A stretch of 34,410 bases of DNA from Candidatus Woesearchaeota archaeon (GTDB lineage: Archaea; Nanobdellota; Nanobdellia; Woesearchaeales; JAGWAF01). The translations under genes were made by a program, and so were the position numbers. The notes beneath the pieces are model-generated. The model was not told where the DNA came from and ran no database searches. It saw only the letters and a program-made list of their open reading frames with translations. The DNA is taken from assembly GCA_018302085.1 (NCBI GenBank), contig JAGWAF010000026.1:1-34410 (forward strand), written 5' to 3'. Shown piece after piece: positions 1 to 34,410 of the stretch; position 1 is the stretch's first letter, and every line of letters starts with the position of its first letter.

Positions 1-1
1 G

Positions 2-544
2 ACAGAAAAAACCCGAAAGAATAGACACCGCCGACCTGCTCACGATGCTATGGCACAATCTATCCTGGCAAGAATAACCTAATTCTGTCCCACACCCGCG
101 GGGAGGGAGTATGCTACCCATTTCCAGTTTTATTAACATTCTTCTGATACAACCTACGCTATACCGTGTCGATCCATAATTTATTGATGATTGGCAAACA
201 CGTTTGGCTAGTTCTTCTTTTGGCTGCCAGGTTTGATGACGGTACCATTTTAGCGCTTCAGGACAAAATCGAACCGCACCTTCTGCGATGCCATTTCCAG
301 AAGCTTTTTCAAAATTGATAGAAATACCTTCTTTATATGTCAAACCGTACAATAACACAAGCAAGCGATGTGAGGGCTCTTGACGACCTTGCTCTATCGC
401 TGTTAACGTACCTTCTAGTTGAGTACTATCAACGTCATTCATACCAAGGTTGCTGCTAAGCCGAACTAACGCATCTGATAAATCTGCATAACCTTTGCCT
501 CTTTTTTCTCGATACTCAGCAAGAGACTCTTTACGAAACACCAT
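2..544 (-). CDS. Partial putative Cro/C1-type HTH protein, runs off the left edge
   Basis: The frame is open from an ATG at 544 to the window edge (181 codons, no stop), so the C-terminus is missing. The segment with LTAIEQGRQEPSHRLLVLL (about residues 47-65) has the look of the third and fourth helices of a Cro/C1 HTH. A second stretch near residues 121-145 (ELAKRV, then IRRMLIKLEMG) resembles it again, so the protein may carry two such domains. A TATA-like box (565-574) is centred 26 nt before the ATG, supporting a leaderless start. The frame stays open upstream to 652 and reads as plausible, charged protein sequence (AERSAFERLREYIF), but has no ATG, GTG or TTG there. Either this is a shortened gene or the upstream similarity is chance. 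It would be a DNA-binding regulator; target unknown. Confidence 0.45.
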   Translation of the reverse strand, partial: MVFRKESLAEYREKRGKGYADLSDALVRLSSNLGMNDVDSTQLEGTLTAIEQGRQEPSHRLLVLLYGLTYKEGISINFEKASGNGIAEGAVRFCPEALKWYRHQTWQPKEELAKRVCQSSINYGSTRYSVGCIRRMLIKLEMGSILPPRGCGTELGYSCQDRLCHSIVSRSAVSILSGFFC

Positions 545-564
545 TACTGAGGAGAATCTCTTAT

Positions 565-574
565 GTTTTATAAA
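565..574 (-). promoter_or_regulatory. TATA-like box of the partial HTH gene
   Basis: On the minus strand the decamer reads TTTATAAAAC, centred 26 nt before the ATG at 544, matching the spacing seen before many genes here. Confidence 0.5.
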
Positions 575-639
575 GATGTATTCTCTTAGACGTTCAAATG
601 CGCTTCTTTCAGCGTATTTAAAATAAGCATCGTTTCTGT

Positions 640-790
640 TTTTTTTATCTTTTCAATTTTCTTTTAATCATTTTTCTTAAAACATTTTTAACTTTCTTTT
701 TTATTCTTTTTTTTACGATTTTTTATTATCTTTCCAATTCGCTTTTCTTTCAGAACTTTTTTTTAGAAGACATAAAACGAATTTTCCTGA
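640..790. other. T-rich gene-free stretch
   Basis: Most of the gap between the partial HTH gene and ftsZ is extremely T-rich on the plus strand (long runs of T broken by single A or C). No convincing coding frame is present; the short frame at 763-948 (-) is low-complexity read-through of the structured ftsZ 3' region. The T-richness would end transcripts entering from the left on the plus strand, but nothing else is visible. Confidence 0.5.
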
Positions 791-840
791 AAAATAGAAC
801 GGTGAAAATTACACAATAAAAAAATCAAAATATTGCATTC

Positions 841-875
841 AGAAAAAAATAAAAAAAAGGGCCGATAACCGGCCC
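841..875 (-). terminator. GC-rich hairpin plus T-run behind ftsZ
   Basis: On the minus strand a 6-bp stem GGGCCG/CGGCCC with a 5-nt loop is followed directly by eight T, one A and seven T. It lies about 95 nt behind the ftsZ stop and has the form of an intrinsic terminator, which is unusual in archaea, where plain T-tracts usually suffice. Confidence 0.65.
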
Positions 876-965
876 CAACGATTCTGCCTTCATCCAACAT
901 ACGTCTTGGGGGTGGTATAAAGAATGAAGGCGAGAAAACACACCTCAAAGACCAAGGGGGTGAGC
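876..965 (-). ncRNA. Structured ftsZ 3' UTR or small RNA candidate
   Basis: This stretch, a few bases behind the ftsZ stop, is much more GC-rich than its flanks. It has an 8-bp inverted repeat (GCCTTCAT at 886-893 with ATGAAGGC at 924-931), a second pairing CTTGG (905-909) with CCAAG (952-956), and it ends in the hairpin terminator at 841-875. A GC-rich structured island in an AT-rich archaeon is a common sign of a non-coding RNA. I recognise no family, and it may simply be the ftsZ mRNA tail. Confidence 0.3.
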
Positions 966-969
966 GCGC

Positions 970-2028
970 CTATTGAATGATCTCGATGCCGAGTTCATCA
1001 CTGAATTCTTTATCCATTTGCATTTGTTTTCTGCTATTGGACTTGCCAAGCATCCATGGAGAGCTAACTCCTGTGATGATGGTCATCACGCTGATTCTGC
1101 CTTTCATGCCTTCAGCAACCCTTGCTCCCCAGATCACGTTGGCACTTTCGTCCAAGTGTTCCGTGACAAGTTCTCCCACTTTGCTGATTTCTTCCAAGGT
1201 CATATCGGGGCCTCCTGTAACATGGATTAATGCTCCGGTTGCACCATTGTAGTCAATCTGCAATAGCGGATTATCTAAAGCTCCTTTCACCGCTTCAGGA
1301 ACTCTGTTATTCGTATCGGATGATCCTACGCCGATTGCTGCAACTCCGCCATTCTTCATGATCGCGCGTACGTCTGCATAGTCAAGGTTGACTAAGCTCG
1401 GGATTGCGATCGTTTCCACAATTCCTTTGATCATCGTCGCAATCAATTCGTTAGCAACTGCAAAGGCTTGTTGTATGGGAAGATTTCCTGCAATTTGAAC
1501 TAGCCTGTTGTTATCAATCACAATGACCGTATCAGAGTGTTCGCGTAATTGTTGCAAGCCAAATTCTGCTTTGTCAACCCTCGCGCGCTCAATTTTGAAA
1601 GGCATTGTAACCGTTCCAATAACAATAGCTCCCGTTTCTTTAGCAACTTGCGCAATGATGGGAGCGGAACCAGTACCTGTACCTCCACCCATTCCCGCAC
1701 AGACGAAAACCATGTCTGCGTTTTTCAAACTGGCTTTGATCTCGTTAATACTTTCTTGTGCGGCTTCCATTCCTTTTTCTGGAAAACCACCACAGCCTAA
1801 ACCTCGTGTGAGGTCTTTACCAATTAAGAATTTTTTGTCAGCATTAGTTACTTCCAATTGTTGCTGGTCGGTGTTGCAGGCGATAATTTCAGCGCCTTGG
1901 ATGCCCTTGTTATAGAGCCATCCGACCATGTTGTTACCAGCGCCACCTGCTCCGATAACTTTGATGTTGGCTTGTCCGACTTGCAGCTTTGACTCCTGTT
2001 TTTGCGCATTTTGTACTAAAAAATCCAT
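970..2028 (-). CDS. ftsZ: Cell division GTPase FtsZ
   Basis: Tubulin-superfamily GTPase that polymerises into the division ring. The 352-residue protein has the N-terminal nucleotide-binding loop GAGGAGNN (26-33), the tubulin signature GGGTGTGS (114-121) and the catalytic T7-loop NLDYADVR (214-221), so it should hydrolyse GTP on assembly. The short C-terminus ends DELGIEIIQ, resembling the tail peptide of archaeal FtsZ1/FtsZ2. An unstructured stretch before residue 20 is usual for archaeal FtsZ. The ATG at 2028 has a G-rich Shine-Dalgarno motif (GAGGGGG) about 12 nt before it. A TATA-like box at 2050-2059 would make the RNA leaderless, while another at 2101-2112 would give a roughly 45-nt leader that includes the motif. 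It is transcribed alone and ends in a hairpin terminator. Confidence 0.97.
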   Translation of the reverse strand: MDFLVQNAQKQESKLQVGQANIKVIGAGGAGNNMVGWLYNKGIQGAEIIACNTDQQQLEVTNADKKFLIGKDLTRGLGCGGFPEKGMEAAQESINEIKASLKNADMVFVCAGMGGGTGTGSAPIIAQVAKETGAIVIGTVTMPFKIERARVDKAEFGLQQLREHSDTVIVIDNNRLVQIAGNLPIQQAFAVANELIATMIKGIVETIAIPSLVNLDYADVRAIMKNGGVAAIGVGSSDTNNRVPEAVKGALDNPLLQIDYNGATGALIHVTGGPDMTLEEISKVGELVTEHLDESANVIWGARVAEGMKGRISVMTIITGVSSPWMLGKSNSRKQMQMDKEFSDELGIEIIQ

Positions 2029-2072
2029 GTTGTATCCCCCTCGTTTTTTGTATAAAATTCCCCCTATTATTT

Positions 2073-2094
2073 ACTGTGGAATATACTTCACAGT
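2073..2094. promoter_or_regulatory. Inverted repeat in the ftsZ promoter region
   Basis: ACTGTG (2073-2078) and CACAGT (2089-2094) form 6-bp arms around a 10-nt AT-rich centre. The site lies between the two TATA-like boxes before ftsZ, so it could be an operator or, in the longer transcript, a leader hairpin. Only one copy is seen. Confidence 0.35.
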
Positions 2095-2100
2095 ATCACA

Positions 2101-2112
2101 AAGTATATATAG
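2101..2112 (-). promoter_or_regulatory. Distal TATA-like box of ftsZ
   Basis: The minus strand reads CTATATATACTT. A start about 26 nt downstream would give a leader of about 45-50 nt that includes the ftsZ Shine-Dalgarno motif. The alternative box at 2050-2059 would be leaderless. Confidence 0.45.
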
Positions 2113-2298
2113 GAGTTAAACCTACACCTACCCTAAGAACAAGTCGCCAACGTTATGTGTCTGTTGAACTCGCCAAAGTTTAACAAACGCTGTTACCTTT
2201 TTTTGAGTTTCGCCAAAAACTCAAACTCGTTATTTTTTCTACTGTTCTTATATTTAAACATTTTTACGCTTGAATATGTATATCTTAGTAGTTAGATC

Positions 2299-2340
2299 AT
2301 TTTTCTCGTCGAGAAAAATTTTTCAGAAGATTTTTTTCTG
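2299..2340 (-). terminator. Hairpins behind the nitroreductase gene
   Basis: ATTTTTCTCG (2299-2308) and CGAGAAAAAT (2310-2319) are 10-bp inverted arms with one base between. A smaller stem CAGAA/TTCTG lies at 2324-2340. Both are in the 50 nt behind the nitroreductase stop with A/T runs around them, so they probably end that transcript. Confidence 0.45.
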
Positions 2341-2351
2341 AGAAAGGGATC

Positions 2352-2999
2352 TTATCGCGAAGGTTTTTTCGCACGTTCAGTTGCCTTTTTAAACAGCTCC
2401 TTGCCTTTTTCAAGAAATTTTTTCGTCAATTCACCAGTGTAGCCAAGGTACCGTTTTTCATCTCTAAAGTGCCCCTCCCATTTATGCAGGTACACTTGAT
2501 CGTTAAAACGATAATGCATAGGAACAGGAACAACTTCGTCGGCGTATCCTATAGTAACTACGGCCTGGGGTCTTGCCTTTTCAGGAAATTTCGGAATACA
2601 CAGCTTTAACATATCTTCCTCAAATGCAGAAACCCAACAGGATCCCAAACTGAGGGACGTTGCAGTGATGAGCATGTTCTGCACTGCGGCTGCGCAACTT
2701 TGAATGGAATACAAACGCTCCCCTCTTAGGCCGTAAAATTGTTCACTTTTCCAAGGTTCACCTACCACTACGATATGCACGGGAGCTTGAGCCATCCAGT
2801 GTTGTTGTAAGCATGCTTCAGCAATTTTTTTCCGCTGAGCTTCTTCTGTAATAATAATAAACTTCACACCCTGCAAATTTCCAGCTGTGGGCGCATTTCT
2901 GCCAGCTTCGCAGATCATCCCTAGCTTTTCAACTTCTATAGGAATGTTTTTGTATTTGCGAATACTTCTCCTAGTTACAATTGCTTCGAATGCGTCCAT
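2352..2999 (-). CDS. Nitroreductase-family FMN oxidoreductase
   Basis: The 215-residue protein has the features of the FMN-binding nitroreductase fold: N-terminal RRSIRKY (10-16) contacting the FMN phosphate, APTAGNLQ (36-43), and a SCWVS segment in the second half, followed by the VVTIGYADE strand. Members reduce nitro groups, quinones, flavins or cofactors with NAD(P)H; the substrate cannot be told from sequence. Length is normal, with a lysine-rich tail extended by about 30 residues. A TATA-like box at 3021-3030 is centred 26 nt before the ATG, so the RNA should be leaderless. It is a separate unit between ftsZ and the KEVP membrane protein. Confidence 0.88.
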   Translation of the reverse strand: MDAFEAIVTRRSIRKYKNIPIEVEKLGMICEAGRNAPTAGNLQGVKFIIITEEAQRKKIAEACLQQHWMAQAPVHIVVVGEPWKSEQFYGLRGERLYSIQSCAAAVQNMLITATSLSLGSCWVSAFEEDMLKLCIPKFPEKARPQAVVTIGYADEVVPVPMHYRFNDQVYLHKWEGHFRDEKRYLGYTGELTKKFLEKGKELFKKATERAKKPSR

Positions 3000-3020
3000 G
3001 GTTTCTCTTCAGAAAATGGT

Positions 3021-3030
3021 GTATATAAAT
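3021..3030 (-). promoter_or_regulatory. TATA box of the nitroreductase gene
   Basis: Decamer ATTTATATAC on the minus strand, centred 26 nt before the ATG at 2999. The same decamer precedes the genes starting at 4031 (-) and 14267 (+). Confidence 0.65.
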
Positions 3031-3032
3031 GT

Positions 3033-4031
3033 TTATTTTCCCCTCAACACTTTCTCACATACCTCAATGGCGGATGCAACGTACACTTCAATGGGATCGT
3101 CGTCATTATTTTTCAGAACTTCGATGATTTTGCTATTTCCTGATGGAAGCCTGTTGAGTTTTTTCAATTTAGTATAATCATGACCAAAAACATCTTTTTC
3201 TGTCTGGCGCAGAAGGTTGAGGCGATTAACAACTTTCACAATAATCGGACGTAAACTTTCTTCTTTTTCAGGAAATGCGCCTTCCTTAATCTGGGTAAAT
3301 GTGTTATACCATTCCCTCGGAATTCTTATTTTTTCCCGCATGATTTTTATGCCGCCATTTTTTTGCTTGTACACTCTGCCGATAACATGATTAATCGCTT
3401 TGCATTTGTCTTCCAAAGCTTGCACAACTTCTCTCAATTCTGGCATGACAGGAACTTCTTTGATGACTTCCTTAATCACTTCTCTGGGGACTTCCTTCAC
3501 AACTATCTTCGGCACTTCTTTGATAACTGGAACGTAAACAACTTGGTGTAATTTCGGAGGAGCAATGAATTGAATGATCATAATAAAAATATAACTCACA
3601 ATAACGTTCATGACAGTAATTTGAGGAATATCCAAGGCCATGGCCAGCAAAGTTTCTTGACTCCAAAAGTAGAATATCGCAATAAAAACGAGGGGGACTA
3701 TCCAGATGTACGCGGAACTTTCCCGATACATTTCCAACACTATAACTGCAATCGTGATGCTCAATACGGTAGGGAGAAATCCAAGGAAAATATTAAACAA
3801 ACTCTGATCGGATATTGCGGAAAGGAAAAACATCAACAAGACAATCAAAACAAACGTGGCGCCGACAAGCATCTTATCAAAATGATTATTCTTGCTCTTT
3901 GTATCACCCAAAGCCAGGACAATCTCGGAATCGCTATGCCCTGCTTTTCTTAACTCGCGCTGCAAATGCTCAAAAGAATAGCCATGCTGCAATCCCTTGT
4001 CTACATACTCGCGGATGGGATTTTTCTTCAT
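3033..4031 (-). CDS. Four-helix membrane protein with KEVP repeats and a cytoplasmic C-terminal domain
   Basis: Function not recognised. Residues 1-42 form a short soluble domain (IREYVDKGLQHGYS, then LRKAGHSDSEI) of a kind found at the start of many DPANN membrane proteins. Four hydrophobic segments follow at about 54-72, 78-99, 107-124 and 138-156. Residues 165-195 hold tandem repeats around KEVP/KEVI, probably a stiff linker. The last 130 residues are soluble and charged, with conserved-looking IRIPREWYNTF and a helical end. A TATA box at 4053-4062 supports the start at 4031 and a leaderless RNA. It shares a divergent promoter region with the DNA ligase gene. It may be a membrane anchor or signalling scaffold. 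Confidence 0.75.
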   Translation of the reverse strand: MKKNPIREYVDKGLQHGYSFEHLQRELRKAGHSDSEIVLALGDTKSKNNHFDKMLVGATFVLIVLLMFFLSAISDQSLFNIFLGFLPTVLSITIAVIVLEMYRESSAYIWIVPLVFIAIFYFWSQETLLAMALDIPQITVMNVIVSYIFIMIIQFIAPPKLHQVVYVPVIKEVPKIVVKEVPREVIKEVIKEVPVMPELREVVQALEDKCKAINHVIGRVYKQKNGGIKIMREKIRIPREWYNTFTQIKEGAFPEKEESLRPIIVKVVNRLNLLRQTEKDVFGHDYTKLKKLNRLPSGNSKIIEVLKNNDDDPIEVYVASAIEVCEKVLRGK

Positions 4032-4052
4032 ATCGTTTTATCTCGATTTTTA

Positions 4053-4062
4053 GTATATAAAT
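4053..4062 (-). promoter_or_regulatory. TATA box of the KEVP membrane protein gene
   Basis: Decamer ATTTATATAC on the minus strand, centred 26-27 nt before the ATG at 4031. Confidence 0.65.
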
Positions 4063-4103
4063 GTATTTGTCATGCATCTCTCAATTTTGTTTTTGGGTGA
4101 GAA

Positions 4104-4126
4104 TTACTGAAATTATTTCAGTAAAA
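4104..4126. repeat. Perfect 9-bp-arm palindrome in a divergent promoter region
   Basis: TTACTGAAA and TTTCAGTAA flank a 3-nt centre (21 bp in all). It lies between the two divergent TATA boxes and could be a regulator site. No second copy was noticed. Confidence 0.4.
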
Positions 4127-4168
4127 TAAAAAAATGAGGGAACGGAAAAAGAATCTCTTGTGTTCTAT

Positions 4169-4266
4169 GTTATACTCAAAGCATTAAATTATCGAACATT
4201 ACAATGCTTTTCGTAATAGTGAAGATGCACTATTCATGTTCGAATATTTGGTGCCTTCACTATAAC
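4169..4266. repeat. Double-hairpin kissing-loop element, member C
   Basis: This 98-bp element starts GTTATA and ends TATAAC. Hairpin 1 pairs AAAGCATT (4178-4185) with AATGCTTT (4203-4210). Hairpin 2 pairs ATAGTGAAG (4216-4224) with CTTCACTAT (4255-4263). The loops carry TCGAACAT (4192-4199) and ATGTTCGA (4236-4243), an 8-nt perfect complement. The first 31 nt match the reverse complement of the last 31 at 24 positions, so the halves are inverted homologues. It ends 7 bp before the ligase TATA box. The architecture is the same as the elements at 20135, 21943 and 25498. Confidence 0.7.
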
Positions 4267-4272
4267 AAAACA

Positions 4273-4282
4273 TTTTTATAAT
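4273..4282 (+). promoter_or_regulatory. TATA box of the DNA ligase gene
   Basis: TTTTTATAAT centred 26 nt before the ATG at 4303. It decides the start in favour of that ATG over an upstream in-frame TTG at 4282. Confidence 0.6.
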
Positions 4283-4302
4283 TGATAAACCTTCCAAACA
4301 GA

Positions 4303-6069
4303 ATGAAATACGCTGAGCTTGCAGAGCTCTATCATGTTCTGGAGAGCACGTCAAAGAGGTTAGTGAAAACTAGAGCGATTGCTGAGATGTTGGCAAAGGC
4401 TCCTTCTTTAGAATTACCCTGCCTTATGCTCCTCCTCCAAGGAAGAATTTTTCCGGCGTGGAGCGAAGAGAAAATTGGGGTAGCCGCAAAGCTTGTGATG
4501 AAGGCCATTGCATTGGCCGTGGGGAGAAGCCCTGAAGACATAGAAAAAGACTGGAAAAAAACAGGCGACTTGGGGGTTACTGTGCAACAACTCATGGGAA
4601 AGAAGAGGCAATCCACGCTATTTTCAGAATCTCTCAGCATTGAAAAAGTGTTCAACAATATTCAAAAACTCGCAACAGCAACAGGGGAAGGAAGCGTCGA
4701 TCGCAAAGTTAAACTCATTGCAGAACTTTTAACGAGTGCAACTCCCCTCGAAGCAAAATATATTGTGCGTTCTGTTTTAGAAGACCTGCGCGTTGGTGTT
4801 GGCGAGGCTGCATTAAGGGATGCTATCGTGTGGGCATTCTTTGGAAAACAATTACACTTAAAATTAAATGAAGAAAAATTACAGTTGGACTTCGGAGAAT
4901 CCAGTCGGGAAAAATATAATGAAATTGTCGATATTGTCCAGCACGCTTATGATTTGAACACAGATTTTGCAGAGGTTGCGAAAGTCGCCAAGGAAGAAGG
5001 CCTTGAAGGACTGAAAAAAATCGGTTTAAGAGTGGGAACACCAATTCAAGTCATGCTTTTCACAAAGGCAGCGGACATCAAAGATGCCTTTGAAATGGTA
5101 GGTTCACCAGCGGCCATTGAGTATAAATATGATGGCTTCAGAGTGCAAATTCACAAAGATCATGATAAAGTTACTGTTTACACTCGAAGGTTGGAAAACG
5201 TTACCGCGCAATTCAACGAGTTGAAAGATATTGTTCTGAAACATGTCAAGGCGGATGAGGCCATCCTAGATGCGGAAGCAGTGGGAATGGATGCAGAACA
5301 TAAAAAATATCTTCCCTTCCAAACAGTTTCTCAACGTATTAAAAGAAAATATGACATTGAAAAAATGGCTGAGAAATTCCCAGTAGAAATCAATGTCTTT
5401 GATGTTCTCCAATACAATGGTAAAAATTTACTTGCTGAGCCTTTTGGAGACAGAAGAGCCGTGCTCATTAAAATTATTAAACCTCTTGGAGGTAAAATTG
5501 TTTCTGCACAACAATTTGTGACATCGGATTTGAAACAGGCAGAGAAATTCTACAAAGAAGCTCTAGGTGTTGGGATTGAAGGAGTAATGGTAAAAAGTTT
5601 AACAGCCCCATACCAACCAGGAAAACGTGTCGGGTATGGAGCGAAAGTAAAACCCACAATGGAAAATCTTGATCTTGTTATTGTTGGGGCAGAATGGGGA
5701 ACAGGAAAAAGAGCAGGATGGTTTTCTTCATTTAGCTTAGCATGCCAAGATGAAGATGGAAATTTTTTGCCGATAGGAAAAGTAGGAACGGGATTTAATG
5801 AAAAGGAAGATGAATCTGAAGAGGGAGTAACCTTTGATGAGATGACACGGCTTTTGAAACCTTTAATTCTTGAGGAGAAAGGAAGGGAAGTAGGTGTAAA
5901 GCCCAAAATTGTGATTGAAGTTTCTTACGAGGAAATTCAAAAAAGCCCAAGCTATTCAAGTGGATACGCTTTACGCTTTCCCCGTATTGTGCGCTTACGG
6001 GATGACAAGCCAGTTTCTGAAATCGCGTCGTTGAAAGATGTTGAATTGTTGTTTAAGCAGCAGAAATAA
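4303..6069 (+). CDS. lig: ATP-dependent DNA ligase
   Basis: Joins nicks in replication and repair through a ligase-AMP intermediate. The 588-residue protein has the archaeal/eukaryotic layout: an N-terminal helical DNA-binding domain (about 1-235), then the adenylation domain with nucleotidyl lysine K275 in EYKYDGFR (motif I), DAEAVGMD (III), FDVLQYNGK (IIIa), EGVMVK (IV) and the lysine-rich motif V region KPTMENLDLVIVG, and a C-terminal OB domain containing GKVGTGF. Length is typical. The start is set by the TATA box 26 nt upstream. The last 41 bp of the gene (6029-6069) are repeated in degenerate form at 7428-7460, behind the next gene. Confidence 0.97.
   Translation: MKYAELAELYHVLESTSKRLVKTRAIAEMLAKAPSLELPCLMLLLQGRIFPAWSEEKIGVAAKLVMKAIALAVGRSPEDIEKDWKKTGDLGVTVQQLMGKKRQSTLFSESLSIEKVFNNIQKLATATGEGSVDRKVKLIAELLTSATPLEAKYIVRSVLEDLRVGVGEAALRDAIVWAFFGKQLHLKLNEEKLQLDFGESSREKYNEIVDIVQHAYDLNTDFAEVAKVAKEEGLEGLKKIGLRVGTPIQVMLFTKAADIKDAFEMVGSPAAIEYKYDGFRVQIHKDHDKVTVYTRRLENVTAQFNELKDIVLKHVKADEAILDAEAVGMDAEHKKYLPFQTVSQRIKRKYDIEKMAEKFPVEINVFDVLQYNGKNLLAEPFGDRRAVLIKIIKPLGGKIVSAQQFVTSDLKQAEKFYKEALGVGIEGVMVKSLTAPYQPGKRVGYGAKVKPTMENLDLVIVGAEWGTGKRAGWFSSFSLACQDEDGNFLPIGKVGTGFNEKEDESEEGVTFDEMTRLLKPLILEEKGREVGVKPKIVIEVSYEEIQKSPSYSSGYALRFPRIVRLRDDKPVSEIASLKDVELLFKQQK
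6029..6069 (+). repeat. Ligase 3'-end repeat, copy 1
   Basis: The last 41 bp of the ligase gene. Its first 15 bp (CGTTGAAAGATGTTG) are identical to 7428-7442. After 8 bp missing from copy 2, its last 18 bp match 7443-7460 at 15 positions, including the stop codon. Confidence 0.75.
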
Positions 6070-6133
6070 GATATCTTCATGTATACATCTAAAACGTTCA
6101 AAAATGGCTAAAAGTGAACGTTTCGATCGCAAC

Positions 6134-6143
6134 CTTTATAAAT
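6134..6143 (+). promoter_or_regulatory. TATA box of the DUF4143 ATPase gene
   Basis: CTTTATAAAT centred 26 nt before the ATG at 6165. Confidence 0.6.
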
Positions 6144-6164
6144 AACATATGCTTTATAAGTCAT

Positions 6165-7433
6165 ATGAACATAGAAGACCTGAATAACTGGAATCCTTGG
6201 TGGTTGGAAAAAGAAGTGAACAAAGCCCTCAAGGGGGTGGAAAGAAAAGTTAATCCGTTGATTTTTAAGGCCCTCCAGGAGAGGGAGATCATTGCGCTTA
6301 CAGGGATAAGACGATGCGGAAAAACAACGATCATGTACCAGATGATTGCGTTGCTTCTTCAGACATATAAACCTGAACAGGTATTGTACATCAATCTAGA
6401 TGATGAAGCTCTTAATAAGGAGTCTCTTGAATCCATTTATTTGTTTTACCGTCAGAATAAAAATCCAGATCAAAAGGCATTCCTCTTTCTCGATGAAATA
6501 CAAAATGTCCAAGGATGGGAAAAATTCCTTAAAAAAACCTATGATCTTATGGAAAATGTCAAGTTTGTCATATCCGGCTCTTCAGCGAATCTTCTCCGAG
6601 GAGAATACGCTACGCTCCTTACGGGAAGAAATATCACGTTTAACATCTTCCCACTTTCCTTTAAGGAATTTCTTGAATTTTCTCATATTAAATACGAAAA
6701 AATTACTACAATTACAAAAAGCAGAATTATTTATGAACTGAACAATTACTTAGAATACGGGGGTTTCCCTGAAGTTTTTTTCAAAGAGAAAGAGATTAAA
6801 AGAATTCTTCTGAAACAATATTTTGAAGATATCGTCTATAAAGATATCGTTAAAAGGCACAACATTAATGCAAAAAAAGTAACTGATTTGGGGGTGTATC
6901 TCCTCACCAATATAGCAAATTCATTCACTATAAGAAAAATAAGAAATTTTACCGGGCTATCGATAGACTCCATTAAGGACTATCTTTCTTATTTAGAAGA
7001 TGCATTCCTTGCCCTTCCCCTGGAACACTTTTCGTATTCACTCAAAGAAAGATCGCAACGGCCAAAAAAAAGTTATTCCATCGACTGCGGATTGCGCAAC
7101 GTAGTGAGTTTTCGTTTCTCACAAGATATTGGAAGACTAGCAGAAAATTGCGTCCGTGCCGAATTACTACGCAAGGGAAAAGAAACGTATTACTGGAAAG
7201 AAAAAGGAGAAGTAGACTTTGTTGTAAAAAATCAAGATAACACTCTTACGGTCATCAATGTTTCTTTTGCTGATGATATCCAAGAGAGAGAAATAAACTC
7301 ATTAAAAGAGTTCAAAACAAAATTCAAAAAAGTCGATACTTTAATACTCCTCACGAGGAATATTGAAGAAAAGACAGAAGGCGTTCTTAAGATTCCCTTA
7401 TGGAAATGGCTTTTGTCAGAAGCGCAACGTTGA
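6165..7433 (+). CDS. AAA-type ATPase with C-terminal DUF4143 domain
   Basis: A 422-residue member of the COG1373 family. The Walker A loop is GIRRCGKTT (47-55) and the Walker B is FLFLDEIQN with D110-E111. A sensor segment FVISGSSANLL follows. The C-terminal third has the DUF4143 pattern with ELLRKG and YYWKEKGEVDFVV, which resembles a restriction-endonuclease-like core. These ATPases are numerous, patchily distributed and mobile in archaea; their cellular role is not settled. The start at 6165 is chosen over upstream frames because a TATA box lies 26 nt before it. The last codons run into a duplicated scrap of the ligase 3' end, whose TGA serves as this gene's stop. That suggests the gene was inserted here. 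Confidence 0.9.
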   Translation: MNIEDLNNWNPWWLEKEVNKALKGVERKVNPLIFKALQEREIIALTGIRRCGKTTIMYQMIALLLQTYKPEQVLYINLDDEALNKESLESIYLFYRQNKNPDQKAFLFLDEIQNVQGWEKFLKKTYDLMENVKFVISGSSANLLRGEYATLLTGRNITFNIFPLSFKEFLEFSHIKYEKITTITKSRIIYELNNYLEYGGFPEVFFKEKEIKRILLKQYFEDIVYKDIVKRHNINAKKVTDLGVYLLTNIANSFTIRKIRNFTGLSIDSIKDYLSYLEDAFLALPLEHFSYSLKERSQRPKKSYSIDCGLRNVVSFRFSQDIGRLAENCVRAELLRKGKETYYWKEKGEVDFVVKNQDNTLTVINVSFADDIQEREINSLKEFKTKFKKVDTLILLTRNIEEKTEGVLKIPLWKWLLSEAQR

Positions 7434-7460
7434 AAGATGTTGTTTAAATGGCAGAAATAA
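7428..7460 (+). repeat. Ligase 3'-end repeat, copy 2
   Basis: Degenerate copy of the ligase gene end: 15 identical bases, an 8-bp deletion, then 15 of 18 identical bases. It overlaps the last codons and stop of the ATPase gene and has no coding role of its own. It is best read as the footprint of the event that put the ATPase gene behind the ligase. Confidence 0.7.
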
Positions 7461-7595
7461 CATTTTTTTTATTGTATTTCTTGTGTACTGAAAATCTTCT
7501 GATTTTCATGGTTACGAAAAGCGAACAGATGTTAGAAAACTATTTGCTTTGAGTATGAATAACAAAAGAATTATCGCTTTGCTTCGTACATAGTT

Positions 7596-8843
7596 ATGGC
7601 TTTACGAGCAGCTTCAGGAGCAAAAAGTCAGTTCTACAAGGCAGATGCGGGGCAAATGATTGATGGCGGTATCCTGATCTTTGACGAGTCACAAAATAGT
7701 CAGGAGGGGCAAGCGTTAGAAAGAGTTTACACGGACGGAACCAACGAAAACCCGAGTCACGAAACACTTGATAAAAATAATCAATATAAAAGAATTGAGA
7801 TCAAGGAGATAAACGCATGTTGGCGCAACAGCATAAACACCCCTGAAGATGATGGTGGGCAATTATGCAACCGTTACACTATGTTCAATGTCGATGAGAG
7901 CCTGGTACAAGACGAGCTTGTTTATCTTCACCAAATTGAAAAACTTGCCTTTGGTGGAGATGATTCACAAAATAATGAAGATTTTCTTGTGGGTAAAGCG
8001 TTAACAGATATTATCAAAAAAGATCCTATAAACGTGTTTGTCCCGTACGCTCATCTTTTACAACTATCTGACAAAAGTAACCGTCGAAGTTTTCCAAAAT
8101 TCTTGAACTTTATCAAATGTGTTACTTATGTCCATCGCTTTCAAAGAAAAAAAATAATGGGCTACCACATATCAACTTATGATGACCTCGAAATTGCCAA
8201 GCTAGTATGGGACAAAGTCAATAAAATGGAATCTCTGCATATTCGATCTAAAGATCAGTTAGTACTCGCTGTTTTGGGAAGTGATGAATGGATGAGTATA
8301 GACGATATTCATCAAAACCCTGATGTGAACAAAACCATGAGCAGAAATGCTGTCAACCATGCACTATTCAAAATGAAAGAACAGGGTTACGTGGACAGAA
8401 GAAAATCTGATATTGCTCCCAACAAGTACGAGTGGCAGGCTTTCCGCAACTTATCGCAACTTTCCATCAACTTTTCAAAAGAGAAATTCACAAGAGAAAG
8501 CTTAAAACATGCAACATCAAGCCTCTTGTCAAATGTTACATTTTTAACTTCTCAAATTCCTGTGAACACAGAGGATGAACAGTTCGAACAACTTTTTCAA
8601 GAAATAACTTCTCCTTCTGTGAATTTTGAAAAATTGAAAAGTTTAATTCAGAAAGATGAGGAAAAGACGCAGCATTATGAAAAACAAGTGGAAGAAGGAA
8701 AATTAGCGGCTGATAAGTTAATGATAAGTTCTGAAAAGAAGGGCAAAATTGATCTTCGAGCACGTTCCGACTTGTTAGCTAAGGGCTTACCCCTTGAAAA
8801 AATAAAGGAATTAGAATCAGGAAAGCAAAAACAACTCGCGTAA
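7596..8843 (+). pseudogene. 5'-truncated helicase/primase-like ATPase with C-terminal winged helix
   Basis: The 415-residue frame begins inside an ATPase core. A Walker B-like GGILIFDESQN (24-34) is followed by a sensor-like stretch, ACWRNSINTPEDDGG, and an arginine-finger-like NRYTMFNVDES. No Walker A loop exists in the frame or in the 135 bp before it. The middle, with PYAHLLQLSDKSNRRSFPKF and a following YVHRFQRKK, resembles the lid region of plasmid and phage primase-helicase ATPases. Residues 210-285 look like a winged-helix domain and the last 90 residues are charged helix. I infer a replication-type ATPase from a mobile element that lost its first 150 or more residues. No clear TATA box or Shine-Dalgarno motif precedes the ATG, so it may be silent. 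Alternatively a separate protein supplies the missing part. Confidence 0.6.
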
Positions 8844-8919
8844 CTTTTAAATAGTTGTAAGGATACAATACTGTTGGCAAGTTCGTTGATCACAGGTAGG
8901 CAGTGTGCTTGTGGCTACT

Positions 8920-8957
8920 GCTGAGCAGCGCTGCTCAGCGCTCAGTACTCAGCACTC
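8920..8957. repeat. 20-bp perfect palindrome plus CTCAGNN heptamer repeats
   Basis: GCTGAGCAGCGCTGCTCAGC (8920-8939) is a perfect palindrome. It overlaps CTCAG units at 8934, 8941 and 8948 and a CTC at 8955, giving a 7-bp period. The block ends about 10 bp before the Shine-Dalgarno motif of the zinc-finger gene. Such a layout fits an operator for a dimeric regulator, or iterons of a former plasmid; in RNA it would be a strong hairpin. Confidence 0.55.
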
Positions 8958-8975
8958 GAACTGGAGGGTGAAGTT

Positions 8976-9419
8976 ATGGTTTTAGAATGTCCAATCTGTA
9001 AGAAAAAAGTTAAAAATTCTCAAGGTTTAGCGGGACATACGAACTTCGCGCACAAAACAACTAATGGCATCGCAGGGGATGTTGTTCTAAAACAAAAGCG
9101 GCAGGCTGTTGAATATCCTTTTGCAAACCATGACTGTGATGAGCACAGAGACCCGTTTCTCAAGCTTGGCTTAATTCTGGGTTTTGCGAAGACTGTTGAG
9201 GAGCTCCGCGAAAAGCAGATGCGTTTATTTCAGCTAATGTTATTGGAGGATCCCGAGTTTCTTAGGCAATCGATGGAAGAAGAAAATCCAATCCGAACCG
9301 TTGAGGATTTAAGAAAAATATTCTGGTTCTGGAGAGAGGCAGGACTGGTAGAAACTTTTCGTGATTTTGAAAAGAAAGCTAGAGCATTGTCGTACCTTGA
9401 CCAGACCGTGTATCAATAG
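8976..9419 (+). CDS. Small C2H2 zinc-finger protein
   Basis: The 147-residue protein opens with a single C2H2 finger: CPIC (5-8), then GLAGHTNFAH supplying the two histidines, with the aromatic/leucine spacing of the classical fold. The rest is acidic and helical (EELREKQMRLFQ, EDLRKIFWFWREAGL) with no recognised domain. Single-finger proteins of this size are common in archaeal viruses, plasmids and integrated elements, where they bind DNA. The start is well supported by GGAGGGTGA 6 nt before the ATG. The palindrome and heptamer repeats directly upstream are obvious candidate binding sites for its own product, which would make it self-regulating (inference). Confidence 0.75.
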   Translation: MVLECPICKKKVKNSQGLAGHTNFAHKTTNGIAGDVVLKQKRQAVEYPFANHDCDEHRDPFLKLGLILGFAKTVEELREKQMRLFQLMLLEDPEFLRQSMEEENPIRTVEDLRKIFWFWREAGLVETFRDFEKKARALSYLDQTVYQ

Positions 9420-9558
9420 CGATAACCCTCATTTGTTATCCTAGGAGTGCATGGCTGTATTCGGTACCGATCCTATAATTGTTGGGAGATCTTTCTTTAG
9501 CTGGGTTAATGGTAGGCTTTTATACTAACAGTGAGTCTTTTGGGGTATGTTCTGTTAA

Positions 9559-9568
9559 CCTTTAAATA
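9559..9568 (+). promoter_or_regulatory. TATA-like box of the propeller-like gene
   Basis: CCTTTAAATA centred about 30 nt before the ATG at 9594. It favours that ATG over an in-frame GTG at 9531. Confidence 0.45.
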
Positions 9569-9593
9569 TTCTAGTCTTTACTCATTAAATAAG

Positions 9594-11210
9594 ATGAAGT
9601 TGGACTTTGGTACTACTATAACTGGTATTAGGTATACTTTGAGAGCATTTATTTTAGTTACCAATCCGATTAACGTCCTAGACCTAATGTTTGAAGGTCT
9701 AGATATTCTTAGAGAAATTGATGCCTCACAAGATAAGAGAACATTAGAGCGAGATTTTGCAAGAGTTAAAGAATTTTATTCTGATTTAAAGCAGCGTGTA
9801 AATCCTTTTTTAAGTATCGTTGAAGGCTACCTTGCTAGAGAATATGCTAATGCTGAGCAACTTAAAACGGCGCAAAAAGAACTTCTGAGACGATTAGATG
9901 GGTTACGTTATACGGCTCCTTCTGGAAGTGTTATAGAGAAGACCCTAAGAATTCTGTCAGGAGTTAGTCGTGGGGACCAAGGCAGTATCGACGAGCTAGT
10001 GCATTTACAAACGGGGCATAACCAAGAAAATTGGCTTTTACCAAAAATGTTCGGTGATGATATCCTGAGAGTTTTACGGCAACGAGCTATACGACTCACA
10101 AGACTACCTATGCGGCCATATGAATTTGATCCATCTAAGTTGAATATTCTTGCTTTGCATGAAGGCCGAATCGAGGCGTATCATCTTCCTACGGAAAGAA
10201 TAGGTGATATTATTCAGCATTCGGGTGCACAAAGAGGTATTGAACCGATAGTGCTTGGTGGGCATAACGAAGAAGGAATTATTTTTTTAGATAAAGAAAC
10301 CTCACTAGAGTTGGTGATAACAAAGACCGTCAAAATCAAAGGTCATGCGAATAGTATGAACCCTATCGAAGTTAACGGAAGAATTATAGATTTTGATGCG
10401 GCTGATACCAGAATAGCCTATGACATCGAGAGGGGAAAAAGGGCGTTTAAACTACCTAAGGAGATATTTCCTTATACTGTTTCTCGTGTCGATGGAAAAA
10501 TTTTAGTGAATACAAGGCCTGGTAATAGTGTTTTTTATAATTTAAAGTCTAGAAGAAACGCTTTTGTTTTAGAAACAACTAATTTAAGCTATGTGAACGA
10601 GTTTGAAGGAGACCTTCTAGTTCTGGCAGGAGATTTTAGGACGTTCTATAGCCTAAGAAGTGGGAGAGCTGTAGCAAGATCTTCTAGAGAGGTACTCTGG
10701 AAAATAATAAACAATGGCCGTCAAAACTTAGTTATGGATATTAAGGATCGTAGAACGTTTTACGAATTTCCAAGTGGAAACGTAGCTTTCCAATTACCTA
10801 AGAGGGTACATCTGGTTCAGGGGGAGAGGGAATTTGACGATACCCTATTAGTGTTAGCAGATGATACAAGAACAATTTATGATTTGCGTACAGGAGAAAA
10901 AGTATCTGAACTTCCTTATCGCATGGACAATGTTAAGATCGCCCATCAGGGAAGAACTTTTATTTTATGTAATTACCCTTTGGAAAATGGTTTTTGTGTG
11001 AATCACCCCTCTTTCTTTGATGTTGTATCAGGTAAAAAGGTATTCAGCTTTCCTCCGGGCGTCTCTGTTGGTTTGCACCACAGTCTTATTCCAGCATTCA
11101 AGGGGGACTTTGTTACATGTCACCAGACATATCCATCGATGTGGGCAAACGATCCTGGCTTCGTAAACACTTATATCTTCTTTAGATTAGAATACAAAAA
11201 AAGTAATTAA
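9594..11210 (+). CDS. Orphan protein with helical N-domain and propeller-like repeats
   Basis: Function not recognised. The 538-residue protein has a helical first part (about 1-165; FARVKEFYSDLKQRVNPFL, ELLRRLDGLRY). From about residue 180 there are roughly six degenerate repeats of 40-45 residues. Each ends in a strand such as RIAYDIERGKRAFKLP, RTFYSLRSGRAV or RTIYDLRTGEKVSELP and begins with GxxLVL-like strands. This is the pattern of a beta-propeller that reports on a bound partner. No signal peptide or membrane helix is visible, so it should be cytoplasmic. It lies in the accessory region between the zinc-finger gene and the recombinase remnant and may have arrived with them. Confidence 0.65.
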   Translation: MKLDFGTTITGIRYTLRAFILVTNPINVLDLMFEGLDILREIDASQDKRTLERDFARVKEFYSDLKQRVNPFLSIVEGYLAREYANAEQLKTAQKELLRRLDGLRYTAPSGSVIEKTLRILSGVSRGDQGSIDELVHLQTGHNQENWLLPKMFGDDILRVLRQRAIRLTRLPMRPYEFDPSKLNILALHEGRIEAYHLPTERIGDIIQHSGAQRGIEPIVLGGHNEEGIIFLDKETSLELVITKTVKIKGHANSMNPIEVNGRIIDFDAADTRIAYDIERGKRAFKLPKEIFPYTVSRVDGKILVNTRPGNSVFYNLKSRRNAFVLETTNLSYVNEFEGDLLVLAGDFRTFYSLRSGRAVARSSREVLWKIINNGRQNLVMDIKDRRTFYEFPSGNVAFQLPKRVHLVQGEREFDDTLLVLADDTRTIYDLRTGEKVSELPYRMDNVKIAHQGRTFILCNYPLENGFCVNHPSFFDVVSGKKVFSFPPGVSVGLHHSLIPAFKGDFVTCHQTYPSMWANDPGFVNTYIFFRLEYKKSN

Positions 11211-11398
11211 AAAGCGATCTAACTCCCACTAGCTGTTCCGAATTTAATCAAAAACACATATAGCCTATCGACCAAATGAGCGGAGATTACCTAAATATTT
11301 TTTTACACTTAATTTTGAAAAGGTTTTAAAGATCCAACCACACCCATCATTTATCGACCGTTATTTGATACTGTATTTTTTGTGGATTTTATAGTGCT
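11211..11398. other. Gene-free stretch
   Basis: AT-rich sequence behind the propeller-like gene. A run of seven T near 11300 could end that transcript. No coding frame or repeat is convincing. Confidence 0.4.
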
Positions 11399-11608
11399 CT
11401 AAGTGCATGACCCTTTTTTGATAATAGTGTAACAACTACCATAACTCAGATTCATTCTCTTTGATACAGCATGTACAGATTTGAGTTCATTGTAAAGCTC
11501 CAGAGCTCGTTTTCTTTGAAATTCGCTTACTGAAGGTCTTCCAAGTTTCTTACCTTCTGAAACTGCTCTGCGGAGCCCTGATTTAGTTCTCTCACTGATT
11601 TTTTCTCT
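11399..11608 (-). pseudogene. Serine recombinase C-terminal remnant
   Basis: One frame, open for 70 codons between a TGA (11609-11611) and a TAG (11399-11401), reads KISERTKSGLRRAV, then SEGKKLGRPS and an HTH-like tail (KSVHAVSKRMNLSYG, YTIIKK). This is the helix E and linker of resolvase/invertase-type serine recombinases followed by their small HTH domain. The catalytic N-terminal domain with the nucleophilic serine is absent, and no start codon is usable. The remnant sits 70 bp behind tRNA-Arg on the same strand. It marks a decayed mobile element and gives an edge to the accessory region that begins behind the ligase gene. Confidence 0.75.
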
Positions 11609-11677
11609 TCACATTGACTTTCAGAGTCGTCGTTTCTATCAACCACAAACCCCAAACCACGAACCAAAGAAAAACAC

Positions 11678-11750
11678 GCCCTCGCTGGGATTCGAACCCA
11701 GGTTACAAGCTCCGCAAGCTCGTGTACTATCCAAGCTATACTACAAGGGC
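11678..11750 (-). tRNA. tRNA-Arg(GCG)
   Basis: The 73-nt cloverleaf has acceptor stem GCCCTTG/CGAGGGC, D-stem GTAT/GTAC, anticodon stem CGAGC/GCTTG around loop TTGCGGA (anticodon GCG) and T-arm CTGGG-TTCGAAT-CCCAG. It reads CGC (and CGT by wobble/modification). No intron and no encoded CCA. A TATA-like box at 11777-11786 lies about 31 nt before the 5' end. Confidence 0.93.
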
Positions 11751-11776
11751 AGTTCTCAAAAAAAGAAAGGCAATGC

Positions 11777-11786
11777 ATTATTAAAG
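11777..11786 (-). promoter_or_regulatory. TATA-like box of tRNA-Arg
   Basis: The minus strand reads CTTTAATAAT, placing the start about 5 nt before the mature 5' end. Confidence 0.5.
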
Positions 11787-11853
11787 CTTTTCATAATTAT
11801 TTTCTATACTGTAAATTAATAAAGGTGATCTCAATCCCCGTCGCTATACTAAC

Positions 11854-11863
11854 CTTTATAAAA
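11854..11863 (+). promoter_or_regulatory. TATA box of the GGDEF pair
   Basis: CTTTATAAAA. Spacing predicts an RNA start near 11885, at or just before an in-frame GTG (11887) and 11 nt before the ATG at 11896. Confidence 0.6.
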
Positions 11864-11895
11864 CCGTGCCATGTTTTTTTGAGTGAGTGAAGAAC

Positions 11896-12918
11896 ATGAG
11901 TGAAGAAAATGACATTGGTACACTTTTGCAGCGTCTCCAAGACGAATCTAATTTTGAAGCGCCAGAGTTTACTCCAGAGGCTCAGCGAGAAAAACGTGCG
12001 GCTGCAAAAAAATTTGTAAAAGAAGCAAGTGATCACCCAGATGGCGGTATCTACCTTGACGCTGTTCAAGCAATTGACGGAATTATCCGTATAGCAATAG
12101 ATAATCCTCTTGCAGAAGGTCTCGTAGAAGCAACGTCGCAGGCGGGACGTAGCATAATTAGACTGGCTCAAAATAGCTGCCGATTAAGTGAACAACTCGA
12201 TGCTGAGCGTAAACAAGCTGATTATTTACGAAAACAAATCGAAGCTCAAGGTAAACAACTTGAAGCCGTTAAGTACGCAGCCGAACGAGATCGTTTAATG
12301 AAAGGATTCTATAATCAGAACAGTTCGGAAGTTAAAAGTTTGGAGCTCATTGCTGAGGCTGTTAAATTAGAGCAACCTGTTGCTCTTGCATATGCGGACA
12401 TTGATGATTTTGGTGAGTTTAACGATACCTATGGTCACGATCATGGAGACGTTGCCTTACGGCATGTTGCAAAAGTTGCCGCGGCATGTTTTGGAGAAGG
12501 ACCTGAATTGCTCCGCTTTCGCTCTCAGGGTGAGGAACTTACTTTTCTTGTACGAGGTTTGACACAAGACAAACTTGCTCAACGTATGGACGCATTCAGA
12601 ATAAGACTTGCAGAGAGTCAAATCGGTGTTGATGAGGCAGATGATAACAACTGGATGGAACCTTATGGGAGGGACATTCATAACGTACTTGTTGAACCTT
12701 ACAAATATGCTAACGAGATCAATATCACCATAGGAGTGTGCGATAATGCTGCTATTGGTATGCAAGTGGTTGGTATGCAAGTGGAATCAATGCCAGGCTT
12801 CCTCGCCAAACTCAGACGACTTTCTGACGCTAATATGCGTATTGCAAAAGCGGCAGGAAAAAATCGTGTTTACTTAGGTAACGATGCTCAGCCTTATTCT
12901 TCCCAACCTAATCTTTAA
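11896..12918 (+). CDS. GGDEF-domain protein, putative diguanylate cyclase-type nucleotide cyclase
   Basis: Residues 1-150 are helical and end in a coiled coil rich in E, K and Q (about 95-135), as in the signalling helices before GGDEF domains. The GGDEF domain (about 155-330) keeps the metal-binding aspartate region YADIDDF (D168), the base-contact NDTYGHDHGD stretch and the hairpin signature in the form QGEEL (211-215) where GGDEF is usual. The two metal and substrate carboxylates are therefore kept, but the first glycine is glutamine. It may make c-di-GMP or a related dinucleotide; activity is uncertain. No EAL or HD-GYP partner is in the window. The start is the ATG at 11896; an in-frame GTG at 11887 is also possible. 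It is cotranscribed with the degenerate GGDEF gene 36 bp on. GGDEF proteins are uncommon in archaea. Confidence 0.82.
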   Translation: MSEENDIGTLLQRLQDESNFEAPEFTPEAQREKRAAAKKFVKEASDHPDGGIYLDAVQAIDGIIRIAIDNPLAEGLVEATSQAGRSIIRLAQNSCRLSEQLDAERKQADYLRKQIEAQGKQLEAVKYAAERDRLMKGFYNQNSSEVKSLELIAEAVKLEQPVALAYADIDDFGEFNDTYGHDHGDVALRHVAKVAAACFGEGPELLRFRSQGEELTFLVRGLTQDKLAQRMDAFRIRLAESQIGVDEADDNNWMEPYGRDIHNVLVEPYKYANEINITIGVCDNAAIGMQVVGMQVESMPGFLAKLRRLSDANMRIAKAAGKNRVYLGNDAQPYSSQPNL

Positions 12919-12954
12919 AAAGAATCGTCCATTCTTGTTTTCGGGAGGAAGAAT

Positions 12955-13548
12955 ATGGGTCTTATTGTAGTTCCGAATGAAGAAGAATTGTCTTTTCCTA
13001 CAAAGGAAGCATATCTATCGGAGATGGAAACGATTCTCAGAAATGAAAATGGTCTTCATGCTTTAGCAATCTTTGATATTGATCAATTCAAGGCTTGGTA
13101 CCACAAGTTCGGGCGTAGACAACGGGAGGTTGTCGTGAATGGAATCCTTGACCATCTTAGAGAGGGAAATCCTCTTTACCATGCACGTATTTATTGGGAT
13201 TGCTTTGTGACTTTGGTTGAAGGCGAAGAAGGGAGCGTAACGAATCGCGTTGCTGAGATTATTAACCAAGTAAAAGAAACCACGTTTCCTCTCTGTAGCG
13301 AAGCTCTGGAAAAACCTGGAAAGTATATGCGACAGACAAATGTAACCTTTAAGGGTCAGGTCATCGGTGTGTTAGACCCACAAAAAGTAACAATGCACGC
13401 AGGCATTTGTATTTTTGAACCGGGGGCTCCCTTAGAGGGAATTTTAGCGATGAGCTCGGCAGCTCTTGAAGATGCCAGAGAAATGCCGATTACTGAGCAA
13501 CCTCGGTATAAAGTTCATCACTGGGATGCACGATGGGATAACCTATAG
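12955..13548 (+). CDS. Degenerate GGDEF-like protein, likely partner of the preceding cyclase
   Basis: The 197-residue protein is essentially a lone palm domain. LAIFDIDQFKAWYHKFG (first D of the pair at 41) aligns with the DxD-xF and ND-x-x-GH region of GGDEF domains. RIYWDCFVTLVEGEEG occupies the place of R-GGDEF-xxLLxG, but the signature has become YWDCF (80-84): the glycines are gone, E is replaced by C and only D82 remains. MHAGICIFEPGAPL resembles the TIGIA strand. It is probably catalytically dead and may bind nucleotide or pair with the upstream enzyme as a GGDEF heterodimer. A strong GGGAGGA motif lies 6 nt before the ATG, so it is translated from the shared mRNA. Its 3' end overlaps the convergent methyltransferase gene by 59 bp. 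Confidence 0.7.
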   Translation: MGLIVVPNEEELSFPTKEAYLSEMETILRNENGLHALAIFDIDQFKAWYHKFGRRQREVVVNGILDHLREGNPLYHARIYWDCFVTLVEGEEGSVTNRVAEIINQVKETTFPLCSEALEKPGKYMRQTNVTFKGQVIGVLDPQKVTMHAGICIFEPGAPLEGILAMSSAALEDAREMPITEQPRYKVHHWDARWDNL

Positions 13549-14194
13549 TACTCGGCGCTCTCCTTCCCACACAAGGGCCATCTTCTGTTCTGAAGCCTGC
13601 CGCTTTCAAATTATCTCGGACAACTCTGGCACAGGAGTATGTTGCTAGGATTGCGTTGTCTTTCATGGCTTTTCTTATGTCTTCAAAAAATGCTTGTGAC
13701 CACAATTCAGGGCAAACTTTAGGAGAGAAAGGATCGAGAAACACTGCGTCGACAGTATTCTTTTCTATTTTTTTTATGCTATCTAGTGCATCTTCGAGAA
13801 AGAGATGAAATGTAACATTTTCTTTTTTCACAGTTTTTTTAGTCTCTAAAAATTCGCTTACCATTTTTTTAATTAGGGGAAATGATTCAATCTTTGGCGA
13901 CAACAAAAGCAAATTCTTCAGAACTTCTTCATCGTTTTCCAAGGCAAAAATTTCAACCTCGCAGTTCGGATTATTTTTTTTAATCACATCAAGCGCGACG
14001 GCCGTGTTATACCCCAAACCAAAACAAATGTCAAGCAAAACAGCTTTTTGATTTTTTGCCTTTTCAGCTATCTTACATGGCACTACAAATTTTTCCATGG
14101 CTTCTTCTATGGCGCCGCTCTTGGAATGGTAGGTTTCCTGAAATTTAAGCGAAAAAAGGGTCTCGGAGCCATCCCCTGTAGTAATCTTTTCCAT
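13490..14194 (-). CDS. MnmC-like tRNA methyltransferase (Methyltransf_30 family)
   Basis: A 234-residue class I methyltransferase. GDGSETLFS and YHSKSGAIEEA (about 8-33) are the usual opening of the MnmC methyltransferase domain. LLDICFGLGYNTA (about 53-65) is the SAM-binding loop, and FLDPFSPKVCPELWS with the following TYSCARVVRDNLKAAGF is the family's signature. In bacteria MnmC completes mnm5(s2)U at tRNA position 34; archaeal single-domain homologues are expected to do an equivalent uridine methylation, which is inference here. The ATG at 14194 is chosen because a TATA-like box at 14216-14224 lies 26 nt upstream; longer frames lack support. It is divergent from the metallopeptidase with 72 bp between starts. 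Confidence 0.82.
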   Translation of the reverse strand: MEKITTGDGSETLFSLKFQETYHSKSGAIEEAMEKFVVPCKIAEKAKNQKAVLLDICFGLGYNTAVALDVIKKNNPNCEVEIFALENDEEVLKNLLLLSPKIESFPLIKKMVSEFLETKKTVKKENVTFHLFLEDALDSIKKIEKNTVDAVFLDPFSPKVCPELWSQAFFEDIRKAMKDNAILATYSCARVVRDNLKAAGFRTEDGPCVGRRAPSTIGYPIVHPSDELYTEVAQ

Positions 14195-14215
14195 ATTGAT
14201 GTAAATGTATACTTC

Positions 14216-14224
14216 TTTTTTAAA
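14216..14224 (-). promoter_or_regulatory. TATA-like box of the MnmC-like gene
   Basis: The minus strand reads CTTTAAAAA, centred 26 nt before the ATG at 14194. It lies 12 bp from the TATA box of the divergent peptidase gene. Confidence 0.5.
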
Positions 14225-14236
14225 GCCTGCGAAATG

Positions 14237-14246
14237 TATATAAATA
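14237..14246 (+). promoter_or_regulatory. TATA box of the metallopeptidase gene
   Basis: GTATATAAAT centred 26 nt before the ATG at 14267. It sets the start well inside the longer open frame. Confidence 0.65.
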
Positions 14247-14266
14247 CGGCCCAGGTCGATAATGTC

Positions 14267-15796
14267 ATGGACATCCACCTTATTCTCAAAGCAGTGGAAG
14301 ACTACCAGTTAGCTATGGCCAATGAGACATATCCCTACCTTGTTGGGCAGAAAAAGGCTGTCGCTACTGCCAAAATTACGAAAAAATATGCAAAAATCTT
14401 TACCCCTGCAGCAATCAAGCTTGTGCAAAAATCGTACGAAGAAGCTACTGGGGATGTAAAGCGTCAAAGAAAACTTCTCTTACACTATCTCGTACAACTT
14501 TGCCTGGAACAAAAAGTTGCAAAACTTAATGATGCGATGGACAACTATGGAGCCAAGGCAAGCATTGTCGTTGATAAAAAGAAAGTGCCATACCTGAATG
14601 TGCATGGACTGTTACAGAATACCACTTCCCATGGCAAAAGAAGTTTTATCGTAGAGCGAACGATGCCTATCAAGAAAAAACTTGCACTCCTTGCAAAGAA
14701 AAGACACGACTTAATTAATACAACGATCAAACACCTCGGACTTGGAAGTTATTATTCTTTTTTTTCAGAATACAAAGATCATGATCTTCTTTCTTTGTGT
14801 GAAGAATTACGTGGATTCTTACTTGCAACGGAAAAGGCTTATTTACCATTACTTGAAGAACATTTACATCAAATACATGTTGAACTGAAAGATGCTGAGC
14901 AGCACGACATCGCTTACATCATGCGAGCAACAGCATTTGACAAATTTTTCCATAAAGATAAACTTGTTTCAACCTTGAAAAAAACCTTGCTTGCCATGGG
15001 CTATGATTTAGGTAAACAAGACAACATTCTCTTAGATGCCGAAGACAGGCCAACAAAACAGCCACGAGCATTTTGCTTTCCATTCGTGATTCCCGACGAT
15101 ATTCGTTTTGTTGTAAAACCAGCAGGAGGCCCGGGGGATTATGACACGATCCTCCACGAAGCAGGGCACGCAGAACAAATGGTGCACATTGACAAAAATC
15201 TTCCGTACGTTTACAAAATGCTTGGAGATTATACTCTCTCTGAGGGATTCGCTTATTTGTTTGAATATCTTATCATGGACGAAGATTGGTTACACTATTA
15301 CGTTCATATGGACAAGAAAACCTTCTACAAGTTTGAAAGGTTTCAACTCTTCCAAAAAATGATGTTCATTCGAAGGTATGCGGCCAAATTACTTTATGAA
15401 ATCAAATTACATTCAGGTGATTACCGCAAACTTGGCAGGAATTTCAAGTCATGTAATGGAACATACAAAAATATCTCGGAAATGTACGCAACCATTCTTG
15501 GAAATGCAACCCATGTAAAGTACGAGGAAGTCAATGCACTACTCGATTTAGATGATGGCTTTTACACCGCAGATTATTGCACGGCTTGGCTCATCCAGGC
15601 TCAATTAGAGGAGCATCTTTGCAAAAACTATGGCATGACTTGGTTTTTGAATCCGAAAGTAAAATCATTTTTGAATGCAATGTACGCCTGCGGAAATCAG
15701 TATGACGCCGGCACGTTAATCAAACGTTTTCTTGGAGAAGGGTTGGATAGCGCAGCGCTGAAGAAGGAATTTGAACATCTTTTACGAAATGCTTAA
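14267..15796 (+). CDS. HEAGH zinc metallopeptidase, M3-like
   Basis: The 509-residue mostly helical protein has the gluzincin motif HEAGH (H297, E298, H301) followed by SEGFAYLFE, whose E326 is a suitable third zinc ligand 25 residues on. This spacing and the helical context are those of the M3/oligoendopeptidase F and related clans, which cleave peptides inside the cell. No signal peptide or membrane helix is visible. The length fits the family (M3 proteins are usually 550-700; this is a short member). It overlaps the next gene by 8 bp, so the two are probably translationally coupled. The natural substrate is unknown. Confidence 0.85.
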   Translation: MDIHLILKAVEDYQLAMANETYPYLVGQKKAVATAKITKKYAKIFTPAAIKLVQKSYEEATGDVKRQRKLLLHYLVQLCLEQKVAKLNDAMDNYGAKASIVVDKKKVPYLNVHGLLQNTTSHGKRSFIVERTMPIKKKLALLAKKRHDLINTTIKHLGLGSYYSFFSEYKDHDLLSLCEELRGFLLATEKAYLPLLEEHLHQIHVELKDAEQHDIAYIMRATAFDKFFHKDKLVSTLKKTLLAMGYDLGKQDNILLDAEDRPTKQPRAFCFPFVIPDDIRFVVKPAGGPGDYDTILHEAGHAEQMVHIDKNLPYVYKMLGDYTLSEGFAYLFEYLIMDEDWLHYYVHMDKKTFYKFERFQLFQKMMFIRRYAAKLLYEIKLHSGDYRKLGRNFKSCNGTYKNISEMYATILGNATHVKYEEVNALLDLDDGFYTADYCTAWLIQAQLEEHLCKNYGMTWFLNPKVKSFLNAMYACGNQYDAGTLIKRFLGEGLDSAALKKEFEHLLRNA

Positions 15797-16271
15797 AAAA
15801 GCAAGGTATTCTTTTTGCCGTATGGCAGATATTCCCGAACTGAAAAGTCTTGAGAAAGCGTTCCAGTACAATAAGGCTATCCCACTCATGGGTTTTAAGG
15901 GGCAGCTCGATCAACTGATTACTATTATCACCTCACTCTTCGAGAAAATTGGGATTGGAAATGATATGCCAAGCTACACTGCATTTCTCAAATTGCAAGA
16001 GATCAGAGAGGAATTGATGGTGTACCATGACGTGCATAAAATTTCCTTGCTCTCTTTAACTCATAAAGATCCAAAGCTTGTTGAATTTTGGGATGTGTTT
16101 CAGCATATCGATCAGCACATGAGGGGCATCATTGGAGGTATTGAGAAAGAAAGTGTTAATCTTGCGATGACGTATGGAAAAGAAAACTATCATCACGCTC
16201 AAAAAACGTTAAAATACTGTGCAAACCAACTCAATAGAGTTAAACAACAACTCCAGGTTCTTTACTCATGA
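15789..16271 (+). CDS. Small helical protein, coupled to the metallopeptidase
   Basis: Not recognised. The 160-residue protein is predicted helical throughout (LKSLEKAFQYNK, QLDQLITIITSLFEKIG, CANQLNRVKQQLQVLY) with no membrane helix or metal motif, apart from several histidines in HIDQHMRG and YHHAQ. The ATG at 15789 overlaps the peptidase stop; a second in-frame ATG at 15822 would remove the first 11 residues. Its own stop overlaps the next start as ATGA. The three-gene unit (peptidase, this protein, DUF4346 protein) suggests a shared role I cannot name. Confidence 0.6.
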   Translation: MLKKARYSFCRMADIPELKSLEKAFQYNKAIPLMGFKGQLDQLITIITSLFEKIGIGNDMPSYTAFLKLQEIREELMVYHDVHKISLLSLTHKDPKLVEFWDVFQHIDQHMRGIIGGIEKESVNLAMTYGKENYHHAQKTLKYCANQLNRVKQQLQVLYS

Positions 16272-17455
16272 AATGGCCACTCATCTTTAATGATTTGATC
16301 CTGCTTGGAAACCCCAACTCTCAAGTTTGTGTTCTAACGTTATGGACGAAAAAGGAAGAAGTTGCCAAATATCTGAATCCGCTAAAATATGCGCTCATTG
16401 GACAGCTGTACTCGAAAGATGAAGGGGTGAGTGCTTTACTCCGTAACTGTTTGGCCAACAAAAATATCCGCCATCTTATTGTAACGGGAAATGATGTGAG
16501 CGGGTCCGGAAAAGCTCTTGTTGATTTTTTCAAGAAGGGAATTGATAACAGAAACAAAATTGTCGATCATGATGTTGTTATCGATAAAGAAATTCCTAAA
16601 AAATCCTTGGAGCTACTTAGAAAAAATGTACAATGCCATGACTATCGAACACTGAGGGAATATGCAAAACTGAACAGTGTCATTGACCATTTTCAAAAAC
16701 TTTCCTCGTATGGAAAACCAGAACTATTTCCATCAGCCCAATTAAAAACCCCAGAAATCTATCCTCATGAACAGGTTGGATTTTGTATTCACGAAAAAAA
16801 TATTCATCATGCATGGGCAAGGGTCTTACAGTTTCTCCTTCGCTTTGGAGTTTTGGAAAAACAACGAGCATTGTTCGATCTTATGATTGTCGTTGCCGAA
16901 GAAAATCCTGAGTGGCAATCCATATATCCTTTTTCTGAAAAAATGTTGGAATCATACTTTGTTAACATAAAAAATAAGATCACATTTATCCTTAAAAAAG
17001 TAAAGAAAAATAGATGTGACACTTTCGATCAATTGCCCAGACAAATGCTTATTTTAAGAGCTTTACAAAAAAATATTGCTCAGGAACTCAAGCTACAACT
17101 TGGAAACTTGTGTCTCTTTATCCAAAAAGCAATTCTGCAGAAAAAAGACGTAGGAAAAACAAGAAATGTTCTGAGTTCAACACAACTTCCATTTAAACGA
17201 ATTGGGGATTTACGCGGAAATATTGCAATTTGTCTCGACAGGGGACATATCAGGGTTACCCACCTAGATCCTGCAGGGAAAAGACTTGAAGTCTTCTATG
17301 GCATGACTGCTTTTGAATTGTATAAAAAAATCATTCTTGAAGAGAGGATTTCAGAACTTGGGCATGCTGCTTATTTGGGGGCAGAACTTACAAAGGCTGA
17401 AATCGCTTTGAAGAAAGGATTGAAATATGTGCAGGATGAGCAGGTTGATTGGTAA
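16268..17455 (+). CDS. MtrA-like / thymidylate-synthase-like protein with C-terminal DUF4346
   Basis: A 395-residue three-part protein. Residues 1-95 (CVLTLWTKKEEV, LIVTGNDVSGSGKALVDFF) resemble the cobalamin-binding fold of tetrahydromethanopterin S-methyltransferase subunit A. The middle (about 175-215, HEKNIHHAWARVLQFLLRFGVLE) resembles the start of archaeal thymidylate synthases. The end, with GNIAICLDRGHIRVTHL and then LGHAAYLGAELTKAE and YVQDE, matches the DUF4346 pattern. Archaeal proteins of this make-up are annotated as thymidylate synthase-like or MtrA-like. A role in dTMP synthesis is possible, but the catalytic cysteine motif of ThyA is not evident to me. The start overlaps the previous stop (ATGA). 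Confidence 0.75.
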   Translation: MKWPLIFNDLILLGNPNSQVCVLTLWTKKEEVAKYLNPLKYALIGQLYSKDEGVSALLRNCLANKNIRHLIVTGNDVSGSGKALVDFFKKGIDNRNKIVDHDVVIDKEIPKKSLELLRKNVQCHDYRTLREYAKLNSVIDHFQKLSSYGKPELFPSAQLKTPEIYPHEQVGFCIHEKNIHHAWARVLQFLLRFGVLEKQRALFDLMIVVAEENPEWQSIYPFSEKMLESYFVNIKNKITFILKKVKKNRCDTFDQLPRQMLILRALQKNIAQELKLQLGNLCLFIQKAILQKKDVGKTRNVLSSTQLPFKRIGDLRGNIAICLDRGHIRVTHLDPAGKRLEVFYGMTAFELYKKIILEERISELGHAAYLGAELTKAEIALKKGLKYVQDEQVDW

Positions 17456-17457
17456 AT

Positions 17458-17467
17458 CTTTATAAAG
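17458..17467 (+). promoter_or_regulatory. TATA box of the 48-aa gene
   Basis: CTTTATAAAG centred 26 nt before the ATG at 17488. Confidence 0.5.
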
Positions 17468-17487
17468 ATTCAGTTATCCATCTTCCT

Positions 17488-17634
17488 ATGCATTCAGAAA
17501 CAAAACCACCACAAAAATGGCAAGTATTTCTTGATTATGTTGTTACTCGTGCTCGGGAAGAAGGTGGTGATGGTCCTCTAAGCCTCACTCTTGCTGACAG
17601 GATTATTCCCCTGTTCAGTCATCATCTTCTGTAA
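17488..17634 (+). CDS. 48-residue leaderless small protein
   Basis: Not recognised. The product runs from MHSETKPPQKWQVFLDY to ADRIIPLFSHHLL: one amphipathic helix, a GGDG turn and a second short helix. It would be dismissed by length, but a clear TATA box is centred 26 nt before the ATG, the exact geometry of the larger genes here. It starts 33 bp behind the DUF4346 gene and ends 37 bp before the convergent helicase gene. Confidence 0.5.
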   Translation: MHSETKPPQKWQVFLDYVVTRAREEGGDGPLSLTLADRIIPLFSHHLL

Positions 17635-17670
17635 GTACAGCATGAATTTACTTTTAAGATAGGCTGCTTT

Positions 17671-19251
17671 TTACTCTTCTTCATCGTATTTCTTCAAACT
17701 CATTTGCCCAATTCTTTTATGTTCAGAAATTTGAATTTTTTCTTCATCAACTTCTTCCCCGATTTGTTTTTTTATGTTGAGAGCAATTTTTTTACCAATT
17801 AATTGTGCAAGGATTATAACGTCCGCATTTTTCACGTCCGAAATGGTTTTAACTTTGTTATTGTAGAGTTTTCTTGCTCTGATTCTTCCGATGCCTTCTA
17901 ATTTTAGTAAAGCGAGAAGTTCTTCCTTCACACCATATTTGATGCGCATTCTCAATTTTGCGATTTCTTTCAAAATTTCCTGATATTTAATCATTCTGGC
18001 AAGTTCACTTGTTGTATACAGCAGCCAATCTACAATGCCTACCTTAGAACGTGTTTCTCCAGGTCTGCAATCGTACGTTTCGAGTAAGTACTCATCTTCC
18101 TTTTCTTCAACCCAATCGTAGAGCATAAGAGCCGTTTTCAAGGAGTCCAGAAAGTCATCATATTCCGGCTCGTAAATACTTGGCTCATTTTGTAGGAGAT
18201 GACTTTCATACTTTAGAATTTCCTGCTGAATTCTTTCGATCTCTTTTGTCTTCACTCGTAATAAAGGACGCATTTCAAGAGTGTTACAAACCATTTGCAG
18301 TATCCCAAAAGCATGCGTGCATTGTGTTTTCTGCGATTTTTTTACGCATTCCAATATTTCGTGTGCAGTAAGGGGATCCAAGTAAAGTTCTGCAACTCTT
18401 TTACCCAGGTCAGTAGCGGACAATGTTTTTTCAGAGAGATCGTGCGCAGAAACGAATTCTCCCGTGTTTTCTCCAGTGTTTCCAGTTTTCTGCAAAAATT
18501 CCCACTCTTGCAAAAGAAAAATCATTTTTTCAATGATATGCTCCAGTTTTGTCATGTCCTTGTATTGCAGAGCCCAAAAAGTGCGATGAAAAAAATCTAA
18601 TAATTCCTCCTTTGTCTTTACAACATTCGTCGCTATCAGAGAAAGCACATACGTTCTCAAAACTGGCTCCACTGCCAATTTGCTATAGATCTCTTCTGGT
18701 TTTCCTTCCAGATAACGAACCCTTATTTCTTCTTTTTCATGCTCGGATTTCGCAATACAAATTGCTTGCCCCTCTTTATCAAATTTAGGACGACCTGCAC
18801 GGCCCGCCATTTGTAAATATTCCAACACAGGAATATATTGCATACCAAATTTTCCCGCATATCTTTTAAGATCTTTGATGATGACTCGAAACGCAGGCAT
18901 GTCTATACCCGCAGCTAACGTTGGAGTGCAACAAATCATTTTGATTTTTCCAGAACGAAAATTATCTTCAATCAGTTCTCTTTGCTTACTATGCAAACCT
19001 GCATGATGAAAAGCAATGCCTTTCTTTACGCATTGTGCGAGACGTTCACATTGCTGGGTGGGTTTTGGAAGAACTGTACCTATTTCTTCTGCAACTTGCT
19101 CTTCCATTAATTCAGTTTTCTTTGCAATTTCTTCAGCAGTTTTTTCCGCAGAACGCTTACTTGCAACAAAGATCAAAGCTTGCTTTTTTTGCTTTAGTGT
19201 ATCAAGGGCTACGCAAAGAAGTTCATCTTTTGAGCTTTGTTCAATATTCAT
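17671..19251 (-). CDS. hel308: Hel308/Ski2-type helicase lacking the RecA1 domain
   Basis: Hel308 unwinds stalled-fork structures. This 526-residue protein has everything from RecA2 onward: motif IV region ALIFVASKRSAE (25-36), motif V TPTLAAGIDMPAFR (109-122), motif VI QMAGRAGRP (147-155), winged helix, ratchet domain and the C-terminal helix-hairpin-helix LLKLEGIGRIRARKLY. The first domain, with Walker A and DEAH boxes, is absent; full members have about 700 residues. Translating upstream of the ATG in frame gives NPSFWNGIIFKL before a TAA (19306-19308). This still resembles the RecA1-RecA2 junction, so the gene was longer. A TATA-like box (19272-19281) 26 nt before the ATG suggests the half gene is expressed. 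Alone it cannot hydrolyse ATP; it may be a split gene or a decaying one. Confidence 0.85.
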   Translation of the reverse strand: MNIEQSSKDELLCVALDTLKQKKQALIFVASKRSAEKTAEEIAKKTELMEEQVAEEIGTVLPKPTQQCERLAQCVKKGIAFHHAGLHSKQRELIEDNFRSGKIKMICCTPTLAAGIDMPAFRVIIKDLKRYAGKFGMQYIPVLEYLQMAGRAGRPKFDKEGQAICIAKSEHEKEEIRVRYLEGKPEEIYSKLAVEPVLRTYVLSLIATNVVKTKEELLDFFHRTFWALQYKDMTKLEHIIEKMIFLLQEWEFLQKTGNTGENTGEFVSAHDLSEKTLSATDLGKRVAELYLDPLTAHEILECVKKSQKTQCTHAFGILQMVCNTLEMRPLLRVKTKEIERIQQEILKYESHLLQNEPSIYEPEYDDFLDSLKTALMLYDWVEEKEDEYLLETYDCRPGETRSKVGIVDWLLYTTSELARMIKYQEILKEIAKLRMRIKYGVKEELLALLKLEGIGRIRARKLYNNKVKTISDVKNADVIILAQLIGKKIALNIKKQIGEEVDEEKIQISEHKRIGQMSLKKYDEEE

Positions 19252-19271
19252 ACCTTTGTGAAATTCTGTCA

Positions 19272-19281
19272 GTTTAAAAAT
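19272..19281 (-). promoter_or_regulatory. TATA-like box of the half hel308 gene
   Basis: The minus strand reads ATTTTTAAAC, centred 26 nt before the ATG at 19251. It lies within what still looks like former hel308 coding sequence. Confidence 0.5.
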
Positions 19282-19302
19282 TATGCCGTTCCAAAAGAGG
19301 GG

Positions 19303-19312
19303 TTTTATAAAT
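19303..19312 (+). promoter_or_regulatory. TATA box of the pseudouridine synthase gene
   Basis: TTTTATAAAT centred 26-27 nt before the ATG at 19334. Confidence 0.6.
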
Positions 19313-19333
19313 GATATCTTTCTCTTTTTGTCT

Positions 19334-20098
19334 ATGAAAATATATTTACATCAGTTTCTCAGCAGAACAGGGGTATTTTCAAGCAAAAAAGTTTTGATCG
19401 AGGCTCTTCGTCGGGGCGAAGTTACTATCGATGGGAAGGTTGTTGCTGATTCCATGTTTCAATTCAATCCGAATACGAAGAACGTATTTTGGAAGGGGAA
19501 AGAGTTGATTATGCTAAATAAAAAAATATATTTTATTATGCATAAACCTGCGGGGTATGTTTGTGCAAAATTAAGCGCGAGGGATCATGCTCTCGGAAAA
19601 AGAAGTGTGTTTGAGATTATTGAAAAAGATCCGAAACTTGATTCAGTTACAAAGAACAGCCTTTTTACTGTCGGAAGGCTCGATGAGGATACGAGCGGAT
19701 TACTTATCGTTACCAATGACGGTGATCTTGGCTCAAGGGTAACTCATCCGCAGCATTGCGTTAGGAAAGTATATGAGGTGCAGCTAAAAAAACCTCTGAA
19801 AGAACAATCAAAAAAACGTATTGAAGAAGGAATTATAATTGATCTGGAAGAGAATGGAAAAATTGAGCATTACAAAACAAAACCTTGTGTGATTACTCAA
19901 AAAACACCAACGCGATTGACAATTACCCTCATTGAAGGAAAGAAAAGGGAGATACGCAGAATGTTTGAAAAAGTCAACAATCCAGTTTTTGCACTGAAAA
20001 GAATTGCCATCGGAAATCTTTTCTTAGATTCTTTGAAACTTGCCGAAGGAGAATACTGTTTTGTAGAAAGAGAATTGCTTGAGAAGAAAATATTTTGA
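19334..20098 (+). CDS. RsuA/RluB-family pseudouridine synthase
   Basis: Isomerises a specific rRNA uridine to pseudouridine. The 254-residue protein has an N-terminal S4 RNA-binding domain (KIYLHQFLSRTGVFSSKK, then EALRRGEVTIDGK, about 2-40) and the catalytic domain. It contains the start signature HKPAGYV (about 79-85), the catalytic aspartate motif VGRLDEDTSGLLIVTNDG, and the late EGKKREIRRMF. Length and order match bacterial RsuA/RluB. This family is typical of bacteria and unusual in archaea, so transfer from a bacterium is likely (inference). The rRNA target cannot be told. Its promoter lies where the missing part of the divergent hel308 gene would be. Confidence 0.92.
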   Translation: MKIYLHQFLSRTGVFSSKKVLIEALRRGEVTIDGKVVADSMFQFNPNTKNVFWKGKELIMLNKKIYFIMHKPAGYVCAKLSARDHALGKRSVFEIIEKDPKLDSVTKNSLFTVGRLDEDTSGLLIVTNDGDLGSRVTHPQHCVRKVYEVQLKKPLKEQSKKRIEEGIIIDLEENGKIEHYKTKPCVITQKTPTRLTITLIEGKKREIRRMFEKVNNPVFALKRIAIGNLFLDSLKLAEGEYCFVERELLEKKIF

Positions 20099-20134
20099 TT
20101 CTTCTTCTCTTTTTTTAAGTTGATAATGCAACTG

Positions 20135-20230
20135 TATAGCAAATGACTTTAATAATCGTAGCTTTGGCAAAGTCATTTGCTTATTAGGAAAAGACGTGAA
20201 ATCTACGAAAATTAATGTCTTTTCCTATAG
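20135..20230 (+). repeat. Double-hairpin kissing-loop element, member A copy 1
   Basis: This 96-bp element is identical base for base to the reverse complement of 25498-25593. Hairpin 1 is AGCAAATGACTTT (20138-20150) with AAAGTCATTTGCT (20169-20181), loop 18 nt. Hairpin 2 is TAGGAAAAGAC (20185-20195) with GTCTTTTCCTA (20217-20227), loop 21 nt. Loops hold TCGTAG and CTACGA, which can pair. The first 32 nt match the reverse complement of the last 32 at 25 positions, so the halves are inverted homologues. It lies between the pseudouridine synthase gene and the gene at 20374. Confidence 0.9.
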
Positions 20231-20258
20231 TTCATCCTTTGCTATTTTTTTCCATATT

Positions 20259-20301
20259 AAGGAGTCGTAGTTTTGCGTTAAGCTTTTCATACTCCTTTTT
20301 T
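20259..20301 (+). terminator. Possible hairpin terminator
   Basis: AGGAGT and ACTCCT pair around a long loop and are followed directly by six T. This could end a transcript from the pseudouridine synthase gene or from the adjacent element. Confidence 0.3.
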
Positions 20302-20343
20302 GTTCTGGTTTTTATAAATATTTTCTCTTCCCTCTTGGCCAAG

Positions 20344-20353
20344 CTTTATTAAG
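20344..20353 (+). promoter_or_regulatory. TATA-like box of the gene at 20374
   Basis: CTTTATTAAG centred 25-26 nt before the ATG at 20374. A second AT-rich box (20309-20318) lies farther upstream. Confidence 0.5.
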
Positions 20354-20373
20354 AACTCTATTTTTCTCATTTG

Positions 20374-21084
20374 ATGCCAAATCCACTAGCAAATTTTTCG
20401 GATAAAGGTTTGCACTTAGGCGATATCGAAAGTTTTTTTCCATCGGTTGCGGAAGGTCTGGAGAAAAGAATTATTCATCTTCGTGTGAAGGCCCGGACAA
20501 GGACTGACAGTAGAGTTGTAAGGGATTTAAAATCAATCCTTGAATCTCGTTTGCCACCATCTCATGATGGAATTTCAGACGAGAAGATTTCTTATGCCGT
20601 TGCCAAATACTTCCTTGATAAATTTTTGGAAAGCGCAGGTCAAGATCCAAAAAACAGTTTAGAATCGATATCTGGATATAACCCTTTTGATGTCTATCAT
20701 GTTGTAACTAAAAAGTGGAATTATTATCTCGCTTGTGATTTTAACCTTGACAGGGAAGGAAGAGTTGGTCCTCAGCCATGCTCAAATGTTGTTGCGCGGG
20801 CGCAAAGGAATCGCTTTCCTGTTTATTTCTTAACAGTGCTTCCGAGCGATATTTTTTCAAGGATGGTGTCGCATGTTCGTCCTGATGCTATTGGCAATCC
20901 TAAAGAACGTGCCAGGCGAAATCGTTTTGCAGGGTGCCCCGACATACATCTTTTACTTCAAACAAATCGAATAAAATTTTTAAGAGATCCTTATCAGTTG
21001 TTTTTAGTGTACTCCGCACCCTGTTACGCGTTGTTAGAAACTGGTCTGGCAGCACTTGGTTATCCTCAATCTCAAGTTCGATAA
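20374..21084 (+). CDS. Hypothetical protein, 236 residues
   Basis: Not recognised. The N-terminal half is charged and helical (AEGLEKRIIHLRVKARTRTD, DLKSILESRLP). The second half has strands with conserved-looking aromatic and cysteine residues (YNPFDVYHVVTKKWNYYLAC, FPVYFLTVLPSDIFSRM, YQLFLVYSAPCYALLE). No signal peptide or membrane helix is clear. The many basic residues (RARRNRF, KARTRTD) suggest nucleic-acid contact, but no motif supports this. It is transcribed from its own promoter, with the 96-bp element upstream and two tRNA genes convergent behind it. Confidence 0.6.
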   Translation: MPNPLANFSDKGLHLGDIESFFPSVAEGLEKRIIHLRVKARTRTDSRVVRDLKSILESRLPPSHDGISDEKISYAVAKYFLDKFLESAGQDPKNSLESISGYNPFDVYHVVTKKWNYYLACDFNLDREGRVGPQPCSNVVARAQRNRFPVYFLTVLPSDIFSRMVSHVRPDAIGNPKERARRNRFAGCPDIHLLLQTNRIKFLRDPYQLFLVYSAPCYALLETGLAALGYPQSQVR

Positions 21085-21108
21085 TTCTTTTTTTTCACAA
21101 AATAAAAG

Positions 21109-21247
21109 TGGGCCCGTCGTGATTCGAACACGAGACCTCTCGATCGTTGAACCTTTGTTCAAGGAGCAATGGTTTATCAGTCGAGCGCTCCATTGCCCTC
21201 ACTCCTAACACAGTGTCAGGGAGTGGTCCAGGCTAAGCTACGGGCCC
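21109..21247 (-). tRNA. tRNA-Ile(GAU) with two introns
   Basis: The 139-nt gene has acceptor stem GGGCCCG/CGGGCCC with discriminator A, D-stem GCTT/GAGC, anticodon stem CTCGA/TCGAG, anticodon GAT and T-arm TCGTG-TTCGAAT-CACGA. A mature length of about 75 nt requires removal of about 34 nt from the D-loop, which folds as a long hairpin (CACTCC with GGAGTG), and about 30 nt from the anticodon loop at the usual 37/38 position. The D-loop intron end GCAATGG is complementary to CCATTGC in the anticodon intron. No CCA is encoded. It follows tRNA-Asn by 3 bp and is probably cotranscribed. A T-rich tract behind it should end transcription. Confidence 0.88.
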
Positions 21248-21250
21248 AAG

Positions 21251-21336
21251 CGTCCCCAGCCGGGTTCGAACCGGCGACCTGTCGGTTTCTACGATAAACG
21301 TAACAGCCGACCGCTCCGCCGTTAAGCTATGGGGAC
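21251..21336 (-). tRNA. tRNA-Asn(GUU) with one short intron
   Basis: The 86-nt gene has acceptor stem GTCCCCA/TGGGGAC with discriminator G, D-stem GCTT/GAGC, anticodon stem GTCGG/CCGAC, anticodon GTT and T-arm GCCGG-TTCGAAC-CCGGC. The anticodon loop holds 21 nt instead of 7, so a 14-nt intron lies after position 37. Mature length is 72 nt. No CCA is encoded. Confidence 0.92.
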
Positions 21337-21368
21337 AATTCTCTCCTTTTAACAGGGGTTTTCGGCTG

Positions 21369-21377
21369 TTTATAAAG
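21369..21377 (-). promoter_or_regulatory. TATA box of the tRNA-Asn/tRNA-Ile unit
   Basis: The minus strand reads CTTTATAAA, placing the start about 10 nt before mature tRNA-Asn. Confidence 0.55.
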
Positions 21378-21414
21378 GTTTCGGGGTATTTTTGTCTTAT
21401 ATAGAAAATAATTA

Positions 21415-21424
21415 CTTTTTTAAA
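21415..21424 (+). promoter_or_regulatory. TATA-like box of the dph2 fragment
   Basis: CTTTTTAAAT centred about 27 nt before the ATG at 21447. Confidence 0.5.
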
Positions 21425-21446
21425 TGAGGTTCCTTGCTTTTATCTT

Positions 21447-21701
21447 ATGGATTACGATTTAGAACTTGACAACGTTGTTGAAAAAATTAGAAAAGAGCAT
21501 GCTCAAACGGTTTGCATACAGCTTCCGGAAGGCTTACGTCCTCTCGCCGCAAAAATAAGCGCTGAGTTGGAGCAAAAAACTGGCGCTACAATCATGATCT
21601 GGGCGGGTAGTTGTTACGGCGCATGCGATCTCCCTCTTGAAGTTCAGCGACTAGGAGTAGATCTTCTTGTTCAGTGGGGTCACAAGGAATGGATTTACTA
21701 A
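21447..21701 (+). pseudogene. dph2: Dph2 N-terminal fragment (84 residues)
   Basis: Dph2 is the 4Fe-4S radical enzyme that starts diphthamide formation on elongation factor 2. The fragment has the usual opening: DYDLELDNVVEKIRKEH, then QLPEGLRPLA and SCYGACDLPLEVQRLGVDLLV, whose first cysteine is the domain 1 cluster ligand. It then stops after GHKEWIY. Full archaeal Dph2 has about 320-340 residues and three such domains, so domains 2 and 3 are missing. The 250 bp behind it encode a membrane protein, not Dph2. A TATA box 27 nt before the ATG indicates it may still be expressed. It is either a remnant or one part of a split gene. Confidence 0.8.
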
Positions 21702-21952
21702 ATGTCTGGCAGTGGATTGCCACGATACTCATTCTTGTTGGTAGTATCCCTCTTGGTTATTTGCTTGGAAAGATTGCAAAAGAAGAGTTAAAAGAGTTAA
21801 AAAAAATTTTGAACGTAGTTTGCGTACTTTTCTTTATCGGCTTCTTTGCAAGTCTTGTCTGGCTCTTTTTACATTTAACTTTTTACGCCCTCTACCTCAC
21901 GTTCACGTTTATTTTTCTTCTCGGATTACTGCGCGGAAGCTCATATAGATAA
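21689..21952 (+). CDS. Small membrane protein overlapping the dph2 fragment
   Basis: Function not recognised. The 87-residue protein (ATG at 21689) overlaps the end of the dph2 fragment by 13 bp in another frame. It has a hydrophobic segment near 6-26 (VWQWIATILILVGSIPLGYLL), a basic/acidic loop KIAKEELKELKK and a long hydrophobic second half (about 41-82, two helices). The motif G-x-LLGKIAKEELKE is a pattern I associate with small DPANN membrane proteins. The stop codon lies inside the kissing-loop element at 21943-22039. Confidence 0.55.
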   Translation: MDLLNVWQWIATILILVGSIPLGYLLGKIAKEELKELKKILNVVCVLFFIGFFASLVWLFLHLTFYALYLTFTFIFLLGLLRGSSYR

Positions 21953-22039
21953 CTGCGCAACTTATAGCCTATTTGGCGCAGTTATCTAATAAGTAAACTG
22001 CGTGTACAAGTAGGCTATATCCTACGCAGTTTACTATAT
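21943..22039. repeat. Double-hairpin kissing-loop element, member B
   Basis: This 97-bp element starts ATATAG and ends CTATAT. Hairpin 1 is TAGATAACTGCGC (21946-21958) with GCGCAGTTATCTA (21976-21988), loop 17 nt. Hairpin 2 is AGTAAACTGCGT (21992-22003) with ACGCAGTTTACT (22024-22035), loop 20 nt. The loops carry TATAGCCTA (21963-21971) and TAGGCTATA (22011-22019), a 9-nt perfect complement. The first 33 nt match the reverse complement of the last 33 at 26 positions. The central linker CTAATAAG is shared with the element at 25498-25593. It lies between convergent gene ends and contains a stop codon. Confidence 0.85.
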
Positions 22040-22063
22040 CATACAAAATAAATATTATAAACA

Positions 22064-22639
22064 TTATATAATATAAGAAAGCAACACTCCTATAACGCCT
22101 GCAAACACTGGAACGTACAAATTATCTTCTAAATGGTCCATAAAAAGTTCGATGAATGAAGCTGCCAATGCCATAATTAAGATAGACAGGATACTATTTA
22201 GAAAAAATAAACCTACTACGATACACACTACAAAATTTGCTACAATGCCTTGCATTGTTTTTTCCTTCCAAACCTTTTTTGTTCCCCACCTTTTTCCTAC
22301 AATCGCTGCAGCAGGGTCACCAAAATAACTCATGCCCAACGCAGCCAGCGCAATTTCTAAAGGGTAAAAATATAGGACGAGCAAAATACCTAATGTTGCA
22401 TACGTGATGGCAATCATCCTCTTTTGTTCTTTCTCCTTCTGCAGATCAGAAAAAATCGGAATTCTGACATTTAATTCAATTCTCAAAAAATCAATTATCA
22501 AAAACAAAAGCAATGCGATAAAGGCAAGCCAGAGCACAGTTGCGTGATCGTATGCATTTTCAACAACAAAAATGAGGTACAGGGTGAGTGCACCTAGGCC
22601 CACGTGAGCTATTTTTCTTAAAAAATAAGTGTCTACCAT
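22064..22639 (-). CDS. SEC59/dolichol kinase-like CTP-dependent lipid kinase
   Basis: A 191-residue membrane protein with about six helices. It opens with RKIAHVGLGALTLY (about 8-21), as in SEC59/DGK1-type polyprenol kinases. It carries the family motif SYFGDPAAAIVGKRWGTKKV with the following KEKTMQG (about 104-131). These enzymes phosphorylate a polyprenol or diacylglycerol with CTP. Being last in the archaeal lipid operon, it may recycle geranylgeraniol or dolichol for lipid or glycan-carrier synthesis (inference). It overlaps the carS gene by 7 bp. A cytidylyltransferase role is the main alternative. Confidence 0.8.
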   Translation of the reverse strand: MVDTYFLRKIAHVGLGALTLYLIFVVENAYDHATVLWLAFIALLLFLIIDFLRIELNVRIPIFSDLQKEKEQKRMIAITYATLGILLVLYFYPLEIALAALGMSYFGDPAAAIVGKRWGTKKVWKEKTMQGIVANFVVCIVVGLFFLNSILSILIMALAASFIELFMDHLEDNLYVPVFAGVIGVLLSYII

Positions 22640-23175
22640 TTTTCTCCTCTGATCTTGGTGTAGTATGCGATGTGATTAATGATGACGTGAAGTATAAAAT
22701 AAATGAGCACTCCATAAATGCTTTCAAGCCAACCAACGAAATAAATCGGAGCCGCACATGCTATTGCTCCTATCGTGTAATCAATTTGATCAAACGGAAT
22801 CCACGATTTTCCAGAGGCAATGTTTACTCTCCTCTTCAAAAAGCTTTTGATAAGGTCTCCAAAAACAGCACCGAAGCCAAGCAAAAAGCCAAGGAAAATG
22901 GATGTTTCGGAATAGTTTACAAGACTGTAGGATTGGAAAAATGGGAATATATACAATTTCTGCTGTATAAAAAAAATAATCACTCCGAATAAAGAACCGA
23001 GAAGAAGGCCACGCCAGGTTTTATGCTTTCCAAAAATAGGTTTTCCATTCCAGGTTTTGTTGGCATCGATAGGAACTGCCCAACTTTTTAATAGGTTTTT
23101 ACACATCACAGGCGCCATATTGGCAAATCCTGCAGGAAGAAGGAAATAAAAAATCGAAAGTATTTCTTGGATCAT
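22633..23175 (-). CDS. carS: CDP-archaeol synthase
   Basis: Transfers CMP from CTP to unsaturated archaetidic acid, giving CDP-archaeol for all archaeal polar lipids. The 180-residue membrane protein shows the CarS pattern in order: PAGFANMAPV (15-24), GKHKTWRGLLLGSLFG (about 49-64), FGAVFGDLIKSFLKRR (about 101-116) and GKSWIPFDQIDYTIGA (about 122-137). Hydrophobic helices lie between these. It overlaps the upstream archaetidylserine synthase gene by 4 bp (ATGA) and the downstream SEC59-like gene by 7 bp, so it is inside one operon. Confidence 0.95.
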   Translation of the reverse strand: MIQEILSIFYFLLPAGFANMAPVMCKNLLKSWAVPIDANKTWNGKPIFGKHKTWRGLLLGSLFGVIIFFIQQKLYIFPFFQSYSLVNYSETSIFLGFLLGFGAVFGDLIKSFLKRRVNIASGKSWIPFDQIDYTIGAIACAAPIYFVGWLESIYGVLIYFILHVIINHIAYYTKIRGEKW

Positions 23176-23834
23176 TGTATCTTCTTAATTTTAAACCTCG
23201 CAATCATTAGTAATGAAAGTGGCAAAAACACCCAGGGCCAAAAAGTAGGGGGAAGACCAGCAAAAAAAAGAATCGGGGTGAGGTAGCCGTTGATGGTGAT
23301 GGGCATTCCATAAAAATAAATGTGAGTTTGTTGGATATTAAATCGTGCAAGACGAATGATACCGCACCACACAAAAATCAGGTAGATAATCATTGCAACT
23401 GTTGAAGCATTCTGCATGAATGCAAACACGGCGGGCGCTACACCAAAAGAAACGATATCTGCAAGAGAGTCTAGCTCTTTGCCTAACTCGCTTGTCTTAT
23501 GTGTCCAACGTGCAATTTTACCATCCAAAGCATCGCAACATATGGCAAATATCAGCATAGTCGCAGCCAAATAAAAATGTTGGCTAATGGAGAAGAAAAT
23601 GCAGAGGATTCCGAAACCAGCGTTCAGTAAAGTGAAGATGTCGGCAGTTTTAATTTTTTTTGTACGAAATCTTTCTATTAGTTCATGACGTTTCTCTTTC
23701 AGTCGCAAAACCTTTTTTTTGACATTAATCCTTATATTTTGTCTTGTATTTTTCATTCTCGCCTTGGCAAGAGAAATCTTTTCCTTAATCTGATCTCTTT
23801 TCCTTTCAATCTTTTCTTTTGTTTCGGGTTTCAT
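23172..23834 (-). CDS. pssA: Archaetidylserine synthase (CDP-alcohol phosphatidyltransferase)
   Basis: Joins L-serine to CDP-archaeol. The 220-residue protein starts with about 55 basic, helical residues, then the CDP-alcohol phosphatidyltransferase signature D-G-x2-A-R-x8-G-x3-D-x3-D in DALDGKIARW followed by ELGKELDSLAD. The continuation IVSFGVAPAVFAF is typical of serine-specific (PssA subclass II) members. Several membrane helices follow. The start ATG at 23834 overlaps the decarboxylase stop (ATGA), so translation is coupled. It lies between the genes for its next step (decarboxylase) and its substrate supplier (carS). Confidence 0.92.
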   Translation of the reverse strand: MKPETKEKIERKRDQIKEKISLAKARMKNTRQNIRINVKKKVLRLKEKRHELIERFRTKKIKTADIFTLLNAGFGILCIFFSISQHFYLAATMLIFAICCDALDGKIARWTHKTSELGKELDSLADIVSFGVAPAVFAFMQNASTVAMIIYLIFVWCGIIRLARFNIQQTHIYFYGMPITINGYLTPILFFAGLPPTFWPWVFLPLSLLMIARFKIKKIQ

Positions 23835-24511
23835 AAATACTCTGCGAGAATTGTTGTTCCCGCTTTTACGTGTTGGCCTTCCTTTATATTTAATCTCATT
23901 TTTGGAATTATTAACGTCACTTGCGAACCAAATGTTATCTTTCCTATTCTCTCTCCTTTCTTTACACTTTCGTTTACTTTTTTCCAAGGAATAATTCTTC
24001 TTGCAAGAAATCCTGCAATTTGAATGACCTTGATTTTTCCTAAGTCCTTGTTTTCTATTATGTACTCAACCTTTTCATTCTCTAATGCTTCTAGATTTTT
24101 CGCGTTTTTAAAACCTCCTTTTTCTCGAGTTATCTTTACGATTTTTCCGTCAACAGGTGAGCGGTTGATGTGAACATCAAAAACGGTCATAAAAATAGAA
24201 ATAAGATAACGAGCATCAGGAGTGTCTTTTGTCATGGTTGAAATCTTTCCCCAAACTCCTTTATCGATTTTCATTTTTCCATCTTTTATCATCTCTTTAT
24301 TCACTTTTTCTCTTTCATCCTTTATTCCTTTTCCACTTTTTGTTAGCTCTTTTTTTTCTTTCAAATCAATAATTGCAATCACCCAACCATCAGCAGGAGA
24401 AACCATCACTTTTCCTTCAGGAATTTTTCTTTTCGGATCTCGATGAAACTGCAAGAGGAAAAGCAGTGCAAGAAGAACTATTATTATAAAAACTACCAAA
24501 AAAATGTTCAT
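23831..24511 (-). CDS. asd: Archaetidylserine decarboxylase (PSD family proenzyme)
   Basis: Pyruvoyl enzyme that turns archaetidylserine into archaetidylethanolamine. The 226-residue protein has an N-terminal membrane anchor (1-22, MNIFLVVFIIIVLLALL). SPADGWVIAI and the later FDVHINRSPVDGKI are conserved in the PSD family, and self-cleavage should occur at the glycine-serine bond in FGSQVTL near the C-terminus. An unusually charged insertion (about 55-85, rich in K, E and D) separates the two halves. The ATG at 24511 is chosen because a TATA box (24533-24542) lies 26 nt upstream; a GTG at 24550 would be upstream of the box. First gene of the lipid operon. Confidence 0.92.
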   Translation of the reverse strand: MNIFLVVFIIIVLLALLFLLQFHRDPKRKIPEGKVMVSPADGWVIAIIDLKEKKELTKSGKGIKDEREKVNKEMIKDGKMKIDKGVWGKISTMTKDTPDARYLISIFMTVFDVHINRSPVDGKIVKITREKGGFKNAKNLEALENEKVEYIIENKDLGKIKVIQIAGFLARRIIPWKKVNESVKKGERIGKITFGSQVTLIIPKMRLNIKEGQHVKAGTTILAEYL

Positions 24512-24532
24512 GCTCTTATCGGGAAAAAAGAG

Positions 24533-24542
24533 GTATATAATC
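24533..24542 (-). promoter_or_regulatory. TATA box of the lipid operon
   Basis: The minus strand reads GATTATATAC, centred 26 nt before the ATG at 24511. No further promoter is evident inside the operon. Confidence 0.6.
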
Positions 24543-24593
24543 CTTTTCACAAAAAATGTTTATTGCTTCAGACTGAGTGTTGGTTGTTTCTTC

Positions 24594-25466
24594 TCATTTA
24601 TTCTTTCTGTATACTGAATGTCCGACGTGCTCTAGTGTTGACAGTCCCATTAGTGAGATACCTTCTGTAGCACCTAAAAAAAGATAGCTTCCCACGTGCA
24701 TGCAGTTTTCTGTCAATGCCGTGAGAACTGTACGCCTGTCATCATTCGACATATAAATAAGAACATTTCTCAGAAAAACAATGTCTGGATTTTCAAACTC
24801 ATTTGGAAATTTGACATGTTTATTCGCGACGTGTCTTAAATTGAGTTTTTCAAAAGTAACTCCATCTTTTATGGAAGGATGCACCACTCTATACCATTTT
24901 CCATCCCTATTCTCTACTCTTGTATAGCACTCAAGCAATTTTATATATCCTAAACCACAATCCTCTGAAATGAAAGATGAAAGGAGGTACTCCCCCTTTC
25001 TCGCCTGTGCCAATGCCTCCTTTCTAATGTCTGTTGCAAGAATTTTAACAGGTTTTCCCACCTTTGCGGCTACCATTGCAATGCTATACGCCTCCCTCCC
25101 ATCCGAACAGCAGAGATCCAAAATAACTGAAGTTCCAGAAATGGTTGGAAGTAACCCTTCTAAATATCTGAACTGTTCGGGTTCACGGAAAAAGTAAGTT
25201 TTACCATTAAGCAAGGTATTGGCAACATCTTCTAACAATTGAGAGCCCGGCCTTAGCGCTTTGATAAAGTCCCTCCAACTTGAAAATTTGGAAGCAAGTC
25301 CTTCTAATCTACGACCAATATTCGGACGTACGGTTTTAGGCGGACCAGAAAGATACGACTCCTCGATACGCCATATTATCGTGCTAAGCTCTTCTTTGGT
25401 GGGTTCTCCAATGGACTCTCCACTGGGTTCTTTACCAGGTTCTCTGCCATGTGTTCTTATCTGCAT
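24594..25466 (-). CDS. cheR: CheR-type SAM-dependent methyltransferase
   Basis: CheR methylates glutamates of chemoreceptors. The 290-residue protein has a CheR N-terminal helical region, the NGKTYFFREPEQF segment (about 87-99) before the SAM domain, the SAM loop LDLCCSDGREAYSIAM (about 116-131), the acidic strand end ILATDIRKEAL, and PDIVFLRNVLIYMSNDDRR (about 227-245), all typical of the family. The first 25 residues are a G/E/P-rich extension. No receptor, CheB, CheA or flagellar gene is in the window, so the target may be elsewhere or non-chemotactic. A TATA box (25487-25497) sets the start. Confidence 0.9.
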   Translation of the reverse strand: MQIRTHGREPGKEPSGESIGEPTKEELSTIIWRIEESYLSGPPKTVRPNIGRRLEGLASKFSSWRDFIKALRPGSQLLEDVANTLLNGKTYFFREPEQFRYLEGLLPTISGTSVILDLCCSDGREAYSIAMVAAKVGKPVKILATDIRKEALAQARKGEYLLSSFISEDCGLGYIKLLECYTRVENRDGKWYRVVHPSIKDGVTFEKLNLRHVANKHVKFPNEFENPDIVFLRNVLIYMSNDDRRTVLTALTENCMHVGSYLFLGATEGISLMGLSTLEHVGHSVYRKNK

Positions 25467-25486
25467 CGACTTGGATATTCACGCTT

Positions 25487-25497
25487 GTTTTAAAAAG
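25487..25497 (-). promoter_or_regulatory. TATA box of the cheR gene
   Basis: The minus strand reads CTTTTTAAAAC, centred 26 nt before the ATG at 25466. It directly abuts the end of the 96-bp element. Confidence 0.6.
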
Positions 25498-25593
25498 CTA
25501 TAGGAAAAGACATTAATTTTCGTAGATTTCACGTCTTTTCCTAATAAGCAAATGACTTTGCCAAAGCTACGATTATTAAAGTCATTTGCTATA
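25498..25593 (-). repeat. Double-hairpin kissing-loop element, member A copy 2
   Basis: This 96-bp copy is the exact reverse complement of 20135-20230. It fills the space between the divergent TATA boxes of cheR (abutting it) and the radical SAM gene (8 bp away). Whatever the element does, it must affect or tolerate both promoters. Confidence 0.9.
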
Positions 25594-25600
25594 GCCCCAT

Positions 25601-25610
25601 CTTTTTAAAC
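25601..25610 (+). promoter_or_regulatory. TATA box of the radical SAM gene
   Basis: CTTTTTAAAC centred 26 nt before the ATG at 25632. Confidence 0.6.
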
Positions 25611-25631
25611 CCAACTATCTTTTTTATCGTT

Positions 25632-27104
25632 ATGACGACAGTTATACTAGACTGCTACACTGATGAACCTGCGGGGCTTGGAGTTCCACCTTACTTGGGA
25701 ACATACCCACGCTACTTGGCTGGCTGGCTGAAAAGTCAAGGTCAGGAATATATTTATTTAACAATTGATGATGTCAGACTCTGGAAAAATTATGGCGGGA
25801 AAAAAATTGTTCCTAAAAAAAGTCAGAAAACTGATATTTTTACTTATAATCTAACAAATAACGCCGACAATGTTCATAAAATTTTGGAAAACTGTTCTGA
25901 GATGTACATCATCTGTGGTGTACATGTTCCAGGAAAATATTTGAGCGCGATGCCAGGAACACTCCATGAAGTTAGTAAACTTGTGCAGAACTTGAAATGC
26001 AGGAAAATTTTAATGGGCCCTGTTGTATTTGGAACGAGCTTGCATGGAGGAAAAGAAAGTGAGATTGTTGATGAAAATAAATTTGAAATTGGAGAATATG
26101 ACTTTAATTTTGCGGAGGCGAAAAAATATTCTGTTTTAGGTGCTGACATCTTGCAGTGCATTCCGGATATTCGCGTGTTAGAAATCGAAACTGGAAAAGG
26201 ATGCCAAAGACTCAAGGGGTGCAGTTTTTGCACTGAGCCATTGAAAAATAAGTTTGTGTGCCGTCCCAACGACGATATTTTGGAAGAAATGAAAGCTCTA
26301 TATGATAACGGTGCACGTTACTTTAGGCTTGGAAAACAAGCGTGCATTTACGCCCAGCCAGACTTGCCTGCCCTGCTAAAGAATATCAGAAAAGCGATGC
26401 CGGAAATCAAAGTTTTACACATCGATAATGTCAATCCCGTAAACGTGATTGGAAAAAATGGTGAAGAATATACCAAGGCAATTGTTGAATATTGTACCGA
26501 AGCAAATGTTGCAGCAATGGGTGTAGAAAGTTTTGATCCAACTGTTGTTGCTGAAAATTTTCTGAACACTACTCCAGAGCTAACCTATCGGGCTATTGCC
26601 ATCATTAATAAATACGGTAAGGAACGCGGCCCCAACGGAATGCCAAAATTTATTCCAGGAATCAATCTGATTTACGGCTTGAAAGGAGAAACAAAAGAAA
26701 CCAATGCGCACAACTTGAAATGGCTTCACAAAATTATCGATGACGGATTTTTATTGCGAAGAATTAACATTCGCCAAGTTGCAGTTATGGACAATACACC
26801 TTTAAAAGAAATGGGCGGGTTAAAATTTTTACATAAAAACAAAAGATATTATTGGAAATGGCGCAACCAAGTACGGCAAGAAATCGACGTTCCAATGCTT
26901 GAAAAAATTACTCCAGTCGGAACTGTTTTACATGACATCTACACAGAAATATACGATGGCAATACCACGTTTTGCAGACAGTTTGGAACGTACCCACTAA
27001 TTGTTGGAGTAAAAGGGCGTCTTCCATTAAAACAATTCATTTCTATTCGTGTTACGGGACATATGAAAAGGAGTATTATTGGGGAAGCTGTCCTACAAAA
27101 TTAA
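25632..27104 (+). CDS. Radical SAM protein, COG1031-like
   Basis: A 490-residue enzyme with an N-terminal domain of cobalamin-binding-like fold (about 1-165, MTTVILDCYTDEPAG at the start). The radical SAM core then has its cluster motif in GKGCQRLKGCSFCTEP (about 188-203). The cysteine spacing is C-x5-C-x2-C, longer by two than the classical form, as I recall for the archaeal COG1031 group. VAAMGVESFDP and GINLIYGLKGET are the usual later barrel elements. A conserved C-terminal region with RRINIRQV and GVKGRLPL follows. The reaction is unknown; related proteins are often thought to modify tRNA or other macromolecules. Transcribed alone from a promoter facing cheR. Confidence 0.85.
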   Translation: MTTVILDCYTDEPAGLGVPPYLGTYPRYLAGWLKSQGQEYIYLTIDDVRLWKNYGGKKIVPKKSQKTDIFTYNLTNNADNVHKILENCSEMYIICGVHVPGKYLSAMPGTLHEVSKLVQNLKCRKILMGPVVFGTSLHGGKESEIVDENKFEIGEYDFNFAEAKKYSVLGADILQCIPDIRVLEIETGKGCQRLKGCSFCTEPLKNKFVCRPNDDILEEMKALYDNGARYFRLGKQACIYAQPDLPALLKNIRKAMPEIKVLHIDNVNPVNVIGKNGEEYTKAIVEYCTEANVAAMGVESFDPTVVAENFLNTTPELTYRAIAIINKYGKERGPNGMPKFIPGINLIYGLKGETKETNAHNLKWLHKIIDDGFLLRRINIRQVAVMDNTPLKEMGGLKFLHKNKRYYWKWRNQVRQEIDVPMLEKITPVGTVLHDIYTEIYDGNTTFCRQFGTYPLIVGVKGRLPLKQFISIRVTGHMKRSIIGEAVLQN

Positions 27105-27143
27105 CTTTTCTATAATAATTAAAAAGATAATTTCGATAAAAAC

Positions 27144-27153
27144 TATTATAAAC
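27144..27153 (+). promoter_or_regulatory. TATA box of the second CDP-alcohol phosphatidyltransferase gene
   Basis: TATTATAAAC centred about 27 nt before the ATG at 27176. Confidence 0.5.
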
Positions 27154-27175
27154 AAGCTTTGTTGTCTTCACTTTC

Positions 27176-27724
27176 ATGGTCTATGAAAACCCTCTCATGA
27201 GCTGGTTTAGGGAGGAAGCAGCAATCTTTACTAATCCGCTTGCGAGACGGCTGCATAAACTAGGTGTAAAACCAAATCTTATTACAACACTCTCTTTTCT
27301 TTCAGGACTCGCTGCAGTGTATTTCCTATTTTACAATCACGCTATCTTTGTTTTTTTCGGTGTTCTCCATCTTTTATTCGATGGCTTGGATGGTTCCCTT
27401 GCTCGTGTTTCTCAGACTTCAAGTCTTTTTGGAAAATGGTACGACTATGCTACTGATCGAACAATTACCTTTTTACTCCTGGCAAAATGTGCCTTGGTCT
27501 ATGAGACTGTTTTCTGGATTCTTCTGGCTTATTTTTGCCATCACCTCATCTATGTGCTTTGTAAAGGAGAAATTATCGTTTTTTATGGAAGAACCATCCT
27601 TCTTGTTTCCTTGATTCTCGGCTACGATTGGTTTGGATTGTATGCAGTCGGGGTCATTGGGATGGTAGGTATCAGTGCGCAGGTGTTGAGTCTAATACAC
27701 CCTTTTTTAAAAGCAAAGATTTAA
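27176..27724 (+). CDS. CDP-alcohol phosphatidyltransferase family protein
   Basis: A 182-residue membrane enzyme with the signature D-G-x2-A-R-x8-G-x3-D-x3-D in FDGLDGSLARV followed by FGKWYDYATD (about 69-95). Membrane helices lie on both sides, at about 38-66 and 98-178. The opening NPLARRLHKLGVKPNLIT is usual for the family. It differs from the serine-type enzyme of the lipid operon and would add another head group, such as inositol phosphate or glycerol phosphate, to CDP-archaeol; the specificity is not visible. It is followed 25 bp on by two small membrane protein genes. Confidence 0.88.
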   Translation: MVYENPLMSWFREEAAIFTNPLARRLHKLGVKPNLITTLSFLSGLAAVYFLFYNHAIFVFFGVLHLLFDGLDGSLARVSQTSSLFGKWYDYATDRTITFLLLAKCALVYETVFWILLAYFCHHLIYVLCKGEIIVFYGRTILLVSLILGYDWFGLYAVGVIGMVGISAQVLSLIHPFLKAKI

Positions 27725-27749
27725 ATATCTTATTTTCGCTAGGGGGAGT

Positions 27750-28055
27750 ATGCTCGGTATCTATGATTATGCGTTGGGAACGGCTCAAATCGCTTCTGTT
27801 TTCTTAATGGTTGTGGCTGGCATTATTGCACTTTCGATGTTTAGGTCTGCGCACAGGGAAGAAGAATTGAAAGCGTGGAAGTGGCTCATCATTGCCTTGG
27901 TCCTCTTTGCCGTGGAAGAAGTTTTCGGAGCTCTCAAAAGTTTTGGAATCTTCAGTACGCCTTATCTTACTCACATCATTCCTTCATTCATCCTAATTTT
28001 TTTGATCACAGCTTTAGTCGTTCAACTACAAGTGAATAGAGGGTGGTTCAAATAG
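27750..28055 (+). CDS. Small three-helix membrane protein
   Basis: Not recognised. The 101-residue protein has hydrophobic segments at about 10-30, 43-63 and 72-94, with a charged loop RSAHREEELKAWK between the first two. Helix 2 carries acidic residues (VLFAVEEVFGALK). The next protein has a similar helix (IYIFEEVLTVLRMAG), so the two may be related and pair in the membrane. A strong Shine-Dalgarno motif (AGGGGGAG) lies directly before the ATG, as expected for an internal operon gene. Confidence 0.7.
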   Translation: MLGIYDYALGTAQIASVFLMVVAGIIALSMFRSAHREEELKAWKWLIIALVLFAVEEVFGALKSFGIFSTPYLTHIIPSFILIFLITALVVQLQVNRGWFK

Positions 28056-28390
28056 TAAATCTTGGTGTAGCGTTTGGAATGGTGGCACCTTACTATAATC
28101 TCCTATTTGTTCTCGTTGTTGTTTTTCTTTTTATCAAACTCTTCAGGGAAAAAACTTCACGCACATTCATGATGCCCTGGGAGCTTTTGTTCATGATTAT
28201 TTGCATCTATATTTTTGAAGAGGTACTCACAGTGCTTCGAATGGCGGGAATCATTTCTATTCCAATCCATATCAACGGATTTTTTGAATTAGCCATTTCT
28301 ATCCTTGGGTTGTACATGATTTTTGTGCAAAAGAAGCATATCAAGAAAACGTATGAAGTGCATCACGAAGCTCACAAAAAGAAAAAATAG
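28043..28390 (+). CDS. Small membrane protein paired with the preceding one
   Basis: Not recognised. The frame has three hydrophobic segments and a basic, histidine-rich C-terminal tail (HHEAHKKKK). The EEVLTVLRMAGII helix resembles EEVFGALKSFGIF of the preceding protein, which suggests an old duplication. The start is uncertain: a GTG at 28043 overlaps the preceding gene by 13 bp, while an ATG at 28079 gives 103 residues and has a weak GGTG 11 nt upstream. Confidence 0.65.
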   Translation: MVQIVNLGVAFGMVAPYYNLLFVLVVVFLFIKLFREKTSRTFMMPWELLFMIICIYIFEEVLTVLRMAGIISIPIHINGFFELAISILGLYMIFVQKKHIKKTYEVHHEAHKKKK

Positions 28391-28438
28391 AGGACTTTGA
28401 AAAACCCCTTGATAAAGATTTTTTCGAAGTAATCTGCC

Positions 28439-28525
28439 AGAAGTTTGAGCAAATTGAGATGTTACTCAAACTTCTCTATCAGAGGTTTGAACAAATATAA
28501 TAGGTTATTCGAACCTCTCAATAGT
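28439..28525. terminator. Tandem homologous hairpins between convergent genes
   Basis: Stem 1 is AGAAGTTTGAG with CTCAAACTTCT. Stem 2 is AGAGGTTTGA with TCGAACCTCT, with a G-T pair. The two hairpins are direct repeats of one another with a compensated A-G/T-C change. They lie between the convergent ends of the small membrane protein gene and the surface hydrolase gene and are followed by T-rich DNA, so a two-way terminator is likely. Confidence 0.5.
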
Positions 28526-28621
28526 TTTTATTGAATGATTATTTCTATTATTTTTTTTATTCTTGTGGTTTTTTTTATCAGGTTCCTTCGCTAGGCTCCT
28601 TCCCTACTCTCGCTCCTTTTT

Positions 28622-31177
28622 CTACTCTCTTTTATCTTTCATCCTTTTGAGCATTTCGTCTATCTTTCGGAGTTCAGGATCTTGTACTTTTGGTTTTTGT
28701 CGTTTCTGATGCGTGAATATGCGTAGCCAGTGATGTCTTCTATGTTTGAGGGCGCTATCGAGCTTTTCTAAGCTGCTCTTTGCTCTGGGGGGAAGATGTG
28801 CTTTTGGGATGGCGAATGCAAAACGTGGAATCTTGAGTGACGTTTCCCGCGTTTGTTTTTTATTTGACGAAAGAAGTTCCCGCACTTCAATAAAGATAAC
28901 GTACAATGCCCCAACAAGCAAAATAAGGTATGCGTAGGGTACTGTTTTTTTACATACCATCCTTGTCCAGACACTTGCAATTGCCAGAAGCAGGAGTAAA
29001 ACGTATGTGGTGTACTGGAGCTTTCTTCCGTGATGTTCTCTGTGATACACAATAAAATATTTTTCGATCAGGTAAGCGATGAAAACTAAAATCACGATAA
29101 TGGAGAAGAAATTAAGTGTCACGGGTGCAATCAAACAAATTCCTGGCAATCTCGTGGGCGTAGCACAATCAATCGGGCAATTCAACTCATTTTCTCCAAC
29201 ACCGCAAACTCCATTTCCACATTTACAATTCAAAGGATCGTACGTAGCTTCTTCTTCAATACGCTGGCCAACGATCATAAAATATTCATCAGCTGTGCAG
29301 CTTTGAATAAAACTCTGGAAATATTGATTATACCCCAAGACTGCATTATCTGATTTCTCCTCGGCTCTCTGCTGGTTCATGATCCGTTCTAAAACACGCA
29401 AGGCTGTCGGATTTGTTACAAGTTCTGTGTGTGTAAGGTCAATTCCAAAAAAGTCTTTACAACTATTATTAATGTAACTTTCACCAACACGCTGCGCACC
29501 TTTTATCGTAGTAATACCATCATTCTTACCCTGGATTCCAAGCAGTTCTTCGCTCTTCACCTTAAAGATTCCAAGATTGAATTCATACGTTCTCGAACCG
29601 GCAATAACATAGTACTGAATATTCGGCATCTTTTGTACTAACAGCCCTTCGCTTAATTTTTTTAGGAGAGCGCTGTTCATATTAAAGAGCTGGGTTGATG
29701 TTTTTTCATTCACAAGATTTTTGAACATATTTCGATACACTTCAACTCCAGGACTTCCTTCATGGGGGCCAGCAATGAGCACAACGTTTTTTACCCTGTC
29801 TAGGAATCCGTATTTCAGCGGATCTTTCTTCTTAGCCTCATTAGCGCGCAGCAATCCTTCTTGGATTACAAAGCTTCCCAAACTATGTCCAATAAGATAT
29901 ATGTGATCATATTCATCGAGATGTAATTCTAGAGTGTCGATAAACTCCTGCGCAATAACATCCAAATCGCGACCAGTAGAATATTCAAGGGTCCAGATCT
30001 GTGCTGGCTGCTTATTGTATTTGAAATCATTGACAATAAACTCAAACGTTCTTGGGGAGCTCATTAAACCGTGAATCAGAATAAACGCATCTTTACTCTT
30101 TCCATAATCATACACCTTTTTCAGGTGGAGTCCCGAGTAGTTATAGCCTTGCTTAAACGCTTCGATACATCCATAACAGATCACACCAAGAGGAGCCAGA
30201 ATAATTTTGTTGTTCTCTTCAAACTGAGTAAGATCGTCTGTCGTTACTTCAATTGATTTTTCATTGGGATTATTTTTTCCATCAATAAGATTCCATTCGT
30301 TGTTTTTATAATAAAATAGTTGGATCGTATCGGATTCAAATTTTCTGGTTTCGGAATAAGGAAAGATGATTCGAGCAGGTATTTTTCCTTGTATCGCCTT
30401 TTCTAACGTAATCACTTGCGGAACATTAACAATGCCCAAACTAGGATTGAGTGGCTCCGCAATACTTGTATTTAATGTACTGATCGTTACTAAAAGATAT
30501 GGGGGGATCCAGCCTGTAAATTCAAGCTTTGCCCTCCCGCTAATAAGGACTCTTTGACCTTCCGTGATCAAACCCTTGGCGGGTGGTTGCAGTTCGAAAA
30601 CTTCAGGGATACGTTCATAGCTTTCACGTTCAGAAAGTTTTCTTTCAATACTGTCGTGTATCGATTCGTTTCCACAAGTCAGGTTTTCAAGGTTGCTCAT
30701 GCCAATAATTTCGTAACATTGGCCGTCCTTGCATCTCAACAATTTAAGATTCTTGTACTCATCAGGAAGGTTGAAAGTAATATCAATGGATTGGCCACTG
30801 CAAGGCAGGGTAAATGGTCCGCTCACAACATCATAGCCTTCAGGAACTTTCAACTCTGTCGGTACTTCAATCATCTGGATAAAAAAATCCTTCAACAATG
30901 ATCCATTGCTTACAGCACAGGCTACGGGATCTTCTACCTGTACAGGTTGCTCCACTGTTGGTGGCGGAGGTGGGGGTGGAGGCGGTGGGGGCGGTGGAGG
31001 TGGCGGCGGTGGCGGTGGTGGAGGCGGCGGTGGGACGCGGATCTGAAACAGAATTAAGAACACGAATGCTCGTAGCCGCACTGTAGGGTAAATCACTTCC
31101 AGTTTCTCCAAATCTATCTCCAGTGTTATCAAAAATATCAAGAGTTGGGACATCTTCCCAATCATTACCTCCGCCAC
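28622..31177 (-). CDS. Surface-protein C-terminal part: polyproline, alpha/beta hydrolase and membrane helices
   Basis: From about 31032 downward this frame is the real continuation of the beta-helix surface protein. The first 48 codons (31034-31177) are shadow sequence opposite real coding in the other frame. A run of 25 prolines uses all four CCN codons, which shows that this frame is under selection. Beta-rich domains follow, then an alpha/beta hydrolase with IHGLMSSPRTF and nucleophile elbow GHSLGS (serine codon 29882-29884). Next come a cysteine-rich module CGNGVCGVGENELNCPIDC, three membrane helices and a basic cytoplasmic tail. The hydrolase should face outward and could act on lipids or esters of a host or neighbour (inference). 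Confidence 0.8.
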   Translation of the reverse strand: MAEVMIGKMSQLLIFLITLEIDLEKLEVIYPTVRLRAFVFLILFQIRVPPPPPPPPPPPPPPPPPPPPPPPPPTVEQPVQVEDPVACAVSNGSLLKDFFIQMIEVPTELKVPEGYDVVSGPFTLPCSGQSIDITFNLPDEYKNLKLLRCKDGQCYEIIGMSNLENLTCGNESIHDSIERKLSERESYERIPEVFELQPPAKGLITEGQRVLISGRAKLEFTGWIPPYLLVTISTLNTSIAEPLNPSLGIVNVPQVITLEKAIQGKIPARIIFPYSETRKFESDTIQLFYYKNNEWNLIDGKNNPNEKSIEVTTDDLTQFEENNKIILAPLGVICYGCIEAFKQGYNYSGLHLKKVYDYGKSKDAFILIHGLMSSPRTFEFIVNDFKYNKQPAQIWTLEYSTGRDLDVIAQEFIDTLELHLDEYDHIYLIGHSLGSFVIQEGLLRANEAKKKDPLKYGFLDRVKNVVLIAGPHEGSPGVEVYRNMFKNLVNEKTSTQLFNMNSALLKKLSEGLLVQKMPNIQYYVIAGSRTYEFNLGIFKVKSEELLGIQGKNDGITTIKGAQRVGESYINNSCKDFFGIDLTHTELVTNPTALRVLERIMNQQRAEEKSDNAVLGYNQYFQSFIQSCTADEYFMIVGQRIEEEATYDPLNCKCGNGVCGVGENELNCPIDCATPTRLPGICLIAPVTLNFFSIIVILVFIAYLIEKYFIVYHREHHGRKLQYTTYVLLLLLAIASVWTRMVCKKTVPYAYLILLVGALYVIFIEVRELLSSNKKQTRETSLKIPRFAFAIPKAHLPPRAKSSLEKLDSALKHRRHHWLRIFTHQKRQKPKVQDPELRKIDEMLKRMKDKRE

Positions 31178-34091
31178 TATGGCCCAAGGTTGAGTCAGAG
31201 TAAAGGTTTGGGTCAGATGACCCGTTATCGTCCGCCAAAATAGTTGAACCTCTAAAAGTGTTGAGGAAAAATATGTTTGAAGTTCCTAACGTGATATTAA
31301 CTCCAACAGATGTTGAGTTTCCACTAATAGTATTGTTACTAAAATTGTTTAATGTTACATTTGCGGCGGAGATAACAATTTGTGCTATAGTATTGTTTGC
31401 GATATTATTGAATGTGATCCTATTATTATTTGCACCAACAAGTTGTAATCCTCTTGTGTTATTTTCTATCCTATTCCTTGTAAGATTATTATTCGTGGCT
31501 GCGCCTCCTGAAGTATTTTCAAACACGCGTACACCAAAACCGTTACTAATGATGACGTTTCCGGTAATCAAAGAATGTCTCGTCCTTAAATGAAGGCCGC
31601 TTGTTGAACTTGATGTTATCGTATTATTTTCTATTGTGTTATTGTCTTGTTCGGCCAATAGGCCTACTGCACTATGATTTGAAATGTTATTATCTAAAAT
31701 ATAATTATTATTTCCATTGATGTTTATTCCGCCTCCTAGCAGGGAAACATCATTTGACCTTACTGTATTATTTTTTAGTGTTGAGTTGTCTATCTTTAGG
31801 CCAATTCCCCCATCAAAGTTGTATTCGACAGTGTTATTCTCTATCGTGTACCCTGTGCCAACGAAATTTGTGAAATTCAATGATTTAATCCCACTATCGT
31901 TTTCTCCAAAAGTTATGAGGTTATTCGTAATGAAAATTCCAGACTGAATATTATCAAAAGATATTTGTGCAAAAATAGAGGCTCGCCCATTATGACTGAT
32001 ATTATTGAAAGTCATATTCGTGCCATTGGATGCGTTGTTATAAATTCCAGTTCGCGTATTGTTAAAGATGGTATTATTGATGAGGGTAATGTTTATGCTT
32101 TGACTGATGAAAGTTCCATTGGAGTTATTATTGAGAACGTTATGGCTAACAGTGTCTCTTTCCTCGTTGATAATATCGATGCCGTTGCCCTCACTATTTT
32201 CGATGATATTATTCGTAATCAAACTATCCGTGTTGCTGTTGCTGACGCGTATACCGGCTGAGGAGCCATTCGTTACACTATTATTCCTTATCGTGGCCTG
32301 ACTTACATTGTCCATAAGAATACCTATTTGCATATTGCCTATGATACAATTTTCAACCGTTTCATTGGTTTTATTACTTGCTAGAACGGCTGTCGTGAGG
32401 GAGCTCCCGGATAAATCGATATTATTGATTATCCTTCTTCCATTACAGTTTAATGCAATATTATTTTGATTGAGATAAACACATGCTGTTGCAGTTGGTA
32501 ATCCCACAGTTACAGAGAGATTGTTTTGCATCGTTGTATTTACATTCAAGAAACTTGTACATATTAAGCGGGCATTAAAATCGTCAACAGCGCTGATAAT
32601 ATCCCCATCACTTGTTTGACAGCTTACGTTAAATGAAAAGTTACCTTCATAATCAAAGGTTCTGTTATGTTGGAAGAATAGTGTTGTTGTATTAAAGGTC
32701 ATATTCTGTGCAGTTGTGAAGGCGCCTGTGTCGTTAAATGAAATGTTACAGGCACCATCCACGGGGTTGTCTGGCTGATCAGTTGCGTCGCTCAAATTTG
32801 CGTAGAAAAAGCTTTGAGTACCTAATGTTATCGGACTATTACCTCCCTCAGGATCTGACTGATCGAAAATAGTCAAGTTTTCTCCAAGCCCCGCAGCGAA
32901 CGCGGTAAAATGATCTACTGTGAATGTTACAGTATCGCCATTGTCCACAAAAGGGATCATGGTTTGTTCCCAATCAGGGCAGGTGAAAAGCTCAGTGTCA
33001 AAGTTTTCACATTTTAAGATTACGCCAACCGGCCCAATTTTTTCCAGGGTGATAGTTGCGCTAGTGACTTCAACATTATCCAAGGCAAAGACCGCACTTC
33101 CAACTTCTTCGTCATAAGTGTAGTCGATTTTTGCTTGTAACTGCTGTTCTGTTGATCTCAAATCTTCAATCACAACTTGATTCGCATCCCCCGAAAGAAG
33201 GCCATCTGCTTTGATTTCGATGTCATACACTCCTGGAATTACTTCTTCGCTCTTAACGTTCCCTATTGCACGATCATATTTGTCAACAAGTTCAATGTCA
33301 ACATTTTCCTTGAATAGTTCAGAACTTTCCAGTGCTGTTCCAATCTTCAGAACAATTTGTTGTCTAATGGTATCCTTCCCATCGTTTGCAATCAGTGTGA
33401 GGGTAAAGATGCCTTTCATGTCTGGCTTTGTTTGTATCGCGATGCTATGATCGGTCATGACAAATTCTAAGTTTTCAGGGGCGGTGGCAAGGTATGTTAG
33501 TACATCATTGTCTGTATCTTCCCAGTAAGACGCTAGATTAATTTCAAGGCTTTCTCCTGACTTAATGGAGAGTTCACCGGGGCCTTTATAGGCTGGCTGG
33601 TGATTGACTTCATCAGATAGGGTGTATGCCAATTTACTGATTTCAAGAGCCGCATCATAAACTTCTATTTCGAGCAATGCGTACACTGAGGCGTCTGCAA
33701 GCGCACATGTTTCTTCGCAGACCTGGTAAAAGGTAGTTTTCTGCGCATCGTGGCTATCGAGAGTATTGCTATCAAACAAGAGCAGTTTTTGATCGTTCTC
33801 CTCAAGCCAAACTTTTGCGTATCCCCCCTCTTCTTTGGTAAAACTGCCACTGATTTTTATGCTGCCAGGAGGTTCAACAAATGCGAGGGCCTTTGTTGTT
33901 GAAGCGGTAAAAGTTTCGTCTATTTTTTGCGTGTATTTTTCTTCCTGAATTATTCTTCCAGTGATGGCATCATGGGGCAAGGTTACCAGGAAAATGGTTG
34001 TGAAAAGAATTGCAAAGAGTGAGAGCGCTAGAACTATCAGGATGACATTTCTGTTCTTTTGTTTTTCCTGCTGCTCTTTTCCGATATTCAT
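30867..34091 (-). CDS. Giant surface protein N-terminal part: anchor, cadherin-like domain and right-handed beta-helix
   Basis: The protein has a signal anchor helix (about 15-37, VILIVLALSLFAILF). A cadherin/Ig-like module follows (about 165-255, with SIKSGESLEINLASYWEDTD and a later TLIANDGKD). Then comes a right-handed parallel beta-helix of NosD type (about 575-930) made of short asparagine-rich turns such as TIENNTI and GIRVSNS. Many N-x-S/T sites predict heavy N-glycosylation. From about residue 1021 the frame reads a T/A/S run and a short tail without family character, while the other frame reads polyproline leading into a hydrolase. One base fewer in the CCC at 31032-31034 would join them into about 1,820 residues. 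The start overlaps the preceding stop (ATGA). Confidence 0.85.
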   Translation of the reverse strand: MNIGKEQQEKQKNRNVILIVLALSLFAILFTTIFLVTLPHDAITGRIIQEEKYTQKIDETFTASTTKALAFVEPPGSIKISGSFTKEEGGYAKVWLEENDQKLLLFDSNTLDSHDAQKTTFYQVCEETCALADASVYALLEIEVYDAALEISKLAYTLSDEVNHQPAYKGPGELSIKSGESLEINLASYWEDTDNDVLTYLATAPENLEFVMTDHSIAIQTKPDMKGIFTLTLIANDGKDTIRQQIVLKIGTALESSELFKENVDIELVDKYDRAIGNVKSEEVIPGVYDIEIKADGLLSGDANQVVIEDLRSTEQQLQAKIDYTYDEEVGSAVFALDNVEVTSATITLEKIGPVGVILKCENFDTELFTCPDWEQTMIPFVDNGDTVTFTVDHFTAFAAGLGENLTIFDQSDPEGGNSPITLGTQSFFYANLSDATDQPDNPVDGACNISFNDTGAFTTAQNMTFNTTTLFFQHNRTFDYEGNFSFNVSCQTSDGDIISAVDDFNARLICTSFLNVNTTMQNNLSVTVGLPTATACVYLNQNNIALNCNGRRIINNIDLSGSSLTTAVLASNKTNETVENCIIGNMQIGILMDNVSQATIRNNSVTNGSSAGIRVSNSNTDSLITNNIIENSEGNGIDIINEERDTVSHNVLNNNSNGTFISQSINITLINNTIFNNTRTGIYNNASNGTNMTFNNISHNGRASIFAQISFDNIQSGIFITNNLITFGENDSGIKSLNFTNFVGTGYTIENNTVEYNFDGGIGLKIDNSTLKNNTVRSNDVSLLGGGININGNNNYILDNNISNHSAVGLLAEQDNNTIENNTITSSSTSGLHLRTRHSLITGNVIISNGFGVRVFENTSGGAATNNNLTRNRIENNTRGLQLVGANNNRITFNNIANNTIAQIVISAANVTLNNFSNNTISGNSTSVGVNITLGTSNIFFLNTFRGSTILADDNGSSDPNLYSDSTLGHSGGGNDWEDVPTLDIFDNTGDRFGETGSDLPYSAATSIRVLNSVSDPRPTAASTTATAATSTAPTASTPTSATNSGATCTGRRSRSLCCKQWIIVEGFFYPDD
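30955..31034 (-). repeat. Proline-codon triplet repeat and frame-change point
   Basis: Twenty-five consecutive CCN codons on the minus strand, C/G-rich in an AT-rich region. The reading frame switches at its upstream edge (CCC at 31032-31034). Such a tract is prone to slippage and to sequencing error. Confidence 0.8.
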
Positions 34092-34405
34092 TTTGATTCC
34101 ACAATTTTTTCAAAGAGGTATTCCGCTCCCTGAAAGATTTTTATTTTATCTAACGTGAGGGTGTGATTGCTCAGTGCCGCGATGAGTTCATGGATTGTCA
34201 TGAGTTTTATTTCTCCGCCGTCGAGAACGATGCTATCGGTTTGTCGTGATTCACCAATTGCCATCAACTCGTTTTTGATATTGATTATTGAAAAAATATT
34301 TTTTGGCAGATGGGAATTGCGGTATTTTTTTTCAATTTTCCATTTTTCAGCATCCTTGTAGGCAGTGAAAGCAAGAAGAGCAATCGCCTCAGAAGTTGGA
34401 TTCAT
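34088..34405 (-). CDS. Small soluble protein upstream of the giant surface protein
   Basis: Not recognised. The 105-residue frame begins MNPTSEAIALLAFTAYKDAEKW and has a basic middle (KIEKKYRNSHLPKN) and mixed alpha/beta pattern (VLDGGEIKLMTIHELIAALS, KIKIFQGAEYLFEKIV). No membrane helix is visible. Only 5 nt of sequence lie upstream of the ATG at 34405, so the gene may start beyond the window. The stop overlaps the start of the surface protein gene (ATGA), so the two are translationally coupled. Confidence 0.55.
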   Translation of the reverse strand: MNPTSEAIALLAFTAYKDAEKWKIEKKYRNSHLPKNIFSIINIKNELMAIGESRQTDSIVLDGGEIKLMTIHELIAALSNHTLTLDKIKIFQGAEYLFEKIVESK

Positions 34406-34410
34406 TGTCA

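Follow-up and report, generated by a model that had tools for sequence, protein, structure and literature searches.

A 96-bp double-hairpin sequence repeated in a Woesearchaeota genome as a probable IS630-type MITE with a hairpin at each end

The RUP element of Streptococcus pneumoniae is an AT-rich, non-coding element of about 107 bp with TA targets, and its terminal repeats resemble those of IS630-Spn1, the proposed mover in trans (PMC2229807, PMC3049150). Pairing in RUP, and likewise in BOX, is between the two terminal repeats (PMC3049150). The Correia/NEMIS elements of Neisseria are small MITEs with TA at both ends that fall into classes of about 107 and 155 bp and insert near or in genes (PMC2229807, PMC10969869). 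Duplication of TA marks IS630/Tc1-mariner elements, among them ISY100, which has a DDE transposase and for which terminal repeats of about 24 bp are sufficient in cis (PMC2170065). REP/BIME sequences consist of inverted hairpin units in pairs, for which movement in trans by RAYT has been proposed (PMC2817692). Short, mobile-looking and hairpin-forming double-hairpin elements are also described, in the available portions of the reports, from fungal and algal mitochondria (e.g. PMC4478555, PMC5910586).

The double-hairpin element described here, family A, occurs in a stretch of 34,410 nucleotides (the window), which is one of 91 contigs of the 1.29 Mb genome of a Candidatus Woesearchaeota archaeon. 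The window encodes archaeal genes such as the one for CDP-archaeol synthase, which belongs to a phospholipid gene cluster (22633-24550, minus strand) together with CDP-alcohol phosphatidyltransferase and phosphatidylserine decarboxylase; a second CDP-alcohol phosphatidyltransferase is found at 27176-27724. An MtrA-like protein with a PterinBD-DUF4346 domain (16268-17455, plus strand) is also encoded, and this small DPANN-type archaeal genome has both a GGDEF (diguanylate cyclase) domain protein (11887-12918, plus strand) and a CheR-type methyltransferase (24594-25466, minus strand) in the window.

The preliminary description had claimed that two 96-bp sequences, 5.3 kb apart and in opposite orientation, are identical within unlike flanks. 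This was confirmed at 96/96 positions (Table 1), and the stem lengths given for the two hairpins were right. The longest exact inverted repeat in ten shuffled windows reached 15-20 nt, and an adjacent double hairpin was absent from 20 shuffles of the window. Folding of the 96-bp sequence gave -20.8 kcal/mol as DNA (z -7.6) and -32.4 as RNA (z -7.1), and the two hairpins are formed by both strands (z about -7). The element proper, TAGC...CCTA, is 91 bp long, has no coding capacity and is flanked by a duplicated TA on each side; the consensus of its 26-bp terminal inverted repeats is TATAGSAAATMACYTTAATWWTCGKA. The complementary loops TCGTAG and CTACGA that had been pointed out earlier are present, because the same transposase-site motif is carried at both ends as terminal inverted repeats. 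Of 52 parsed relatives, however, only 25 have the 5-nt motif in identical form at the two ends, and a conserved loop-loop contact was therefore rejected.

Table 1. Double-hairpin elements of the window and their parts.
Feature	Position	Strand	Remark
Family A copy 1	20135..20230	+	as delimited in the preliminary description
Family A copy 1, parts	TA duplicate 20135-20136; element 20137-20227; TA duplicate 20228-20229; host G 20230	+	
Left terminal repeat TATAGCAAATGACTTTAATAATCGTA	20135..20160	+	putative IS630 transposase site
Hairpin 1, 13 bp	20138..20181	+	outer arm of left terminal repeat paired with added inner arm
Hairpin 2, 11 bp	20185..20227	+	outer arm of right terminal repeat paired with its own inner arm
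Right terminal repeat, inward reading TATAGGAAAAGACATTAATTTTCGTA	20204..20229	-	
Family A copy 2, inverted	25498..25593	-	between divergent genes
Family A copy 2, parts	element 25501-25591; TA duplicates 25499-25500 and 25592-25593	-	
Family H double-hairpin MITE	21944..22038 (95 bp with both TA); element 21946-22036	-	

Family A is dispersed in the host and widespread in its order. The host genome contains four full copies (99-100% identical) and three partial ones; besides the two in the window, one full copy lies on contig C66 and one on contig C20, each differing from the window copies by one base. Similar DNA was found in 13 of 99 relatives, several of them with many copies. The search of the whole genome and its relatives that the preliminary description had called for thus revealed further copies in both, which excludes an assembly duplication as the origin of the repeat. 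With a covariance model built from 18 copies and the loose cut-off of E<=0.1, family A was detected in 120 out of 353 genomes from the order. At E<=0.001, a phylum sample of 279 genomes yielded 49 carriers, 45 of which belong to the order (the window's genome included) and four elsewhere in the class. Genome G197 alone harbours about 25 copies of 93 bp that are almost identical. Across the species genome collection, 66 stretches match a broader core pattern, all labelled Woesearchaeota or Pacearchaeota, and none has the exact 73-nt pattern of the window version. Neither the element nor a relative of the transposase was found among IMG/VR viral contigs. Most copies are intergenic, in unrelated contexts, with no recurrent neighbour and no recurrent transposase gene beside them.

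Insertions into genes define the target. In three disrupted genes, two split by family A and one by the family H treated below, the inferred empty sites retain exactly TA. The copy on C20 splits a YhcG-type nuclease gene, the left part of which ends at profile position 62 and the right part of which starts at 64; the one residue lacking in between is provided by CTA, which consists of TA and the neighbouring base. The copy on C66 splits a PIN-domain gene, whose parts lie two residues apart in profile coordinates, the spacing that follows if TA is kept. The longer word TATAG was rejected as the target, as it would frameshift both of these genes. Among 81 insertions, counted as copies with intact tips and distinct flanks, 75 have the inferred target Y-TA-R, which applies to 22% of all TA sites (P about 1e-41). 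IS630 itself prefers CTAG.

The ends point to a mobiliser. Three IS630 elements, in genomes G119, G316 and G057, share the 26-bp ends of family A with up to 25 of 26 positions identical. The G119 element (1105 bp, flanked by T-TA and TA-G within a tyrosine recombinase gene) carries TTAATAATCGGA / TTGATTTTCGGA at both ends, its ends being TATAGTAAGGGAGGTTAATAATCGGA and TATAGTAAGGGAGTTTGATTTTCGGA. Its closest relative, at 58%, is the G316 element, whose end TATAGTAAATAACTTTAATTTTCGTA is identical at 25/26 positions to the right end of many MITEs (TATAGGAAATAACTTTAATTTTCGTA); the G057 element has a similar end. The left terminal repeat of the window copy, TATAGCAAATGACTTTAATAATCGTA, matches the ends in G316 and G057 at 22/26 positions. 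In more distant IS630s (36-39% identical), the inner motif of the ends has drifted, and the outer arms differ between MITE and IS. Family A is thus short, non-coding, bounded by terminal inverted repeats and multicopy at unrelated sites, and has ends in common with autonomous elements, which in this case come from genomes other than the window's. Judging from these matching ends, it is very probably moved by a separate transposase of the IS630/Tc1-mariner type. Of the two kinds of mover proposed in the preliminary description, the DDE enzyme is therefore supported, as a member of the IS630 family.

The matching IS630 clade was found in only three genomes, two of which have no element detectable by the covariance model, and no fully intact copy was seen: the G119 transposase contains an extra stop in frame, and a contig end interrupts the G316 copy. 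The two have in common a conserved A8C slippery run where two overlapping frames join, a feature that fits programmed -1 frameshifting. In this order, a split into two frames is frequent among IS630 transposases (L183, L219). No DDE_3, IS630 or Y1 transposase was detectable in the host assembly, and DDE_3 is not enriched in carriers (3/23 vs 6/76, P 0.43); such absences of IS630 weigh little because MAG assemblies lose repeated ISs. The IS630 of carrier G078 was rejected as a mobiliser, its ends being different, and a scan of six high-copy genomes for an autonomous copy with unpaired ends found no such copy, just MITEs that were truncated or mutated and hairpin elements of unrelated kinds.

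The 96-bp sequence is accordingly filed with the IS630-group MITEs because of its ends and its target. It is in all likelihood a non-autonomous DNA transposon of the IS630/Tc1-mariner kind that would be moved in trans by an IS630 transposase. The mobile family without a transposase of its own that had been suspected from the window is borne out by dispersed near-identical copies with unlike flanks, by disrupted genes and by DDE transposons that share its ends. In the proposed mechanism, an IS630 transposase acting in trans would bind the conserved inner motif TTAATWWTCGKA of each end, pair the ends and cut at the TA-flanked tips, after which the 91-bp element would be inserted at a new TA. The outer 11-13 nt of each end recur as an inverted copy immediately inward, so that each end can fold into a hairpin.

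These inner arms set the MITEs apart from the autonomous elements. An inner arm pairing at 9/11 positions or better is present at 131 of 138 MITE ends and at none of 12 IS630 ends, where inverted matches to the outer 11-mer reach at most 6-8 of 11 positions; the IS630 ends therefore form no hairpins. In 69 distinct sequences, the arms are retained in nearly all copies. The arms pair in 97% of cells; two-sided changes number 45, where shuffles give 14, a count that related sequences can inflate, and the signal collapses once the pairing is slid. The arm versions AAATGAC/GTCATTT, AAAGGAC/GTCCTTT, AAATCAC/GTGATTT and GGAGGAA/TTCCTCC are plain compensations across lineages. A single duplex joining both terminal repeats, as in RUP, was not found; there are two hairpins, which covary within each end. 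The total length is bimodal, with one class of 88-98 nt that peaks at 93-94 and another of 106-117 nt that peaks at 115-116. The tally was read by hand from covariance-search tables; each combination of genome and length counts once, and a few nested copies (127-188 nt) are excluded. In the longer class, each hairpin is larger by about 10-11 nt, and there are gaps in hairpin size at 45-49 nt for hairpin 1 and at 46-50 for hairpin 2. The step of about 21 bp, equal to two B-DNA turns, suggests a need for the tips to remain in helical phase; the alternative is shared descent of two subfamilies.

Between the two family A copies lies a third double-hairpin element that the preliminary description had overlooked. 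This family H has nine copies in the host genome (97-100%), one of which splits a presumably YbaK-like gene, a name taken from our own reading of the two translated flanks with no profile hit behind it; the frame is restored if TA is kept. Compared end for end, family H matches the IS630 of G252 at 23/32 and 26/32 positions, and its ends show no match to those of the G119 IS630. Its copies have TA, the Y-TA-R preference is not clear, and length and spacer resemble those of family A. The two-hairpin layout on two sets of ends reflects either parallel origin or the rewriting of one scaffold.

Several composite or damaged copies were observed. L007 (reverse complement, G000:C47) and L005 (G000:C40) apparently present family C in a loop of family B in a loop of family A, a join that rests on an 86-bp overlap of contig ends. 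L019 and L020 (G000:C45) are two copies, at separate sites 5 kb from each other, of one damaged composite in which family B holds a partly deleted family D; this suggests that the composite moved or was copied after the deletion. In L050 (G012:C37:21415-21602), loop 2 of a copy of family A contains a different double-hairpin element (TGTC...GACA). Unfilled copies used for comparison show that it was inserted without TA duplication, and another transposon type may thus make the same shape. Several copies in G044 (L163-L165) and one in G012 (L162) are truncated near one point of loop 1 (around CGGAAC), possibly by one-ended events.

Hairpins at both ends and the presence of Y1 transposases in many relatives would also suit an IS200/IS605- or RAYT-type element, REP/BIME- or PATE-like, moved single-stranded by a hairpin-recognising Y1 (HUH) transposase. 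This origin, the other mover proposed in the preliminary description, is most improbable. The empty sites require that TA be kept, and TATAG would bring a frameshift in both genes; the left flanks have no fixed target word, only Y before TA, and the target is duplicated. The ends are terminal inverted repeats that match DDE transposons, neither the host nor G069 has a Y1 transposase, and Y1 loci elsewhere have unrelated ends and hairpins. The strong RNA fold, the covarying stems and the intergenic position of most copies could instead indicate a structured RNA, a regulator or processing site kept for its RNA function and spread by recombination. It is very unlikely that family A is such an element, as it interrupts genes, lies in unrelated contexts with no recurrent neighbour and has precise TA duplications and transposon ends, while a difference of two DNA turns between its size classes speaks for double-stranded DNA; the window also has no Rfam match.

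With family A taken as an IS630-type MITE, the role of its hairpins is a separate question. The fold-back geometry is probably maintained, because the arms change in concert across lineages and the length stays at about 94 or 115 bp; the cause may be palindrome-correcting copying, or else selection acting on the transposition complex of so short an element, and a link from hairpin to function can only be inferred. The double hairpin might be a working device in its own right, with a scaffold shared across IS630 lineages, though this is doubtful. Transposons below 100 bp, shorter than easily bent DNA, would then need a fold-back end, as a cruciform or a second transposase contact, together with a fixed helical phase between the tips. 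At least two Woesearchaeota IS630 lineages would have spawned MITEs on one two-hairpin scaffold of about 43+3-4+42 bp with a TAT or TATT spacer, the ends being rewritten to suit each transposase. The hairpins may also be functionless, a view that leaves the IS630 MITE identity untouched and competes only with the device. The inner arms would stem from snap-back copying of a cut end at the birth of the MITE, and covariation from repeated template-switch correction, a process known for quasi-palindromes. This would explain why the arms change together, and autonomous ISs manage without them. Against it stand the recurrence of the layout on the end sets of A and H with near-equal geometry, the arms kept in nearly all copies of the 69 distinct sequences, and the bimodal length. 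Functionless hairpins are thus possible but not favoured.

Family A shares with RUP its small, non-coding nature, its TA targets and its IS630-like terminal repeats, and RUP, the fold aside, is its best match in working mode (PMC2229807). The folds differ: the repeats of RUP and BOX pair with each other (PMC3049150), whereas each repeat of family A pairs with its own inner arm. With Correia/NEMIS, it shares the MITE size, TA ends, two size classes and insertion near and in genes. Those elements belong to another host domain, their size step is about 50 bp instead of 21, and the accessible text gives terminal repeats of 24-26 bp and describes no inner inverted arms, which family A has. ISY100 and other IS630/Tc1-mariner elements have terminal repeats and TA duplication in common with family A but are autonomous, and the IS630s found in Woesearchaeota lack terminal hairpins. 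For the double-hairpin elements of mitochondria, compared from partial descriptions, the likeness is one of shape only, and to our knowledge no transposase has been assigned to them. RAYT, the supposed mover of REP/BIME, is a Y1 enzyme, and the target and end logic of those elements fails for family A.

What is known here is thus an IS630 MITE like RUP; new is that each end has its own hairpin, absent from the autonomous ISs, and this architecture makes family A a new variant among IS630-group MITEs. A text search of the literature on MITEs and transposases in DPANN archaea brought up no description of this family. The present data document a very common mobile family in uncultured Woesearchaeota together with its likely transposase. 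They also offer a natural test of how a transposase joins the ends of an element that is too short to bend easily.
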